Source: an uncultured Methylophaga sp. | Lineage (GTDB): Bacteria > Pseudomonadota > Gammaproteobacteria > Nitrosococcales > Methylophagaceae | Assembly (NCBI GenBank): GCA_913055695.1 | Contig: CAJXKF010000001.1 | Span: forward strand, 142,354 to 206,353 | Length of the DNA: 64,000 nucleotides | Direction of reading: 5' to 3' | Part shown: piece after piece, positions 1 through 64,000 of the stretch | Layout of the letters: each line of letters opens with the position of its first letter | Numbering within the stretch: the stretch's first letter is position 1 | Notes under the pieces: model-generated | Told to the model about the DNA's origin: nothing | The model's database searches: none | The model's input: only the letters and a program-made list of their open reading frames with translations | Made by a program: the position numbers and the translations under genes

Positions 1-404
1 GCGACATCAAAGCCGATGTTACGGAAATAGCGCTCAATCCTTTGCAGGGTACGCGTCACCGGATGCAGACCACCGACTTCGCTGTTGCGTCCCGGCAGCG
101 TGACATCAACGGTTTCCGCTTTCAGCGCAGCCCGCATTGCGGCTTCAGCCAATGCCTTGCCGCGTTGCTCCACCAGACCGGTAACTTCCTGTTTCGCCAG
201 ATTCACTGACTTGCCGATGACCGGACGGTCCTCAACGCTGACATTACCCAGCTGTTTCAGGTAGGCCGTGATTTTGCCTTTTTTACCCAGGTATTCAACG
301 CGGACATCATCCAGTGCCCGGTTATCCTGTGCTTCCGCCACAGCCTGCCTGGCTGTTGCCGTGATTTCTTCCAAAGCCTGTAACTGCGACGACAGTTCAG
401 CCAT
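1..404 (-). CDS. pheS: Phenylalanyl-tRNA synthetase alpha subunit (N-terminal part)
   Basis: This is the 5' part of pheS; the rest lies beyond the window edge. Reading from the ATG at 404, about 134 residues are visible, starting MAELSSQLQALEEI. They form the N-terminal coiled-coil tRNA-binding arm, followed by the conserved EYLGKKGKI segment and the PGR..GGLHPVTR linker that opens the catalytic core. PheS charges tRNA-Phe with phenylalanine as an alpha2-beta2 enzyme with PheT. It is the last visible gene of the thrS-infC-rpmI-rplT-pheS series and is separated from rplT by a strong hairpin at 425-454. Identity is secure; the C-terminal half cannot be judged. Confidence 0.95.
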   Translation of the reverse strand, partial: MAELSSQLQALEEITATARQAVAEAQDNRALDDVRVEYLGKKGKITAYLKQLGNVSVEDRPVIGKSVNLAKQEVTGLVEQRGKALAEAAMRAALKAETVDVTLPGRNSEVGGLHPVTRTLQRIERYFRNIGFDV

Positions 405-424
405 ATTTCCCCCTCATCAGAAAC

Positions 425-454
425 AAAAAAGGGCCGTGGTTGCGGCCCTTTTTT
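425..454 (-). terminator. Intrinsic terminator or attenuator between rplT and pheS
   Basis: Perfect inverted repeat: six A, GGGCCG, a 6-nt loop, CGGCCC, six T. It reads the same way on both strands, and in the direction of the operon the T tract follows the stem. It can end rplT transcripts or attenuate pheS. I looked for a Phe-rich leader peptide in the 40 nt upstream, as in enteric pheST, and saw none. Confidence 0.8.
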
Positions 455-494
455 AGTCACTACAGCACTTAGGCTATCGCTCTTTGCAGGCGAT

Positions 495-854
495 TTACTT
501 AGCCAAAGCTGCTTTTGCTTTTTCCGCGATAGCTGCGAAAGCCGCTTCATCATGCACGGCGATATCAGCCAGTACTTTACGATCGATTTCAATTGACGCT
601 TTTTTCAGGCCATCGATCAGACGGCTGTAAGACAAACCGCAATCACGGGCAGCCGCGTTAATACGCGCAATCCACAGGGTACGGAAGTTACGTTTTTTCT
701 GACGACGGTCACGGTAGGCATATTGACCGGCTTTGGTGACAGCCTGGACGGCAACACGATAGACGTTTTTACGACGACCGTAATAACCTTTCGCTTGATC
801 CAGAACTTTTTTATGGCGTGCGTGTGCAGTTACGCCGCGTTTTACTCTAGGCAT
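495..854 (-). CDS. rplT: 50S ribosomal protein L20
   Basis: 119 residues, the usual L20 length, starting [18 protein letters not shown] with the strongly basic N-terminal extension that threads into 23S rRNA and the conserved RRKNVYRVA and [12 protein letters not shown] segments. L20 is needed early in 50S assembly and in enteric bacteria represses the rpmI-rplT mRNA. It follows rpmI by 15 nt, as in other gammaproteobacteria. No oddities. Confidence 0.98.
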
Positions 855-869
855 CGGAAAACTCCTTAA

Positions 870-1067
870 TTACAGATTCGGCAGCATTTTACGGACTGAC
901 ATGTGATCTGCTTTGCAGACTGTCAGGGTAGAACGCAGCTGGCGTTTACGCTTGGTGCTTTTCTTGGTCAGGATATGACTGGTAAAAGCTTGTGAACGCT
1001 TGAATTTTCCGCTGCCAGTGCGTTTGAAACGCTTGGCGGCACCACTGTGGTTTTTTAACTTAGGCAT
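870..1067 (-). CDS. rpmI: 50S ribosomal protein L35
   Basis: 65 residues, the full length of L35, with the canonical [21 protein letters not shown] start and a lysine/arginine-rich body. It is a small 50S subunit protein. It sits between infC and rplT with short gaps (33 and 15 nt), consistent with the co-transcribed, L20-controlled infC-rpmI-rplT unit. Confidence 0.98.
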
Positions 1068-1100
1068 TGTATTTACAACTCCGCATTCAAATTTATGTAG

Positions 1101-1619
1101 TTATTTTTTACTGATTGGCGACAAAACCATGATCATCTGCCGACCCTCTTTCTTGGGACGCTGCTCGACACTGGAAATCTCGTCCAAATCTGCCGCCACT
1201 CGTTCGAGTAATTTCAGACCCAGATCCTGATGTGCCATTTCACGTCCGCGGAAGCGGAGGCTGACTTTGGTTTTGTTACCGCTTTCAAGGAAACGTATCA
1301 GGTTGCGTAGTTTTACCTGATAATCCCCTTCTTCTGTGCCAGGCCGGAATTTCACTTCCTTGACCTGAATTTGTTTTTGTTTTTTACGAGCTTCGGCTTT
1401 TTTCTTGCCTTCCTCAAACAAAAACTTGCCGTAATCCATGATACGGCAAACCGGTGGTTTTGCCTGCGGGGCAATTTCCACCAAATCCAAATCGGCATCC
1501 TCGGCTTTCTGTAATGCTTCCTTCAAGGAAACAATGCCAAGTTGCTCACCGTTAGAATCCGTCAATCGTACTTCTTTGGCTGTGATTTCACCATTCAGCC
1601 GTTTCTGATCTGTAGCGAT
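1101..1619 (-). CDS. infC: Translation initiation factor IF-3, AUC start codon
   Basis: IF-3 binds the 30S subunit, prevents 50S joining and proofreads the initiator tRNA and start codon. No ATG stands at the expected 5' end. The conserved IF-3 N-terminus ([15 protein letters not shown]) is reached only by starting at an ATC codon at 1617-1619, giving 172 residues. A clear ribosome-binding site, AGAGGA, lies 7 nt upstream, inside the last codons of thrS. A TTG at 1563-1565 would cut off this conserved start. Non-AUG/GUG/UUG starts are the family hallmark: E. coli uses AUU, and IF-3 discriminates against its own mRNA. The C-terminal domain motifs [16 protein letters not shown] and [10 protein letters not shown] are present. 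Confidence 0.95.
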
Positions 1620-1622
1620 GTT

Positions 1623-3548
1623 CTAGTCCTCTAATATAATTCGACCGCGGCGAGCGACGTCTTCCTTCAGCAAGCTGACGAAGTCAGAGACCGGCATAGC
1701 GCCGAGATCTTCACCCTTGCGTGTACGTACCGCCACGGCTTGATTCTGTTCTTCGCGTTCACCAACAACGAGCAAATACGGAACGCGGCGAAGTGTATGC
1801 TCGCGTATTTTAAAGCCAATTTTCTCGTTTCTCAAGTCTGTATCGACTCTAAAGCCTTGTTTCTGCAAATCTTGAGCAACTTGTTTGACATAATCGGCCT
1901 GTTTGTCACTGATACCCATCACCATGGCCTGCTTGGGTGCAAGCCAGGTCGGGAAGGCGCCGGCATACTCTTCAATCAGGATGCCGATAAAGCGTTCCAG
2001 TGAGCCCAGAATCGCCCGGTGCAGCATCACAGGAACCTGTTTACTGCCGTCATCGGCGACATAACTGGCGTCAAGACGGCCCGGCATGGAGAAGTCAACC
2101 TGGATAGTACCACACTGCCAGACACGACCCAGACAATCTTTCAGCGAGAACTCAATCTTGGGACCGTAGAATGCCCCTTCACCCGGTTGTAAATCCCAGT
2201 CCAGTTCTGCGGCATTCAGCGCCTCTTCAAGCGCGTGCTCGGCCTTATCCCAGACCTCATCACTACCGACGCGGCTTTCCGGACGGGTAGACAATTTGAC
2301 GATGATTTCGTTAAAGCCGAAGTCTGCATACACTTCATGCAACAGTTCAATAAAGGTGGCGACTTCTGACTGAATCTGATCCTCAGTACAGAAGATATGC
2401 GCATCATCCTGAGTAAAGCCGCGCAGGCGCATCACGCCATGCAAAGTCCCCGACGGCTCGTTACGGTGGCAGGAGCCGAACTCGGCCATACGCAGTGGCA
2501 GATCACGGTAGCTCTTGAGACCCTGATTAAAAATCTGAATGTGGCAGGGGCAGTTCATCGGTTTGACCGCAAAATCACGACTTTCCGAATGGGTGCTGAA
2601 AATCATGTCACCGAACTTGTCCCAGTGACCCGATTTTTCCCATAGGCTGCGATCCACCACCTGCGGGGTGCGTACTTCCTGATAGTCATTATCACGCAGG
2701 ACATCACGAATATAGTTTTCCACCACGCGATAAATCTGCCAGCCATTGTCATGCCAGAAGATCATGCCGGCCGCTTCTTCCTGCAAGTGAAACAGGTCCA
2801 GGCTCTTAGCGATTTTACGGTGATCGCGCTTTTCTGCCTCTTCCAGGCGGTGCAGATACTGTTTCAGCGCTTTTTTGTCCTGCCAGGCAGTCCCATAAAC
2901 ACGCTGCAGCATTTCATTGTCGGACTTACCGCGCCAGTAGGCACCGGCCAGTTTCATCAGTTTGAACGCTTTCAGTTTACCGGTGCTGGGTACGTGAGGC
3001 CCCCGGCACAAGTCAACAAAATCGCCCTGACGATAAACAGACAGGGTTTCATCTTTAGGAATGTCTTCCAGGATCTCAGCTTTATAGATTTCGCCCATGT
3101 CACGGAACATGTCGATACCGGCATCACGGGAAATCTCTTCACGATGCACTGGCAAATCTTCTTTGACCAGTTCTTCCATGCGTTTCTCGATCTTTGCGAG
3201 ATCATCCGGAGTAAAGCCCTGCGGATAAGAGAAGTCGTAATAAAAGCCGTCTTCAATCACCGGGCCGATAGTCACCTGCGCTTCCGGATACAGCTGTTTG
3301 ACGGCCTGAGCCATTAAATGTGAGGTGGAATGACGAATGATATCCAGGCCTTCCTCATCCCGGTCAGTCACAATCGCGACTTCGGCGTCATCATTGATAA
3401 CGTGGGAGGTATCTACCAGCTTGCCGTTGACTTTACCTGCCAGCGCAGCACGTGCAAGACCGGCACCGATGTCATAGGCGATATCGTGAATGGAAACAGG
3501 GTGGTCAAACTGGCGTTGACTGCCATCAGGGAGGGTGATTGAAATCAT
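1623..3548 (-). CDS. thrS: Threonyl-tRNA synthetase
   Basis: 641 residues, the normal length. It has an N-terminal TGS domain (about 1-60), an editing domain with the [11 protein letters not shown] motif (about 73-83), a class II catalytic core with [10 protein letters not shown] and the [17 protein letters not shown] segment carrying zinc and active-site residues, and a C-terminal anticodon-binding domain (about 535 on). It charges tRNA-Thr and edits Ser-tRNA-Thr. It is the first gene of the translation operon, and its last codons carry the infC ribosome-binding site, so the two are likely coupled. Confidence 0.98.
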
Positions 3549-3590
3549 GATAAATTCCTTGGTTGTGGCCTATACGAGGGGCCTTAAAAA

Positions 3591-3618
3591 CCAAAAAAGC
3601 ACCTAGCGGTGCTTTTGG
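3591..3618 (-). terminator. Intrinsic terminator of tRNA-Val
   Basis: Stem AAAAGCACC / GGTGCTTTT with a TAGC loop, extended by CC/GG. On the minus strand the stem is followed by a run of T. It lies just downstream of tRNA-Val and upstream of thrS, so it separates tRNA transcription from the thrS operon. Confidence 0.8.
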
Positions 3619-3624
3619 AAAATC

Positions 3625-3701
3625 TGGTAGGCACGAGTGGATTCGAACCACCGACCCCCACCATGTCAAGGTGGTGCTCTAACCAACTGAGCTACGTGCC
3701 T
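3625..3701 (-). tRNA. tRNA-Val (anticodon GAC)
   Basis: Full cloverleaf of 77 nt with encoded CCA. The acceptor stem is AGGCACG/CGTGCCT, the D arm has GCTCAGTTGGTTAGAGC, the anticodon stem is CCACC/GGTGG around loop TTGACAT (anticodon GAC), and the T arm has GGTTCGAATCC. It has its own promoter upstream and terminator downstream. Confidence 0.97.
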
Positions 3702-3718
3702 GCCGTGGAAGCTGCGAA

Positions 3719-3746
3719 ATTATACGCAGCCTGACTCATAATGCAA
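3719..3746 (-). promoter_or_regulatory. Sigma70 promoter of tRNA-Val
   Basis: On the minus strand, -35 TTGCAT (3741-3746) and -10 TATAAT (3719-3724) are 16 bp apart. The -10 lies about 18 nt before the mature tRNA 5' end. The element fits into the short gap after the uvrB stop codon. Confidence 0.7.
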
Positions 3747-3751
3747 GCCCT

Positions 3752-5761
<2,010 letters not shown>

Positions 5762-5897
5762 ACGTCTTTAGCATCGATTTAGTTTGGCGTATATTACAAG
5801 GGTTTATTTATCTTTCGGACTGCTTTTGCGAGCCAGAATGAAAGATAAAACTGGCCTATTTTGCTTAATTTAGTAACGTTTTACTGAAGGAAAGATT

Positions 5898-7085
5898 TTG
5901 ACTATCAAGCTCTCCCAACGCGTTCAGAACATCAAACCCTCACCTACCCTTGCGATAACTGCCCGCGCTGCCGAGCTTCGGGCCCAGGGGAAAGATGTGA
6001 TTGGTCTCGGTGCGGGTGAACCCGACTTTGATACACCAGAACACATTAAACAGGCTGCGATCAAAGCCATCAATAACGGCATGACCAAGTACACGCCGGT
6101 TGATGGCACTGCTGATTTGAAACAGGCGATCATCAAAAAGTTCGCCCGTGACAATGGTCTCGACTATGAAGCTAAACAGATCCTGGTTTCAGTTGGGGGC
6201 AAACAGAGCTTTTTCAACCTGGCTCAGGCTTATCTGCAAGCCGGTGATGAAGTCATCATACCGGCTCCATACTGGGTTTCCTACCCGGATATGACGCTGC
6301 TGGCTGATGCCAAGCCGGTGATTATTGAAGCCGGTCAGGAAAATCAGTTCAAAATTACGCCGGAACAACTGGAAGCCGCCATCACCGACAAAACCCGTCT
6401 GTTTGTGATTAACAGCCCGTCCAACCCGACCGGTATGGCCTATAGCCGTAAAGAACTGGAAGCGTTGGGCGAAGTGCTACGCAAACATCCGGATATTCTG
6501 ATCGCCACCGACGATATGTACGAGCATATCTACTGGGCGGATGAACCTTTCTGCAATATCGTTAATGCCAACCCGGACCTGTATGACCGTACCCTGGTCA
6601 TGAACGGTGTATCCAAAGCCTATTCGATGACCGGCTGGCGTATCGGTTATGCTGCCGGTCCCGCTGAACTGATTGCCGCAATGAAAAAGGTGCAGTCACA
6701 AAGCACCTCCAATCCGACTTCCATTTCACAGGCTGCCTCGGTGGAAGCACTGAACGGTGATCAGGCCTGCATTGATGAGATGCTGGTCGAGTTCAAGAAA
6801 CGTCACGACTATGTCGTTTCGACTTTGAACAGCATAGACGGCATTGACTGTCTGGAAACAGATGGCACGTTCTACGTCTTCCCTAATATCGCCGGCATAC
6901 TCGAACAGAAGCCGAACCTGAAAGACGATATGGATTTTGCCGAAGCACTGCTGGTCGATGAAGGCGTTGCCGTCGTTCCCGGCACTGCATTTGGTCTCAA
7001 AAACCACGTGCGCCTGTCGATTGCAACCAGCGAAGACAATCTGCGTAACGCTCTCAAGCGTATCGCTGACTTCATCGCCAAGTAA
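5898..7085 (+). CDS. Class I PLP aminotransferase, aspartate type
   Basis: 395 residues of the fold-type I aminotransferase family (AspC/AAT subgroup Ib). Visible features are GLGAGEPDFDTPEHI near the N-terminus, INSPSNPTG (substrate loop), ATDDMYEH with the cofactor-contacting Asp and Tyr, and VSKAYSMTGWRIGYAAG carrying the PLP-binding lysine. The arginine of RLSIA near the end binds the alpha-carboxylate. It most likely interconverts aspartate/2-oxoglutarate with oxaloacetate/glutamate, though prephenate or alanine specificity cannot be excluded. The start is a TTG with a good AAGGA site about 7 nt upstream; no better in-frame ATG exists. Confidence 0.9.
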   Translation: MTIKLSQRVQNIKPSPTLAITARAAELRAQGKDVIGLGAGEPDFDTPEHIKQAAIKAINNGMTKYTPVDGTADLKQAIIKKFARDNGLDYEAKQILVSVGGKQSFFNLAQAYLQAGDEVIIPAPYWVSYPDMTLLADAKPVIIEAGQENQFKITPEQLEAAITDKTRLFVINSPSNPTGMAYSRKELEALGEVLRKHPDILIATDDMYEHIYWADEPFCNIVNANPDLYDRTLVMNGVSKAYSMTGWRIGYAAGPAELIAAMKKVQSQSTSNPTSISQAASVEALNGDQACIDEMLVEFKKRHDYVVSTLNSIDGIDCLETDGTFYVFPNIAGILEQKPNLKDDMDFAEALLVDEGVAVVPGTAFGLKNHVRLSIATSEDNLRNALKRIADFIAK

Positions 7086-7089
7086 AAAT

Positions 7090-7737
7090 CTATTCCCCGG
7101 ACAGCTCCTCCTGTGAGGAGTTGTCCGATTCGGAATCCCCCTTCCTGCGTGGATTCAAATCACACTCAATCCAGTATCGGACCGTGTTGCGCTGGCTTTT
7201 TTTGAATAGCTGTTCTGTATGAATGTTGGCGGGCTGTATTCTTGTCTGAGGAGAATGAAGAATACGAAATGAGCGTCTTGCACCAACGGGGAAACGACTG
7301 GGTCCATGGATAACGGCCACCCGTAATTCCAGACCAGCAATTTCTTCCATCCTCCGGTTGCCTTCACTTTCATCCTGATCGCCACACAGAATATTTCTGA
7401 AAGATCCCAGCACGAGATAACCGCCTGACAATAAAGGACCTTGCCGCAGACTTTGTTGTACATTCTGCTGCTCAGTGTTGATTCGCTCAAATTCGGTGAC
7501 TGTCGAGGTGACACTCTCCCCGCCTTTGTAATAAACAACGGCTTGAACTGTCTGGACATGAACTGGTAGTTCGCCCATATTGACCAGCAAGCAGAGCGCA
7601 TCCGGGTTGTCATTCTGCGCATGGTGAAAAACCAGGTAAGGACGGCTGTTGCGACGGTATTGCACGAAAAAAAGTTGAAGATAGATCACCCAGATTACCG
7701 CCATCACTGCTGTACTGACCGGTGCCAGAAACTCCAC
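7090..7737 (-). CDS. Membrane-anchored hypothetical protein
   Basis: 215 residues from a GTG start at 7737, chosen because a near-perfect AAGGAGG lies 5 nt upstream. One N-terminal membrane helix (about 5-25, ending before YRRNSRPYL) is followed by a soluble domain that looks beta-rich, then a hydrophilic tail rich in Ser, Glu and Asp. I do not recognise a family or catalytic motif. It converges on the aminotransferase with 4 bp between stop codons. Topology suggests an inner-membrane protein with the main domain in the cytoplasm. Confidence 0.75.
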   Translation of the reverse strand: MEFLAPVSTAVMAVIWVIYLQLFFVQYRRNSRPYLVFHHAQNDNPDALCLLVNMGELPVHVQTVQAVVYYKGGESVTSTVTEFERINTEQQNVQQSLRQGPLLSGGYLVLGSFRNILCGDQDESEGNRRMEEIAGLELRVAVIHGPSRFPVGARRSFRILHSPQTRIQPANIHTEQLFKKSQRNTVRYWIECDLNPRRKGDSESDNSSQEELSGE

Positions 7738-7871
7738 GCAAACCTCCTTTTACAATGATTGATTCAGCGCAATTGATTCAGACCCTACAACGTCAGGAAA
7801 CGAAAAATCAAACACTTAGCCTGACCGTAGCTATCCAGGATAAAGTTATCAGAAAAAATTGCCTCCAATCC

Positions 7872-7900
7872 TTGACGCATCCCGTCTCAGCCTCTATCAT
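7872..7900 (+). promoter_or_regulatory. Sigma70 promoter of tRNA-Asn
   Basis: -35 TTGACG (7872-7877), 17-bp spacer and -10 TATCAT (7895-7900). The predicted start near 7907 is about 8 nt before the mature tRNA. Both hexamers are close to consensus. Confidence 0.75.
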
Positions 7901-7914
7901 ACGCATCTTTCTGT

Positions 7915-7990
7915 TCCCCGATAGCTCAGTTGGTAGAGCAAATGACTGTTAATCATTGGGTCGCTGGTTCGAGTCCAGCTCGGGGAGCCA
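7915..7990 (+). tRNA. tRNA-Asn (anticodon GTT), island attachment site
   Basis: 76-nt cloverleaf with encoded CCA: acceptor TCCCCGA/TCGGGGA, D arm AGCTCAGTTGGTAGAGC, anticodon stem AATGA/TCATT around CTGTTAA (GTT), T arm CTGGTTCGAGTCCAG. Its 3' 49 nt (7942-7990) recur exactly at 10594-10642, marking it as the integration site of the small island that follows. The gene itself is intact. Confidence 0.97.
7942..7990 (+). repeat. attL-type direct repeat (3' end of intact tRNA-Asn)
   Basis: First copy of a 49-bp perfect direct repeat, running from the anticodon stem (ATGACTGTTAATCAT) to the CCA end. The bases just outside (A at 7941, A at 7991) differ from those of the second copy, which fixes the limits. 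Confidence 0.9.
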
Positions 7991-7997
7991 AGGTTTT

Positions 7998-8034
7998 AAA
8001 AAGGTTTAGCTGATTCAGCTAAACCTTTTTTTTT
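7998..8034 (+). terminator. Terminator directly after tRNA-Asn (island-borne)
   Basis: Long stem AAAAAGGTTTAGCTGA / TCAGCTAAACCTTTTT followed by more T. It lies on the island side of the repeat, so it came with the element and replaced the native tRNA terminator, which now sits at 10658-10690. Confidence 0.85.
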
Positions 8035-8038
8035 GCCT

Positions 8039-8060
8039 CCGTACAATTCTCCGTACAAAT
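8039..8060 (+). repeat. CCGTACAA motif pair, left island end
   Basis: Two direct copies 12 bp apart: CCGTACAATT (8039-8048) and CCGTACAAAT (8051-8060). The same two 10-mers occur at the right end. Their symmetric placement suggests recombinase arm-type or accessory binding sites (inference). Confidence 0.5.
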
Positions 8061-8382
8061 ACCAGTGATATATTGCTGATTATCTATCACTGACAATAAT
8101 TAAAAATAGCCTGAAAGGATAAACACGGCTAAAAACTTCATCTCGCCTTACAAGGCTCGTTAGAGAATGTCTGAGTACGACCTTAATTTCTACCATCAGA
8201 TATTTGCTATGCGGGCAACATCTTCTATAGAGTCGGTTTACCCCACTACATCTGTAGAATCATGTTCGAATAACGATTTGAAATATTAATGTTGTGCAAG
8301 TTCTGCGTAAATTGATAAAACTACCTAACCCCCACTCTAGAGTGTGCTCTTAAAACCCAATCAAACCAGACTAGAAAATTTA

Positions 8383-9108
8383 ATGAAACGGATATTCAAC
8401 AAGCTCGCTTTCAAACGTGCTTATAACAGATACATTTCTTCCATCCCGACAGCTGTTTTACTCACCGTCGTAGTCTCCGTTTTTCTCGTTTTCACAATAG
8501 AGCTATGGCTCAAGAGTATTCCAGAGATCTTCCCTTGGGGAGCAGAACTAGGAAATATCATCAGTAACTTGTCGATGGCTATCATCTCTAGTTTCATCTT
8601 TTATTATCTTGTAGTTCACCTTCAAAAAGTAAAAGACGGCATTAACATCGATTATTTTGTGTATGAGAAAAACACTCAAATAATTTCAATATACGTTCAG
8701 CAAGTTAGTGCTCTAGCTAAAGCTTGTGACTTTAAACTGAAAGGTACTTTTGTTGAAGAAGATGAGTTATTAGAGTTGTTTTCAAAAATAAAGCCACAGG
8801 ATAAGGCACCACTCGCTTCGTTTGATCTAAAGCAAGCGTTTAACTGGCTTCATTACTTTGATGACTCTAGAGTTAGAACACAAAAAATCATAAATAAGTT
8901 AATTGAAAAATTGCAATTTCTCGATAGTGACCTGATAAAACTGCTATCTCAAATTGACGACTGTTCTCATTTTCATATTTCTGAGCAATTACCAAAAAGT
9001 ATTGTTGGAAACTCTCTTGAAAACTGGGCAGATACTTTTTACCAATACTCACAACATTGCAAAGCACTAGATAGTTACAACCGGAATCACCTCATCAGGA
9101 AGCTATAA
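8383..9108 (+). CDS. Island membrane protein with cytoplasmic domain (unknown)
   Basis: 241 residues from the ATG at 8383 (MKRIFNKLAFKRAYNRY). An in-frame GTG at 8344 would add 13 residues; neither start has a strong ribosome-binding site. There are two membrane helices, one around IPTAVLLTVVVSVFLVFTI and one around NLSMAIISSFIFYYLVVHL. A mostly helical, charged domain of about 170 residues follows and should face the cytoplasm. No catalytic motif is recognised. It is AT-rich with many AAA, ATA and TTA codons, unlike its flanks. It lies 33 nt upstream of the AlbA_2 gene on the same strand, so the two probably form one functional unit. A membrane partner beside a nucleic-acid-binding-type protein recalls defence modules, but that role is inferred only. 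Confidence 0.8.
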   Translation: MKRIFNKLAFKRAYNRYISSIPTAVLLTVVVSVFLVFTIELWLKSIPEIFPWGAELGNIISNLSMAIISSFIFYYLVVHLQKVKDGINIDYFVYEKNTQIISIYVQQVSALAKACDFKLKGTFVEEDELLELFSKIKPQDKAPLASFDLKQAFNWLHYFDDSRVRTQKIINKLIEKLQFLDSDLIKLLSQIDDCSHFHISEQLPKSIVGNSLENWADTFYQYSQHCKALDSYNRNHLIRKL

Positions 9109-9141
9109 ATCCGTTACGTATAACCCCAAAGGAAGTAGTAA

Positions 9142-10353
9142 ATGGACGAATCTATCCCTATCGAAAGGCTTTTATACGAAGCAGAGAGTAGTACCCTTGA
9201 CTTCAAGCAAGAAGGTTTTTCACTCACTAACCAACCTGATCACATTAAAGCCGAAATGCTCAAAGATATCTTAGCCTTTGCAAATGCTTGGAGAGGCTCA
9301 GATGCATACATTCTATTGGGCGTTAAAGAAGTGGCAGGTGGAAGAGCTGAGATCATAGGTATTGGGGATAACGATTTAGATGATGCCCAACTTCAACAAT
9401 TTGTAAATGGTAAGACTCAGAAGAAGATCGAGTTTTCATACAGAGTCGTCTTGATTGAAGACAAAAAAGTTGGTGTCGTCAAAATACCTGTTCAGGAAAG
9501 ACCTTTTTTCTCGACTAAGAATTTTGCTCATGTTCAGAAAAATCTTGTGTATTTACGATCAGGTAGCAGCACTGATGTAGCTGGGCCTGAAGAAATTTAC
9601 GCTATGGGCAAAGAAAGTAGTCAAACTAGTGTTGTTCTACCTGATGTATCCGTAGAGTTTGCTGACAGGAATAAACGAAAACTAATCGGCAAAGAAACCG
9701 CGTTTGACACTGTCTATCTAGAAGTCCCAGACATGCGTGACATCCCAGACTTCAATCCAAGAAGAATTGATGACACATTTCCCGGTCTCTCGATGATGAG
9801 CTCGTATAGCGCATTTTCTCCTTCGCCTCGGGAATCATACTATAGAGAACTTGTAGAACATTACTTTATAAAACTCTCAACTCAACAAATTGAGTTCGCA
9901 GTGCAAAATAAATCCCAAATGCCATTAAACGATTTACACGCACAACTCATTGTAAGAGTACCTAACTCGGAAGTATTTTTGTCCGAGGATGATCCTGTCC
10001 CTGAAGTTCCTGACTCACACAGAGATTTAATATCAACTCTTCATGTACAACAGAGGGAGTTCAAGTACTACTCACAAAAGGATATTCCTCAGATCAACGT
10101 CGAGCAGTTAGATGATAGCTTCCACATTGACCTATATTTCGGCAAGGTCAAACCACAGGAAACTATTTACCTCAATGATGCAGTTTATTTCACTGTGATA
10201 AAGAGCGTGGCACTGGACATAGAGATCAAACTGTTTGCTGATGAAATAGCGACGCCACTGATTAGTACACTCAACTTAAAAATCAACGTCACGAACAAAC
10301 CTGGTTCTTTAGAGGACATACTAGAATTACATGATCAAGGTTGTGTAACCTAA
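9142..10353 (+). CDS. AlbA_2/Schlafen-like domain protein of the island
   Basis: 403 residues with a good AAGGAAG site before the ATG. Residues about 8-150 match the AlbA_2 (Schlafen core) fold: ESSTLDFKQE, then EMLKDILAFANAWRGSDAYILLGV, then VGVVKIPV..RPFF and VYLRSGSSTDVAGPEEI. The family is known from putative transcription regulators, from nuclease-like Schlafen proteins and from defence-associated proteins. The C-terminal 240 residues are unlike any family I recognise; they include repeated acidic/aromatic beta-type stretches. The gene is AT-rich and lies with the membrane protein upstream in the tRNA-Asn island. Whether it cuts RNA, binds DNA or senses phage cannot be read from the sequence. 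Confidence 0.85.
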   Translation: MDESIPIERLLYEAESSTLDFKQEGFSLTNQPDHIKAEMLKDILAFANAWRGSDAYILLGVKEVAGGRAEIIGIGDNDLDDAQLQQFVNGKTQKKIEFSYRVVLIEDKKVGVVKIPVQERPFFSTKNFAHVQKNLVYLRSGSSTDVAGPEEIYAMGKESSQTSVVLPDVSVEFADRNKRKLIGKETAFDTVYLEVPDMRDIPDFNPRRIDDTFPGLSMMSSYSAFSPSPRESYYRELVEHYFIKLSTQQIEFAVQNKSQMPLNDLHAQLIVRVPNSEVFLSEDDPVPEVPDSHRDLISTLHVQQREFKYYSQKDIPQINVEQLDDSFHIDLYFGKVKPQETIYLNDAVYFTVIKSVALDIEIKLFADEIATPLISTLNLKINVTNKPGSLEDILELHDQGCVT

Positions 10354-10493
10354 TGCTGGTTTTTCATTTTCCAGACATTAAGTCCTTCCGAAACACAGGA
10401 AGTGATAACCGCAGCTTTCGACTACTCAGAAATTAGCAATATCATAGCTTCGAATTTATCTATAATATCGTCTATGTATACACACGCTCACTT

Positions 10494-10556
10494 CCGTACA
10501 AATAACCGTAACTCTTTGATAACTCTTATGCGTAACCAGCCAACTTCCGTACAATT
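10494..10556 (+). repeat. CCGTACAA motif pair, right island end
   Basis: CCGTACAAAT at 10494-10503 and CCGTACAATT at 10547-10556. Both 10-mers are identical to the left-end pair, in the same orientation and reversed order, and spaced 53 bp apart instead of 12. Confidence 0.5.
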
Positions 10557-10593
10557 ATCAGCCGCAAACCCGCATAATTACTCACTTCTGCAT

Positions 10594-10642
10594 ATGACTG
10601 TTAATCATTGGGTCGCTGGTTCGAGTCCAGCTCGGGGAGCCA
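10594..10642 (+). repeat. attR-type direct repeat (displaced tRNA-Asn 3' fragment)
   Basis: Second copy of the 49-bp repeat. It lacks the acceptor 5' strand and D arm, so it is not a functional tRNA. It marks the distal boundary of the island. Confidence 0.9.
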
Positions 10643-10657
10643 CACAAGATTCCTGAA

Positions 10658-10690
10658 AGCCCTGAAAAGATTTTTTTTCAGGGCTTTTTT
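10658..10690 (+). terminator. Original tRNA-Asn terminator, displaced by the island
   Basis: Stem AGCCCTGAAAA / TTTTCAGGGCT with a 6-nt loop and a T run. It follows the truncated tRNA copy at the spacing expected for the pre-integration tRNA-Asn terminator. Confidence 0.8.
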
Positions 10691-10739
10691 GTTTCTGCAT
10701 CAGGGCGCTTCTGCCTTCTTCTCTGATTACATATTCCTT

Positions 10740-12116
10740 ATGACCTCCTTTTCTTCCCTGCCGCTGTCCCAATCACAGCTTGATGCACTTCGTTCACTCG
10801 GCTACGAGACCATGACCGAGGTTCAGGCCCAGACTTTATCACCCGTGCTGAAGGGACAGGATGTGATTGCCCAGGCCAAAACCGGCAGCGGCAAAACCGC
10901 AGCATTTGGTATCGGGCTGTTGCACCAGCTTAATCCCCGCTTCTTTGGGGTGCAGGCACTGGTTTTATGCCCGACCCGCGAGCTGGCAGAACAGGTGGGC
11001 AAGGAAATCAGAAAACTGGCGCGATTTATCCCCAACATCAAGCTGGTAATGTTGTGTGGTGGCAAACCGATTGGTCCTCAGATTGGCTCGCTGGCGCACG
11101 GCGCGCATGTGATTGTTGGCACGCCCGGCCGTATACAGGATCATCTGCGTAAAAACACCCTGAAACTGGATGCCCTGAAAACACTGGTGCTGGATGAAGC
11201 TGACCGGATGCTGGATATGGGCTTTGCCGAAGTAATGAAAGATATCATTGGCCAGACCCCCACTTCGCGCCAGACCCTGTTGTTTTCAGCCACTTATCCT
11301 GATGGTATTCAGCAAATCAGTCAGCAGATTCAGCGTTCTCCCGCCCGTGTCACGGTAACTGCGACACATCAGCCCAACATCATTGAACAGACTTTTTATG
11401 AAGTGACTGAGTCAGAGCGCAATGCCGGGCTGCTTTCGCTGTTTCAACACTACCGTCCGGATAGCTGCGTAGTGTTTTGCCATACTAAAAAACAGTGTGA
11501 TGAGGTTGCCGGCCTGCTGCGTGACAATCAAATCACCGCGCTGGCGCTTCACGGCGATCTGGATCAGCGGCAACGGGACCAGGTGCTGGTTCGCTTTGCA
11601 AACAACAGCTGTCCGGTTCTGGTCGCCACCGATGTCGCTGCGCGAGGGCTTGATATCAAGTCACTGCAGATGGTCATTAACTATGAATTACCTCGCGATC
11701 CGGAAGTTTATATTCACCGTATCGGCCGTACCGGCCGGGCAGGTGAAAAAGGTGTGGCAGTGAGTCTGTTGACGCCGCCACAAACACCGCGGCTAACAGC
11801 CATTGAGAATTATCGTGGTGAGTCCTGCCGCTACGAAGACATTTCATCACTGAGACTTGATAGCGGCTACGCTCTAACAGCTGTTATGGCGACTTTACAA
11901 ATCGATGCCGGCAGAAAAAATAAACTGCGGCCGGGTGATATTCTGGGTGCTCTCACCGGTGATGCGGGACTGGACGCAAAACACATCGGCAAGATTGATA
12001 TCTTTGATATGTCGAGTTATGTGGCGGTTGATATCAGCGTGTATCGTCAGGCGCTGAATTATCTCGCCAATGGCAAAATCAAGGGCCGCAGTATCCGCGC
12101 ACGCCTGATTCGGTGA
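10740..12116 (+). CDS. dbpA: ATP-dependent RNA helicase DbpA
   Basis: 458 residues from the ATG at 10740, nearly the same length as E. coli DbpA (457). The reading frame stays open upstream through the attR fragment, but that part is not coding. Motifs in order are AKTGSGKT, PTRELAEQ, GTPGR, DEAD in VLDEADRML, SAT, VATDVAARGLD and HRIGRTGRAG. The C-terminal RNA-binding domain (GDILGALTG through GKIKGRSIRARL) recognises hairpin 92 of 23S rRNA in DbpA. It acts in 50S assembly. It is the first chromosomal gene beyond the island. Confidence 0.95.
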   Translation: MTSFSSLPLSQSQLDALRSLGYETMTEVQAQTLSPVLKGQDVIAQAKTGSGKTAAFGIGLLHQLNPRFFGVQALVLCPTRELAEQVGKEIRKLARFIPNIKLVMLCGGKPIGPQIGSLAHGAHVIVGTPGRIQDHLRKNTLKLDALKTLVLDEADRMLDMGFAEVMKDIIGQTPTSRQTLLFSATYPDGIQQISQQIQRSPARVTVTATHQPNIIEQTFYEVTESERNAGLLSLFQHYRPDSCVVFCHTKKQCDEVAGLLRDNQITALALHGDLDQRQRDQVLVRFANNSCPVLVATDVAARGLDIKSLQMVINYELPRDPEVYIHRIGRTGRAGEKGVAVSLLTPPQTPRLTAIENYRGESCRYEDISSLRLDSGYALTAVMATLQIDAGRKNKLRPGDILGALTGDAGLDAKHIGKIDIFDMSSYVAVDISVYRQALNYLANGKIKGRSIRARLIR

Positions 12117-12498
12117 TAGGCACTGCAAAACGCAATAACCTCTCAATTGTGTTTGCGCTCGGCTGGTATCGAAGGCGCTGCTAAAAACGCCATAGAGACC
12201 GCTTATACCTCTCCCTCCCTGGTTTTCTCCCCACAAATAAGGGGTAGCTGCTTAAACGCAGATCAACGAACCTATAGCCAAGGTAATACGAATCTCGTCA
12301 AAGGACGAGGAGATTCTGGACAGGGATGTCACCATTTATCTGGCACCTGAAAGGATGCATTCCTGAAACGTTGACTTTGACGCTCAAACCGGCCTCTTTG
12401 ATTTGAAGTAAAACAACTTGCAGGCGCGTTTTACTTCTACATTCAATCCGGTCAAAAAGCTTCATCTGTTTAATCATGATTACAGGGATGAGTTAATT
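12117..12498. other. Intergenic stretch with one hairpin, no gene seen
   Basis: About 380 bp without a supported gene. The only structure I see is a bulged hairpin at 12290-12316 (GAATCTCGTC / GACGAG..ATTC, loop AAAG). Short open frames here lack ribosome-binding sites and protein-like composition. No riboswitch or RNA family was recognised. Confidence 0.5.
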
Positions 12499-12654
12499 AT
12501 GCTGCCCAGCCCCCTATACAATGCGATGCCTTTTCTGTATCTCGGTTCCGGTATTTCTATTCCTTTCGCCCTCGATAATGTGTTTGCCTTTGTCTCCGGT
12601 GTGAGCTTTGGCATCGCTGCCTGCATGATTATGCGTGCCCGCCTGTGGATTTAA
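12499..12654 (+). CDS. Small hydrophobic protein (51 aa)
   Basis: ATG at 12499 gives 51 residues beginning MLPSPLYNAMPFLYLGSG, with one probable membrane segment (VFAFVSGVSFGIAACMIM) and a short basic C-terminus. An AGGGATGAG stretch lies 6-14 nt upstream. A longer in-frame start at 12418 is possible but has no ribosome-binding site. Function unknown. It ends 6 bp before the stop codon of the convergent DUF72 gene. It could still be a chance frame. Confidence 0.5.
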   Translation: MLPSPLYNAMPFLYLGSGISIPFALDNVFAFVSGVSFGIAACMIMRARLWI

Positions 12655-12660
12655 ACCCTG

Positions 12661-13380
12661 TCATTCAGCCAGTATGGCTTTTAATTCGCAGGCATTTCTG
12701 ACTGCATATCCCTCCTGATCATTATCGAAGAACACATAAACACGCTTGACTAATTGCTGTTGCAACCAGGCCGCCCAGTCCTTCAATTGTGACTTGGTGT
12801 AACAGCCGGTATAGGCTTCTTCATTGGGTCCATGCAGGCGCAGATATATAAAATCAGCCGTTGTCACCTGTGGGCTGGTAAATCCGGCAAGATCATAAAC
12901 ACAGAATGCGGCATTAAACTCGCTCAGACAATCCATCACCTCGTCGCTATGCCAGCTGTGATCGCGACATTCAACTGCCACTCTTATCTGTTTCGGCAGC
13001 GCCTGCAGAAACTGTCTCAGACGCTCAGGATTCGCTGACCAGCGCGGCGGCAACTGAAACAGAATGGGGCCCAGTTTGTCGCCAAGCCCATCGACCGCTT
13101 CAAGTAATGGCTCGAGGCTTTTGTCAGGATCTTTGAGCTTTTTCATATGGGTTATGTACTGGCTGGCTTTGACCGCAAAATGAAAAGATTTTGGCGTTGT
13201 TTCAACCCATTCCTTAATATTGTCACTGGAGGGAAGCCGGTAGAAACTGCGATTCAGTTCAACGCAGTTTAAATGCTTTGTATAAAAATCCAGCCAGTCA
13301 GATTCAGCCAAATCGGTGGGATAGAAATTGTCTCGCCAGTGAGGATAAACCCAGCCGGATGTACCGATGAAAAATTGCAT
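12661..13380 (-). CDS. DUF72 family protein (YecE-like)
   Basis: 239 residues starting MQFFIGTSGWVYPHWR. The start at 13380 is fixed by AAGGAG 7 nt upstream; the frame is open further upstream but not coding. Family hallmarks are GTSGW, FYP near 30, E.N.SFYR, FAVKASQYITHMKKLKDP, GPILFQLPPRW, VECRDHSWH and a C-terminal YVFFDNDQEGYAVRNA. DUF72 proteins have a TIM-barrel fold; their reaction is not established. The gene lies 37 bp downstream of the membrane protein gene on the same strand. Confidence 0.9.
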   Translation of the reverse strand: MQFFIGTSGWVYPHWRDNFYPTDLAESDWLDFYTKHLNCVELNRSFYRLPSSDNIKEWVETTPKSFHFAVKASQYITHMKKLKDPDKSLEPLLEAVDGLGDKLGPILFQLPPRWSANPERLRQFLQALPKQIRVAVECRDHSWHSDEVMDCLSEFNAAFCVYDLAGFTSPQVTTADFIYLRLHGPNEEAYTGCYTKSQLKDWAAWLQQQLVKRVYVFFDNDQEGYAVRNACELKAILAE

Positions 13381-13417
13381 CCCTAAACTCCTTAAAAACC
13401 GTTTTCTGAAAGGCCCG

Positions 13418-14887
13418 TTATGGCCTCCTGGGCGGCACATAGGGGAATAAACCGATATAGTCACGCTGCCACCAATCCCCTGTTGTCTCAAGTTCCTGGG
13501 GTGTGGAGAACTGATAGTTATAGGCCTGAACCCGCAAAAAGCGAGGCGGCTTATCCGGGAATGGATTATGTGCCAGTAACCCCAGGACTGCTGGCGAGCC
13601 TTTTTTAAGCTGGTTCTGAAACTGCCTGAACCACTGCAACTGCCGACCCGACTGAGTCGGTACAAACCACATCATCCAGTCCAGCCGCGGGTGATGCGGC
13701 ACAATAAAACCAGGTTTTTCCGACACCGCGCCCGGTTTGAATTTAAATTCATAGTCCTGCCAGTCAGTGCCATCATGACTGCCCTGAATAATTAACTCCT
13801 GCCGCGAGGTCTGCATGGTGGGGAAAATATGATAGATGTGCCCGATACCCCAGCGTTGAGTCCAGTGGTCCAGTTTCATCACTGGCTCCGGCAGAAAACT
13901 GCGGCTGGCATACATATAAAACGCCGTGGTGCTGACAAAGACAATCAGCAATCCGAACACCAGGCTAAGTGCCGATTTCAGCAGTCCCGGCTGGTAACTG
14001 TTGTTGCTGCCGGAATTATGAAGCCAGGTAGGAAGGAGACGACGGATAATCCGGTCATCCAGTAGCAGGATACACAGCGCGATAACCAGCAGATTGACAA
14101 AGGCATGATTACTGGTTGCGATGATCAGCACTTGCATGAAAATAGTGATAAGCGCTGCAGTAATCCGCCAGCCTCTCGGCATGAAGATCAGAAATGGCAC
14201 CAGCAGCTCGGTGAATAGCGTGAAACCAACACCAACTTGATGCAGCCAGGCCGGCAACTGATGCGCATACCAGGCACCGAAATGGGGCAAGGGCTGGGTT
14301 TCAAAATAATGCTGCAGCGCGCTGAAATCTGACCAGCTGGGATCGCCCGATAACAGCTTGGACAGGCCCGACATAAACCGGAAGCGGAATAGCAGCCACT
14401 CATACAGCAGAATCAGCCACAAGGTCGGGCCAGACACCAGAAACATCGCCAGAAACCCGGCCTCAAGTAACAATGTGTCCCATTGAAAGCTGAGAAAAAT
14501 CTGGCCGGCATGATAAAGCGACAGGTAAAGCACAAACAGCATGATGCTTGATAGCTGTGACCACCTGTTGAAGAGTAACAACAAGGAAAAGACACAGCCT
14601 GCCAAAGCAGCCGCTTTCAGGGCTAGAGCCGAAGCATTAAACCAGAACAGGTTGGGTAACTGCAGCCAGGCCAGCCAGCCTTCAGTGCGGTAGGCACGAT
14701 CCAGCAGACGCTCAAAAGACAGGATGCCGTCCGGTCCGGCCAGACCGGCGATCTGGACATAAAGCGAGGCGAAAGCAGCCAGGTAAATGAGCGCGAGACA
14801 GCGCAACAACAGCCAGGCACTTAACTCAAACTCCGGCTTGCGCTGAAACAGGCGCTGCCAGACCGGGGGTTTGTCTGCTGCTTCCAT
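13418..14887 (-). CDS. Lipase maturation factor (LMF1)-like membrane protein
   Basis: 489 residues with at least eight hydrophobic segments between about 20 and 320. Family-type motifs include LSFQWDTLLLEAGFLA, FRFMSGLSKLLSGDPSW, QPLPHFGAWYAHQLP and FTELLVPFLIFMPR. A periplasmic C-terminal domain contains QDYEFKFKPG and P.H.PRLDWMMWF. Eukaryotic LMF1 helps fold lipases; the role of bacterial members is unknown. The GGAGGTCG before the ATG supports the start. It lies 66 bp downstream of the PQQ dehydrogenase on the same strand, so the two may be co-expressed. Confidence 0.85.
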   Translation of the reverse strand: MEAADKPPVWQRLFQRKPEFELSAWLLLRCLALIYLAAFASLYVQIAGLAGPDGILSFERLLDRAYRTEGWLAWLQLPNLFWFNASALALKAAALAGCVFSLLLLFNRWSQLSSIMLFVLYLSLYHAGQIFLSFQWDTLLLEAGFLAMFLVSGPTLWLILLYEWLLFRFRFMSGLSKLLSGDPSWSDFSALQHYFETQPLPHFGAWYAHQLPAWLHQVGVGFTLFTELLVPFLIFMPRGWRITAALITIFMQVLIIATSNHAFVNLLVIALCILLLDDRIIRRLLPTWLHNSGSNNSYQPGLLKSALSLVFGLLIVFVSTTAFYMYASRSFLPEPVMKLDHWTQRWGIGHIYHIFPTMQTSRQELIIQGSHDGTDWQDYEFKFKPGAVSEKPGFIVPHHPRLDWMMWFVPTQSGRQLQWFRQFQNQLKKGSPAVLGLLAHNPFPDKPPRFLRVQAYNYQFSTPQELETTGDWWQRDYIGLFPYVPPRRP

Positions 14888-14952
14888 CGCGACCTCCAGT
14901 CAGGATGGTGGTAGCGTCTGGCGGTCCGGTGGCCTGCCCTGTCGACCAGCTA

Positions 14953-16704
14953 CTAGGGTAAGGCCCAGACCCTCAACGCATCGCCGCCTTTGAAACCAAA
15001 CAGTTTATTGCCGCCAGCCACAACCGCGACATACTGTTTACCGTCAACCTGATAAGTAATCGGTGGTGCATTGACACCGGCTTCGGTCGGCGCCGACCAC
15101 AATTTCTTGCCGCTTTCTGCATCAAGTGCAAACAACTCGCCGCTGCCTTCCCCACTGAAGACAAGCCCGCTGGCAGTACTCAGTACACCGCCGAGCAAGG
15201 GGTCGGGTGTTTTGTGCTGCCACACCAGTTCCCCGGTATCAATATTGATAGCACTGAGTAAACCATAACGTTCACCGGTATTGACCGGCGACATGGAGGA
15301 ATACTGCACCCCGGGTTCACCATTTTTGCCTTCGAGCTGGTGCAGGCTGTAGGTGACCGGCCAGTGAATACCTGCAATAAAGACCAGACGGCGTTCAGGA
15401 TCCAGTGATACTGGCGACCAGTTTGAACCGCCCAATACTCCCGGGTAGATCACCGTACCTTCTTTGGAAGGAGATTGGAACATGTTCTGCTGTGGAACAT
15501 AGGCGTCACTTTTGAACAGGAGTTCACCAGTACGACGGTTCAGCACATAAAACCAGCCGGTTTTACCGGCCTGACCGACAGCCGGGATCGATTGACCTTC
15601 ACGTTTGACATCAAACAGCACTGGCGGACTGGCTACATCATAACCCCACATATCATGCGGAACCTGCTGAAAATACCATTTCAATTCACCCGTTGTCGCA
15701 TCAAGCGCAACCAGAGAAGAAGTGTAGAGGTTGTCACCAGGCCGGGAGGAGCCTTCCATCTGAGGTGACGGGTTACCGGTGCCGAAATACAGGGTATCGG
15801 TCTCATGATCGATGGCCGGCGTACTCCAGGCTGAACCACCACCGTAGCGCCAGGCGTCAGCATATTCATCCGCCGCGGCCTTTTCAGCTTCAATATCTCT
15901 GGGCAGTTTTTCGCCGTCCGGTGTGGTTTCTACGAAGTCACCTTCCCATCCTTGTTCGGGAATCGTATCGAATTGCCATTCCTGCTCACCGGTCTCAACA
16001 TCATACGCTGCCAGAAAACCGCGACGGCCGTATTTGCCGGCAATGCCGACAACTGCCCCTAAAGGCGCATTGGGGTCCGGAGAATCAAGATGCAGGCCAT
16101 AGCCGACGCCGGTAATGCCGATAATGACTTTACCCTTGTAGACCATTGGCGCCATATTAAGTCCGGCACCGGAGGTGCCGGAGACTTCGCCCTCGGTATC
16201 CCCCTCCAGAATCGAAATATCCTCACGGATACCACTCTTACCCTTGGTCACATCCTGATCCCATAGTTTGCTGCCTGTTTGCGCATCGAGGGCAATCAGA
16301 CGGCCATCTACTGTGCCCATGAACACTCGTCCCTGTGCGACTGCTACACCACGGTTAGCCGGACCACAGCACATCTTGCGGGTTTCGTCCCAGTCATGCT
16401 GATAGCGCCACAGGCGTTCACCGCTGGCAGCATCAAGGGCAACGACATCGTTGAAAGGCAGAGAGACAAACATCACACCGTTTTTAACAATCGGTGTGGC
16501 CTGAAAAGTGGCTTCAATACCGCTGTGGAACTCCCAAGCAGCTTCAAGCTCAGACACATTGCCGGGCTTAATCTGGGTTAGCGGACTGTGGCGCTGGTGC
16601 ATTTCATTACCACCAAATAAGGGCCACTCTTGCTGTGTATCCACCGAGCAGGCCGAGATGACAATCGCACAGCTCAGCGCTCCCAGAATCTGCCTTAACC
16701 GCAT
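14953..16704 (-). CDS. PQQ-dependent dehydrogenase, lipoprotein
   Basis: 583 residues from the ATG at 16704, chosen because GAGAGG lies 6 nt upstream and a type II signal with lipobox VISAC (Cys19) follows. The mature protein is an eight-bladed quinoprotein propeller: repeated W motifs (GERLWRY, GSKLWDQ, GELKWYF, GELVWQH, GKKLWSA), the vicinal Cys112-Cys113 pair that stacks on PQQ, and FGTGNPSPQ. It should oxidise an alcohol or sugar in the periplasm and feed electrons to the respiratory chain; the substrate cannot be assigned. At the catalytic-base motif, written WDxD in glucose and methanol dehydrogenases, the sequence reads WGYD (353-356), so the first Asp is Gly354. Lys381 in AGKTGWFYVL is conserved. 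No cytochrome domain is present. Confidence 0.9.
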   Translation of the reverse strand: MRLRQILGALSCAIVISACSVDTQQEWPLFGGNEMHQRHSPLTQIKPGNVSELEAAWEFHSGIEATFQATPIVKNGVMFVSLPFNDVVALDAASGERLWRYQHDWDETRKMCCGPANRGVAVAQGRVFMGTVDGRLIALDAQTGSKLWDQDVTKGKSGIREDISILEGDTEGEVSGTSGAGLNMAPMVYKGKVIIGITGVGYGLHLDSPDPNAPLGAVVGIAGKYGRRGFLAAYDVETGEQEWQFDTIPEQGWEGDFVETTPDGEKLPRDIEAEKAAADEYADAWRYGGGSAWSTPAIDHETDTLYFGTGNPSPQMEGSSRPGDNLYTSSLVALDATTGELKWYFQQVPHDMWGYDVASPPVLFDVKREGQSIPAVGQAGKTGWFYVLNRRTGELLFKSDAYVPQQNMFQSPSKEGTVIYPGVLGGSNWSPVSLDPERRLVFIAGIHWPVTYSLHQLEGKNGEPGVQYSSMSPVNTGERYGLLSAINIDTGELVWQHKTPDPLLGGVLSTASGLVFSGEGSGELFALDAESGKKLWSAPTEAGVNAPPITYQVDGKQYVAVVAGGNKLFGFKGGDALRVWALP

Positions 16705-16913
16705 TGTTTTCCTCTCTTTATTTTTAATTATGTCCTGAACAAGACAACAGTTCGAGCTGATTATCACCAAGACAAAGCAGATTTTCCAGCTCCTGTAGCC
16801 TGGCTGCCGTGTTGAAATCCGTTGCTGTTCATTATTAATTGGCTATGAGTAGAATAACACGGCACCCGGCCGGTGACGCGACGATATGAGCAACCAGACC
16901 ACAAGGAGATTTC

Positions 16914-17297
16914 ATGAATCACAGTCTGCCCGATGAACACGCTATTCTGAGAATTATGGCCCGTCCCAATGATGTGAATGTCGCCGGCGATATTTTCGGT
17001 GGTTGGCTGATGTCACAGTGCGATATTGCCGGCGGTATAGTCGCCAGCCGTCGCGCCGGAGGCCGTGTGGTCACGGTGGCAGTGAAAGATTTTCGCTTTA
17101 TCGCGCCGGTGCTGGTCAGTGATATTGTCAGTATCTATGCCGATGTGGCAAGAGTCGGCACCAGCTCAGTCACCATTGATATTGAGGTTTATGTGGAACG
17201 CAGACAATCGGACCAGGAACAAATCCTGCCTGTCGCCAAAGCTGAAATTGTGTATGTACATATCAATGATGAACGGCAACCCAGCCCTATAAAATGA
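16914..17297 (+). CDS. yciA: Acyl-CoA thioesterase, YciA type
   Basis: 127 residues forming one hot-dog domain. The family signature runs through MARPNDVNVAGDIFGGWLMSQ with the catalytic-site Asn and Asp, then VTVAVKDFRFIAPVLVSDIV. YciA cleaves a broad range of acyl-CoAs in the cytoplasm. A strong AAGGAG precedes the ATG. It is divergent from the PQQ dehydrogenase with a 209-bp gap. Confidence 0.92.
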   Translation: MNHSLPDEHAILRIMARPNDVNVAGDIFGGWLMSQCDIAGGIVASRRAGGRVVTVAVKDFRFIAPVLVSDIVSIYADVARVGTSSVTIDIEVYVERRQSDQEQILPVAKAEIVYVHINDERQPSPIK

Positions 17298-17454
17298 CAA
17301 ATCTGCAGCCAGCATGGCTGCCATGCTGCTTGCTGCCAACATCGCAAACAACCAAGGCAACATACTGATATACATTAAAAAACCCAGTATGCTATATTGA
17401 AATCGTCAGGAACATCTGAACCGGATCATCCGGCCCTGACAGGAGGTTTGAGTC

Positions 17455-17853
17455 ATGAACGACTGGCTATATCTTCTGCTGATTCCCGTTCTGCTTGTGC
17501 TCATCTGGTTCTGGCCTGAGCCAAAAAGCAGCCGCTCTCCGCTGCGCCGCAGTTCCGATAAAACGTCGAATGCCCCGGCCCAAACCCGTTTTCACGCCGT
17601 CAGTATTGAACCTGGCTCCCATGCCTGTGCGGCTGCGCGTGTCCTGCGAGGTCAACGTTTTCTCGCAAACGAGGTCATGAGCCTGCCTGTTGAGGGCTGC
17701 GATGCCTCACGCTGCCAATGCACATACAAGCACTATGCAGACAGGCGCAAAGGTGAAGAACGGCGCCGTGCCAGTGTGGCGATGAGAAAGCATTACAGTC
17801 ACTATGAACAAAGACACGGTGGCGACAGAAGAAGACGTCATGCCTATTCCTGA
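17455..17853 (+). CDS. Membrane-anchored hypothetical with Cys and RRxGxRR motifs
   Basis: 132 residues behind an excellent AGGAGG site. One N-terminal membrane helix (about 4-20, ending FWPEPK) is followed by a basic linker. A compact C-terminal part has the pattern C..A..VLRGQRFL..E...LPVEGCD...CQC.YKHYADRRKGEERR and a second GGDRRRR. Four closely spaced Cys could bind metal. The RR-G-RR pattern recalls the PilZ c-di-GMP motif, but no PilZ barrel can be recognised at this length. Function unknown. It converges on fdhD. Confidence 0.75.
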   Translation: MNDWLYLLLIPVLLVLIWFWPEPKSSRSPLRRSSDKTSNAPAQTRFHAVSIEPGSHACAAARVLRGQRFLANEVMSLPVEGCDASRCQCTYKHYADRRKGEERRRASVAMRKHYSHYEQRHGGDRRRRHAYS

Positions 17854-17898
17854 GGATTCAGACCGGCCGTCTCAGCCGAGGCCAGTCAGGACAATTTG

Positions 17899-18729
17899 TC
17901 AGACTACGTGACGGGCTTTTTGCTGCTGTGGCTCGCTGTCCGGATCATGGTAAACAATATGTCGACCATCACGGGCAAACCCCACCAGCTTCATCCCGAC
18001 TTGCTGAGCCTGCTCGACAGCCAGTGAAGTCGGGGCAGATACTGCGACCAGGCAACCGAAGCCGGCACTGGCACTTTTCTGAACCATTTCATAACTGGCG
18101 CGGCTGGTAACCAGCACAAAACCGTCATTGACGGTGTAGTCTGTTCTGGTGAACGCACCGATCAGTTTATCAAGGGCGTTATGCCGGCCGACATCTTCTC
18201 TGACCAGCAGAATATTACCCTCAAGATCACACCAGGCGGCGGCATGGGTCGCACCGGTGGCCTGTTGCAGCGGCTGGTGCTGATTCACTGAGGCCAGCGC
18301 TTTCTGGATCGCTTGATCACTGACCACCACATTTTGCACCGGTTCGATAGTCCGGATCGCCTGTTTCAGACTTTCTACACCGCACAAACCACAACCGGTA
18401 CGGCCCACCATGTTACGACGGCGTTCACGCAGGGCCTCAAAGCGCTCATCACTGATCTGAAGCCGCACACTGATACCGTTTTTTCCTGATTGCACATGGA
18501 TATGACTGACTTCATCAACATCAGCAATGATGTCCTCAGTCAGACTGAAGCCCAGAGCAAAATCCTGAAGGTCGCTGGGTGTGGCCATCATCACAGCATG
18601 CGAGATGTAGTTGTAGACAAGCGCGACCGGCACTTCAACAGCAATGTCGTCATCTGCCCAGCGGCTGGCGTTTTCAACTTCATGAACCGCGACCGCAAGA
18701 TTGATGGCATTTTTGTCGTAATTACGCAT
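17899..18729 (-). CDS. fdhD: Formate dehydrogenase sulfurtransferase FdhD
   Basis: 276 residues. Visible motifs are EVPVALVYN, ALGFSLTEDII, the sulfur-carrying CGLCG loop (about 122-126), GATHAAAW, VREDVGRHNALDKLIGA and VTSRASYEMVQKSA. FdhD transfers sulfur from a cysteine desulfurase to the molybdenum cofactor of formate dehydrogenase and is essential for its activity. No formate dehydrogenase subunits are in this window, so the enzyme must be encoded elsewhere; in a methylotroph it would complete C1 oxidation. Confidence 0.95.
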   Translation of the reverse strand: MRNYDKNAINLAVAVHEVENASRWADDDIAVEVPVALVYNYISHAVMMATPSDLQDFALGFSLTEDIIADVDEVSHIHVQSGKNGISVRLQISDERFEALRERRRNMVGRTGCGLCGVESLKQAIRTIEPVQNVVVSDQAIQKALASVNQHQPLQQATGATHAAAWCDLEGNILLVREDVGRHNALDKLIGAFTRTDYTVNDGFVLVTSRASYEMVQKSASAGFGCLVAVSAPTSLAVEQAQQVGMKLVGFARDGRHIVYHDPDSEPQQQKARHVV

Positions 18730-19212
18730 TAGTCAGAGACTCAACGAAGCGAAAAGTGATGTGTCGATTAAAACTGTCAAATGCTGCTCTTCATTTGAAT
18801 TTTTGTTTGGCGAGGAGCTACTCATTGAATAGCCGGCCAGACAGGATATCTGATGATAAAAACCAGCATACCAATGGTCATCAATTGTACAGACAACAGG
18901 AACAGCCACTCTATCCCCAAACAGCGCTCACGCTATGTAGTCATTCCTGTTATTGGAGAACAGAGCGAGGTGTCGTCATTGACTAAGGCTGGGGACCAGA
19001 CGTCGCTATTGCCTACTTCATTTCAATTGCAGAGCAATCACGCCTGCCAAGGCCAGACTATTATAATTGATCAAAAAAATCCCCGCATGGTTTAACTATT
19101 TATCCTCAATCGGGCCGGACGGTTTGAAGCTATGCCAAGTCTAACAATGCTGAGCAAGTTCAGATTGCAACGGGAAATTCACCGTTTAATTTAGTGCACA
19201 GCGATATCACGC
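18730..19212. other. Long intergenic stretch upstream of the sRNA unit
   Basis: About 480 bp between fdhD and the NtrC box. Open frames at 18756-18986 and 18853-19095 have no ribosome-binding site and no protein-like composition, so I do not call them. No repeat or RNA family was recognised here. Confidence 0.5.
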
Positions 19213-19229
19213 TGCACTGTTAATGTGCA
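19213..19229 (+). promoter_or_regulatory. NtrC-type enhancer box
   Basis: TGCAC-N7-GTGCA, 17 bp, matches the NtrC operator geometry exactly (TGCAC and GTGCA arms, 7-bp spacer). Its centre is about 97 bp upstream of the predicted sigma54 start, within the range of NtrC enhancers. A single GTGCAC at 19194-19199 may be part of a weaker second site. Confidence 0.65.
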
Positions 19230-19291
19230 TCTTCTTGCAGCTTAGACATATAGAAAATCATAAGACATTGTTTATTATGACTATTTAAAAT

Positions 19292-19306
19292 TGGCATAAC
19301 TGATGC
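19292..19306 (+). promoter_or_regulatory. Sigma54 (-24/-12) promoter
   Basis: TGGCA at the -24 element and TGC at the -12 element, with GG (19293-19294) and GC (19305-19306) separated by exactly 10 bp as sigma54 requires. The predicted start is 19318-19319. Confidence 0.7.
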
Positions 19307-19317
19307 ACAAGCTTAAC

Positions 19318-19409
19318 TACAAACAATTTTTCAGCTGCATGTTGTTTGTAATTTCTCTCTTGTCTACGTGCTGAGCCTTGGGGTGAACTAATGTTCACCC
19401 CTTTTTTTT
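19318..19409 (+). ncRNA. Candidate nitrogen-regulated small RNA
   Basis: The predicted transcript starts 12 nt after the -12 element and ends at the intrinsic terminator, about 90 nt. Its first nine bases, TACAAACAA (19318-19326), pair perfectly with TTGTTTGTA (19342-19350), so the RNA would begin in a closed stem with a 15-nt loop. A pyrimidine-rich single-stranded segment (TTTCTCTCTTGTC) follows, then the terminator hairpin. The only ORF is 11 codons without a ribosome-binding site. The layout (NtrC box, sigma54 promoter, short RNA, terminator) resembles NrsZ and NalA of pseudomonads, but I see no sequence similarity I could vouch for. Targets are unknown. The neighbouring glucosylglycerate genes make a nitrogen link plausible. 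Confidence 0.6.
19380..19409 (+). terminator. Intrinsic terminator of the small RNA
   Basis: Perfect 9-bp stem GGGGTGAAC / GTTCACCCC, loop TAAT, then a run of eight T. It has no upstream protein gene on its strand, which is the first hint of an untranslated transcript. Confidence 0.9.
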
Positions 19410-19474
19410 GCAACTGAATGCCTATGCAGGACTCTGATAGCATAAGAACATGCTGTTTTTTTGATTGAGGGCTT

Positions 19475-20404
19475 ATGCATCAGCACACCATAGAACGCTG
19501 GCAACAGGATCATGACTTTGTCATCGTTAACAAGCGCGGTGAAAAACGCACCCGTTATGTCTTACTGCTGACGGCTGTGACCATGCTGGCAGAGATCATC
19601 GCCGGTCTTGCTTTCGGGTCGATGGCCTTGCTGGCAGACGGCTGGCATATGGCCACTCATGTCGCTGCCTTTCTGATCACGCTATTCGCCTACCACTATG
19701 CGACAAAACACGCCAATAACCCCGCTTTTGCGTTCGGCACAGGCAAGGTCAGTGTGCTGGGTGGCTTCACCAGTGCCGTTGCGCTGGGTGTGGTTGCTGT
19801 GTTGATGGTGTTTGAGTCGGCAGAAAGACTGGTCAATCCTCATGATATTCAGTTAAATGCTGCGATTGCCGTGGCCTTTCTCGGTCTGGGGGTCAACATA
19901 ATCAGCGCTGTACTATTAAAGGACCACCATCATAGTCACGGCGAGCATGAACAGCATCATGATCATAATCTCAAAGCCGCTTATGTGCATGTACTGGCTG
20001 ATGCCTTGACATCCGTGCTGGCTATTGTTGCGCTGATTGCTGCGAAGCTGGCGGGACTGACCTGGCTGGACCCTGTGATGGGTGTGGTTGGGGCATTGAT
20101 TATCACAGCCTGGGCTGTGGGTCTGATTCGTGAAACCAGCCCGATCCTGCTTGATGGCAGTATTGATGCAGATTACCAGCAAGCGATACAGCAGCGTATC
20201 GAACAGGACGCCGATAACCGTATTGCTGATTTTCATATCTGGCATATCAGTCCTCATCATTACGCCGCCATCATCACTATTGTGACCGCTGAGCCTGAAC
20301 CTACGGCCTATTACAAACAACTGCTGGCTGATTTTGAGCGTTTGTCACATATCACGATTGAGGTTCACCGCTGTGAAGATGAGCACTGCCAACATGCCGG
20401 CTAG
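19475..20404 (+). CDS. dmeF: Cation diffusion facilitator, DmeF-like metal exporter
   Basis: 309 residues with six membrane helices. The metal-site residues lie in ALLADGWHMATH (helix 2) and YVHVLADALTS (helix 5). A histidine-rich cytoplasmic loop (DHHHSHGEHEQHHDHN, about 149-164) separates helices 4 and 5, and a C-terminal cytoplasmic domain ends HRCEDEHCQHAG with further ligands. It exports divalent metal ions (Co, Ni, Zn or Cd) by proton antiport across the inner membrane. The N-terminal His-containing stretch and HADAL-type site suggest the DmeF branch; the metal is not certain. It is transcribed alone, 66 nt after the sRNA terminator. Confidence 0.85.
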   Translation: MHQHTIERWQQDHDFVIVNKRGEKRTRYVLLLTAVTMLAEIIAGLAFGSMALLADGWHMATHVAAFLITLFAYHYATKHANNPAFAFGTGKVSVLGGFTSAVALGVVAVLMVFESAERLVNPHDIQLNAAIAVAFLGLGVNIISAVLLKDHHHSHGEHEQHHDHNLKAAYVHVLADALTSVLAIVALIAAKLAGLTWLDPVMGVVGALIITAWAVGLIRETSPILLDGSIDADYQQAIQQRIEQDADNRIADFHIWHISPHHYAAIITIVTAEPEPTAYYKQLLADFERLSHITIEVHRCEDEHCQHAG

Positions 20405-20503
20405 CCGACTCAGATCAAACTGATTGCAGTTTGTTTTGCTTCATCGGTACGAATATTGCGTTGAGCCTGATAGTCGTTTCAATGAAGAACAAGAGATACG
20501 GAT

Positions 20504-22264
20504 ATGCTGAACATCGATATCAGCGGCTTTCTACAACAGCACCGCCTGCCGGCGGACTACCAGCAACAAATCACGGAATGGTTTGCGCCGCTTGCTGAAG
20601 CTATTAACTCGCACCATAAAGGTGCACAAAGACCGATTATTGTCGGTATCAATGGTGCACAGGGCTCCGGTAAAAGCACACTGGCAGCCTGTCTTGTCCA
20701 TCTTCTGGAGCATCAGCATCAGCTGAGCGCACTTTCACTCTCGCTGGATGATTTCTACTTTACGCGCGCTGAAAGACAGCGTCTGGCACAGGGCATTCAT
20801 CCACTGCTTGCAACGCGGGGCGTGCCGGGTACCCATGATATTCCTCTGGCCAGAAAGACCCTCAGTGATCTCATGCACGGGCATTTACCGGTGCTGATTC
20901 CCCGTTTCAATAAAGCCATCGATGATCGCTATCCACCTGAATTTGCTGAATGCGTGAGTGAACCTGTCGATGTGATTGTGCTGGAAGGCTGGTGTCTGGG
21001 TGCTGTGGCAGAGGACGAGACCACACTGTCTGAACCCATCAATGATCTGGAGGCCAGCGAGGATAAAGACGGCCACTGGCGTGGTTATGTAAACAGGCAA
21101 CTTGCTTTGTTTTATCCCAAGCTATTCGAACTTGTCGATCTCTGGGTCATGCTCAAAGCACCCGATTTTCAGTGCGTATATAACTGGCGACTGGAACAGG
21201 AGAATAAACTGCGGGACAGCAGCCGTGACCAGCATCAGATCATGGATGCTGAACAACTGGCCCGCTTTATCAAGTATTACCAGCGTATCACCCAGAACAC
21301 GCTGAAGCTGCTGCCTGAACGCGTGAATTATCTGTTTGAACTCGATTCAAACCGGCGGATCATCAAGCTGACATCAAAGCCGCCGACACTGAACTTTATG
21401 ACACAAGCGCAGTGGCTCATTTTCACAGATATGGATGGCAGTCTGCTGGATCATCATAACTACCATTTTGATGAGGCGGTGCCGACACTGGAATCACTCG
21501 AAGCCAGGCATATCCCGGTGATTCCGGTCACCAGCAAAACTCAGGCGGAAGTCGAATTGCTGCGTGACAGCCTGCATAACAAGCATCCTTTTATTGTCGA
21601 AAACGGGGCAGCCGTCTTTATTCCCGCCGGCTATTTTGAACATCAGCCCGCCGGCACGACAGAAAAAAGCGGTTACTGGATTAAAGAATTTGTCGAGCCG
21701 CGTTCTCGCTGGCAGTCGCTGATTGACACTGTTCGTCCACGCTATCAGGGAGAGTTTAAAACCTTTGCCGAGGCCGGAATTGACGGCATTATCGCCATGA
21801 CTGGGCTCAATGTGCATGCTGCCGCTCGTGCTGCCCGCCGGCAATATGGTGAACCTGTTGCCTGGCAGGGTAATGGCAAGCTCAGACAACAGTTTATTGA
21901 GGATCTTCAGCAGGCCGGCGCTCATGTGCTTGAAGGCGGCCGTTTTATGCATGTCTCCGGTGACTGCGATAAAGGCCGTGCGCTCCAGTGGCTGGAACAG
22001 GTCTTCCAAACCGCCAGTCCGGACAGAAAAATGATGTCACTGGCTATTGGTGACAGTCACAATGACAAAGCCATGCTTGAGACTGCTGATTATGCACTCC
22101 TGATCCGCTCTCCGGTGCATCCTCTGCCTGCTATCGGACGTAATGACAATCTTGCTATCTCTACCCACACCGGCCCCAAAGGCTGGGCTGAAGGTGTCAA
22201 TCAAATTATCGGTGCAATGCCGCACCCAGATTCTTCTTCCTTACCGCGGGGCAATCATGGCTGA
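20504..22264 (+). CDS. Glycerate kinase fused to glucosyl-3-phosphoglycerate phosphatase
   Basis: 586 residues, two enzymes in one chain. Residues 1-290 form a P-loop kinase of the D-glycerate 3-kinase (GLYK/Tda10) type: Walker A GAQGSGKS (51-58), LSLDDFYFTRAER, the GVPGTHDIPL loop and IVLEGWCLG. Residues about 300-586 form a HAD-IIB phosphatase of the mannosyl/glucosyl-3-phosphoglycerate class: FTDMDGSLLDHHNY (nucleophile Asp309), PVTSKTQAEVE, FIVENGAAVF and AIGDSHNDKAMLE. The kinase makes 3-phosphoglycerate from glycerate. The phosphatase removes phosphate from the GpgS product, yielding glucosylglycerate. A methionine at 299 marks the old boundary. The stop overlaps the gpgS start (ATGGCTGA). 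The fusion of non-consecutive steps is notable. Confidence 0.85.
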   Translation: MLNIDISGFLQQHRLPADYQQQITEWFAPLAEAINSHHKGAQRPIIVGINGAQGSGKSTLAACLVHLLEHQHQLSALSLSLDDFYFTRAERQRLAQGIHPLLATRGVPGTHDIPLARKTLSDLMHGHLPVLIPRFNKAIDDRYPPEFAECVSEPVDVIVLEGWCLGAVAEDETTLSEPINDLEASEDKDGHWRGYVNRQLALFYPKLFELVDLWVMLKAPDFQCVYNWRLEQENKLRDSSRDQHQIMDAEQLARFIKYYQRITQNTLKLLPERVNYLFELDSNRRIIKLTSKPPTLNFMTQAQWLIFTDMDGSLLDHHNYHFDEAVPTLESLEARHIPVIPVTSKTQAEVELLRDSLHNKHPFIVENGAAVFIPAGYFEHQPAGTTEKSGYWIKEFVEPRSRWQSLIDTVRPRYQGEFKTFAEAGIDGIIAMTGLNVHAAARAARRQYGEPVAWQGNGKLRQQFIEDLQQAGAHVLEGGRFMHVSGDCDKGRALQWLEQVFQTASPDRKMMSLAIGDSHNDKAMLETADYALLIRSPVHPLPAIGRNDNLAISTHTGPKGWAEGVNQIIGAMPHPDSSSLPRGNHG

Positions 22265-23480
22265 TTTTTACCAGAATGGGATCATTACCACATTACATAA
22301 CCTGACTCACCGTCATATCGCTGATCTGGAAAGCGACTTATTGCAATTCAGTAAACAGAGACCGATGGGATTGCTCCTGCCCTCCCTGTTTTCAGAGCTG
22401 CAAGGTGAGGCACTGCCCAATATCGTGCAGCAATTGAAAAATGTGCCCTATCTGTCGGAAATCGTGATTGGCCTCGATCGCGCTGATGAACAGCAATACC
22501 GGCATGCATTAAAATTCTTTTCTGCGCTGCCGCAGCACCACCGTATCCTGTGGAATGACGGACCGCGTCTCAAAGCCATCGATGCCGAGTTGCAAAGCCT
22601 GGGCCTGGCGCCTAAAGAACTGGGTAAGGGCCGTAATGTCTGGTACTGCATGGGCTATATTCTGGCTTCGGGCAAAGCGGAATCCGTTGCCCTGCATGAC
22701 TGCGATATCGTCACCTATACCAGCGAGTTGCTGGCCAGGCTGATTTATCCCGTCGCCAACCCGCAATTCAACTATGAGTTCTGCAAAGGCTATTACGCCC
22801 GCGTCGCTGGCGGCAAGCTCAACGGGCGGGTGAATCGCCTGCTGGTGACGCCGTTGATTCGCGCCCTGAAATCAGTGATGGGCTCGCATCCCTACCTCGA
22901 ATACATGGATAGCTTCCGTTATCCGCTGGCAGGTGAATTCTCCTTCCGTCGTGATGTGCTGACCGATATCCGTATCCCCAGTGACTGGGGACTGGAAATT
23001 GGTGTTTTGTCGGAAATGCACCGTAACTATGCCAATAACCGTTTGTGTCAGGTCGATGTCGCTGATGCCTATGATCACAAACACCAGGACTTGTCGCTGG
23101 ATGATCAGCGTGGTGGCCTGTCAAAAATGTCGATTGATATCGCCAAATCACTGTTCCGCAAACTGGCCACCAAAGGCGTCGTGTTCTCACCGGAAGCTTT
23201 CCGCAGCCTCAAGGCGACTTACTACCGCATCGCGCTGGATTTTGTTGAAACCTATCGTAATGATGCGGTCATGAACGGCCTTAGTTTTGATATTCACCAG
23301 GAAGAGGAATCAGTGGAGATGTTTGCCAAAAACATTATGGATGCGGGCCAGATGTTCCTGGAAAACCCGATGGAAACCCCCTTCACACCTAGCTGGAGCC
23401 GGGTACAAAGTGCGCTGCCGGATATCTTCGAACGCCTCTATGAGGCCGTCGAAGCCGATTACCGGGAATTTTCTGCCTGA
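22257..23480 (+). CDS. gpgS: Glucosyl-3-phosphoglycerate synthase
   Basis: 407 residues from the ATG at 22257, overlapping the upstream stop by 8 nt. A GT-A glycosyltransferase of the GpgS (GT81) type: [12 protein letters not shown] near 45, [44 protein letters not shown] (metal-binding DCD) and [13 protein letters not shown] with [12 protein letters not shown]. It joins glucose from an NDP-glucose to 3-phosphoglycerate. Its substrate supply and product removal are both encoded by the fused gene upstream. Mannosyl activity cannot be excluded by sequence alone, but the neighbouring phosphorylase favours glucose. Confidence 0.85.
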
Positions 23481-23493
23481 GGACAGATGCTTG

Positions 23494-25248
23494 ATGACCG
23501 TGACTGACGAGCAGCTCAAACAGCTGCGTGAAACTCTGCTCTATCACCTGCAGGCGATTTATCAGGACAGCCTGCCTGGTATTTCCTTGACTGCTCTCAG
23601 TCAGGACATCATTCAGCTCATGCGTCTCGATGAGACCTTCTTTGACTCGGTGCCGCATAAGAACAACTGGGATCAGAACGATGTGGTACTGATTACCTAT
23701 GGCAACAGTGTCCAGCGCGACGGGGAAGCCCCGCTGAAAACACTATACCGATTCCTCAATGACGAGATAAAAGGCTATATCAACGGCGTGCATATCCTGC
23801 CGTTTTTCCCCTTTTGCTCCGATGACGGCTTTGCCGTGATGGACTATTACCAGGTTAATAAAGCACTCGGAGACTGGGAGGATATAGAAAGAATCGCTGG
23901 CGATTACCGCTTGATGGCTGATTTGGTGATTAACCACGGCTCCAGCAGCGGTGAATGGTTTAAAAACTTCATTAAGGGTGATGGCCCGGGCCATGATTAT
24001 TTTTATACGACTGCGGCTGACACACCGGTCAGCCAGGTGGTCCGCCCCCGAACCAGTCCGCTGCTGCGGGAGACCGAAACCCATGACGGGGTGAAATATG
24101 TCTGGTGCACCTTCAGCCATACCCAGGTCGATTTTGATTTCCGCAACCCGGAAGTATTGAAAGAATTTATCCGTATCGTGCGGTTTTACCTGGATAAAGG
24201 TATTCGCATTTTCCGTCTCGATGCGGTTGCGTTCTTGTGGAAAAAGCCGGGCACTAATTGCCTGAACCTGCCGGAAACGCATGAGGTAGTCAGGTTGATG
24301 CGCAGCCTCATTCAGCATGCTCAGCCGGATGCCATCATCATCACCGAAACCAATATTCCCAACCGCGAAAATCTGAGTTATTTCGGCAATGCCAATGAAG
24401 CGCACTGTATTTATAACTTCTCGTTGCCGCCGCTGCTGGTGAATACGCTGGTCACCGGTAACTGCTTCTACCTCAAGCAGTGGCTGATGAGCATGCCCCC
24501 GGCCCAGAACGGTACCGCCTATTTCAATTTTATCGCTTCGCATGATGGTATCGGCCTGCGCCCTGCTGAAGGCCTGCTGTCTGATGGTGAAATCGCCTCG
24601 CTTATCAGCACCATGCAGCAGTTTGGCGGCCAGATTTCCTGGCGGGCCGGCGACAACGGTGTGAAAAAACCTTATGAAATCAATATCTCCCTGTTCGATG
24701 CCTTACAGGGAACAAGCAAAGGCAAAGACCAGTGGCATATTGATCGCTTTATCTGTGCCCATGCCATTATGCTGTCACTGGAAGGCATCCCCGGTATTTA
24801 TATTCACAGTCTGCTGGCGACCGGCAATGATCTGGAAAAATTTGAACGCACCGGCCAGAATCGTGGCATTAACCGCCATGAATGGGATTACAATAAACTG
24901 ACTGCTGAGCTTGACGATCCGGCTTCACAGCACGCGCAAGTCTCCGGCCTCATGAAAAAACTGGTACATCTGCGTCAGCAGCAACGCGCATTCCACCCCA
25001 ACGCCACACAATTCACATTGCATATGGGGGAACAGCTGTTTGGTTTCTGGCGTCAGAGCATGGACAGACGTCAGAGTATTTTCTGTATTTTTAATATCAG
25101 CGATACCCCGCAAGCGCTTCGTATTGCTGAGCTTAATTTAATCGTGACCGATCGCTGGTGGGATCTTATCAGTGGTCATATTTTTGATGAAAAAACAGAG
25201 ACTTTCACTGTTAATCCCTATCAAGTGCTGTGGATCACAAACAGCTGA
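23494..25248 (+). CDS. Glucosylglycerate phosphorylase (GH13_18, sucrose phosphorylase-like)
   Basis: 584 residues from the ATG at 23494, with GAGGA about 10 nt upstream; the longer frame lies antisense-free within gpgS and is not coding. GH13 core: [57 protein letters not shown] (nucleophile Asp243), ITETN (acid/base Glu285), [14 protein letters not shown]. The family splits glucosides with phosphate to glucose-1-phosphate. Beside gpgS and the phosphatase the substrate is most likely glucosylglycerate, releasing glycerate, which the upstream kinase can rephosphorylate. Sucrose cannot be ruled out without the acceptor-site comparison. Confidence 0.85.
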
Positions 25249-25308
25249 TCGCTGTCATGATACATTCACGATGACTTGTTACTGTTTTTTCCAAAAAAGG
25301 ATAATTGC

Positions 25309-26163
25309 ATGTCTGAAGTTAAACCTATTCGTAAATGCCTGTTCCCGGTAGCGGGTTATGGCACTCGCTTTCTACCGGCAACTAAAGCCATGCCTAAAGA
25401 AATGCTCCCCATCGTCAGCAAACCGCTGATCCAGTATGGCGTTGAAGAAGCAATAGAAGCCGGTGTCAGCGAAGTGGGTTTTATCACTGGTCGGGGTAAA
25501 CGTGCCATTGCTGATCATTTCGACACCAGTTACGAGCTGGAACATCAAATTCGTGGTACCAGCAAAGAAAAATACCTGGAAGATATTCGCAATGTTATGG
25601 ATAGCTGTGACTTTATCTTCATTCGCCAGCGAGCCATGTTGGGGCTGGGTCATGCCATTCTGACCGGTGAGCCGCTTATCGGTAATGAGCCTTTTGCCGT
25701 GATACTGGCTGATGACCTCTGCTCTGCGCCGGAAGATAACTCCAGCAAACGTGTACTGGCTCAGTTGGTCGAACTTTATGAACGCTATAACTGCAGTGTT
25801 ATCGCGATTGAAGAAGTGCCCGGCGATAATATCAGCAGCTATGGTGTCATCTCAGGTCGTGAGATCGAGGAAGATGTCTTTGAAGTCGACGATATGGTGG
25901 AAAAACCCAAACCTCAGGACGCGCCCAGTAATCTCGGCATTATCGGCCGTTATGTGCTGACACCCGATATTTTCGATTACATTCGTAACACCCCGCCGGG
26001 CACCAATGGTGAGGTACAAATCACCGATGCGATTAAGGCCCTGGCACAGGATAAACGCGTACTTGCCCTGAAATTCAAAGGCCATCGTTTTGACTGTGGC
26101 AGCATCGACGGCTTCGTCGAAGCCACCAACTACTATTACCAACGCGACTATAAAAAGTCTTGA
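25309..26163 (+). CDS. galU: UTP-glucose-1-phosphate uridylyltransferase
   Basis: 284 residues from the ATG at 25309 (AAAGGA 7 nt upstream). Signature GYGTRFLPATKAMPKEMLPIVSKP, then QYGVEEAIEAG, LGLGHAIL, FAVILADDLC, and GRYVLTPDIFDYI...NGEVQITDAI. It makes UDP-glucose for GpgS and for envelope sugars. Located 60 nt after the phosphorylase, it can turn the phosphorylase product glucose-1-phosphate back into the GpgS donor, closing the cycle. Confidence 0.95.
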   Translation: MSEVKPIRKCLFPVAGYGTRFLPATKAMPKEMLPIVSKPLIQYGVEEAIEAGVSEVGFITGRGKRAIADHFDTSYELEHQIRGTSKEKYLEDIRNVMDSCDFIFIRQRAMLGLGHAILTGEPLIGNEPFAVILADDLCSAPEDNSSKRVLAQLVELYERYNCSVIAIEEVPGDNISSYGVISGREIEEDVFEVDDMVEKPKPQDAPSNLGIIGRYVLTPDIFDYIRNTPPGTNGEVQITDAIKALAQDKRVLALKFKGHRFDCGSIDGFVEATNYYYQRDYKKS

Positions 26164-26171
26164 ACACCCGG

Positions 26172-26201
26172 GTCAGCGTGATCTGTTAAAGTCACGCTGA
26201 C
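26172..26201 (+). terminator. Hairpin after galU
   Basis: Ten-base perfect stem GTCAGCGTGA / TCACGCTGAC with a 10-nt loop, directly after the galU stop codon. There is no T tract, so it is either a weak terminator or an mRNA 3' stabiliser. Confidence 0.5.
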
Positions 26202-26215
26202 TCCAAATCACTAAG

Positions 26216-26755
26216 ATGAAAAAAATGGGCAGCAACACTGATCCCCAAGACAACGCCGGCAACGATATTCTGATTGACCAGACCCGTCTGCTGGAACAAC
26301 TTATTTTTCACTGGCGTCAGGCAGTATCTGAAGACTTTCCCGTCTCCATGTTTATTATTGATGTGGATCGCTTTTCGCAAATGGAAAACAAAGCCAGTTG
26401 CTTTGAGCAGATTCTTAACGCCATCCGCCAGCAGTTTAATCGCGAAACTGACTTTATCGCTCGCTTTAACCGTAAGCAGATCATGGCGATAAGTTCACAT
26501 ATGAGTTATCGCCAGAGCACGCAGATGGCAAACAAACTTCACAAGGCCGTTGCCGGACTGGAAATTTTTCATCCGCATTCCCCTACCGGCCGTTACGCGA
26601 CGGTCAGTATCGGTCACAGCACCTATGCGCCCGTTGAAAATGACTGTTACGGCATACTGGATATGCTGGCTACCGTGCAGCATCATGTTGATCAGGCCAA
26701 GCAGGCAGGCGGCAACTGTTCCAAAACCCGTCTGCATAGCCGCGTACTGAAATAA
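26216..26755 (+). CDS. Degenerate GGDEF-domain protein
   Basis: 179 residues that follow the diguanylate cyclase fold. An N-terminal helix leads to DFPVSMFIIDVDRFSQMENKA (the metal-site Asp region of GGDEF domains), then FIARFNRKQIMAIS, where the GGDEF loop should be but is replaced by FNRKQ, then ATVSIGHSTYAP and a C-terminal helix ending DQAKQAGGN. Without the GGDEF signature it cannot be an active cyclase. It may bind c-di-GMP or a partner, or be a relic. A start at 26225 is equally possible. Confidence 0.75.
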   Translation: MKKMGSNTDPQDNAGNDILIDQTRLLEQLIFHWRQAVSEDFPVSMFIIDVDRFSQMENKASCFEQILNAIRQQFNRETDFIARFNRKQIMAISSHMSYRQSTQMANKLHKAVAGLEIFHPHSPTGRYATVSIGHSTYAPVENDCYGILDMLATVQHHVDQAKQAGGNCSKTRLHSRVLK

Positions 26756-27196
26756 TCACTCAAAGCTGTATCGGGATTTTTCACCTGGCTGCACCACTCT
26801 CGGCCAGCGATGATGCAGTTCGGCATCCTCGACTTCCGGCTCGATAATCACGATATAGACCCGTCGCTCATTGCCGTTGCGGGCTATCAGTCCCTGAATA
26901 AACTGCCCTTTCTGCAGATCGTACCAGTGACGCTGGCCTTCAATATCCCGGTCCATAAAGCTGAACACCGGTATTTTTACCGGTTTCGGGAAAAACCTGT
27001 CCCAGCGACCGGCATATATGGCATCCAGTTTTGCCCAGCCTGTGGCCGGTAATTGTCCTGGCTGTTTGCTTCGTCTTCCCCAGGGTATCAGTCGAATGCC
27101 GCCGTCCTGCATCAACACCGGCAGCATGGCCTTGGGATTGATATAAAACACCCGCATGACCTCATCGCCATGAGTGAAATACACCCCTTCACACAT
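26756..27196 (-). CDS. SRAP/HMCES-like protein of the lexA operon
   Basis: 146 residues beginning Met-Cys. The start at 27196 overlaps the polymerase stop as TAATG, so translation is coupled. After Met removal Cys2 would be N-terminal, as in SRAP proteins (YedK, HMCES) that crosslink to abasic sites in single-stranded DNA. Other family-like points are YINPKAMLPVL near 18 (compare YNVAPG..VL), IPWGRR, a Glu at 86, and DAELHHRWPRVV (compare DIHDRRPLVL in YedK, with the catalytic His). It is shorter and more divergent than classic SRAP proteins, so the assignment is inference. Position after a translesion polymerase supports a DNA-damage role. Confidence 0.65.
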   Translation of the reverse strand: MCEGVYFTHGDEVMRVFYINPKAMLPVLMQDGGIRLIPWGRRSKQPGQLPATGWAKLDAIYAGRWDRFFPKPVKIPVFSFMDRDIEGQRHWYDLQKGQFIQGLIARNGNERRVYIVIIEPEVEDAELHHRWPRVVQPGEKSRYSFE

Positions 27197-28440
27197 TAAA
27201 TCGTTTTCCTGTGACCGCTGGGCTTCCACGCAGGCGCAATCACATTGGGCATTTCGCTGCGGCCAATGACCCGGGTGGGTGCGACAGTAAACTCGCCGAA
27301 ACGCTCATTAATCCTGTCCACGGCATCATTGAGCTTTTCCCGCTTATGGCGCTGGCCGTTATCAATAAACAAATCCGGCTGATAGCTCACAACCGGATTT
27401 AAGGCTGTCACCTGTACCTGTCGGCTGTCTTCACCGCGGAAATACTGTCTGACAAACTGGTCACAATGCTGGTAAATCACGGCGCCATCATCAGTGGTTT
27501 GCGATAACTGAATTTTGGTCGCTATCCAGCCCTGATGCCGGGTCTTGATACCGATAAAAAAGCGAGCCGCCTGAAAGCCGTGTTTTCTCAACCGAGAACC
27601 GACCTTTTCCGACATATGCTGGAGATAAGTCAAAATCGTTGCTCTGTCACGGGTACCTGGCGGCATCACTTTGCCATGCCCAATGGTCTTGGGGGCATTG
27701 ACATTGGTAATGACCGGCTCCGGGTCTTTTCCCTGCGCCATCAGCCAGATCCGTCTGCCGGGATTACCGAAACGCTTGGCGATCAAACTCATCGGCACCC
27801 TTTTCATATCACCACAGCGCTCAATGCCGTATTTCGCCAGGAAACGGCCGATACCGACATTGATACCACTGAGTTCGGTCACCCTTTCATTGGCCAGCCT
27901 CGCCTCGGCATCCCAAGGTGCAATGAGGGTTAACCCATCAGGCTTTTTCAGCTTGGCAGCAAACTTGGCCGTCGTTTTATCCCCACTCAGTCCGACACTG
28001 CAGGTCAGGCCCGAAGCCTGACTCACTGTCTGTTTGATCAAGGCCCCTATGTAGGACGGATTGTTGCCGTAAAGCTGCTGACAATCAGTCAGATCCAGAA
28101 AAGCTTCATCCACGGAATACACCTCAACCTCCGGGCAGAGTGCCTCTAAGGCTGCCATGATCCTTGAAGAAACCTCAGCATAACGGTAAGGCCGGCTGGG
28201 TGCCTGGATCAGTGTCGGACAGTATTTTCTGGCCTCATTCAGATGCATGCCAGTATGGATGCCACAGCTTCTGGCTTCATAGGAGGCAGTGATAATGGTG
28301 CTGCCAAGCTGACCATTGGTCACCGCTACCGGCCGGTTACGCCAGAAAGGATTATCCTGCTGCTCAATCTGGGCGAAGAAGCAGTTCATATCGACCAGAG
28401 CAATCATCCGTGGCCAGTTTTGTTGCTGCTTCAGGCCCAC
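27196..28440 (-). CDS. Y-family DNA polymerase (DinB/UmuC type)
   Basis: 414 residues from a GTG at 28440, one base after the lexA stop. An alternative ATG at 28407 begins MIALVDMNCFFAQIEQQ. Catalytic acidic residues are kept in ALVDMNCFFA and YSVDEAFLDLT, unlike the inactive ImuB proteins. The finger/palm motif ASYEARSCGIHTGMHLNEA, thumb motif SGINVGIGRFLAKYGI and a C-terminal little-finger domain follow. It should copy past DNA lesions with low fidelity. It is cotranscribed with lexA upstream and the SRAP-like gene downstream, a self-regulated SOS mutagenesis cassette. Whether it is closer to Pol IV or UmuC is unclear. Confidence 0.88.
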   Translation of the reverse strand: MGLKQQQNWPRMIALVDMNCFFAQIEQQDNPFWRNRPVAVTNGQLGSTIITASYEARSCGIHTGMHLNEARKYCPTLIQAPSRPYRYAEVSSRIMAALEALCPEVEVYSVDEAFLDLTDCQQLYGNNPSYIGALIKQTVSQASGLTCSVGLSGDKTTAKFAAKLKKPDGLTLIAPWDAEARLANERVTELSGINVGIGRFLAKYGIERCGDMKRVPMSLIAKRFGNPGRRIWLMAQGKDPEPVITNVNAPKTIGHGKVMPPGTRDRATILTYLQHMSEKVGSRLRKHGFQAARFFIGIKTRHQGWIATKIQLSQTTDDGAVIYQHCDQFVRQYFRGEDSRQVQVTALNPVVSYQPDLFIDNGQRHKREKLNDAVDRINERFGEFTVAPTRVIGRSEMPNVIAPAWKPSGHRKTI

Positions 28441-28441
28441 G

Positions 28442-29050
28442 TTAAGGATAAGTACGGAGCTGTCCGACCACGACGCCCTGGATCCGTACCCGCGAGGCCG
28501 GCAAGGTCACCGGTTCGTAGTTCACATTGGCGGGCATCAGGGTAATGCTGCCATCGTCATTGAGCAGTAGGGTTTTCAGCGTGGCATCAAAGCCATCCAC
28601 CAAAGCGACGACAATATCACCATGACGCGCGGTGGATTGTGACTGCACCACGACATAGTCGCCGGACATGATCGCTTTATCGATCATCGAATCACCATTC
28701 ACCTTGAGCACAAAACGGCCTTTGCCGGTAAACATATCGCCCAGATCAATTTCCGATTCATCGGCCACGGCTTCGATTAAACGGCCTGCCGCGATTTTGC
28801 CCATCACTGGCAGCGTCAACGGCCCGGTTTCCGGTAATTCTGCCTGTTCGGTCAGACGCAGTCCGCGGGTGCGGCCGACATGACGTTCCAGCATGCCGGC
28901 GTCGACCAGTGCCTGAATATAACGATGCGTGGTCCCCTGCGAACGCAGACCGAGGCCTTCCGCAATCTCCGAGACCAGCGGTGAACGTCCCTGTTCTGCG
29001 ATGTAGGCACGAATAAATTCCAGCGTATCTTGTTCACGTTCAGTCAGCAT
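28442..29050 (-). CDS. lexA: LexA-family repressor (divergent)
   Basis: 202 residues. An N-terminal winged helix (about 1-70) is joined to an S24 autoprotease: cleavage site Ala88-Gly89 in KIAAGRLIEA, catalytic Ser121 in VNGDSMID and Lys159. The recognition helix (RSQGTTHRYIQALVDAG) differs clearly from the E. coli one, so the operator is likely different. RecA-stimulated self-cleavage would derepress the downstream polymerase and SRAP-like gene. AAAGGAAGAG precedes the ATG. No enteric CTGT-N8-ACAG box is present upstream, but a tandem repeat at 29064-29095 is a candidate operator. Another LexA may exist elsewhere in the genome. Confidence 0.9.
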   Translation of the reverse strand: MLTEREQDTLEFIRAYIAEQGRSPLVSEIAEGLGLRSQGTTHRYIQALVDAGMLERHVGRTRGLRLTEQAELPETGPLTLPVMGKIAAGRLIEAVADESEIDLGDMFTGKGRFVLKVNGDSMIDKAIMSGDYVVVQSQSTARHGDIVVALVDGFDATLKTLLLNDDGSITLMPANVNYEPVTLPASRVRIQGVVVGQLRTYP

Positions 29051-29063
29051 GATCTCTTCCTTT

Positions 29064-29095
29064 AAGAGAAAATAATGAGAAGAGAAAATATAGAG
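29064..29095. repeat. Tandem 16-bp repeat upstream of lexA
   Basis: Two adjacent 16-bp units, AAGAGAAAATAATGAG and AAGAGAAAATATAGAG, differ at two positions. They lie immediately upstream of the lexA ribosome-binding site, where an autoregulatory operator would sit. Binding by this LexA is inference. Confidence 0.5.
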
Positions 29096-29325
29096 AACAT
29101 GACTGGATACAGCAAGCGTTTTTTTCTATTAATTAATAGCGAAAGGCAGGTGAAAATCGTGAACGCGGGCTTTGCAGCCAAAATCCATTGATATCAGTGA
29201 GTTTCGCGCTGGTGAAGACCTTATGGGGGCGAAATTGAAGCTGGCTTTCCGTAAAAAGAACTGCTATCTTTGCGCGGATAATAATATTAATAATTGTTTA
29301 ACTTGATGAACTACGAGACAAAAGC

Positions 29326-29433
29326 ATGTTGAAAAAAATCGATAAACTGCTGGTGGAAAAATTCCCCCACATTATTCTTAGCTTCACTGCTTTCTGGTTG
29401 GGTCTGGTCGCTTTCGGCCTGTACAACGCCTGA
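29326..29433 (+). CDS. 35-residue single-helix membrane protein
   Basis: MLKKIDKLLVEKFPHIILS starts a 35-residue frame: a basic amphipathic N-terminus, then one membrane helix (about 16-32) with an aromatic-rich core, ending LYNA. The ribosome-binding site is weak. Support comes from the protein-like pattern, the strong terminator 20 nt after its stop (29454-29483) and a similarly built small protein 180 bp further on. Function unknown. Small proteins of this type often tune a larger membrane complex. Confidence 0.6.
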   Translation: MLKKIDKLLVEKFPHIILSFTAFWLGLVAFGLYNA

Positions 29434-29453
29434 TTCGCGCGTTTGAAGCGATG

Positions 29454-29483
29454 AAAAAGCCAGTCACTTGACTGGCTTTTTTT
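29454..29483 (+). terminator. Intrinsic terminator after the 35-residue gene
   Basis: Perfect stem AAAAAGCCAGTCA / TGACTGGCTTTTT around CT, followed by more T. It shows that a short plus-strand transcript ends here, independent of the next small gene. Confidence 0.85.
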
Positions 29484-29522
29484 ATGGGCGTAGTTTCGTT
29501 ATTAACAATAAGCAGTAAAGAA

Positions 29523-29564
29523 TTGATCCAAATCAATGCTCACCACGGGGACTCATTCGATAAT
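29523..29564 (+). promoter_or_regulatory. FNR/Anr box and -10 element (class II promoter)
   Basis: TTGAT-CCAA-ATCAA at 29523-29536 is a perfect FNR/Anr/CRP-like half-site pair. A -10 hexamer GATAAT (29559-29564) follows so that the box centre would be at about -41.5 of the predicted start near 29571, the class II activator position. It drives the 34-residue gene at 29613. Confidence 0.75.
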
Positions 29565-29612
29565 CAACGCAAGCTTGTTTTATCGACAAACCACCCAAGA
29601 AGGAGGTGCATT

Positions 29613-29717
29613 ATGGACAAACTGGAAGAATTCTTCAGTGAACACTTCGCCGAGTTTATCTGCATTCTGTCAGTGGCTTTTCTTCTGCTGGTCGCTTACG
29701 GGCTGATCATGTCCTGA
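29613..29717 (+). CDS. 34-residue single-helix membrane protein under FNR control
   Basis: 34 residues, MDKLEEFFSEHFAEFICIL then a membrane helix ending YGLIMS. The start is decided by a full AAGGAGGT 6 nt upstream. The N-terminus is acidic and amphipathic, the opposite charge to the neighbouring 35-residue protein. A perfect FNR box and -10 element lie upstream, so it should be induced when oxygen is low. Likely partners are respiratory or transport complexes of the inner membrane, in the manner of CydX or CcoQ-type small subunits, but no similarity to those was seen. Confidence 0.75.
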   Translation: MDKLEEFFSEHFAEFICILSVAFLLLVAYGLIMS

Positions 29718-29721
29718 GCTG

Positions 29722-30831
29722 TCAGACAGATAGATTAAATTCTGCCCGGGCCGTCACCTGGCCGTTAATCAGGCATTCGACCAGGTGCTCCCCGGCATAA
29801 TAACGACGGGTTGCAAGCGACTTGAATAACTGATTTTTGGTGAAAATCAGTGGTACGTTCGCCTGTGTCTTAATATTTTTCCATTTAAAGACTTTCCAGC
29901 TTAACTTACCATCTGCCCGCCGAAAGCCGATACGGTAATCCACTACCAGACGTTCAGCCCGCCTGGTCGTCAATGTCAGCTTTAATTGCAAGCTGTCGCC
30001 GAGTTTGATCTGTGTTTCGCTTAACTGCAATTCAACCGCTTTGATAAGCGGTTTCTCACTGAAACCCAACAGTGGATAGACCTCAGCCCGACCGCTTTTG
30101 ACCAGCGTCCGCAGGCCATGATTTATCAGCCAGTCGGTATGTTTATTTTGTAATTGCTGCCACTCTCGGCAGCGTGTCATCACCGCTTCAGGATGATCTT
30201 TGCTGATGTCATTAAGATTGTTGGCGACCGAACGGCGGACATACAAACCGGGATCGGTTTTCAACGCTTCCAGAATCGGCCAGATGGGTGCCGGATCGCG
30301 GCGTAGATCCGGTAACTGTTGCGCCCAGGGCAAACGTGGACGGATCCCCTCCGAGGCCAGCCGTCTGACATGTTCATTGTCATGACGAGTCCAGCGCAGC
30401 ATCTGCTGATGCGTCAATTCAAAATGCTGTTGTAGAAACGGACGGATAGCGAATTCCGCAGTAAATAGCGGTGTCAGTTTTTCCAGTACAGCAAAAGCCC
30501 GCTGCGGATAGTTCAAGCCATAAACACTGACATAATCAATCAGCGGCCAGGCGGTGAAACTATTCCACTGTCCCTGCGGTTGCACCGGCCAGGATTCGGC
30601 AAGTTGCTCAAGGATCCGCGCCGTTTCACAAAAGCCTGCCGGTAAATGGGCTGCCAAAACGGCAATCAGATGTCTGACACGGTCTTTAAGCTCCAGTGCT
30701 TCAAGCCCTTCGTTCGCCTGTTTGATAAACCCCGGCTTATCAAAATCCGGATACACTGAATGTAGCAGTCGGGCCAGTTGCGCAACGGCAGCCTGGCCCA
30801 ATTGTGCTTTCAGTGCGGTCTGTTCAGACAT
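29722..30831 (-). CDS. AlkD-like HEAT-repeat DNA alkylation repair protein
   Basis: 369 residues made mostly of HEAT-like helical pairs. Family points are GFIKQANEGLEALELKDRVRHL, WNSFTAWPLIDYVSVYG, HDNEHVRRLASEGIRPRLPW (a typical AlkD segment), and LYVRRSVANNLNDISKDHPE. A C-terminal beta-type extension (about 265-369) follows. AlkD-type enzymes remove bulky alkylated bases without base flipping. The start overlaps the rlmD stop (TGATG), so the two are co-translated. It converges on the FNR-controlled small gene with a 4-bp gap. Confidence 0.85.
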   Translation of the reverse strand: MSEQTALKAQLGQAAVAQLARLLHSVYPDFDKPGFIKQANEGLEALELKDRVRHLIAVLAAHLPAGFCETARILEQLAESWPVQPQGQWNSFTAWPLIDYVSVYGLNYPQRAFAVLEKLTPLFTAEFAIRPFLQQHFELTHQQMLRWTRHDNEHVRRLASEGIRPRLPWAQQLPDLRRDPAPIWPILEALKTDPGLYVRRSVANNLNDISKDHPEAVMTRCREWQQLQNKHTDWLINHGLRTLVKSGRAEVYPLLGFSEKPLIKAVELQLSETQIKLGDSLQLKLTLTTRRAERLVVDYRIGFRRADGKLSWKVFKWKNIKTQANVPLIFTKNQLFKSLATRRYYAGEHLVECLINGQVTARAEFNLSV

Positions 30832-32165
30832 CAGCCTTGCTTAGTAAACACCGCGATCGATTCAACGTGGCTGGTGTGCGGGAACATATCCATCACCCCG
30901 ACCGCTTGCAGGGTGTAACCATGGCGGTTTACCAGTTCGCCGGCGTCTCGTGCCAGGGTGGCCGGGTTACAGGACACATAGACCAGCTTGTCGGCACCGA
31001 GCGCGGCCAGTTGGTGCAGCACTTCAAAAGCGCCGCTACGCGGTGGATCAAGCAGGATTTTATTAAAGCCTCTGGCAGCCCACGGATAGTCTTTCAGTTC
31101 AGTCTGAGTCAGATCCGCCAGTTCAAACTCGGCATTATGCAGTTGATTCAATACCGCATTACGACGGGCATGACCGACCAGGGCTGCATCCCCTTCAACG
31201 CCGACCACCTCCGACACCCGCCGTGCCAGTGGCAGCGTGAAATTACCCAGGCCGCAGAATAAGTCCAGGATACGATCTTCAGGCTGAATATCGAGTAACT
31301 GCAATGCCCGCTGAATCATTTTGTGATTGATACCGGCATTGACCTGGGTAAAGTCGCTGGGATCAAAATTCAGCGTGAGGCCCGGCTCCGGCGCGTAAGA
31401 CAGTTGCGGATTCTCAGGCCACAACGGTGCTATGGTCTCCGGGCCGCCCGGCTGCTGATAAACCCAGAGATTCTGCGCTTGACCGTACTCAATCAGCGCC
31501 TGTTTATCGGCCTCAGACAGAGGGTCAAGATTCCGGAATACCAGCGCCACATGCTCATCATCCATCGCGACCTCAATCTGCGCGATACGGTTGTAAGCCT
31601 CAAGCCCTGCTATCATCGCGCCCAGTTCAGTCAGGCGCAGCCCGACCCGTGGGTCCAGAACTTGGCACTGTTCAAGCTGGGCAACAAACGGCGAGGCCTT
31701 TTCCCGGAAGCCGACCAGAACCTGTTCTTTTTTGGTGACATATTTCACTCCCAGCCGCGCTTTCCGACGATAACCCCAGAGCGGTCCTGTGAGTGGCTCC
31801 AGCCAGGTTTCAGGGCTGAGATTACCAAAATGAGTGAAATGCTCAGCCAATGTCGCCTGTTTATGTTCAAGCTGCGCTGCCGGTGCCATATGCATCAGAC
31901 TGCAGCCGCCGCAGACCCCAAAATGCTGGCATTTGGGTTCTACCCGTAAAGGCGAGGCATGATGTACGTTCAGGGTTCTGGCTTCATCATAGCTTTTGTG
32001 CAGACGGGCATACTGAAATTCGATCTGTTCACCAGTCAGGGCACCATCAACAAACACGGTTTTCCCCTCAACGCGGGCAATGCCGCGACTATCGTGGGAT
32101 AAAGATTCAATTGTTGCCGTCACCGGCTCCTGGGGCAGTTTCTGCCTGCGCCTGCGTTTTGCCAT
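30831..32165 (-). CDS. rlmD: 23S rRNA m5U1939 methyltransferase RlmD
   Basis: 444 residues from the ATG at 32165 (MAKRRRRQKLPQEPV); an upstream in-frame ATG adds residues not typical of the family. N-terminal TRAM domain (IESLSHDSRGIARVEGKTVFVDGAL), four Cys for a 4Fe-4S cluster (CQHFGVCGGC plus a later Cys), SAM-binding ILDLFCGLGNFTLPLA, and the catalytic SCNPATLARD. It methylates U1939 in 23S rRNA. The downstream alkD-like gene is translationally coupled. Confidence 0.95.
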   Translation of the reverse strand: MAKRRRRQKLPQEPVTATIESLSHDSRGIARVEGKTVFVDGALTGEQIEFQYARLHKSYDEARTLNVHHASPLRVEPKCQHFGVCGGCSLMHMAPAAQLEHKQATLAEHFTHFGNLSPETWLEPLTGPLWGYRRKARLGVKYVTKKEQVLVGFREKASPFVAQLEQCQVLDPRVGLRLTELGAMIAGLEAYNRIAQIEVAMDDEHVALVFRNLDPLSEADKQALIEYGQAQNLWVYQQPGGPETIAPLWPENPQLSYAPEPGLTLNFDPSDFTQVNAGINHKMIQRALQLLDIQPEDRILDLFCGLGNFTLPLARRVSEVVGVEGDAALVGHARRNAVLNQLHNAEFELADLTQTELKDYPWAARGFNKILLDPPRSGAFEVLHQLAALGADKLVYVSCNPATLARDAGELVNRHGYTLQAVGVMDMFPHTSHVESIAVFTKQG

Positions 32166-32255
32166 CGTGCTCACTTTTTCACTGAAACTAAAAAGTCCAG
32201 TGACACGTTGCCGCATCACTGGACCAGAAAGAAATATTATAAAGGAAACAGGCTT

Positions 32256-32870
32256 TTATTTTTGTTTCCAGCTACCACCCTGTTGATACCACCAGCCTTT
32301 GGCCGCATTGCTAATCCACTGCTTGGCAAAAGTCTGCCGGATCTCATCCTGCCATTCAGGATGGCCATTAGCACGGGCGATTTCGGCATAAAGCGCTTTA
32401 CGGTCTTTATTCTCATCCGTCACCAGTGCATTGATTCTATTACGATCTTTAAGCGGAATGCTTTTGGCGTCTCGTATTGTAATAAGTCCATCCTGTGTAA
32501 GGCCGATAGCGCCGCTGTTATAGAAAGGCTCCAGCTGGTTATGCCGTTCTTTCATATCTGTTTTCAGTTCGATAATCGCCGGCGAATTAATATTGATATC
32601 GGCTTGTGCTGCAGCTGGAGACACCAGCCAGTTTAGAATTCGGATGGCGACGGTCTGATGCTCGGCTTCGATGCGTGATGACTGTTCCTGAGCCGGGTCG
32701 GACTCTGACTCAAGCTCTTCACCGGGTCGCGTTCCTGGTCCCCAGACATCTTCGATAATCCGGTCAGCGGCTTTCTCTGCAGCAGCAGCCGGAAAATAAA
32801 TATTAATCGTGACACAAGACACCAGCATCAGCCCTGATACCAAGCCTGTCAGCCATTTGAACAACTTCAT
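32256..32870 (-). CDS. YdbL-like (DUF1318) lipoprotein
   Basis: 204 residues. A lipoprotein signal (GLMLVSC, Cys19) is followed by VTINIYFPAAAAEKAADRII, an acidic low-complexity linker (about 45-70), and a C-terminal YdbL/DUF1318 domain (about 100-204: GAIGLTQDGLITIRD, KDRNRINALVTDENKDRKALYAEIA, AKGWWYQQGG). In E. coli, YdbH, the lipoprotein YnbE and periplasmic YdbL act together in phospholipid traffic between membranes. Here one lipid-anchored protein follows the YdbH-like gene by 12 nt and seems to combine the YnbE and YdbL parts. That reading is inference. Confidence 0.8.
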   Translation of the reverse strand: MKLFKWLTGLVSGLMLVSCVTINIYFPAAAAEKAADRIIEDVWGPGTRPGEELESESDPAQEQSSRIEAEHQTVAIRILNWLVSPAAAQADININSPAIIELKTDMKERHNQLEPFYNSGAIGLTQDGLITIRDAKSIPLKDRNRINALVTDENKDRKALYAEIARANGHPEWQDEIRQTFAKQWISNAAKGWWYQQGGSWKQK

Positions 32871-32882
32871 TACACTCTCCTT

Positions 32883-34946
32883 TTATTCAACCACCGGGCT
32901 CGGACTATCACGAGCGGCGAGTAGACGAGCAACCAGTTCGCTCCAGTCTACGCGGTGGTTATAACCGATAACATCGATCCAAGGCGGCAAACCGCCCCCG
33001 CCTTTGACAATATAATAGCCCTGTTCTGCTTCCTCGATCCCGCCCATTTCACAGACTTCGTTATGTAATTCACAACTGATGCCCAGTTTCTCATAGGAGA
33101 AATCATCGAAAAACTTGAGGAATCCAAGCGAGACGATGCCTGACGCACCCCCAAGTTCACTAAGATCAACCACCGCTCTCTGACTGATTCGCCGCTCGCC
33201 GGGATTATCTTGTGTCGTCGCCAGTTTCGCATTAAAGCGTACCGGCTCCCAGTTAGATAAACGCAGATCCTTAACATAACCGTCGATCCTGCCGGTAATA
33301 CGACCAAATTCAAAAGCGCTGGTTAACAGCTCCAGGTCCAGGTTTCGGATATCGACATTGGCATAAAGTTGCGGCAACCTGCCGAAAGGCGTAGTCATCC
33401 GCAGATCACGAATCACTGTGGTGCCGTCAAAGACTTTAACCTGTAAAGCACCGTCAATTTTGAGCTCTTCCCCCTGATAGGTCACGGTCGGAATCACCCC
33501 GGACAACTTACCCTCCAGCGGTGGCCAGTCCAGCGCCGAAGTCAGCCTCTGCATCGAAATCGGTGTAAGCAGGCCCTCAAACTGCCACTGCAACTTATCC
33601 GTCTGATTATCAAGACTGAAATCACTGATTTCCAGTGCCCCATCCAGTACCGGTAATCGTAAGGATTTCTCGAGTATCAGACGACTATTGGCACTGTGGG
33701 CCTCGATCGAAGCCGCGCCCAGATCAATTTCAAACAGTTTGGCCGAATGCCAGGACAAACGCGTAGCCAACTGCTGTTCAGTCTGACTCCAGCCCAACTG
33801 ACCATTAAGCTTATTCAGTGCATAGCGTCCCTGTTTATCCTTCAGCACAGCATCATTAAAGTCGAGCAATAGCTGGTACCCAGCCTTTTGCAGATCAAAA
33901 TCAATACTGAGCTTGCCGCTGGTTTCAAGCTTGGCCGCGGCTGAACCGGCAACAAAAGGTTGTAGCCAGATGGGATAAAACGTCGCCAGATTAGCTGGTC
34001 CTGTTGTTACATGAAGGGACTGTAACTGCTCGTTGGCCCAGACCAGTGAAGCCTCTGCGGTCAATACCTGCTCTTGCTCGAGTTGTGCCTGCTCTACCTT
34101 GAGCGAATTGAAATCGCTTGCCAGCTGCCCCGTTGCCTCCAGAGACAACGGGTATTTTTCAAAATCCAGAAATATCGGTTCACTGTAAGCCTGACCTTTA
34201 TTGCTCTCCAGAGCGATTTGCCAGTGCCACTGTCCCTGTTTTAAACGACCGCTACTCTGCCCGTTGAGGCTCACGCTTTCAGCCACTTGTGTGCCCGAGC
34301 TATTGCTGACGCTCAACTCTTCGGCCTGCCAGTCAAGAGAGAATGATTGCAACTGGGCGGCCTCACCCTCAAGGCGGCCATCGAGTTTTATTCGCCCCTG
34401 ATAGTCCCACGCCGCCAGCGTAGCCATTTGCGACTCGTCAAGAATAAGCGGTAACCACTCCGTCAGCGCCGTCACAGCAACACTGTCTGCTGATAGTGAG
34501 ACAGTCCAGGCTGAATCGGTAAGCGCAATATCAAGATTAATCCGGGATTCGGCTAGCTGCAGGCCGTTGATGCTGATCTGGTAATCTCGCTTATCAGCTA
34601 AAGCTTTGATGCTGAATTGAAAATGCTGCTTACCCAGTTGCTGATGGCTGAAAGATGCAGTGCCTGACTTGCATTGCCATTGACCGGCATGGAGTTGGAA
34701 AGAAGCACAAAACAGCTGAAGATTATGCAGACTGCCAATCGGTGGCGGTAAGTCCAGTTTTTTGGCAGCCGCTTTAAGTTGTAAGCCCTTTTCCGTCAGA
34801 TCGACTGATAAATCAAACTGTTTCGCGCTGGTGCTATCCAAACTCCACTGCCCAGCCTGCAGGCGGATGCTATCAATCGCATAGAGGGGCTGATGCCACA
34901 GCAGCAGGCAGCATAATAAGGCTGTCCATGCCAGAAAAAAACGCAT
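32883..34946 (-). CDS. YdbH-like AsmA-family intermembrane protein
   Basis: 687 residues with an N-terminal membrane anchor or signal (about 5-23). A long beta-rich body is typical of AsmA/TamB-like phospholipid transporters, and the C-terminal conserved block reads FGRITGRIDGYVKDLRLSNWEPVRFNAKL, then QRAVVDLSELGG, then GYYIVKGGGGLPPWIDVIGYNHRVDW. It resembles E. coli YdbH, one of three proteins that move phospholipids to the outer membrane, though shorter than the enteric protein (about 880). The YdbL-like lipoprotein gene follows it. Confidence 0.8.
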   Translation of the reverse strand: MRFFLAWTALLCCLLLWHQPLYAIDSIRLQAGQWSLDSTSAKQFDLSVDLTEKGLQLKAAAKKLDLPPPIGSLHNLQLFCASFQLHAGQWQCKSGTASFSHQQLGKQHFQFSIKALADKRDYQISINGLQLAESRINLDIALTDSAWTVSLSADSVAVTALTEWLPLILDESQMATLAAWDYQGRIKLDGRLEGEAAQLQSFSLDWQAEELSVSNSSGTQVAESVSLNGQSSGRLKQGQWHWQIALESNKGQAYSEPIFLDFEKYPLSLEATGQLASDFNSLKVEQAQLEQEQVLTAEASLVWANEQLQSLHVTTGPANLATFYPIWLQPFVAGSAAAKLETSGKLSIDFDLQKAGYQLLLDFNDAVLKDKQGRYALNKLNGQLGWSQTEQQLATRLSWHSAKLFEIDLGAASIEAHSANSRLILEKSLRLPVLDGALEISDFSLDNQTDKLQWQFEGLLTPISMQRLTSALDWPPLEGKLSGVIPTVTYQGEELKIDGALQVKVFDGTTVIRDLRMTTPFGRLPQLYANVDIRNLDLELLTSAFEFGRITGRIDGYVKDLRLSNWEPVRFNAKLATTQDNPGERRISQRAVVDLSELGGASGIVSLGFLKFFDDFSYEKLGISCELHNEVCEMGGIEEAEQGYYIVKGGGGLPPWIDVIGYNHRVDWSELVARLLAARDSPSPVVE

Positions 34947-34949
34947 AAA

Positions 34950-35834
34950 TCAGCTGGGGAAGACCCCGGTTGAAAGATAACGATCGCCTCGGTCGCAGGC
35001 AATACTGACGATGACCGCATTTTCCAGCTGTTTCGACAGCCGCAAAGCGACTGCCAGTGCCCCTCCTGAAGAAACACCGGCAAAAATCCCTTCCTGACGA
35101 GCTAGCTCCCGCATGGTCAATTCGGCTTCTTCCTGACTGACATCCAGCGTCTCATCGACTCGTTCAGGCTCAAAGATATCAGGCAGATAAGCCTGTGGCC
35201 AGCGACGAATACCCGGGATACTGGCTCCTTCCGCAGGTTGCACACCGATGATCTGAATCGCCGAATTTTGTTCTTTGAGATAGCGCGATACGCCCATAAT
35301 GGTACCGGTGGTGCCCATTGAGCTCACAAAGTGGGTCACTTTACCCTGGGTATCGCGCCAGATCTCGGGACCTGTGCCCTGATAGTGGGCCAGCGGATTA
35401 TCAAAGTTGGCAAACTGGTTCAAAACTTTTCCTTTACCTGCTTTGGATAACTCCAGTGCAAGATCCCGCGCCGATTCCATGCCATCAGTGAGAATAATCT
35501 CAGCGCCGTAAGCCCGCATGGTGGCGCGGCGTTCGCTGCTGCTGTTTTGCGGCATGATCAGAATCATGTGGTAACCCAGGATAGCAGCCACCATTGCCAG
35601 TGCAATACCGGTATTGCCACTGGTCGCTTCAATCAGGGTATCGCCAGGCTCAATATCACCACGCTGCTGCGCCTGACGAATCATACTGTCAACCGGCCGA
35701 TCTTTCACCGAGCCGGCAGGATTATTGCCTTCCAGCTTAAGCAGGATGATATTGCTGGTGTCGCCCGGCATGCGCTGTAACCGAACCAGCGGTGTATCAC
35801 CAATAGTGGATTCAATGGTTGGAAATGCCGTCAT
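34950..35834 (-). CDS. cysM: Cysteine synthase B
   Basis: 294 residues, CysM length. It has the PLP lysine in GNNPAGSVKDRPV (about 33-45), TSGNTGIALA for the substrate carboxylate, SMGTTGTIMG for the cofactor phosphate, and a short C-terminus. The Arg in KDRP is typical of CysM rather than CysK. It makes cysteine from O-acetylserine with sulfide or thiosulfate. The start overlaps the acpS stop as TGATG. It is the last gene of the operon running from lepA. Confidence 0.95.
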   Translation of the reverse strand: MTAFPTIESTIGDTPLVRLQRMPGDTSNIILLKLEGNNPAGSVKDRPVDSMIRQAQQRGDIEPGDTLIEATSGNTGIALAMVAAILGYHMILIMPQNSSSERRATMRAYGAEIILTDGMESARDLALELSKAGKGKVLNQFANFDNPLAHYQGTGPEIWRDTQGKVTHFVSSMGTTGTIMGVSRYLKEQNSAIQIIGVQPAEGASIPGIRRWPQAYLPDIFEPERVDETLDVSQEEAELTMRELARQEGIFAGVSSGGALAVALRLSKQLENAVIVSIACDRGDRYLSTGVFPS

Positions 35835-36217
35835 CAGCTTGCTTCCATTAAAATGACATAGGCACAGGCATACTCATGATCGTCACTGAGACTTAATAAT
35901 GCCTGACCGATATGATGCTCATCCATAACAGTCTGACCCACCGATTCAAAGCTTAATTCCGGTTTGCCCAGCGGATTATTGCGAACCACGATATGACGCA
36001 GACTGAGACCATCCCGAAAGCCGGTACCGAGGGCTTTGGCGACCGCTTCCTTGGCAGCAAACCGCTTGGCCAGAAAAGCAGCCGGTTTAAGCTGTAATTT
36101 GAACTCGGCAAATTCGGACTCGCTCAGAATGCGCTCGGCAATGCGATCGCCATGCTTATCCAGCAGGCTCTGCATGCGAGGAATATGAACCAGATCAGTG
36201 CCGATACCCACGATCAT
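35834..36217 (-). CDS. acpS: Holo-[acyl-carrier-protein] synthase
   Basis: 127 residues. [12 protein letters not shown] at the N-terminus carries the metal-binding Asp, and [16 protein letters not shown] the catalytic-site Glu and Lys. AcpS transfers 4'-phosphopantetheine from CoA to acyl carrier protein. It overlaps pdxJ by 4 nt upstream and cysM by 1 nt downstream. Confidence 0.97.
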
Positions 36218-36945
36218 CCGCGGCGGGCTTCCTGCATTAATTGTTTCATATCATGCACGGCGGCTTTAAAGCCGGTAAAGACTGAACGGGCGACAATCGC
36301 ATGACCGATATTGAGCTCCACCAGTTGTGGAATCGCGGCAATCGCCTGGGTGTTGTGATAATGCAGACCGTGGCCGGCGTTCACCTGCAGGCCGCGGGCA
36401 TGTGCCTGTTCAGCGGCTTCGGTAATGATCGCCAGCTCTCTGGCCATCACACTGCCATTTTCCGCATCGGCATAGCGTCCGGTATGCAGTTCGACTACCG
36501 GCGCACCACAGGCGAGCGCAGCTTCAATCTGGCTGATTTCAGGGTCAATAAACAGTGAAACTCTTACATTCGCAGCAGCCAGCCGGTCACAGGCCTGTTT
36601 AATTCTGTCGAACTGGCCGGCCACATCCAGACCGCCTTCCGTTGTCAGCTCTTCCCGTTTTTCCGGTACCAGGCAGCAATCCGCCGGGCGGTATTTTTCC
36701 GCCATTGCCAGCATTTCTTCGGTGACTGCCATTTCCAGATTCATCTTGGTCTGCAGAATATCAGCCAGCATCGCCACGTCACGTTCCTGAATGTGTCTGC
36801 GATCTTCACGCAGATGCACAGTAATGCTGTCTGCACCCGCCTGCTCTGCTTCAATCGCGGCCTGCACCGGATCCGGATAACGCGTGCCACGCGCCTGACG
36901 CAGGGTGGCGATGTGGTCGATATTGACACCAAGATAGATGGACAT
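36214..36945 (-). CDS. pdxJ: Pyridoxine 5'-phosphate synthase
   Basis: 243 residues, TIM barrel. [23 protein letters not shown] at the start, [43 protein letters not shown] and a C-terminal [12 protein letters not shown] give a full set of active-site residues. It condenses deoxyxylulose-5-phosphate with aminoacetone phosphate in vitamin B6 synthesis. It sits between recO (13-nt gap) and acpS (ATGA overlap), the usual gammaproteobacterial order. Confidence 0.97.
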
Positions 36946-36958
36946 GGATCTCCCGGTT

Positions 36959-37669
36959 TTATTGACTGTTAAACTGCCTGAGCCCGGCGAACAGCTGCCG
37001 ACTGTGCAATGGACGCCCGCCCAGATAATAATTTATCACTGTCCGCATCAGGGTTTTAATCTGTTTCAGACTGGTTTCGTCAAAGCCCTGCTCCTCACGC
37101 AGGTGACGAAGGCTTCTGCCTGATACCGCAGCGGCACTGCTGCCCTGATGGAGGTGTGGACCACTGTCAGGTTGATAAACATAATTCAACTCATCCTGAA
37201 GTGGCTGACCGGAGTCAACATCAACCTCCAGCTGCAGTCCGTACCCCAGCTGGCTTAGCAAAGCTTTTTCAAATAAACGCAGGGTCAGTTGCTGCTGACT
37301 GCTGCCGGCTTGCAGTTGCGCCAGTGCCTGTCGGTAGGCATCAAATAATTCAGGTTCAGGTTCATGCAGCGGTAATAGCTTGTAAAGCAACTCATTCATG
37401 TAGAGGCCGCATAAGCTGGCATTACCGACCAGCCGATATGCGGCATCCGAGGCTTCTACATGACTCAGCGTAGCCAGTTCACCCTGACCATACCAGCTCA
37501 GCCACAAAGGTTGAAACAGCTGCATCATATTGCGGCGGCGTTTGGATTGCTGACGCTGACCACGGGCGACCAGACTGACGCGACCATAATCACGGCTTAA
37601 TACATCCACCAGCAAACTGGTTTCACGATAAGGCCGGTGATGAAGCACAAAAGCGGCGGTCAGTTCCAC
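36959..37669 (-). CDS. recO: DNA repair protein RecO
   Basis: 236 residues. The N-terminal OB fold ([32 protein letters not shown]) is followed by a helical C-terminal region with [20 protein letters not shown] and [12 protein letters not shown]. RecO loads RecA on SSB-coated gaps with RecR. No zinc-binding cysteine cluster is seen, as in E. coli RecO. It follows era by 9 nt. Confidence 0.95.
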
Positions 37670-37678
37670 GTGAAGACT

Positions 37679-38584
37679 TTAGAGATCGTCTTTGTAGCCA
37701 AGATTCTTGAGCATACGCTCGTTATCCGACCAACCCTCGCGGACTTTGACCCACAGCTGCAGGTACACCTTGCAGCCAAACAACTGCTCCATTTCCAGCC
37801 TGGCTTCGCGGCCGATGAGTTTCAGTTGCTCACCGTTTTTGCCAATCACAATCGATTTCTGGCCACTGCGCTCAACATAAACCACCGCGCTAATGCGGAA
37901 CATTTCGCCATCATCCTCGAACAGTTCGACTTCGACCGTCAGTGAATAAGGTAATTCCTTGCCCAGATAGCGGAACAGTTTTTCACGCACAATTTCCGCC
38001 GCCAGAAAGCGTGAACTGCGGTCGGTCAGCTGATCTTCATCAAAAATCAACTCACCTTCCGGCATCAGCTTGGCGATTTCCTGCTCCAGCACATCGGTAT
38101 TCATACCTTTACGGGCTGAAATCGGCACGACCGCAGCAAATTCGTATTGGACTGATAATTCCTGGATCTGTGGCAGCAAAGCGCCTTTATCACTGAGTTT
38201 GTCAGCTTTGTTAAGAACCAGAATTACCGGCGCACGAGCATCCTGCTGCAGTCTTTTGAGGACCTTTTTGTCTTCATCAGTCCACTTCAGCCCTTCCACC
38301 ACAAACAGAATGACATCGACATCTTCAATAGATGAGGCAGCGGCGCGGTTCATATAACGATTCATCGCTTTTTTGTTATCGCTGTGCAGACCCGGGGTGT
38401 CAACATAAATAAACTGACCCTGTTCGGTCGTTTTTATGCCCAGAATACGATGCCGGGTCGTCTGCGGCCGGCGGGAGGTAATACAGAGTTTTTGTCCCAG
38501 CACGCGATTGATCAACGTCGATTTACCGACATTGGGTCGGCCGATGATGGCGACATAACCGGAACGGAATGGCGTGTCAGTCAT
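37679..38584 (-). CDS. era: GTPase Era
   Basis: 301 residues. G motifs are GRPNVGKST (G1), DTPG (G3) and NKAD (G4). The C-terminal KH domain (about 210-300) contains VIGKNGEQLKLIGREARLEMEQ and binds the 3' end of 16S rRNA. Era acts in 30S maturation. Its start overlaps the rnc stop by 4 nt. Confidence 0.98.
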   Translation of the reverse strand: MTDTPFRSGYVAIIGRPNVGKSTLINRVLGQKLCITSRRPQTTRHRILGIKTTEQGQFIYVDTPGLHSDNKKAMNRYMNRAAASSIEDVDVILFVVEGLKWTDEDKKVLKRLQQDARAPVILVLNKADKLSDKGALLPQIQELSVQYEFAAVVPISARKGMNTDVLEQEIAKLMPEGELIFDEDQLTDRSSRFLAAEIVREKLFRYLGKELPYSLTVEVELFEDDGEMFRISAVVYVERSGQKSIVIGKNGEQLKLIGREARLEMEQLFGCKVYLQLWVKVREGWSDNERMLKNLGYKDDL

Positions 38585-39264
38585 AATGCACTTTCTATCA
38601 GAGTCAATGCGCGCTCAGCGGCTTTTTTCTCGGCTTTGCGGTGGCTGCTGCCCTGCGCCATTACGACTTTATCCAGCAGTGTCACCTGGCAGGCGGCTTC
38701 AAATACCGGCTGCTTATTTTCGCCTTTGATTTCACGAACACTGTAAATCGGTAAAGGTTGTTTTCGGCTCTGCAGCAGTTCCTGCAAACGGGTTTTCGGA
38801 TCTTTCACTGTTTCAGTAACATCAATGCTATCAAGTCTTTCATCGTAAAGCCTTAATATCAGGGCTTTAACGGTATCCAGACCTTGATCCAGATAGAGGC
38901 TGCCGATAATCGCTTCGACCGCATCGGCCAGAATTGACTCACGACGGAAACCGCCACTTTTGAGTTCTCCCGGCCCCAGAATCAGCACTTCACCTATTTT
39001 CAGTTCGCGGGCTATCTCAGCCAGGGTTTCACCTTTCACCAGTGACGCGCGCAGGCGACTGAGTTTGCCTTCTTTCACCTGAGGAAAGCGGTTAAACAGT
39101 TCTTCCGCAATCACGAAACTCAATATGGCATCGCCCAGGTACTCGAGACGTTCATTGTTTTTGGGATCAGCACTTCGATGAGTCAGCGCCTGAAGCAGTA
39201 ACGAGGTGTGTTTGAATTCAATTTGTAACTGTTTGCACAGGGCTTTCTGCCGCTGGGTCATCAT
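38581..39264 (-). CDS. rnc: Ribonuclease III
   Basis: 227 residues. The catalytic signature NERLEYLGDAILSFVIAE (about 37-54) and a second acidic site with ADAVEAIIGSLYLD form the endonuclease domain. A C-terminal dsRNA-binding domain ends GSSHRKAEKKAAERAL. It processes rRNA and antisense duplexes. It overlaps era and the DUF4845 gene by 4 nt each. Confidence 0.98.
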   Translation of the reverse strand: MMTQRQKALCKQLQIEFKHTSLLLQALTHRSADPKNNERLEYLGDAILSFVIAEELFNRFPQVKEGKLSRLRASLVKGETLAEIARELKIGEVLILGPGELKSGGFRRESILADAVEAIIGSLYLDQGLDTVKALILRLYDERLDSIDVTETVKDPKTRLQELLQSRKQPLPIYSVREIKGENKQPVFEAACQVTLLDKVVMAQGSSHRKAEKKAAERALTLIESAL

Positions 39265-39641
39265 TGTCGCTTGGGCTCTATATCAATTTCTTCTTTAAAA
39301 TGTCCGACCAGATCAATATGCGCGATAAAAGGTTTTCTGACTTCGTAATCGATCACGATTTTGGTGATATAAGCCGTGTTTTTTCCGCGCAGGATTTCGA
39401 TATCTTCTTTATCTACACTCTGGATGTAGCCGATATCAAAACGGCGCATCAACAAAGTTTCTACCTCATTCTTGGTAAGGTTATTGTTCTTAAGTTCGAC
39501 TTTCATGTCGTTCATGATCTGCAAAACACCATAGTACTCCTGATACATCGGCACCAGGCGCATCGCCAGTGTGGCAAAAAAAGCGATTAATGCGAGTACA
39601 ATTACCCAGCCAATCAAAGTCATTCCGCGTTGATTTTTCAT
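39261..39641 (-). CDS. DUF4845 pilin-like membrane protein
   Basis: 126 residues from the ATG at 39641 (AGGGGATAATC upstream). It begins MKNQRGMTLIGWVIVLALIAFF, like a type IV pilin-type leader, with one membrane helix, then a small periplasmic domain (MYQEYYGVLQIMNDM...). The family is always found between lepB and rnc in gammaproteobacteria; its role is unknown. It follows lepB by 10 nt. Confidence 0.9.
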   Translation of the reverse strand: MKNQRGMTLIGWVIVLALIAFFATLAMRLVPMYQEYYGVLQIMNDMKVELKNNNLTKNEVETLLMRRFDIGYIQSVDKEDIEILRGKNTAYITKIVIDYEVRKPFIAHIDLVGHFKEEIDIEPKRQ

Positions 39642-39651
39642 GATTATCCCC

Positions 39652-40422
39652 TTAATCAATTGACTGACCGATGCGACTCCAGATAATGCCGCCGGCATCC
39701 CAGTCCCAACTCATCCAGATCAAGAACGCTTTACCCACCAGATTCTGCTCCGGCACGGTCCCCCAGTAACGACTGTCATTACTATTATCACGATTATCAC
39801 CCATGACGAAATAGTGACCTTCCGGCACTACCATTTCACCTTCCAGAGGTCGTTTGTCGGTATCCACCAGAATCATATGACCATCTTCGCTGAGATGCTC
39901 AAACCGCAGTTCGGTGTAGCTGGGAAGAATGATGTTGCTGGGTTCGACGACTTCCTGTTCAACCGGCTCACCATTGATATAAACAATTTTGTCAAAATAG
40001 CCGACGGTATCACCCGGCAGCCCCACCACACGTTTGATGTAATCGACGTCGGGTTTATCCTGATCTTCGGGCTTTTTGGGATAGCGGAACACCACCACAT
40101 CGCCGCGTTCCGGCTCACCGGTATCAAACAGCTTGGTATGCAATACCGGAAGACGGATGCCATAAGAGAATTTATTCACCAGAATAAAATCTCCGATATG
40201 CAGCGTCGGCAGCATGGATGAAGAGGGAATACGGAAAGGTTCAGCGATAAATGAGCGAATCACCAGCACCAGCAGGATGATCGGGAAGAAGGATCGGGCA
40301 TATTCCACCAGGACGGGTTCGTCCTCTTCTTTATTTCTTTTCGGTGCCCAGAACAGCCTGTCGATCAACCAAATCAGGCCGGTTAAAGCCACCAGTAACA
40401 CCATTAATGCCGGAAAACTCAC
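39652..40422 (-). CDS. lepB: Signal peptidase I
   Basis: 256 residues with two N-terminal membrane helices (about 3-22 and 46-62). The catalytic Ser lies in PSSSMLPTL and the Lys in DYIKRVVGLPGD; GDNRDNSNDSRYWG is box E. It removes signal peptides from exported proteins on the outer face of the inner membrane. Found 15 nt after lepA. Confidence 0.97.
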   Translation of the reverse strand: MSFPALMVLLVALTGLIWLIDRLFWAPKRNKEEDEPVLVEYARSFFPIILLVLVIRSFIAEPFRIPSSSMLPTLHIGDFILVNKFSYGIRLPVLHTKLFDTGEPERGDVVVFRYPKKPEDQDKPDVDYIKRVVGLPGDTVGYFDKIVYINGEPVEQEVVEPSNIILPSYTELRFEHLSEDGHMILVDTDKRPLEGEMVVPEGHYFVMGDNRDNSNDSRYWGTVPEQNLVGKAFLIWMSWDWDAGGIIWSRIGQSID

Positions 40423-40437
40423 TCAACAACGCTCCTT

Positions 40438-42234
40438 TTATGAATTCTTGGACAGCTGTAATACTGCCAGGAATGCCTCCTGAGGCACATCGACCTTGCC
40501 GACGGACTTCATCCGTTTCTTACCCGCTTTTTGCTTTTCAAGCAACTTGCGTTTACGCGACACATCACCGCCATAGCACTTGGCCAGTACATTTTTGCGC
40601 ATTGCCTTGACCGTGGAACGGGCGATAATATGTCCGCCGATAGCGGCCTGAATCGCGACATCAAACATCTGCCTTGGAATCAGTTCTTTCATTTTTTCTA
40701 CCAGCAGACGACCACGGCTGACACTGCTGTCCTTATGCACAATCAGCGACAGCGCATCGACTTTTTCGCCGTTAATCAGAATATCAAGCTTGACCAGATC
40801 AGCCGGCTGGAAACGGATGAAATGATAATCAAGCGAGGCATAGCCACGGCTGACAGACTTGATGCGGTCAAAGAAGTCGATCACGACCTCATTCATCGGC
40901 AGTTCATAACTTAATGCGACCTGCTTGCCCATGTACTGCATATGTTTCTGCACACCGCGTTTTTCCACGCAGAGTGTAATCACCGCACCAAGGTGCTCCT
41001 GCGGCACCAGAATATCAGCGGCGACGATAGGTTCACGGATTTCATCGAGGCTGCCGACATCCGGCAGAGAGGCCGGATTTTCCACTTTAACCACCTCACC
41101 GTTTTTCTTAAGCACCTCGAAAACCACGGTAGGCGCGGTGGTAATCAGGTCCAGGTCGTATTCCCGCTCCAGTCGTTCCTGAATGATTTCCATATGTAAC
41201 AGACCAAGGAAGCCACAACGGAAACCAAAACCCAAGGCCTGCGACGTTTCCGGCTCGTAAAACAGCGAAGCATCATTCAGACGCAGCTTGGCCAGTGCTT
41301 CACGGAAATTCTCGTAATCATCGCTACTGACCGGGAAAATACCGGCATAAACCTGCGGCGTGACTTCCTTAAAACCGGGCAGCATCTTGTCGGCACCGTG
41401 ATGCGCATGGGTCAGCGTGTCGCCGACCGGCGCACCGTCAATTTCCTTGACACCGGAAATCACATAACCAACATCACCACAATCAAGCATCTGACAGGGG
41501 GTGCGCTTCGGAGTAAAGGTGCCGACCTGGTCAACCTGGTATTCCTGACCGGTGGACATCACACGGATTTTATCCTTGGTTTTGAGGCTGCCATCGACAA
41601 TACGAACCAGCGAGATAACGCCGACATAACTGTCAAACCAGGAGTCAATAATCAAGGCTTTCAGGGGTGCATCAGGATCCCCTTTGGGCGGCGGGACTTT
41701 GGCGACCAGTTCTTCCAGCACATCTTCTATGCCGAGCCCGGTTTTGGCACTGCATCGCACGGCGGTCATCGCATCGACACCGATGATGTCTTCGATTTCC
41801 TGCGCGACGCGATCCGGCTCAGCCGAGGGCAGGTCGATTTTGTTCAATACCGGCAATACTTCAAGGCCCAGATCAATCGCGGTATAGCAGTTAGCCACAC
41901 TCTGTGCTTCCACACCCTGAGCAGCATCGACCACCAGCAGGGCACCTTCGCAGGCGGCGAGGGAACGGGACACTTCATAAGAAAAGTCGACGTGGCCGGG
42001 CGTGTCGATAAAGTTGAGCAGATACGTCTCTCCGTCCCGGGCCTTGTATTCCAGCGAGACGCTCTGCGCCTTGATGGTGATGCCGCGTTCACGCTCGATA
42101 TCCATCGAGTCCAGCACCTGTTGCTGCATTTCGCGGTCACTGAGGCCGCCGCAGATCTGAATAAAGCGATCCGCAATCGTGGATTTGCCGTGGTCGATAT
42201 GCGCGATAATAGAAAAGTTACGTATATTATTCAT
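40438..42234 (-). CDS. lepA: Elongation factor 4 (LepA)
   Basis: 598 residues. G1 [10 protein letters not shown]3 DTPGHVDF and G4 NKIDLP, then EF-G-like domains and the unique C-terminal domain ([17 protein letters not shown]). It is a ribosomal GTPase of translation initiation and stalled complexes. It is the first gene of the long minus-strand operon that runs to cysM; the 245-bp gap to the MATE gene should hold divergent promoters. Confidence 0.98.
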
Positions 42235-42479
42235 TCAGTTATGTTTTATGGGTGACCCCAATCACACTCAAAATCATGCCGTGAATGCACTCAATCAGGC
42301 AAAAATCACTGGCTTCGGGTCACGTATTAAGCAAATGACCAGTTATTATACGCACTTAACGGTGACAAAACGATCATGATCCGTTCCGCTTTTGCGCTTG
42401 TTCAACGCAAAATCCTTGCCCACACAAATAAGCAGAATTAGCATTATCGACTTTATGACCTTATGGCGAGTCCCGATTT

Positions 42480-43847
42480 ATGTCTGCACCCTCACCGAAT
42501 ACGCTGATTCTGTCAGGGCCGGTCATCACAACTTTCCTGCGTTTTGCACTGCCATCGATGCTGGGTCTGCTGGCGATTACCACCGCCAGTATTGTTGATG
42601 GTATCTTCGTCGGCCATTTTGTCAGCAGCGACGGTCTGGCCGCGATTAATCTGCTGATTCCCTATTTATCGCTAATTTTCGGCCTGGCCCTGATGATTGC
42701 CATTGGCGGCGCGGTGCGATGCGGACATTTTCTGGGACGCGGCGATAATACGAAGGCTTCTGCGGTGTTCAGCAAATGTCTGGTGGCGGTACTATGCGTG
42801 GGACTCAGCTTCATGCTGTTGTCCTGGTGGCTGGACCAGTCTATTCTCCGCTTGTTGGGCACACCAGACAGCCTGCTCCCTGAGATTCTGTCCTATTTTC
42901 ATATCATCAGCGGTGTACTGGTCGTGCAGATTTTCACCATGGTGCTGTATTACTTCGTGCGTCAGGATAATGCTCAGCGGCTTGCCACCACGGCTCTCGT
43001 GACCGGCGCGGTAATGAATATTGTGCTTGATGCCATATTTATTATTCATTTTGAGATGGGCCTCACCGGTGCCGCCTGGGCTACGGCGATTGCACAGTGC
43101 ATTCAGCTCATTATTCTACTGCGCTTTTTTGGCCGTCGGCAGCGTCTGCTGCACTGGTTCTGGCCCAGCCAGTGGGCAGAACTGAAACAGATTAGTTTCA
43201 ATGGCTTATCCGAATGCATCAATGAAATCTCGGGTGGACTGGTGATACTGGTACTCAACTGGACCCTGGTAACACAGCTTGGTGTCGATGGTATTGCTGC
43301 CTTTGCGGTCATTAACTATCTGATCTTTGTCAGCCTCATGCTGTATTACGGCATTGCTGATGCCCTCCATCTGCTGGTCAGTCACAACCACGGTGCTGCC
43401 AATTCGCAGCGCATAGTGCAGTTTGTTGCCACTGCATCCACAATGGTGATTTTAATCAGTGTGTTACTGGTCATGTTGCTGCTGCTCTCTCCGCAGTGGC
43501 TGACAGCTCTCTTCCTCAGCGATAGTTCAGCGACAAGTCGTCAGTTATCTATGACATTTATCAGCCTGGTGTGGCCACTATTTTTGATTAATGGCTTAAA
43601 TGTCATTCTGTCGATTTATCTGACGGCAATGCAGAAACCTCGGCCTTCCATGCTGATTGCATTGTCCCGTGGGCTGGTTCTGCCTGTGAGCTTATTACTC
43701 TTACTCAGTTGGCTTTTGAGTCCACCGGAGTTTCTTGTTGCACTGCCAATTGCCGAGTGGCTGACTTTTTTATTAGCAGCCTGCTTGTTTATCCGCTATA
43801 CCCCGGCTCACTCTGTGAAAATCCAGATCCAGAAACCTCCTTATTGA
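42480..43847 (+). CDS. MATE-family multidrug exporter
   Basis: 455 residues with about twelve membrane helices in two related halves. Family-type stretches include FALPSMLGLLAITTASIVDGIFVGHFVSSDGLAAINL in helix 1-2 and GGAVRCGHFLGRGD. MATE proteins expel cationic compounds using Na+ or H+. The substrate cannot be assigned. It ends in a shared terminator facing the TonB receptor gene. Confidence 0.88.
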   Translation: MSAPSPNTLILSGPVITTFLRFALPSMLGLLAITTASIVDGIFVGHFVSSDGLAAINLLIPYLSLIFGLALMIAIGGAVRCGHFLGRGDNTKASAVFSKCLVAVLCVGLSFMLLSWWLDQSILRLLGTPDSLLPEILSYFHIISGVLVVQIFTMVLYYFVRQDNAQRLATTALVTGAVMNIVLDAIFIIHFEMGLTGAAWATAIAQCIQLIILLRFFGRRQRLLHWFWPSQWAELKQISFNGLSECINEISGGLVILVLNWTLVTQLGVDGIAAFAVINYLIFVSLMLYYGIADALHLLVSHNHGAANSQRIVQFVATASTMVILISVLLVMLLLLSPQWLTALFLSDSSATSRQLSMTFISLVWPLFLINGLNVILSIYLTAMQKPRPSMLIALSRGLVLPVSLLLLLSWLLSPPEFLVALPIAEWLTFLLAACLFIRYTPAHSVKIQIQKPPY

Positions 43848-43852
43848 CATAA

Positions 43853-43880
43853 AAAAGCCAGATACAAGTAGCTGGCTTTT
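43853..43880. terminator. Bidirectional terminator, MATE gene and TonB receptor
   Basis: Stem AAAAGCCAG / CTGGCTTTT with a 10-nt loop. A and T tracts flank it on both sides, so it can end the plus-strand MATE and the minus-strand receptor transcripts that converge here. Confidence 0.75.
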
Positions 43881-43900
43881 CGTTTATGAATATCCGCCAC

Positions 43901-45847
43901 CTAAAACTGCCAAGCAGCACTCAGGCGGACATCCCGGCCCGGCTCGTTGAAGCCTCTGACCTCGAACGCCGGTCTGAAATCAGCCACACTGGCATGAGCA
44001 CGATAATCCTTGTCAAAGACATTACGTACCGTCAACGCTATGCGAATATCCTCATTCGACGACGGAAGCCATTGGGCATAGAAGTCATGTACGCCAAAAC
44101 CGGGCTGGTCAACCTCACCCAGTGAGGTTTCAACATTATCACGGCCTTTAACGAACCGGGCATTCCAGCCGAAGCGCCATTGCGGGCCGTACTGATAATC
44201 AAGCGATGCAATCAAGGTATCACGCACTGTGTTAGCAATACCGTTATGGTCGTAGGCATTGGCTTCCATGCCATCTACTTCAGCATCGTTGTAATGATAA
44301 CTGACCCGGGCCATCAAACTGTCCCAGCGTTGCCCCACCTCAAGAATAAAGCCATCGGATTCAAGCTCGCCAATGTTCTCGAACACACGCGGACTACCGG
44401 CGGGATCAGCGATGACGTTGTCAATTTCACTCTGATAGGCTTTGGCAGATCCAAACCAGGTCAGCGATTCGTATGCAAATCCATACTCGACGTTTTGAGC
44501 ATCTTCAGGCTTCAGATCCGGTGAAAGTGTCCAAAAATCCAGTTTGAACGCATCCTGCGCCGATGGCCCCTTGAAAGCTTCGGCGTAAGAAGCAAAGGCG
44601 CTCCAGTTATCGGTGAAATCATAGTTAACACCAAGGTTATGACTGACTTCACTTTCATCGTAAGAAGTGCCGCCGAAATCATTATCCAGTTCATAATCGT
44701 CATAACGCAGGCCGGCGCTCAGCAACAAAGCATCAGTCAGCTGAATATCATCCTGAAAATAAACGCCTTTGACTTCTGACTCATCCTGATAAGCAGAAGT
44801 TGTGCCCTCAGCTTCAGTCTCATCTTCACGGTAATCCATACCATAAGTGACTTTGTGCATGCCGATGATTGAAGTATTTCTTAAATCAAAACCGACTGTG
44901 GTACCGGTGCCGTAATAAGGTCCAAAACGCCCGTTCTGGAACAATTCAGTTTCTGTGTTGTACAAGCTAAAGTTTACATCCAGATATGGGTTACCGATCG
45001 GATTTAACTCATAATTGAGTGTCACTGTTTCACGCTCAGTTTCAATCGGATAGAGTGGATTAAAATCTGCGACAGACCATTGTGGACGCTGAGTTCTGTC
45101 GCCTTCATCCTCACGTTTTTCATAACTCACGCGAATTGTCTGACTCTCACTAAGCTGGCCGACGACTTTGGCGAACAGATAATCCTGATCTGAGTTAGTC
45201 CCCAGTTGCTCATCACCATCGCCATCTTCATAGTTCTCAGCATCTGACTGGGTGTAAGACAACATCGCACTCCAGTTATCGGTCAAACGTCCGAACAGGC
45301 TGGTGTTGGTCTTGAAGCTGTCGGTATTACTGGAGAACAGACCCTTCACTAAAGCGCCGAAGTTTTTGCCCGGTTTCAGCATGTCTTCAGGGTCTTTAGT
45401 AATGAATTTGACTGAACCACCCAGTGCTCCCGGACCTGATAGTGCGTTACCGGCACCAGCATTGACTTCAACTCTTTTCAGCAATTCCGGCTCAATGCTG
45501 ATTCGACCGGCATGGTGGAATTGCCGAGTGGCTTGTTGGGCACCGTCAATGGTGATGTTGAGAAGCTGATCCTCGATACCGCGAATGTACAGCTTTTGCG
45601 CAAAGTCAGGCCCCCCCCCGATGGTGACTTCGGGGGACTGGCTGAACAGATCCTCCAAGTCTGTAGGCTGGAGTTTTTGGATCTGCTCAGCATCCACACT
45701 GTTGAGTTCGGGCGTAATCGTGTTACCGGTCACCTGAACCTTTTCCAACTGAACAGTTTCAGCCAGTGAGGACTGCGCAGTGATAGCTGACATCAGGGCA
45801 ATAGAGAGAACAGTCGGGCGACTGATGGAGTTCAAGTTCTTGCTCAC
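43901..45847 (-). CDS. TonB-dependent outer-membrane receptor (probably iron)
   Basis: 648 residues from a GTG at 45847, chosen because GAGG lies 5 nt upstream and because an earlier start would run through the Fur box. A signal peptide (to about SSLAE) is followed by TonB box-like VQLEKVQVTGN, a plug domain (about 30-150) and a 22-strand barrel ending ...RLSAAWQF with a terminal Phe. The Fur box and the adjacent PfeRS-like two-component genes suggest a ferric siderophore or haem substrate. A run of nine G within the plug coding sequence (VTIGGGPDF) is noted separately. Confidence 0.88.
   Translation of the reverse strand: MSKNLNSISRPTVLSIALMSAITAQSSLAETVQLEKVQVTGNTITPELNSVDAEQIQKLQPTDLEDLFSQSPEVTIGGGPDFAQKLYIRGIEDQLLNITIDGAQQATRQFHHAGRISIEPELLKRVEVNAGAGNALSGPGALGGSVKFITKDPEDMLKPGKNFGALVKGLFSSNTDSFKTNTSLFGRLTDNWSAMLSYTQSDAENYEDGDGDEQLGTNSDQDYLFAKVVGQLSESQTIRVSYEKREDEGDRTQRPQWSVADFNPLYPIETERETVTLNYELNPIGNPYLDVNFSLYNTETELFQNGRFGPYYGTGTTVGFDLRNTSIIGMHKVTYGMDYREDETEAEGTTSAYQDESEVKGVYFQDDIQLTDALLLSAGLRYDDYELDNDFGGTSYDESEVSHNLGVNYDFTDNWSAFASYAEAFKGPSAQDAFKLDFWTLSPDLKPEDAQNVEYGFAYESLTWFGSAKAYQSEIDNVIADPAGSPRVFENIGELESDGFILEVGQRWDSLMARVSYHYNDAEVDGMEANAYDHNGIANTVRDTLIASLDYQYGPQWRFGWNARFVKGRDNVETSLGEVDQPGFGVHDFYAQWLPSSNEDIRIALTVRNVFDKDYRAHASVADFRPAFEVRGFNEPGRDVRLSAAWQF
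45611..45619. repeat. Nine-base C/G homopolymer in the TonB receptor gene
   Basis: Nine consecutive C on the plus strand encode three glycines in the plug domain. Length change by slippage would shift the frame early in the gene. In this assembly the frame is open. Confidence 0.6.
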
Positions 45848-45856
45848 AACAACCTC

Positions 45857-45875
45857 GTTAATAATAATCATTATC
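45857..45875. promoter_or_regulatory. Fur box upstream of the TonB receptor
   Basis: The 19-bp window matches 17 of 19 positions of the classical Fur box (GATAATGATAATCATTATC). It lies 10 nt upstream of the GTG start. Iron-dependent repression is expected. Confidence 0.75.
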
Positions 45876-45957
45876 AAATAAAACAAGATCGCATTCTAAT
45901 AAGCAGTTATTTGAAATGGAAAGACTTTTACATTTGTTACACCATTGCGGCTCTGGG

Positions 45958-47307
45958 TTAATCCCTGGCAGGCGCTGGCAGTATAATCCTCATTCGCAAG
46001 CCTTTTGGGTCCAGATTATGAGCGCTCAACCTACCTCCTACTGCTTCCACCTGACGCTTGGCCAGTGATAGGCCAACACCAAAACCATCGTAGTGATGTC
46101 GGCTGCTCTGCCCGAGACGAAAAAACGGTTTAAAAATAGCTTGAAGATACTTTTCAGCGATTCCCGGTCCTTCATCATCTATATCGAGCTGATACTGTTC
46201 AGCCGTGCGACTCAATTTCACATTGACTGAACCGTCGATCGCGGTATGTATGAGGGCGTTACGAATAATATTTTCTATTGCATGTCCCAATGCACGAGCG
46301 CTGCTCTGGTAAAGAGGGGCATGCTCAGGAAGCTTGAGTTCGATGTGGTGACTGGGAAATTCAAAACGGGCATTGTCAACGATGCTGTCTACCAGATCGG
46401 TCAGGTCCAGATCATCGGTTCGCAACTCAGGCTGTTCACTCTCCAGCCAGGCAAAACTGAGTGTATCTTCTACCATCTGTCGCATTTGCTGGCACTCTTC
46501 ACGTATCCGCTGCAATGGTTCACAGTTGGGGGAATTTTGCTCAGCCCAGCTCAATGCCAGTTCAATCCTGGTCAGCGGCGTTCTGAGTTCATGTGATAGA
46601 TCTGACGTGAGATGACGCTGGCTGCGGATCAGCTTACCGATTCGTTCAGCCATGGCATCAAAGGTGTCAGCAAGCGCCGTGATTTCATCCTGACGCCCGC
46701 CAAGACTGCTTCTCAGCCGTACTTCGAAATCTCCCTGGCTGAACTGTTGCGTAGCACGCTCAAGTTGTCTCAAAGGTGACATCACATGGCGGTAAATAAC
46801 CATGCTGATAATCGTCATCAGCAACATAGGCAATGCAATTTGTAACAGCAGATTGGCTTGTTGCCAGTAAGTGCCAGGGCGCATACGCTGCGGCAAGGTA
46901 ATCAGGAAATGCGTCCGGCCATCATTGAAAATGATATCCATCACCGGATTGGTTTTGAAATAGAGATGGATTTTCCACTCGATACTTCGGCCCAGCCGGA
47001 AACGTTCTCTGAAATCTTGTGATAATTCGCTGCCTGCCAAAGTGCGAAGTTCTGGCTGAACCACAGCCACCCAGGTATCTTCCTTGTACCGAATTGTCTG
47101 CAGCCAGTCAGTCAGCCCTGCTTCATCACCAGCCATATACAATTGCTCTGCCCTGGCAGCATAGTCATATAAAGTTTTTTGATGTGCTTCATCAATAAAG
47201 CTCATCTGCTGTTCAGTTTTACTGACCAGTATGTGAATCAGCCAGAACAACAGCACGCTACCAGCGACGATAACGCCACTGAGCTTCCACAACAGGCGGC
47301 GTTTCAT
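45958..47307 (-). CDS. Sensor histidine kinase (PfeS-like)
   Basis: 449 residues. Two membrane helices (about 10-29 and 165-183) enclose a periplasmic sensor of about 130 residues. A HAMP linker, then the H box SDLSHELRTPLTR, N box ENIIRNALIH, and the ATP-lid motifs DEGPGIA and GFGVGLSLAKR follow. It overlaps the response regulator gene by 4 nt and lies upstream of the TonB receptor on the same strand. This order resembles pfeRSA of Pseudomonas, where the pair senses a periplasmic ferric siderophore. The ligand here is unknown. Confidence 0.88.
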   Translation of the reverse strand: MKRRLLWKLSGVIVAGSVLLFWLIHILVSKTEQQMSFIDEAHQKTLYDYAARAEQLYMAGDEAGLTDWLQTIRYKEDTWVAVVQPELRTLAGSELSQDFRERFRLGRSIEWKIHLYFKTNPVMDIIFNDGRTHFLITLPQRMRPGTYWQQANLLLQIALPMLLMTIISMVIYRHVMSPLRQLERATQQFSQGDFEVRLRSSLGGRQDEITALADTFDAMAERIGKLIRSQRHLTSDLSHELRTPLTRIELALSWAEQNSPNCEPLQRIREECQQMRQMVEDTLSFAWLESEQPELRTDDLDLTDLVDSIVDNARFEFPSHHIELKLPEHAPLYQSSARALGHAIENIIRNALIHTAIDGSVNVKLSRTAEQYQLDIDDEGPGIAEKYLQAIFKPFFRLGQSSRHHYDGFGVGLSLAKRQVEAVGGRLSAHNLDPKGLRMRIILPAPARD

Positions 47308-48005
47308 CGCAGCATATAACCGGTTCCGTGCACGGTCTGCAAGCTATCAGGTGGCATACCAGCGGCTGTGAGTTTGCGTCTGACCCGGCTCATATGCATA
47401 TCCAGACTGCGATCATAGCGGCTGAACTCACGCTCCAGTACCAGCCGGTATAAAGTCGGTTTGCTGAGAGTCTGGCTTGGGTGCTGCATCAATGTCCACA
47501 GCAGCTTGAACTGAATGGGGGTGAAGGTGAGCTGTTTTCCATTAAATATCACCTGCTGCCTGTTCTTATCTGCTTCCAGACCGCCTGTTCTCAATGTTGT
47601 TAAGTTCGGTCTGCTTATATCCTCCGGCTTTGAACGTCTCAATATCGCCTCGATACGCAATAAAAGCTCTGTCAGATTGAATGGTTTAGATAAATAGTCA
47701 TCGGCACCATTGCGAAAACCGGTGATCCGCTCCTCCTCAGCGCCATGGGCGGTGATCATCATGACCGGTGTTATCCTGCTTTGTCTCAATGTTTTCAGCA
47801 CGGCGTAACCGTTTTTGACCGGCAAAGCGACATCAAGCAAGATCAAATCAAAAGTCTCGCGCATGGCCATTAACAAACCCTGCTCGCCATCAAATGACTG
47901 ACTGACCTCGAAGCCTTCTGCATGCATCAATTGTTTTAGCTGCTCGTTCAATTTGATGTCATCCTCGACGATTAAAATACGTGCTTTTTTATCCGAATCG
48001 CTCAT
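47304..48005 (-). CDS. OmpR-family response regulator (PfeR-like)
   Basis: 233 residues. Receiver domain with acidic pocket VEDD, phospho-acceptor Asp58 in LILLDVALP, and the MITAHG and KPF switch residues. A winged-helix DNA-binding domain ends RKLTAAGMPPDSLQTVHGTGYML. It is the first gene of the regulator-kinase-receptor series. A 21-bp palindrome at 48021-48041 just upstream is a candidate operator. Confidence 0.9.
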   Translation of the reverse strand: MSDSDKKARILIVEDDIKLNEQLKQLMHAEGFEVSQSFDGEQGLLMAMRETFDLILLDVALPVKNGYAVLKTLRQSRITPVMMITAHGAEEERITGFRNGADDYLSKPFNLTELLLRIEAILRRSKPEDISRPNLTTLRTGGLEADKNRQQVIFNGKQLTFTPIQFKLLWTLMQHPSQTLSKPTLYRLVLEREFSRYDRSLDMHMSRVRRKLTAAGMPPDSLQTVHGTGYMLR

Positions 48006-48020
48006 CCCTGCCTCAAAATT

Positions 48021-48041
48021 AAATACGAATGATTAGTATTT
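48021..48041. promoter_or_regulatory. Palindrome upstream of the response regulator
   Basis: AAATAC-nAATnATTn-GTATTT, an inverted repeat of 21 bp, centred about 26 nt before the start codon. It shares the TAAT-ATT core with Fur sites but matches the full 19-bp consensus only partly (about 11 of 19). It could bind Fur or the response regulator. Confidence 0.4.
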
Positions 48042-48098
48042 ATAATAAAGCTTATTCAGGAAGAAATAAACTTTTGCAGGTCACTGACAGACGCACAT

Positions 48099-48134
48099 AA
48101 AAAAGCAGCTGAGCGGTCAAGCCACTCAGCTGCT
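48099..48134 (-). terminator. Terminator of the sigmaE operon
   Basis: Stem AGCAGCTGAG / CTCAGCTGCT with an 11-nt loop; on the minus strand it is followed by six T. It lies just after the mucD stop codon. Confidence 0.8.
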
Positions 48135-48156
48135 CTAAAGCGAGAGAAATTATTGT

Positions 48157-49587
48157 TTATTTTTCGATTTTGAGCGCCAGGAACTGCGATTGCCCTGAAC
48201 GTTGTACCAGAACCGGAATCGGCTTACCGACTGGCAGATCCTTAGCCACCTCAACAAAATGATGTGCATCTTTGATATCGATATTGTTCATGCTCAGAAT
48301 CACATCACCCGGACGAATACCGGCATTAATGGCTGGACCTTGCTCCACTTTCATCACCATCACACCACCTGATTCAACATCCAGTTTCTGACGTTGTTCC
48401 GGTCTGATTTCGGCTACTTCCATTGACAGTGCTTCAGCGACAAAACGGCCAGGTTTGCTACCGCTTGCGGCCAGTTCCTCATCTTCCGGGAGTTCTTCAA
48501 TAGTTACATCCAATGTCGTGCGCTCGTTATCACGCATCACCACGACATTGACCTCTTTACCGACTTTGGTTCGTCCAACGATCGGTGGCAAGTCAGAAGA
48601 AGTCTCTACCTCTTTTCCGTCAAACTGGAGAATAACATCGCCCGCCTTGAAGCCTGCTTTAGCGGCAGGACTATCTGACACCACGCGGGAAACCAGCGCA
48701 CCTTTGGGCTTGTTCAGACCAAATGATTCGGCCAGTTCACGAGTTACATCCTGGATCACAACGCCCAGCCAGCCGCGGCTAACATAGCCCTGGTCTTTAA
48801 TTTGGGCAACGACATTCATGACAGTGTCGATGGGGATGGCAAATGAGACGCCCATGAAACCACCGGTACGGCTGTAAATCTGCGAGTTAATGCCGATGAC
48901 TTCGCCATCCAGGTTAAACAGCGGGCCACCAGAGTTACCGGGATTGATGGCAACATCGGTCTGGATAAATGGCACGTAGCTGTCACTTGGCAAACTGCGG
49001 CCCAGTGCACTGACGATACCGGCAGTGGCAGAATAGTCAAAGCCAAATGGCGAGCCAATGGCCAGCACCCATTCACCAACCTGCAATTCGTTGGAGTCAC
49101 CCAGTTTGACGGCTTTGAGACCTGTCGCATCCACTTTCAGCAGCGCCACATCGCTACGCTCATCGCTGCCCAGCAGTTCAGCTTCAAGTTCTGTACGATC
49201 ACTGAAGCGAACGATAATTTCCTCTGCATCTCTGATGACGTGGTGGTTTGTCAGAATATAACCGTCAGAAGACAGAACGAAGCCTGAGCCGAGTGATTCG
49301 CTTTCTCTGGGTGAGGGCATACCACCGGGCGGCATGCCAGGCATTCCGTCAAAAAACTTCTTGAAAAACTCGTCAATACCGGAGCCCTCTGGGATTTCCA
49401 TACCCGGTGGCAACATAGAGCTTGCCGTTTGATCCACTTTATTCCGGGTACTGATATTCACGACAGCATCACCGTTATCAGCTACCAGTTCGGTGAAATC
49501 AGGCAAGGCACGAGCTTGCACATTGAAGCTCAGCATCAACCAAGCCGTCAGCATCATTAGCGCTGTCCAGGTTTTGGTATATCTCAT
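48157..49587 (-). CDS. mucD: Periplasmic serine protease DegP/MucD
   Basis: 476 residues with a signal peptide (to about QARA). The protease domain keeps the triad: His in LTNHHVIRDA, Asp in RSDVALLKV, Ser in NPGNSGGPLF. Two PDZ domains follow (about 270-365 and 385-470). It degrades or chaperones misfolded envelope proteins. As the last gene of the rpoE-mucA-mucB-rseC-mucD operon it fits the MucD role of limiting sigmaE activation. It overlaps rseC by 4 nt. Confidence 0.96.
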   Translation of the reverse strand: MRYTKTWTALMMLTAWLMLSFNVQARALPDFTELVADNGDAVVNISTRNKVDQTASSMLPPGMEIPEGSGIDEFFKKFFDGMPGMPPGGMPSPRESESLGSGFVLSSDGYILTNHHVIRDAEEIIVRFSDRTELEAELLGSDERSDVALLKVDATGLKAVKLGDSNELQVGEWVLAIGSPFGFDYSATAGIVSALGRSLPSDSYVPFIQTDVAINPGNSGGPLFNLDGEVIGINSQIYSRTGGFMGVSFAIPIDTVMNVVAQIKDQGYVSRGWLGVVIQDVTRELAESFGLNKPKGALVSRVVSDSPAAKAGFKAGDVILQFDGKEVETSSDLPPIVGRTKVGKEVNVVVMRDNERTTLDVTIEELPEDEELAASGSKPGRFVAEALSMEVAEIRPEQRQKLDVESGGVMVMKVEQGPAINAGIRPGDVILSMNNIDIKDAHHFVEVAKDLPVGKPIPVLVQRSGQSQFLALKIEK

Positions 49588-50009
49588 TGGTAATCCTCTA
49601 TTGTTTGAACACGGATGCCGGGATTATTATCAGTCATCTGGCGTTTGACCCAGAAAAAGCCGGCACACAGTCCTAGTAGACCAGCCAGGATTTGAGCCAG
49701 TTCCCCTGCTCCCATCATTCTTGTCAGCGCGGCAGCTGAAAACAGACCTATCAAGGGCAGCAGATACATCATTACAGCACCGTTGAGCAGCGCCTGCTCT
49801 GGAATCGATACCATGACCTGTTGCCCGATTTTGAGATCGAGATCGGTATTAACAGCCAGGCGTGAAAAACGCTGACCGACATGTCTGGCCAGCATGCCTG
49901 TACCACAGCCTTTTCTGGCCTGGCACTGACCACAGGTGGATTGACGCTCGGCTTCAACCCAGACCAGTCCGCCATCCCGGCTTATCACCGTGGCTTTTTG
50001 TTCAATCAT
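49584..50009 (-). CDS. rseC: SoxR-reducing/RseC family protein
   Basis: 141 residues. The N-terminal Cys cluster STCGQCQARKGCGTG (about 20-34), two membrane helices (about 78-95 and 102-120) and a short C-terminal tail are the RseC/MucC pattern. The family modulates sigmaE or reduces SoxR in other bacteria. Overlaps mucB and mucD by 4 nt, so translation is coupled. Confidence 0.92.
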   Translation of the reverse strand: MIEQKATVISRDGGLVWVEAERQSTCGQCQARKGCGTGMLARHVGQRFSRLAVNTDLDLKIGQQVMVSIPEQALLNGAVMMYLLPLIGLFSAAALTRMMGAGELAQILAGLLGLCAGFFWVKRQMTDNNPGIRVQTIEDYQ

Positions 50010-50992
50010 TGGCGGAGATCCGCGAAGGAAATACTGTTTCCGATTTTCTGCACGGTTTGCGCAGGCACCTCACCAACGACGGTGACAAAATGCGCGTTCA
50101 TGATAGTACCGAAGGCATTGATAGCACCGACATGAGAACCACCATGAAGATGACTGTGGCGGGCACGGATTTTTTCAATAAAGACGGACACAGAACTGAG
50201 TCCGTCGCTGTATACGCGCTGTTCGACATCGGCACCGTTATTGGCACGGAGCCGGGTCTGATAAGCCACTTGTGAGAAACCATCGGGCAACCAGGCAGGT
50301 TGCCATTTGTGTTGCTGACTCTGGCTCGCGGTGTTGAGTGGTTTCTCAGGTTCGCTCCGGTGCCAGGTCATTTCTTCGCCGGCCATTTGTGATTTGAATT
50401 TGTGCTCAGGGATATGCACATCTGTATTGATGGACGAGAAAGTGAAGGTTTCCAGTACCTCGCCATCGCTCCCCACCAATTCCGACTTGAGCAAAAGATG
50501 AGTGTCTGCATCTACCCAGAGACGATAGCCATAGCGGTAATCATCTACCGGAGTAATGACCAGTTCATGCGCTTTTCTACCGGCAATGCGGTCAGTTTCG
50601 CCCAGGTTGACATCGTAAAATGGCGTCGCCGAATTCAATCTCCTGGGTAGATCGCTGGGAAAGCCACGACCGAGTGGACGACGACTGACATTGACCTGCT
50701 TACCCTCCGGGTTAATACAGGTCACCATGTCATTGCTGCGAATCACTTCGCGAGCTGCGCCATTCAGTGAAATCAGGCGTTCAAGCTCACCGCGCGCATC
50801 GGCACGATGATAGATCCTGATCGACTGCATGTTTTTCCCGGACTGATAGGCGAAAACGCCTTCGTAGGTCAGCGTCTTGGCTGCCTCGGTCATGCGTTCC
50901 AGCATCTTCAGGGCCTGGTCGTCATCGGCGGCCGAGACCACAACCGGCAAACTGAGACTCAGGCCCAGCAGGACATGAAGCAGAAACCGCAT
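50006..50992 (-). CDS. mucB: Sigma-E factor regulatory protein MucB/RseB
   Basis: 328 residues with a signal peptide (to about VVSAAD). The N-terminal lipid-binding LolA-like domain (LERMTEAAKTLTYEGVFAYQSGKNMQSIRIYHR) and smaller C-terminal domain are present. In the periplasm it binds the anti-sigma factor and shields it from proteolysis until lipids or LPS intermediates bind. It lies 6 nt after mucA. Confidence 0.93.
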   Translation of the reverse strand: MRFLLHVLLGLSLSLPVVVSAADDDQALKMLERMTEAAKTLTYEGVFAYQSGKNMQSIRIYHRADARGELERLISLNGAAREVIRSNDMVTCINPEGKQVNVSRRPLGRGFPSDLPRRLNSATPFYDVNLGETDRIAGRKAHELVITPVDDYRYGYRLWVDADTHLLLKSELVGSDGEVLETFTFSSINTDVHIPEHKFKSQMAGEEMTWHRSEPEKPLNTASQSQQHKWQPAWLPDGFSQVAYQTRLRANNGADVEQRVYSDGLSSVSVFIEKIRARHSHLHGGSHVGAINAFGTIMNAHFVTVVGEVPAQTVQKIGNSISFADLRQ

Positions 50993-50998
50993 GACTAC

Positions 50999-51556
50999 CT
51001 ACTCCTCGCCGTAAGAAACGACACGGGCGTAGGAAAACAGGCCGGAGGCGCCGGCATACTCGTTGTGGTCAACCAGGTAATTGTTGAGGCGATCTTCAAC
51101 TTCCTGCTCACCGACGGTCCAGCGGTTAGGCGAGGCAATCGCCGCTGTTTGAGTCGGTACTGATCCAGCTTGCGCCAGCTCCGGAGTCACCGTGGTTTGT
51201 GGCTGATTCAGCACACCAACCACCGCTAGCGCACCGATTGAAGCGGCGGCAGCGAGACCGGCGGTCTGTTTCCAGAACCAGTCGGGCAGCGTGATAATGC
51301 TGGCCTTTTTACTGTGTTGCTGTTCTAATTGATGCACCGGCTCGTCGACCAGTGCGGCGCTGATGCGGGCAGTCAAATCGACAGGCTGGCTGCGATTGGT
51401 GTAACCCCGTAAAACATCACTCGAAAGTTGGTATCGTTGATAATCTGCTTTGGCATTGTCATCTGTGTTCATTAACGCCAGTAGCTCATCCAGCTCCTGC
51501 GAGTTCAGTTCACCATCGACAAATGCTGACAGTAATTCATGTTGCTTGGCTGTCAT
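50999..51556 (-). CDS. mucA: Anti-sigma-E factor MucA/RseA
   Basis: 185 residues. The cytoplasmic N-domain HELLSAFVDGELNSQELDELLAL (about 6-28) is the sigma-binding signature. One membrane helix (AAAASIGALAVVGVL, about 103-118) is followed by a periplasmic tail ending RVVSYGEE. It holds RpoE at the membrane and is destroyed by stepwise proteolysis under envelope stress. Overlaps rpoE by 4 nt. Confidence 0.93.
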   Translation of the reverse strand: MTAKQHELLSAFVDGELNSQELDELLALMNTDDNAKADYQRYQLSSDVLRGYTNRSQPVDLTARISAALVDEPVHQLEQQHSKKASIITLPDWFWKQTAGLAAAASIGALAVVGVLNQPQTTVTPELAQAGSVPTQTAAIASPNRWTVGEQEVEDRLNNYLVDHNEYAGASGLFSYARVVSYGEE

Positions 51557-52134
51557 TGTTGTTCCTCTCCACCCATCACTGCTTTGACCTGCTTATCTAT
51601 TGCCTCTCTGGCGCGAAAGATACGAGATCGTACTGTACCTATAGGACAATCCATTGCCTGCGCAATTTCCTCATAGCTCAGACCGTCAAACTCCCGCAGT
51701 TTGATGGCCGTTGCCGTGTCTTCAGGTAAGTCCTGAATCGCGTCATGAATTGCCTGCTGCAATTCATCACTCATGAGACTGTTTTCAGGTGTCTCAAATT
51801 CCTTCAATTCCGGTGCATCGTAATAAATTGTTGCATCCATGGCGTCCACGTCGGTTACCGGTGGCCGGCGCGACGCGGCTGTCAGGTAATTTTTCGAGGT
51901 ATTGATAGCAATGCGATACAACCATGTGTAAAAAGCACTATCTCCTCTAAATCCCGGCAGGGCGCGATAGGCTTTGATAAAAGCTTCCTGTGCGACATCC
52001 ATGGCTTCAACCGGATCATGCACAAAACCGGTGATGACATGGATAATCCGCTGCTGATATTTCATAATCAACAAGTCAAACGCTTTTTTATCCCCTGCCT
52101 GTACGCGTCGTACTAGCTCTTGATCTGCATTCAT
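51553..52134 (-). CDS. rpoE: RNA polymerase sigma factor RpoE/AlgU
   Basis: 193 residues of the ECF sigma family. Region 2 runs through LIMKYQQRIIHVITGFVHDPVEAMDVAQEAFIKAYRALPGF, and region 4 through DLPEDTATAIKLREFDGLSYEEIAQAMDCPIGTVRSRIFRAR. It directs envelope-stress genes. A matching promoter lies upstream, indicating autoregulation. It heads the operon and is divergent from nadB. Confidence 0.97.
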   Translation of the reverse strand: MNADQELVRRVQAGDKKAFDLLIMKYQQRIIHVITGFVHDPVEAMDVAQEAFIKAYRALPGFRGDSAFYTWLYRIAINTSKNYLTAASRRPPVTDVDAMDATIYYDAPELKEFETPENSLMSDELQQAIHDAIQDLPEDTATAIKLREFDGLSYEEIAQAMDCPIGTVRSRIFRAREAIDKQVKAVMGGEEQQ

Positions 52135-52187
52135 CCTATCTTCCGGCTATTATCGACACGCCAGTGTACACTTTTAAATCCAGCATC

Positions 52188-52215
52188 ATTGACCGTATCG
52201 ATTTAACTTTGTTCC
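52188..52215 (-). promoter_or_regulatory. SigmaE-type autoregulatory promoter of rpoE
   Basis: On the minus strand, GGAACAA (-35) and TCAAT (-10) are separated by 16 bp, close to the RpoE consensus GGAACTT-N16-TCnnA. It lies about 55 nt upstream of the rpoE start. Confidence 0.6.
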
Positions 52216-52265
52216 GTATTATGTGCAAAATAAAAATTCAGCCTATTGTACCTGTATAAAGCCCT

Positions 52266-53879
52266 ATGACCACAACAGAGCATTTTGACATTCTGATTAT
52301 CGGCAGCGGCACGGCCGGCCTGACACTCGCCCTGCACATGGCCGAGCAGGCCAGGGTTGCCGTTATTTCGAAAGGACAGCTTGATGAAGGCGCTTCGCTG
52401 TATGCTCAGGGTGGCATTTCAGTCGTGCTGGATAAGACCGACTCTATACAGTCACATATTGATGATACCCTGCGCGCCGGTGCCGGTCTGTGTAATGAAA
52501 AGGCTGTGCGTTACACTGTTGAACATGCCCGCGAGAATATCGAATGGCTGATTGATCAGGGCGTGTCTTTTACCCGTGACGGCATGACTGCTGAAACCTA
52601 TCATCTGACTCAGGAAGGCGGTCATAGTCATCGCCGTATTATTCATTCCGCCGATGCTACCGGACGTGAGGTGGAAACCACACTGCTCGCCAAAGCCAGA
52701 GCGCACGCGAACATTAGCTTGTTTCCCTATCATATCGGTATCGATCTCATCACCAGCAACAAACAGCTGAAACAATCACCCAACCGTGCTTTGGGCTGCT
52801 ATGTGCTGGATATCAAAAACGATGAAACCAAAACGTTTCTGGCACCAGTCACGGTGCTGGCGACCGGCGGCGCCGGCAAGGTCTATCTTTACACCAGTAA
52901 TCCCGATGTCTCCACTGGGGACGGCATCGCGATGGGCTGGCGCGCGGGCTGCCGGGTAGCGAATATGGAGTTTGTGCAGTTTCATCCTACCTGTCTGTTC
53001 CACCCCAAAGCCAAGTCTTTTCTGATTAGTGAGGCCCTCAGAGGTGAAGGCGCCAAATTACTGCTGGCCGATGGCGAGCGCTTTATGCCCCGCTTCCATC
53101 CCCAGGCAGAGCTGGCACCGAGAGATGTCGTTGCCAGGGCCATCGACCATGAGATGAAACGCCTGGGTGATGATTGTGTCTATCTCGATATTTCTGACAA
53201 ACCGGCGACTTTTATCAAAAGCCATTTTCCGACCATCTACAAACGTTGTCTCGACTACGGTATTGACATGACCCGGGAACCGGTTCCAGTGGTCCCCGCG
53301 GCTCATTACACCTGTGGCGGCATCATGACTGATCTGCATGGCAGAACCGATATCCCCGGCCTTTATGCCATCGGTGAAACAGCCCATACCGGGCTGCATG
53401 GCGCTAACCGGATGGCCAGTAACTCCCTGCTGGAATGTCTGGTATTTGCCCGCGCTGCAGCTGACGATATCAAACAACAGACATTGAAGCCGGTCAGCGC
53501 GAATATTCCGTCCTGGGATGCAAGCCAGGTAGAGCCCGCCAAAGAGGCCATCTCAATCACCCACAACTGGGATGAACTACGTCGATTTATGTGGGACTAC
53601 GTCGGTATTGTCCGCAGTACCCACCGGCTGAACAAAGCCCGACAGAGGCTGATGCTGCTGAAACAGGAAATCAGTGATTATTATGCCCAGCACCACATCA
53701 GCAGTGATCTGCTGGAATTGCGTAATCTGGCTGATGTCGCCGAACTCATTATTTCCTCAGCGCTGATGCGCAAAGAGAGCCGCGGCCTGCATTACATACT
53801 CGACTACCCGCAAGCCGATAACAGTCAGCCACCCCAGGAAACCATCATCAATCCCAGGATTCAGGATCACGCAGCCTGA
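52266..53879 (+). CDS. nadB: L-aspartate oxidase
   Basis: 537 residues. FAD-binding [17 protein letters not shown] at the start, [13 protein letters not shown]-type segment [58 protein letters not shown] with [26 protein letters not shown], and a helical C-domain. It oxidises aspartate to iminoaspartate, the first step of NAD synthesis. Its 3' end overlaps the antisense ygfX end by 32 bp. Confidence 0.97.
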
Positions 53880-54270
53880 CCCGCAACCGCCGCCAGTCGT
53901 CCGCAGTCACGGTATCGCGGGTAATGATGAAAGAGCGGCTGATGCCTGCATTCAAAGGCTTTGAATAAATAGCAATGACTGGCCCCAGTATCACACTGCT
54001 TTTAAGCTGCATGGGTCCCCGCTGACGGCCATTAAATTCCGTCCAATACCAGTAGCCTTGCTGATTGACCCACAATTGTCCCGGTTGAACGGGTCGCAAC
54101 AGCCAACCAAAACAGTGACAGTAATAGCACAGGCTGGCGATGAACAGCAGCGATAACGCCCCGGCCAGCATCGCGTTCAAGCCCAGCAGGTTGATGAGGA
54201 TCAGCGCCGCCAGATGCACTGTCAGCAAATAGGCCAGCATTAAAGTTGATCGCCCTAATTCAAGTTTCAT
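53848..54270 (-). CDS. YgfX (CptA)-like membrane protein
   Basis: 140 residues with two membrane helices (about 10-48) and a cytoplasmic beta-type domain: [35 protein letters not shown], then [19 protein letters not shown]. This matches the YgfX family, encoded beside SdhE (YgfY) and YgfZ in enterics. Here ygfZ is divergent as expected, but the 85-bp gap leaves no room for sdhE upstream. The role of YgfX, once described as a toxin, is disputed. Confidence 0.8.
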
Positions 54271-54355
54271 CCGAGAAAAACCGCTTTATTCATCCCTGTT
54301 TTCCGTTTCTAACAGCCGTTAGAATAGACAACCATTATCAGTAACTGAATTCATT

Positions 54356-55303
54356 ATGAACTGGCACAAATTAATTGAGCAACAATCAAAAGCAACGCCG
54401 GGATCAGCAGGCAATAGCCTCATCCCCCTGCCCGGTCGTCAGCTTATTCAGATCACAGGCGAAGAGGCTAAAAGCTTTCTGCAGAACCTGTTAACCAACG
54501 ATGTGAACGCGTTGCAGATCAATCAATCGCAATTGAGCGGTTTTTGTAACCCAAAAGGTCGCCTGCTGTCCGTTTTTCAGCTGATCCGGCGTCAGGATGA
54601 TTTTCTGATTGTGCTGCCGGCTGATCTTGCTGAGCCCATCAGTCAACGACTGAACATGTTCAAGTTGCGCAGCAAAGCCGATATCAAACTGCTGCAGCAA
54701 CACCATGTATTGGGTCTAGTGCATCCACAGGCGGAGCCCGGTACCGGTGAAAACTGGCAGGGCAAAATAATTGATCAGGGTCTTGTTATCCGCCAACCGG
54801 GTCAGACGCCGCGCTCATTACTGATTGCCGATGAGACAAACATCGAAGCCTTATCAAGCTGGCTGGATAAAGACTGGCATCTGGCACCGGAAAGTGAGTG
54901 GCAACAGCATGAAATTGAGGCCGGTCTGCCGATAGTCTTCGCCGACAGCAAGGAAGCATTTACGCCGCAACAGATCAATCTGGATCTGGCCGGTGGCGTC
55001 AGCTTCAAAAAGGGATGTTATCCAGGTCAGGAAGTGGTCGCACGTCTGCATTACCTCGGCAAACCCAGCCGCAGGCTGTTTCTGGGACGACTCGACGGTA
55101 ATAAGCTTCCAGACATCAACAGCACAGTGACAGGTGCTGACGGCGAAACGCTGGGTCATGTGGTGCAGGCACAGTTCACGCCAGATCAAAGCATTGTTTG
55201 CCAGCTCAGCATGAAACTGTCTGCCGCCGGCAAAAGCGCGCTGATAGGCGATCAGGAACTGGAATCAGTCACCGCGTTTGTCGATGAGCCTGATGCGGAT
55301 TAA
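54356..55303 (+). CDS. ygfZ: Folate-binding Fe-S cluster protein YgfZ
   Basis: 315 residues of the GcvT-like fold. Hallmarks are LTNDVNAL and GFCNPKGRLLSVFQLI near the N-terminus and the strictly conserved KGCYPGQEVVARLHYLG (about 219-235). It uses tetrahydrofolate to support the activity of certain Fe-S enzymes. Its 3' end overlaps that of pilR by 4 bp on opposite strands. Confidence 0.95.
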   Translation: MNWHKLIEQQSKATPGSAGNSLIPLPGRQLIQITGEEAKSFLQNLLTNDVNALQINQSQLSGFCNPKGRLLSVFQLIRRQDDFLIVLPADLAEPISQRLNMFKLRSKADIKLLQQHHVLGLVHPQAEPGTGENWQGKIIDQGLVIRQPGQTPRSLLIADETNIEALSSWLDKDWHLAPESEWQQHEIEAGLPIVFADSKEAFTPQQINLDLAGGVSFKKGCYPGQEVVARLHYLGKPSRRLFLGRLDGNKLPDINSTVTGADGETLGHVVQAQFTPDQSIVCQLSMKLSAAGKSALIGDQELESVTAFVDEPDAD

Positions 55304-56667
55304 TCCAGTTCCAGTTTTTTCAGCTTATATCGCAGCGCGCGGAAAGTAATACCCAGTTTTTTGGCAGCGGCAGTCCGGTTCCAGCGTGTCGCTTCCAGCG
55401 CCTGCATTATGAGCTGTCGCTCCTGATCTTCCAGGCAGGCCTCAAGATCCTGTGGCAATGTTTCGCTGGTCCCGGCAACCATCGCTGGCTGGCTGCTGAC
55501 AGCTGGCTGATGCTCGGGCAGCATCAGATCATCGACTTCAATACTGTCGCCATCAGCCCAGGTCAATGCCCTTTCAAGAATGTTTTCCAGCTCCCGCACA
55601 TTGCCGGGAAAAGTGTAGGATTGCAGTTTTTTCATCGCAGCCTGACTGATAACAGGCTTGCCTGAATGATTCTTTTTCGCCAGCACCGTCAGGATATGTT
55701 CAGCCAGCATCGGAATGTCCGCCTGTCGCTCACGTAGTGGCGGTACTTTGAGTTCAATCACATTAAGGCGGTAAAACAAATCCTCCCGGAAACTGCCATC
55801 ACGGACGCAGACAGACAGGTTTTTATGGGTGGCGGACAGGATACGAACATCAACGTTGACTTCTTCATGCCCGCCAACGGGTCTTACCGCTTTTTCCTGA
55901 ATCGCGCGTAGTAATTTAACCTGCATCATCAGCGGCAGATCAGCGACTTCGTCCAGAAACAGCGTGCCGCCATCAGCGGCCTGAAACAATCCCTGTTTCT
56001 CCGCCACAGCACCGGTAAAGGCGCCCTTTTTGTGACCGAAAAACTCACTTTCCACCAGTTCAGCAGGTATTGCGCCACAGTTAATCGGCACAAATGGGCC
56101 TTCACTGCGCGCGCCCAGCTCATGAATCAGTCTCGCAACCAGTTCTTTACCGGTGCCGGATTCACCGGTGATATAAACCGGTGCCTGACTGCGTGCCAGT
56201 TTGGTGATTTTGCCGCGCAGGGCACGGATAGGATCGGTGTCGCCCAACAGCTTGTCACGCGAGCGGCGCTCTCGCTGCCGGGGCCGTTCCGGTGACAGTT
56301 TCAGTGCTGCTTCCACCAGATCCCGCAGTATTCTCAGCTTGAGCGGTTTGGAGACAAAATCGAAAGCGCCGGATTTAAGCGCCTCAACAGCATGATCGAC
56401 ATTACCGTGCGCGGTGATCACCGCGACGGGGAGTTCCGGGCACTGTTTCTGCAGCGTTTTTACAAAGTCCAGGCCATTACCATCAGGCAGGCGCATATCA
56501 GTAAAACACAAATCGAACTTATGCTGTTTCAAGGCCTGATGCGCCTGGGCCAGATTCTCGGCGGTGACACAGTCAATCGACATGTCCGACAAGGTCATGG
56601 TCAGCAGTTCGAGAATATCCGGCTCGTCATCAATGACCAGCGCCTGTTTTGCTTGTTGCTTCGTCAT
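55300..56667 (-). CDS. pilR: Sigma54-dependent response regulator PilR
   Basis: 455 residues from the ATG at 56667, which overlaps the pilS stop as ATGA. A receiver domain (Asp57 in CFTDMRLP), an AAA+ domain with Walker A GESGTGKE, the sigma54-contacting GAFTGA loop, Walker B GGTLFLDEVAD and NVRELEN, and a Fis-type helix-turn-helix (WNRTAAAKKLGITFRALRYKL) make a complete NtrC-family activator. Cotranscription with a PilS-type kinase identifies PilR, the activator of pilin gene transcription from a sigma54 promoter. Confirms that sigma54 is used in this organism. Confidence 0.93.
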   Translation of the reverse strand: MTKQQAKQALVIDDEPDILELLTMTLSDMSIDCVTAENLAQAHQALKQHKFDLCFTDMRLPDGNGLDFVKTLQKQCPELPVAVITAHGNVDHAVEALKSGAFDFVSKPLKLRILRDLVEAALKLSPERPRQRERRSRDKLLGDTDPIRALRGKITKLARSQAPVYITGESGTGKELVARLIHELGARSEGPFVPINCGAIPAELVESEFFGHKKGAFTGAVAEKQGLFQAADGGTLFLDEVADLPLMMQVKLLRAIQEKAVRPVGGHEEVNVDVRILSATHKNLSVCVRDGSFREDLFYRLNVIELKVPPLRERQADIPMLAEHILTVLAKKNHSGKPVISQAAMKKLQSYTFPGNVRELENILERALTWADGDSIEVDDLMLPEHQPAVSSQPAMVAGTSETLPQDLEACLEDQERQLIMQALEATRWNRTAAAKKLGITFRALRYKLKKLELD

Positions 56668-58265
56668 GCGAGATATTCCTGCCATTCACCCGGGAAGCTT
56701 ATACGAAAACGACTGCTTTGCAACTCATCGGGCAGAAAGCTGAGCCGCGCACCGTTGGCCTGACACAGTTCCCGGGCAAGATATAAGCCCAGTCCGGTCC
56801 CCCCTTGACGCTGCGAATGAAACGGCTCGAACAGATGCTCCTGCACATCAGCGGAGACACCCGGTCCGTTATCGCTGACATCGACCACAATTTCCCCTTC
56901 AGTCCTATCAAGACGAATCTCAACCCGTGGCAACGCTTTATCAGGGTCCGAATAATGCCAGGCATTCTCCAGCAAATTCCACATCACCTGATGTAACTGC
57001 TCAGGATCCATGGCTACCTTGGCCAGTGGTGATGCGATGGTCAACCGGATAGCCTGTTCATCAGAGCCTTTCAGTTCACGAAACTCACTCACAAAACGAT
57101 CCAGCCAGGTTGCCAGCACCAGGGCCGCCGGTTCCACGGTTTTCCGCCGGCTCATTTGCAGAATGGTTTCGATGATACTGTTCACGCGCTGGCTGTGACG
57201 CTGGATGATACCGGTCAGTTTTTGCATACCGGCATCGTGACTTTGCTGTTCCGCCAGTAATTCTCCGGCATGACTGATTGCGCCCAGCGGATTGCGTATT
57301 TCATGCGCAATACTGGCGGTAAGCCTTCCCAGCGAGGCCAGTTTTAGCTGCTGCGCCTGCTGCGCCATTGCAGAGGTATTTTCAATGTAGATAAGGGTTT
57401 CGCCACTATCGAGTCTGGTTGCCGTCGCCCGCACTTCCGGCAGTTCAGGACGTGCCTGAAATGCTGCGAAAGGTTGTGGATTGTGATGCTGCCATAGCCA
57501 GATTTGCTCGGCCAGCGCCGGCACGGCCTGTTTCAATTTAAAGCCCGGTATACTGCGTTCGATCCCCAGTAAATGGCGGGCAGACTCGTTAAACAAGGTC
57601 ACATGCCCCTGTGCATCCAATGCCATGACGCCGATTTGCAGGCGGCTGATAATATGCTGGTTCAGCACCGCCAGATTAGCGACATCACGGGCCCGCTCTT
57701 CAGCGAGAGTCTGTGAGGTCTGCATTTTCTTTGACAACCATTGCGCCAGCCAGGCAGTGACAAAAAATGTCGCTCCCAGTAATCCCGCCTGACTGTATTT
57801 GGTCGCACCATCACCGGCAATCTGTGAGTAACTGACTTCAAGCAGAATCGCGAGTGTCGCTATCGCCGCAATGAAAGCTGCCAGTCTGCCCGGGACCAGA
57901 GCCCCGCCCGCCACAACAACGACCAGCAATAGCGAGCCCAGGCCGGTCTGCAGGCCGCCACTGGCATGAATCAGCATGGTCAGGGCCACAATATCAATAA
58001 CCAGTTGCAGTTTTATCTGGGTATCGACATAGCCCCAGCGCTTCAGCGTGAATACCAGCAGCACCAGGGAAATCAGCAGATAAATCTGGCTGACATTGGC
58101 ATAGAAACGCGGGTCAGCCGACCCCAGAAATTCAGGCGGCAGTTTCAGGTAGAAAACAAAAAACAGCACACCGGCGAGAAAAAAGCGATAGCCGGCAAAG
58201 ACCGTCAGCGCCCGCCAGGTAGCTGGGTCCTGATGCAGAGTCAGTCGGGCGGAATCCGCGCTCAT
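56664..58265 (-). CDS. pilS: Sensor kinase PilS
   Basis: 533 residues. Six membrane helices in the N-terminal third (about 20-190), a PAS domain (NQHIISRLQIGVMALDAQGHVTLFNESARHLLG), then the H box ASIAHEIRNPLGAISHAGELL, N box WNLLENAWHYS, and DNGPGVS with GGTGLGLYLARE. PilS senses pilin in the membrane and phosphorylates PilR. Overlaps the small upstream gene and pilR by 4 nt each. Confidence 0.92.
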   Translation of the reverse strand: MSADSARLTLHQDPATWRALTVFAGYRFFLAGVLFFVFYLKLPPEFLGSADPRFYANVSQIYLLISLVLLVFTLKRWGYVDTQIKLQLVIDIVALTMLIHASGGLQTGLGSLLLVVVVAGGALVPGRLAAFIAAIATLAILLEVSYSQIAGDGATKYSQAGLLGATFFVTAWLAQWLSKKMQTSQTLAEERARDVANLAVLNQHIISRLQIGVMALDAQGHVTLFNESARHLLGIERSIPGFKLKQAVPALAEQIWLWQHHNPQPFAAFQARPELPEVRATATRLDSGETLIYIENTSAMAQQAQQLKLASLGRLTASIAHEIRNPLGAISHAGELLAEQQSHDAGMQKLTGIIQRHSQRVNSIIETILQMSRRKTVEPAALVLATWLDRFVSEFRELKGSDEQAIRLTIASPLAKVAMDPEQLHQVMWNLLENAWHYSDPDKALPRVEIRLDRTEGEIVVDVSDNGPGVSADVQEHLFEPFHSQRQGGTGLGLYLARELCQANGARLSFLPDELQSSRFRISFPGEWQEYLA

Positions 58266-58486
58266 CGTGAGTGGCGATGGGCCTCAATATGTTCGCGGGA
58301 GCAGAAATACTGGCTGTTGTCTTCCAGTGCTTCTGTTTCAATGATGTGCAATCCGCAATGCTCGCAACGAACCATCCGCTGGCTGCTATCGGATGCGGTA
58401 TTGGAGGGCATTTTGTTCTTTCTGAGCAGGTTTCCAATGATGATGTAGAGTAAAAGCCCGATGGCCAGCAAAATCAGAATGCGCAT
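58262..58486 (-). CDS. PP0621-family small zinc-ribbon membrane protein
   Basis: 74 residues: one N-terminal membrane helix (ILILLAIGLLLYIIIGNLL), then RMVRCEHCGLHIIETEAL and YFCSREHIEAH, a four-ligand Cys/His pattern like a treble-clef or TRASH finger. The family regularly precedes pilS in gammaproteobacteria. Function not known. Its stop overlaps the pilS start. Confidence 0.85.
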   Translation of the reverse strand: MRILILLAIGLLLYIIIGNLLRKNKMPSNTASDSSQRMVRCEHCGLHIIETEALEDNSQYFCSREHIEAHRHSR

Positions 58487-58506
58487 CTTTCACCTCAATA
58501 ACAGGG

Positions 58507-58533
58507 ACACAGGAGCACATGCTGCTCCTGTGT
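58507..58533. terminator. Hairpin between typA and the pilS operon
   Basis: Perfect 11-bp stem ACACAGGAGCA / TGCTCCTGTGT, loop CATGC. No T run follows on the minus strand, so termination would not be purely intrinsic. It may end typA or regulate the small gene downstream. Confidence 0.45.
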
Positions 58534-58569
58534 TTAGAATACCCTTTTTCGCCTGCGGTTTGGACCAGA

Positions 58570-60402
58570 TTAAGCGCGTGAGGCACGCTTACGCTCATGT
58601 TCGAGCAGCAGTTTTTTACGCAGACGCAATGACTTGGGCGTCACTTCCAGCAGTTCATCATCACCGATGAATTCCAGCGCCTGTTCCAGACTCATGCGAA
58701 TCGGCGGCACCAGTGTCACCGCATCATCCGAACCGGAGGCACGGATATTAGTCAATTGCTTGCCTTTAAGCGGGTTCACGACCAGATCATTATCACGGGA
58801 ATGAATGCCGATGATCATGCCTTCATAAACCTCATCACCATGGCCGATAAACATACGACCACGTTCCTGCAGGTTGAAGATGGCAAAGGCCACCGCTTTA
58901 CCGACACCATTGGCAATCAAAACGCCGTTGATGCGTTTACCGTAATTACCCGGCTTCATAGGACCGTAATGATCAAATACGCTGTAGATAAGACCAGTCC
59001 CCTGGGTCGCGGTCAGAAACTCGGTACGAAAGCCAATGAGGCCGCGCGAAGGAATGATAAAGTCGAGACGGACTCGGCCTTTACCATCCGGCACCATGTT
59101 ATTCATTTCAGCGCCGCGTTCACCCATTTTTTCCATCACGGTGCCCTGATGCTCATCTTCCACATCGATGGTGACCGATTCGAACGGTTCCTGTTTTTCG
59201 CCATCAATTTCGCGGATAATCACTTCAGGACGCGAGACACCGAGCTCGAAACCTTCACGGCGCATGTTTTCAATCAACACCGACAGATGCAGTTCGCCAC
59301 GACCGGATACCTTGAATTTATCAGGATCTGTGGGCGACTGTTCTACCCGCAGTGCCACGTTATGGATAAGTTCACGCTCCAGACGCTCTTTGATTTGACG
59401 GGAAGTAATGAACTTGCCTTCCTTGCCGGCAAACGGCGAGTTATTGACCTGGAAAGTCATGGTCACCGTCGGCTCATCGACGGACAATGGGGGCAGTGCT
59501 TCAACCGCATTCTGATCACAGACAGTGTCAGAAATATTAAGCGGATCCAGACCGGTGAAGGCAATAATATCGCCAGCCTGTGCTGAAGACACCTCTTCAC
59601 GCTTCAGGCCCAGAAAGCCCATCACCTGCTGAATACGACCATTACGTTTGTTGCCTTCGCGGTCAACCACCGTGACCGGGGTATTGGTTTTGACGCGACC
59701 GCGCTGCACCCGGCCAACGCCGATAACACCCACGTAGCTGTTGTAATCGAGTGAAGATACCTGCATCCGGAACGGACCATCGACATCCACATCCGGCGGG
59801 CTGACTTTATCGACAATCAGCTCAAACAGCGGCGTCATATCGCCTTCATGAACATTGTCGTCCATATTGGCAAAGCCGTTCAGACCGGACGCATAAATCA
59901 CATCAAAGTCGAGCTGCTCATCGGTCGCATCCAGGTTCACAAACAGATCAAAGGTCTGATCCAGTACCCAGTTAGGACGGGCTGCCGGCTTATCAATCTT
60001 ATTAATAACCACAATCGGTTTGAGACCGAGAGCCAGTGCCTTCTGCGTGACGAATCGGGTCTGCGGCATGGGGCCTTCAGCCGAATCCACCAGCAGCAGT
60101 ACCGAATCGACCATCGACAATACCCGCTCTACTTCTCCGCCGAAGTCGGCGTGTCCCGGGGTATCAACGATGTTGATGTGATAGTCATTCCAGCGAATCG
60201 CGGTGTTCTTGGAAAGAATGGTAATGCCACGCTCGCGTTCCAGATCATTGGAGTCCATCACCCGTTCGGTGAGTTCTTCGTGTTCACCGAAGGTGCCTGA
60301 TTGACGCAGTAACTGGTCAACCAGTGTGGTTTTACCATGGTCAACGTGGGCGATGATGGCGATATTACGCAGTTTGGAAATGTCTCTTTGGGTATCAGTC
60401 AT
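58570..60402 (-). CDS. typA: Ribosome-associated GTPase TypA/BipA
   Basis: 610 residues. G1 [10 protein letters not shown]3 DTPGHADF and G4 NKIDKP, EF-G-like domains, and the TypA C-terminal signature ([33 protein letters not shown]-type region). It acts in 50S assembly and stress adaptation. Monocistronic by position; suhB follows on the same strand after 63 nt upstream. Confidence 0.97.
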
Positions 60403-60465
60403 ATAAAGAATTCAGTAAGCGCATGCTAGAGCATGCAGGTGTAAAGAGGCCCGCAAGGGTCCGAT

Positions 60466-61260
60466 TTAATTGAGTGGTTCCTGTAAATGCGGTTTGATGG
60501 CATCCAGCATCAGTTTGTGGACGCCGAAACCGGCAGCAACAATATTGCCTTTATTAAACAGATTGTCCTGACCGGCGAAATCGGTAACCAGACCGCCTGC
60601 TTCTTCCACCAGCAACAGGCCGGCAGCCAGGTCCCAGTTTTCCAGACCGATTTCCCAGTAACCATCAAGACGACCAGCGGCTACATAGGCCAAATCCAGT
60701 GCGGCTGAACCGGCACGACGGATATCGGCCACCTGCGTGAACAGGGCTTCGAAGCTGGCCATGAACTTGGTGTGATGCTGAGGGTACTTGAACGGAAAGC
60801 CGGTTGCCAGCAAAGCGCCTTTCAAATCGCGGCGTTTACTGATCCGAAGACGACGGTCATTGAGCTTGGCCCCCTCGCCACGGCTGGCAGTAAACAGTTC
60901 ATCGCGTTGTGGATCATAAACCACGGCATGCTCTACCCGACCTTTAACACTGACGGCAATCGATACGCAGAAATGCGGGAAACCATGCAGGAAATTGGTG
61001 GTGCCATCTAAAGGATCAATGATCCAGACCGTATCGCTGTCACCGGCACTGCCGGATTCCTCGGCCATGATGGCGTGGTCGGGATAGGCTTTTTTGATGA
61101 CCTTGATGATCTCCTGTTCTACCAGGTGATCGACATCGGAGACATAGTCGTTACGGCCTTTGGTCGTGACTTCCAGGTGTTCGACATGTTGCAAAGATCG
61201 CATGATCAGGGTGCCTGCATTGCGGGCAGCACGAATCGCAATATTCAGCATTGGGTGCAT
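60466..61260 (-). CDS. suhB: Inositol-1-monophosphatase SuhB
   Basis: 264 residues. Metal-site motifs are MAEESG, WIIDPLDGTTNFLHGFPHF and ENWDLAAGLLLVEEAGG. SuhB dephosphorylates inositol monophosphates and, in E. coli, also joins the rRNA antitermination complex. Starts MHPMLNIAIRAARNAG as in E. coli SuhB. Confidence 0.96.
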   Translation of the reverse strand: MHPMLNIAIRAARNAGTLIMRSLQHVEHLEVTTKGRNDYVSDVDHLVEQEIIKVIKKAYPDHAIMAEESGSAGDSDTVWIIDPLDGTTNFLHGFPHFCVSIAVSVKGRVEHAVVYDPQRDELFTASRGEGAKLNDRRLRISKRRDLKGALLATGFPFKYPQHHTKFMASFEALFTQVADIRRAGSAALDLAYVAAGRLDGYWEIGLENWDLAAGLLLVEEAGGLVTDFAGQDNLFNKGNIVAAGFGVHKLMLDAIKPHLQEPLN

Positions 61261-61505
61261 AAGACAAATTTTTCCAGAACGGTTCAGAAAAGGCGGCGTT
61301 CCCGGGCAGGAAACCGGAGCATTTCAAAAGGCATAATTATAGCAAGTATTTAATTACTGGGAGACAGCTTTAAAGAAACACTTCGCATTTTGTCCGGATG
61401 TTGATAGACAGTGAAAATATTTCTTGCTAGCGTATGTTTTATGTTGCGAATACGCAATATAATATGCCTGCCATTTAAAACTGGTACTTTTTCAAGGAGA
61501 TTAAA

Positions 61506-61805
61506 ATGAAACCATTAGCAAAACTGAGTGCTGTAATCCTGCCTTTGGCTCTGTTGACCGCTTGCGCCAACACTGCCGAAATGGACGCGTTGAAAGCCTC
61601 TGTAGAATCAGCTCAATCAACTGCTGACTCTGCTCTTGCTGCTGCCCGCAATGCTCAAAGCACTGCTGACACAGCCCAACGCACTGCTACTGACGCAGAA
61701 CTGGCTGCGATGAACGCCCAGAAAACTGCTGATGAAGCAATGGCTACAGTTGAAGAATGCTGTGCCAAAATTGATCGTATGTTTGAAAAAGCCATGAGCA
61801 AATAA
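61506..61805 (+). CDS. Alanine-zipper lipoprotein, Lpp/OprI-like
   Basis: 99 residues with lipobox LLTAC (Cys20) and a mature chain of 80. The mature part is one long helix with heptad alanines (repeated STADSALAAARNAQ-type units), the structure of Braun-type lipoproteins. It ends in a C-terminal Lys, the residue that L,D-transpeptidases link to peptidoglycan in Lpp. A vicinal Cys pair (EECCAK, about 83-84) near the C-terminus is unusual. A good AAGGAG site and a -10 TATAAT (61458-61463) precede it. An L,D-transpeptidase gene converges from the other side of the shared terminator. Confidence 0.88.
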   Translation: MKPLAKLSAVILPLALLTACANTAEMDALKASVESAQSTADSALAAARNAQSTADTAQRTATDAELAAMNAQKTADEAMATVEECCAKIDRMFEKAMSK

Positions 61806-61823
61806 GCACTATTTGCCACATGC

Positions 61824-61857
61824 AAAAAAGCCGGAACGCGAGTTCCGGCTTTTTTTT
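61824..61857. terminator. Bidirectional terminator after the lipoprotein gene
   Basis: Stem GCCGGAAC / GTTCCGGC closed by the GNRA tetraloop GCGA, with A6 before and T8 after. It serves the lipoprotein on the plus strand and can serve the L,D-transpeptidase on the minus strand. Confidence 0.9.
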
Positions 61858-61879
61858 GTCCGCAATTCAGGCCCGCAGC

Positions 61880-63043
61880 CTATAAAGCATCACTGGTGAC
61901 CTGCACTGTCCATACCGGCACACCCGCTGTGGCCATGATTTCATCGGCGATGATACTGGCTTCTTCCTGCGAGTTGAAAGGCCCGATCAGCGTTTCTTCA
62001 CGCGCACCGGATCTGACAGGCCAGTAAAGGTCACCCAGTCTCAAGCTGGTAATCGCCTCCCGGACCTTAGCCACAGCTTGCTTGTTCACGCCGGCATGCA
62101 AGAACCAGAGATTCTCGACAATATCGAGCTCTTTCTGTCCCAAGGGCTTCACCAGACCCTGCTGTTTACGAACCACCGTTTCCGCATAAGACCAGTGCTC
62201 TTCGGCAGGCAGTTTGTCCTGTACATTAAGAATGGCTTTCACCATCGGTGTCATGTTGTTGCCTTCACGACTGTCGATATCATCCTGCTGACGATGCGCT
62301 TCAAGGTAAAGCTGACCGTTTCTGACACCGGCTTTATGTGGTTGATAGACAATCTCAACCGGGGTGCTGCTCGGTGTGATATTGAACATATTTTTAATGT
62401 CTTCGGGGAAAAGCCGGATACAGCCATGACTGACCCGCAGCCCGACACCGTAAGGTTTATTGGTCCCATGCAGCAAGTAGCCCGGCATTGACAGACGCAT
62501 CGCATAGGCGCCGAGTGGATTATCCGGTCCGGCCGGCACCACGCGCGGCAGAATATCGCCTTTTTCAGCATGCTCTTTTCTTATTGATTCCGGCGGCGTC
62601 CAGGAAGGATCTTTGATCTTCTGAGTAATGCGGGCTTTGCCTAGCGGTGTAGCCCAGCCTTCACGACCAATACCGATAGGATGCGTCACCACTTGCTGTT
62701 TTTCACCCTTGGCAGTTTTCGGGTAATAGAACAAACGCATTTCGGCAATATTGATGACAATGCCTTCTTTTGGCGCGTCCGGCAGAATGAAACGGGTGGG
62801 TAATACCACGGCAGTATTCTCTCCCGGCAACCAGGCATCCACCTTCGGGTTGGCGTCTGTAATATCGCGATAACCGAGATCAAATTGACGACCGATATCC
62901 AGCAGCGTGTCTTCACTGCGGCTGTAGAGCACCATGTTGTGGCCGATCACGCTGGCGCCGGGTTCGGTAATTTCAAAGGTAGTCGCAGACAGTGGTGCCG
63001 ACAGAGTCAGGCCGATGGCAAGAGACAACAGACGACGGAACAT
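61880..63043 (-). CDS. L,D-transpeptidase (ErfK/YbiS/YcfS family)
   Basis: 387 residues with a signal peptide (to about PLSA). A LysM-like region (about 45-95: YSRSEDTLLDIGRQFDLGYRDITDANPKVDAWLPG) precedes the YkuD catalytic domain (about 97-235) with HGTNKPYGVG...SHGCIRLFPEDI carrying the catalytic His and Cys. A C-terminal SPOR-like segment (GPFNSQEEASIIADEI) ends the protein. Such enzymes attach Lpp to peptidoglycan or form 3-3 crosslinks. The neighbouring Lpp-like lipoprotein with a terminal Lys suggests the first activity. Confidence 0.92.
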   Translation of the reverse strand: MFRRLLSLAIGLTLSAPLSATTFEITEPGASVIGHNMVLYSRSEDTLLDIGRQFDLGYRDITDANPKVDAWLPGENTAVVLPTRFILPDAPKEGIVINIAEMRLFYYPKTAKGEKQQVVTHPIGIGREGWATPLGKARITQKIKDPSWTPPESIRKEHAEKGDILPRVVPAGPDNPLGAYAMRLSMPGYLLHGTNKPYGVGLRVSHGCIRLFPEDIKNMFNITPSSTPVEIVYQPHKAGVRNGQLYLEAHRQQDDIDSREGNNMTPMVKAILNVQDKLPAEEHWSYAETVVRKQQGLVKPLGQKELDIVENLWFLHAGVNKQAVAKVREAITSLRLGDLYWPVRSGAREETLIGPFNSQEEASIIADEIMATAGVPVWTVQVTSDAL

Positions 63044-63197
63044 TGATAAATCCTGATAGCAGAGACAAAGAGCATATTGTACTGGATTCTAATCAATAGA
63101 TAATCTGTTAAGACGTGCTTTGATGCACAAAAAGGGCTAAGATTAAGCGCTGTTTTTATGTTTTGCCTTGGACATTTATCTCACGTAACCTAAGCCG

Positions 63198-63989
63198 ATG
63201 AAAAAATTTTACCTGCCCCTGATTTTAAGTCTCGTCACCTTGACCCTGTCCGGATGTTCCTTTTTTGAGAAAGAGGAGATCAAAGCTGATGAAAGCTGGA
63301 GTGTAGAACGGGTCTACGCAGAAGCCAAGGCAGCGCTGGACCTCGGCGACTATACCAAGGCGATTACCTACTACGAGCAACTGGAAGCCCGCTTCCCGTT
63401 CGGTGAATATGCCCAGCAGGCCCTGCTGGAATCAGCCTACGCCCACTACAAGAATGATGAACCGGAAACCGCGATTGCGACACTGGATCGTTTCATGCGC
63501 GTTTACCCTCTGAACCCGAATATCGACTACGCGATTTATCTGCGTGGCCTCGTTAACTTTCACCGTGATATCGGTCTGATTGAGAAATATGTACCCCGTG
63601 ATGAATCACAACGGGATCCGGGCGCAGCGGAGGATGCCCTACGGGACTTTACCCGGCTGGTCCAGCAATATCCCAACAGCCGTTATGCGGAAGATGCCAC
63701 CCAGCGTATTGTTTATCTAAGAAACCGTCTGGCACAACACGAAGTGAATGTCGCTAACTACTATATGCGCCGTGACGCCTATCTGGCAGCAGCCAACCGC
63801 GCCAAGTACGTGATTGAAAATTACTCAAGAACCCCGGCGATGCCTGAAGCACTGGTCATCATGGCCAAAGCCTACAAGGTCATGGGAATGAGTGATTTAT
63901 CTGAAGATGCGCTCAGAGTACTGGAACTGAACTACCCGGGTCATACCGGTGTTGCTGAAGTGCGTCAAACCCGGGTTGAGCAGGAGTGA
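63198..63989 (+). CDS. bamD: Outer-membrane assembly lipoprotein BamD
   Basis: 263 residues. Lipobox LTLSGC (Cys20), then five TPR-like repeats: VERVYAEAKAALDLGDYTKAITYYEQLEARFPFGEYAQQA, TAIATLDRFMRVYP, YPNSRYAEDATQRI, AYLAAANRAKYVIENYSRTPAMPEAL and SDLSEDALRVLELNYPGH. BamD works with BamA in folding outer-membrane proteins. The gene is complete, ending 11 bp before the window edge. Confidence 0.96.
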   Translation: MKKFYLPLILSLVTLTLSGCSFFEKEEIKADESWSVERVYAEAKAALDLGDYTKAITYYEQLEARFPFGEYAQQALLESAYAHYKNDEPETAIATLDRFMRVYPLNPNIDYAIYLRGLVNFHRDIGLIEKYVPRDESQRDPGAAEDALRDFTRLVQQYPNSRYAEDATQRIVYLRNRLAQHEVNVANYYMRRDAYLAAANRAKYVIENYSRTPAMPEALVIMAKAYKVMGMSDLSEDALRVLELNYPGHTGVAEVRQTRVEQE

Positions 63990-64000
63990 TTTTACCCGCG

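Follow-up and report, generated by a model that had tools for sequence, protein, structure and literature searches.

Does the intergenic region at positions 19213-19409 (+), situated between fdhD and a DmeF-type transporter gene of an uncultured Methylophaga species, harbor a gene for a small RNA that answers to the nitrogen supply of the cell? An earlier note on this DNA had suggested so, and it based its proposal on an NtrC box, a sigma54 promoter, a stem at the predicted transcription start and an intrinsic terminator, all placed in a region without a convincing open reading frame. We refer to the whole stretch of DNA that was analysed (64,000 nucleotides) as the window. Our comparisons of this sequence with those of related genomes lead us to consider it likely, with a probability of roughly 0.85, that the locus represents an independent sRNA gene driven by NtrC and sigma54. 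The features on which the following analysis draws are:

17899-18729 (-): fdhD, the divergently oriented upstream neighbor (TIGR00129, 228 bits, cut-off 141)
19194-19198 (+): an extra GTGCA half-site, 19 bp before the NtrC box and absent from the earlier note
19213-19229 (+): the NtrC-type enhancer box TGCAC-TGTTAAT-GTGCA (TGCACTGTTAATGTGCA), an exact TGCAC-N7-GTGCA match
19291-19306 (+): the sigma54 promoter TTGGCATAACTGATGC (GG-N10-GC; GG at 19293-19294, GC at 19305-19306, 10 bases between them)
19319-19409 (+): the predicted sRNA of about 91 nt, its start being set by the spacing from the GC element
19319-19349 (+): a 5' stem-loop, ACAAACAA (19319-19326) with TTGTTTGT (19342-19349), present in the close lineage only
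19354-19374 (+): the most conserved, pyrimidine-rich segment UCUCUCUUGUCUACGUGCUGA, the proposed base-pairing region
19380-19409 (+): the intrinsic terminator GGGGTGAAC-TAAT-GTTCACCCC plus T8 (hairpin 19380-19401, T8 19402-19409)
19475-20404 (+): the downstream neighbor, encoding a DmeF-type CDF Co/Ni efflux transporter (NF033827, 379 bits, cut-off 250) and beginning 65 bp past the T-run

TGCAC-N7-GTGCA is the textbook consensus for NtrC. The exact box is the sole match of this kind in the window (0.13 expected; at least one match in 12 of 100 shuffles) and one of three exact palindromic NtrC sites in the 2.6 Mb genome. The promoter begins 79 bp on from the box; its pattern TGGCAY-N6-TGCA also matches the window only once, which taken alone is not rare (0.62 expected). 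A box followed by a promoter at a gap of 50-80 bp was found once in the window and in none of 100 shuffles of it. Hence, both elements, as well as the statement of the earlier note that they are lined up, withstood scrutiny.

BLASTN recovered the locus in 17 of 24 Methylophaga genomes (E 3.1e-4 or better), and a covariance model yielded strong homologues in 20 of the 24 (E 7.8e-11 or better), with matches in 15 of the 17 genus genomes of good quality. No copy was found with the covariance model in genomes G007, G021, G018, and G011 of this set; G018 and G011 are 82% and 68% complete, respectively, and two of the four genomes are of good quality, so that the genus as a whole does not depend on this RNA. 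The 20 primary copies comprise 12 close (L001-L012) and eight remote ones, and two genomes (G012 and G019) each possess a second, tandem copy (L089 and L090) about 270 bp downstream, equipped with a sigma54 element of its own and altered in the segment that follows UCUCUCUCGUC.

A correctly placed TGGCAY-N6-TGC element is present in all 20 primary copies, which bears out the claimed GG-N10-GC promoter beyond the window. An NtrC-type box is found 77-81 bp upstream of this promoter in each of the 12 close copies; nine of these boxes are exact, two contain one mismatch and one contains two. Eleven of the 12 close copies, that of the window included, additionally carry GTGCA (10 copies) or GTGCG (one copy) at positions -98 to -100 relative to the promoter, a half-site that is missing in L010. 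Among the eight remote copies, four show a box with a single mismatch at 100 bp and three show one with two mismatches at 100-122 bp, the latter a match equalled in 10-20 of 500 shuffles; the three-mismatch box of L014 is no better than chance (100 of 500 shuffles).

Outside of the genus, three genomes from another genus of the family offer traces of the locus: promoter and one-mismatch box at 81 bp in G031, a GG-N10-GC element discernible by eye with no box within 150 bp in G078, and, in G030, a copy whose -12 element has decayed. When 369 genomes of the class were searched with the covariance model under strict filters and with 11 candidates scored per genome, a setting in which weak relatives could be missed, nothing strong was detected beyond the own genome of the window; three other genomes matched at E 0.0085-0.0098. 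A scan for the core pattern in one genome per species gave 20 matches, 14 of which are accompanied by a promoter and a T-run (13 in Methylophaga and one in a gammaproteobacterial MAG). The remaining six (in Tractidigestivibacter, two Olsenella, Psychromicrobium, a myxobacterial MAG, judged on 24 upstream bases only, and a Henriciella MAG) exhibit neither sigma54 element nor T-run and look like chance. In another family of the order (G037, L124), a sigma54-like promoter precedes CUCUCUCUUG and a terminator, and only half an NtrC box can be recognized there by eye; L124 may be a distant relative or else an RNA in its own right.

Folding of the window RNA (as 19317-19410) gave -26.6 kcal/mol, whereas shuffles averaged -13.8 (z -4.8), and none of 200 shuffles was as low. 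The terminator described in the earlier note, a hairpin at 19380-19401 followed by eight T, is retained in all 16 aligned copies and covaries among the relatives: changes on both sides of a pair occur in 18 cells vs. 6.5 in shuffles, and the covariation score is 0.217 vs. 0.092 in shuffles, values that none of 500 shuffles attained in either case. All of these both-side changes fall within the terminator, where five of the nine pairs have at least one, a pair count that 31 of 500 shuffles match. When the helix partners were slid against each other, pairing dropped from 95% to 57% or less (both helices taken together).

The 5' stem fared differently from the terminator. It can indeed be formed from the predicted start in the window sequence, but it is lineage-specific: of 15 distinct rows, 10 can form it, most of its pairs are gapped in the other five, and not a single change on both sides was found among the 15. 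An alternative UUCAGY/GCUGAG helix is nearly invariant, also with no change on both sides. Since the 5' stem hardly varies or is missing, and since the alternative helix is near-invariant, neither is supported by covariation; the covariation that the earlier note had looked to in relatives is therefore a property of the terminator and not of the 5' stem. Absent from the remote copies, the 5' stem was rejected as a family-defining element. Instead of this stem, which the earlier note had listed among its four signals, the pyrimidine-rich sequence UCUCUCUYG...CURCGUGCUGAG is the best-conserved part of the RNA. The centroid fold of the window RNA leaves it unpaired, and UCUCUCUYG stays in a loop in the folds of several other copies.

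Which activator protein would serve this promoter? The genome that contains the window possesses glnA, ntrB, ntrC, rpoN, and hfq, with ntrC assigned by its position after ntrB and by its activator domain. However, eight full-length sigma54-activator domains are present among 13 matches in this genome, so that another enhancer-binding protein recognizing GTGCA might switch the sRNA in response to a signal other than nitrogen. The altered box geometry of the remote copies would fit such a regulator, as would the absence of any recognized nitrogen gene near the remaining two exact boxes. Against this stand, besides the agreement with the textbook consensus for NtrC, a one-mismatch box upstream of ntrB (with no sigma54 element matching the pattern used) and one-mismatch boxes that are followed after 93 and 99 bp by sigma54 elements and belong to a gene cluster for a molybdopterin oxidoreductase, an ANTAR protein and an ABC transporter with its NMT1-like binding protein. 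Judged from these protein families, the cluster probably serves nitrate assimilation; it also contains two further boxes that no sigma54 element follows. When up to one mismatch is allowed, the genome contains 42 NtrC boxes vs. 20 for the reversed control, so that about half of them are attributable to chance. All told, we consider NtrC the most probable activator of the sRNA and control by a different enhancer-binding protein unlikely. One of the sigma54-activator domains is encoded inside the window itself, at 55750-56247 (-), corresponding to C1:198103-198600 of the genome.

The gene arrangement in the window could also suggest that the RNA serves dmeF as a conditional 5' leader (attenuator) and is no free sRNA at all, since in 11 of the 12 close copies a co-directional CDF gene begins 62-69 bp past the T-run. 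Yet the RNA persists in L010, whose CDF gene is found on the opposite side, and in L013-L017, where none was seen downstream, and its terminator is kept throughout the alignment. The upstream neighbor likewise differs among genomes, being fdhD, a formate-dehydrogenase gamma-like gene, or others (gene identities outside the window were read from sequence). Gene order in other genomes thus makes a dmeF leader very unlikely, and the persistence of the RNA next to varying neighbors counts for an independent sRNA gene.

A small peptide, finally, is scarcely credible as the product of the locus and was rejected because its 11-codon ATG...TGA frame (19339-19374; MLFVISLLSTC in the window genome), although open in the window copy and five close relatives (L002-L005, L010) and represented by a shorter in-frame variant in L013, is not conserved: the ATG is in frame with the stop in seven of the 20 copies, out of frame in seven and absent from six, despite strong conservation of the RNA sequence. 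The absence of a convincing ORF claimed in the earlier note was thereby confirmed, and what the relatives preserve is a covarying terminator rather than a reading frame. Collectively, a promoter present in every primary copy, an NtrC-type box at a fixed distance in every close copy, the behavior of terminator and frame, and the boxes with sigma54 elements in the putative nitrate cluster support the reading as a non-coding RNA driven by NtrC and sigma54.

Several sRNAs with a connection to NtrC or with a comparable mode of action have been described, and we compare them here with the window RNA on the basis of excerpts from the literature. NrsZ of Pseudomonas aeruginosa depends on NtrB/C and RpoN and is induced by nitrogen limitation; this processed RNA measures at least 226 nt, contains ACAGGCAG and has its gene beside ntrC (PMC9308961). 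It thus resembles the window RNA in the NtrC/RpoN-type control that we predict from the sequence of the latter, but differs from this RNA of about 91 nt in size and in location: the sRNA between fdhD and dmeF maps to C1:161.7 kb, and ntrC is positioned near C1:288 kb. The NrsZ motif ACAGGCAG matches the window seven times and never inside 19319-19409; these seven matches (2.1 expected) are all on the (-) strand, the first of them at 16271-16278. GlnZ of the Enterobacteriaceae, an sRNA under NtrC-sigma54 control in nitrogen limitation (PMC9731577), is cut from the 3' UTR of glnA, whereas the window RNA has a promoter of its own.

MmgR of Sinorhizobium meliloti (suhB, RF00519) is described as a short sRNA that is positively regulated by NtrC. 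The tandem copies of G012 and G019 bear some likeness to this family (35.5 and 33.5 bits), but the gathering score of 41 bits was not reached in any of the 24 loci scanned; the window copy gave no suhB match, and L003 (26 bits) was the only primary copy among the matches listed. A search of Rfam 15 at the gathering score returned two tRNAs only in the window, and the loci of the relatives produced sub-threshold matches only. EsrF of E. coli O157 provides an example of an sRNA that is repressed by NtrC. The view expressed in the earlier note that the few described sRNAs of this kind come from pseudomonads does not hold in the light of MmgR and GlnZ (PMC9731577). Among the matches listed in a survey of titles and abstract beginnings of the Methylophaga literature, no nitrogen-controlled sRNA of this genus appeared, and the accessible part of one Methylophaga transcriptome paper treats sRNAs in general terms only. 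The window RNA represents a new family, while NtrC-controlled sRNAs as a class are already known.

How might such an RNA act? From the sequence we infer that the sRNA is transcribed, is induced in a nitrogen-dependent manner with NtrC as the activator, and binds Hfq; the two features expected of an Hfq-dependent sRNA, an hfq gene in the genome and a 3' terminator with a U-run, are both present. At low nitrogen, phosphorylated NtrC would bind the box at 19213-19229 and activate sigma54-RNA polymerase at 19291-19306, and this would yield a transcript of about 91 nt ending at 19402-19409. The UCUCUCUYG segment would then, probably with Hfq as the platform, pair with purine-rich ribosome-binding sites in several mRNAs and lower their translation. 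Being pyrimidine-rich and unpaired, this segment is suited to such an interaction, and we rate an anti-ribosome-binding-site mechanism as somewhat better than an even bet. NcS25 of Burkholderia cenocepacia, an 84-nt RNA that uses a single-stranded segment to pair with the Shine-Dalgarno sequence in the mRNA of an outer-membrane protein (PMC10117139), serves as the model for the proposed mechanism; in contrast to the window RNA with its sigma54 promoter, NcS25 is presented in the excerpt of this source as constitutive and without a sigma54 motif (PMC10117139).

Putative target sites of the type CRAGAGAG before an ATG outnumber those of the reversed control hardly or not at all in the window genome (20 vs. 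18) and in one of three other genomes (11 vs. 13), and clearly in the other two (38 vs. 11; 21 vs. 10). Reading of 20 stretches around chosen sites and of 30 loci from a search brought up one orthologous target pair, a gene for a TonB-dependent receptor (L164:541 onward; C3:310940 in the own genome of the window) whose ribosome-binding site contains, there and in some of the close genomes, a 10-nt complement of the RNA. In the 12 close genomes, this ribosome-binding site reads CRAGAGAG in six and AAAGAGAG in three, with a shorter match in G006; no complement was found in G005 and G002, nor in any of the 11 further genomes that possess the gene. By duplex energy, for which all genomes were scored with the segment of the window RNA and 45 genes formed the window background, the receptor would rank about sixth of 46 and does not stand out. 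Because shared descent accounts for the match as readily as selection and the energy is not outstanding, we treat the mRNA of the TonB-dependent receptor as a weak lead for a target of the sRNA.

Methylotrophs must balance their one-carbon metabolism against the supply of nitrogen. A conserved and apparently nitrogen-controlled sRNA offers an entry point to the post-transcriptional layer of nitrogen control in Methylophaga, and it constitutes a candidate Rfam family. A second, sibling RNA, which consists of the core UUCAGCUUCUAUAGUCUUAUAUUUCUCUCUCCUUC plus a terminator, is located at G000:C7:153066-153151 (-) (L091), at L085-L088 and L095, and at many loci of another genus. The core UUCAGCU...UUUCUCUCU is common to the nitrogen RNA and its sibling. 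Tentatively, and with rather less than even odds, the nitrogen RNA might be one arm, duplicated in tandem in two species, of a network of sibling sRNAs with a shared core; in that case, nitrogen status and a further two-component signal would converge, by virtue of this core, on overlapping ribosome-binding sites of mRNAs. Among the sibling loci, the sigma54 pattern matched L218 only, with an 11-base gap, and L085 attained a sub-threshold 30.7 of the 50 bits of RF02278. The sibling RNA at L091 follows a gene for a response regulator of the UvrY/NarL type, and the sequence upstream of other sibling loci reads like the end of the same regulator gene, with a differing context at L092 and L093.
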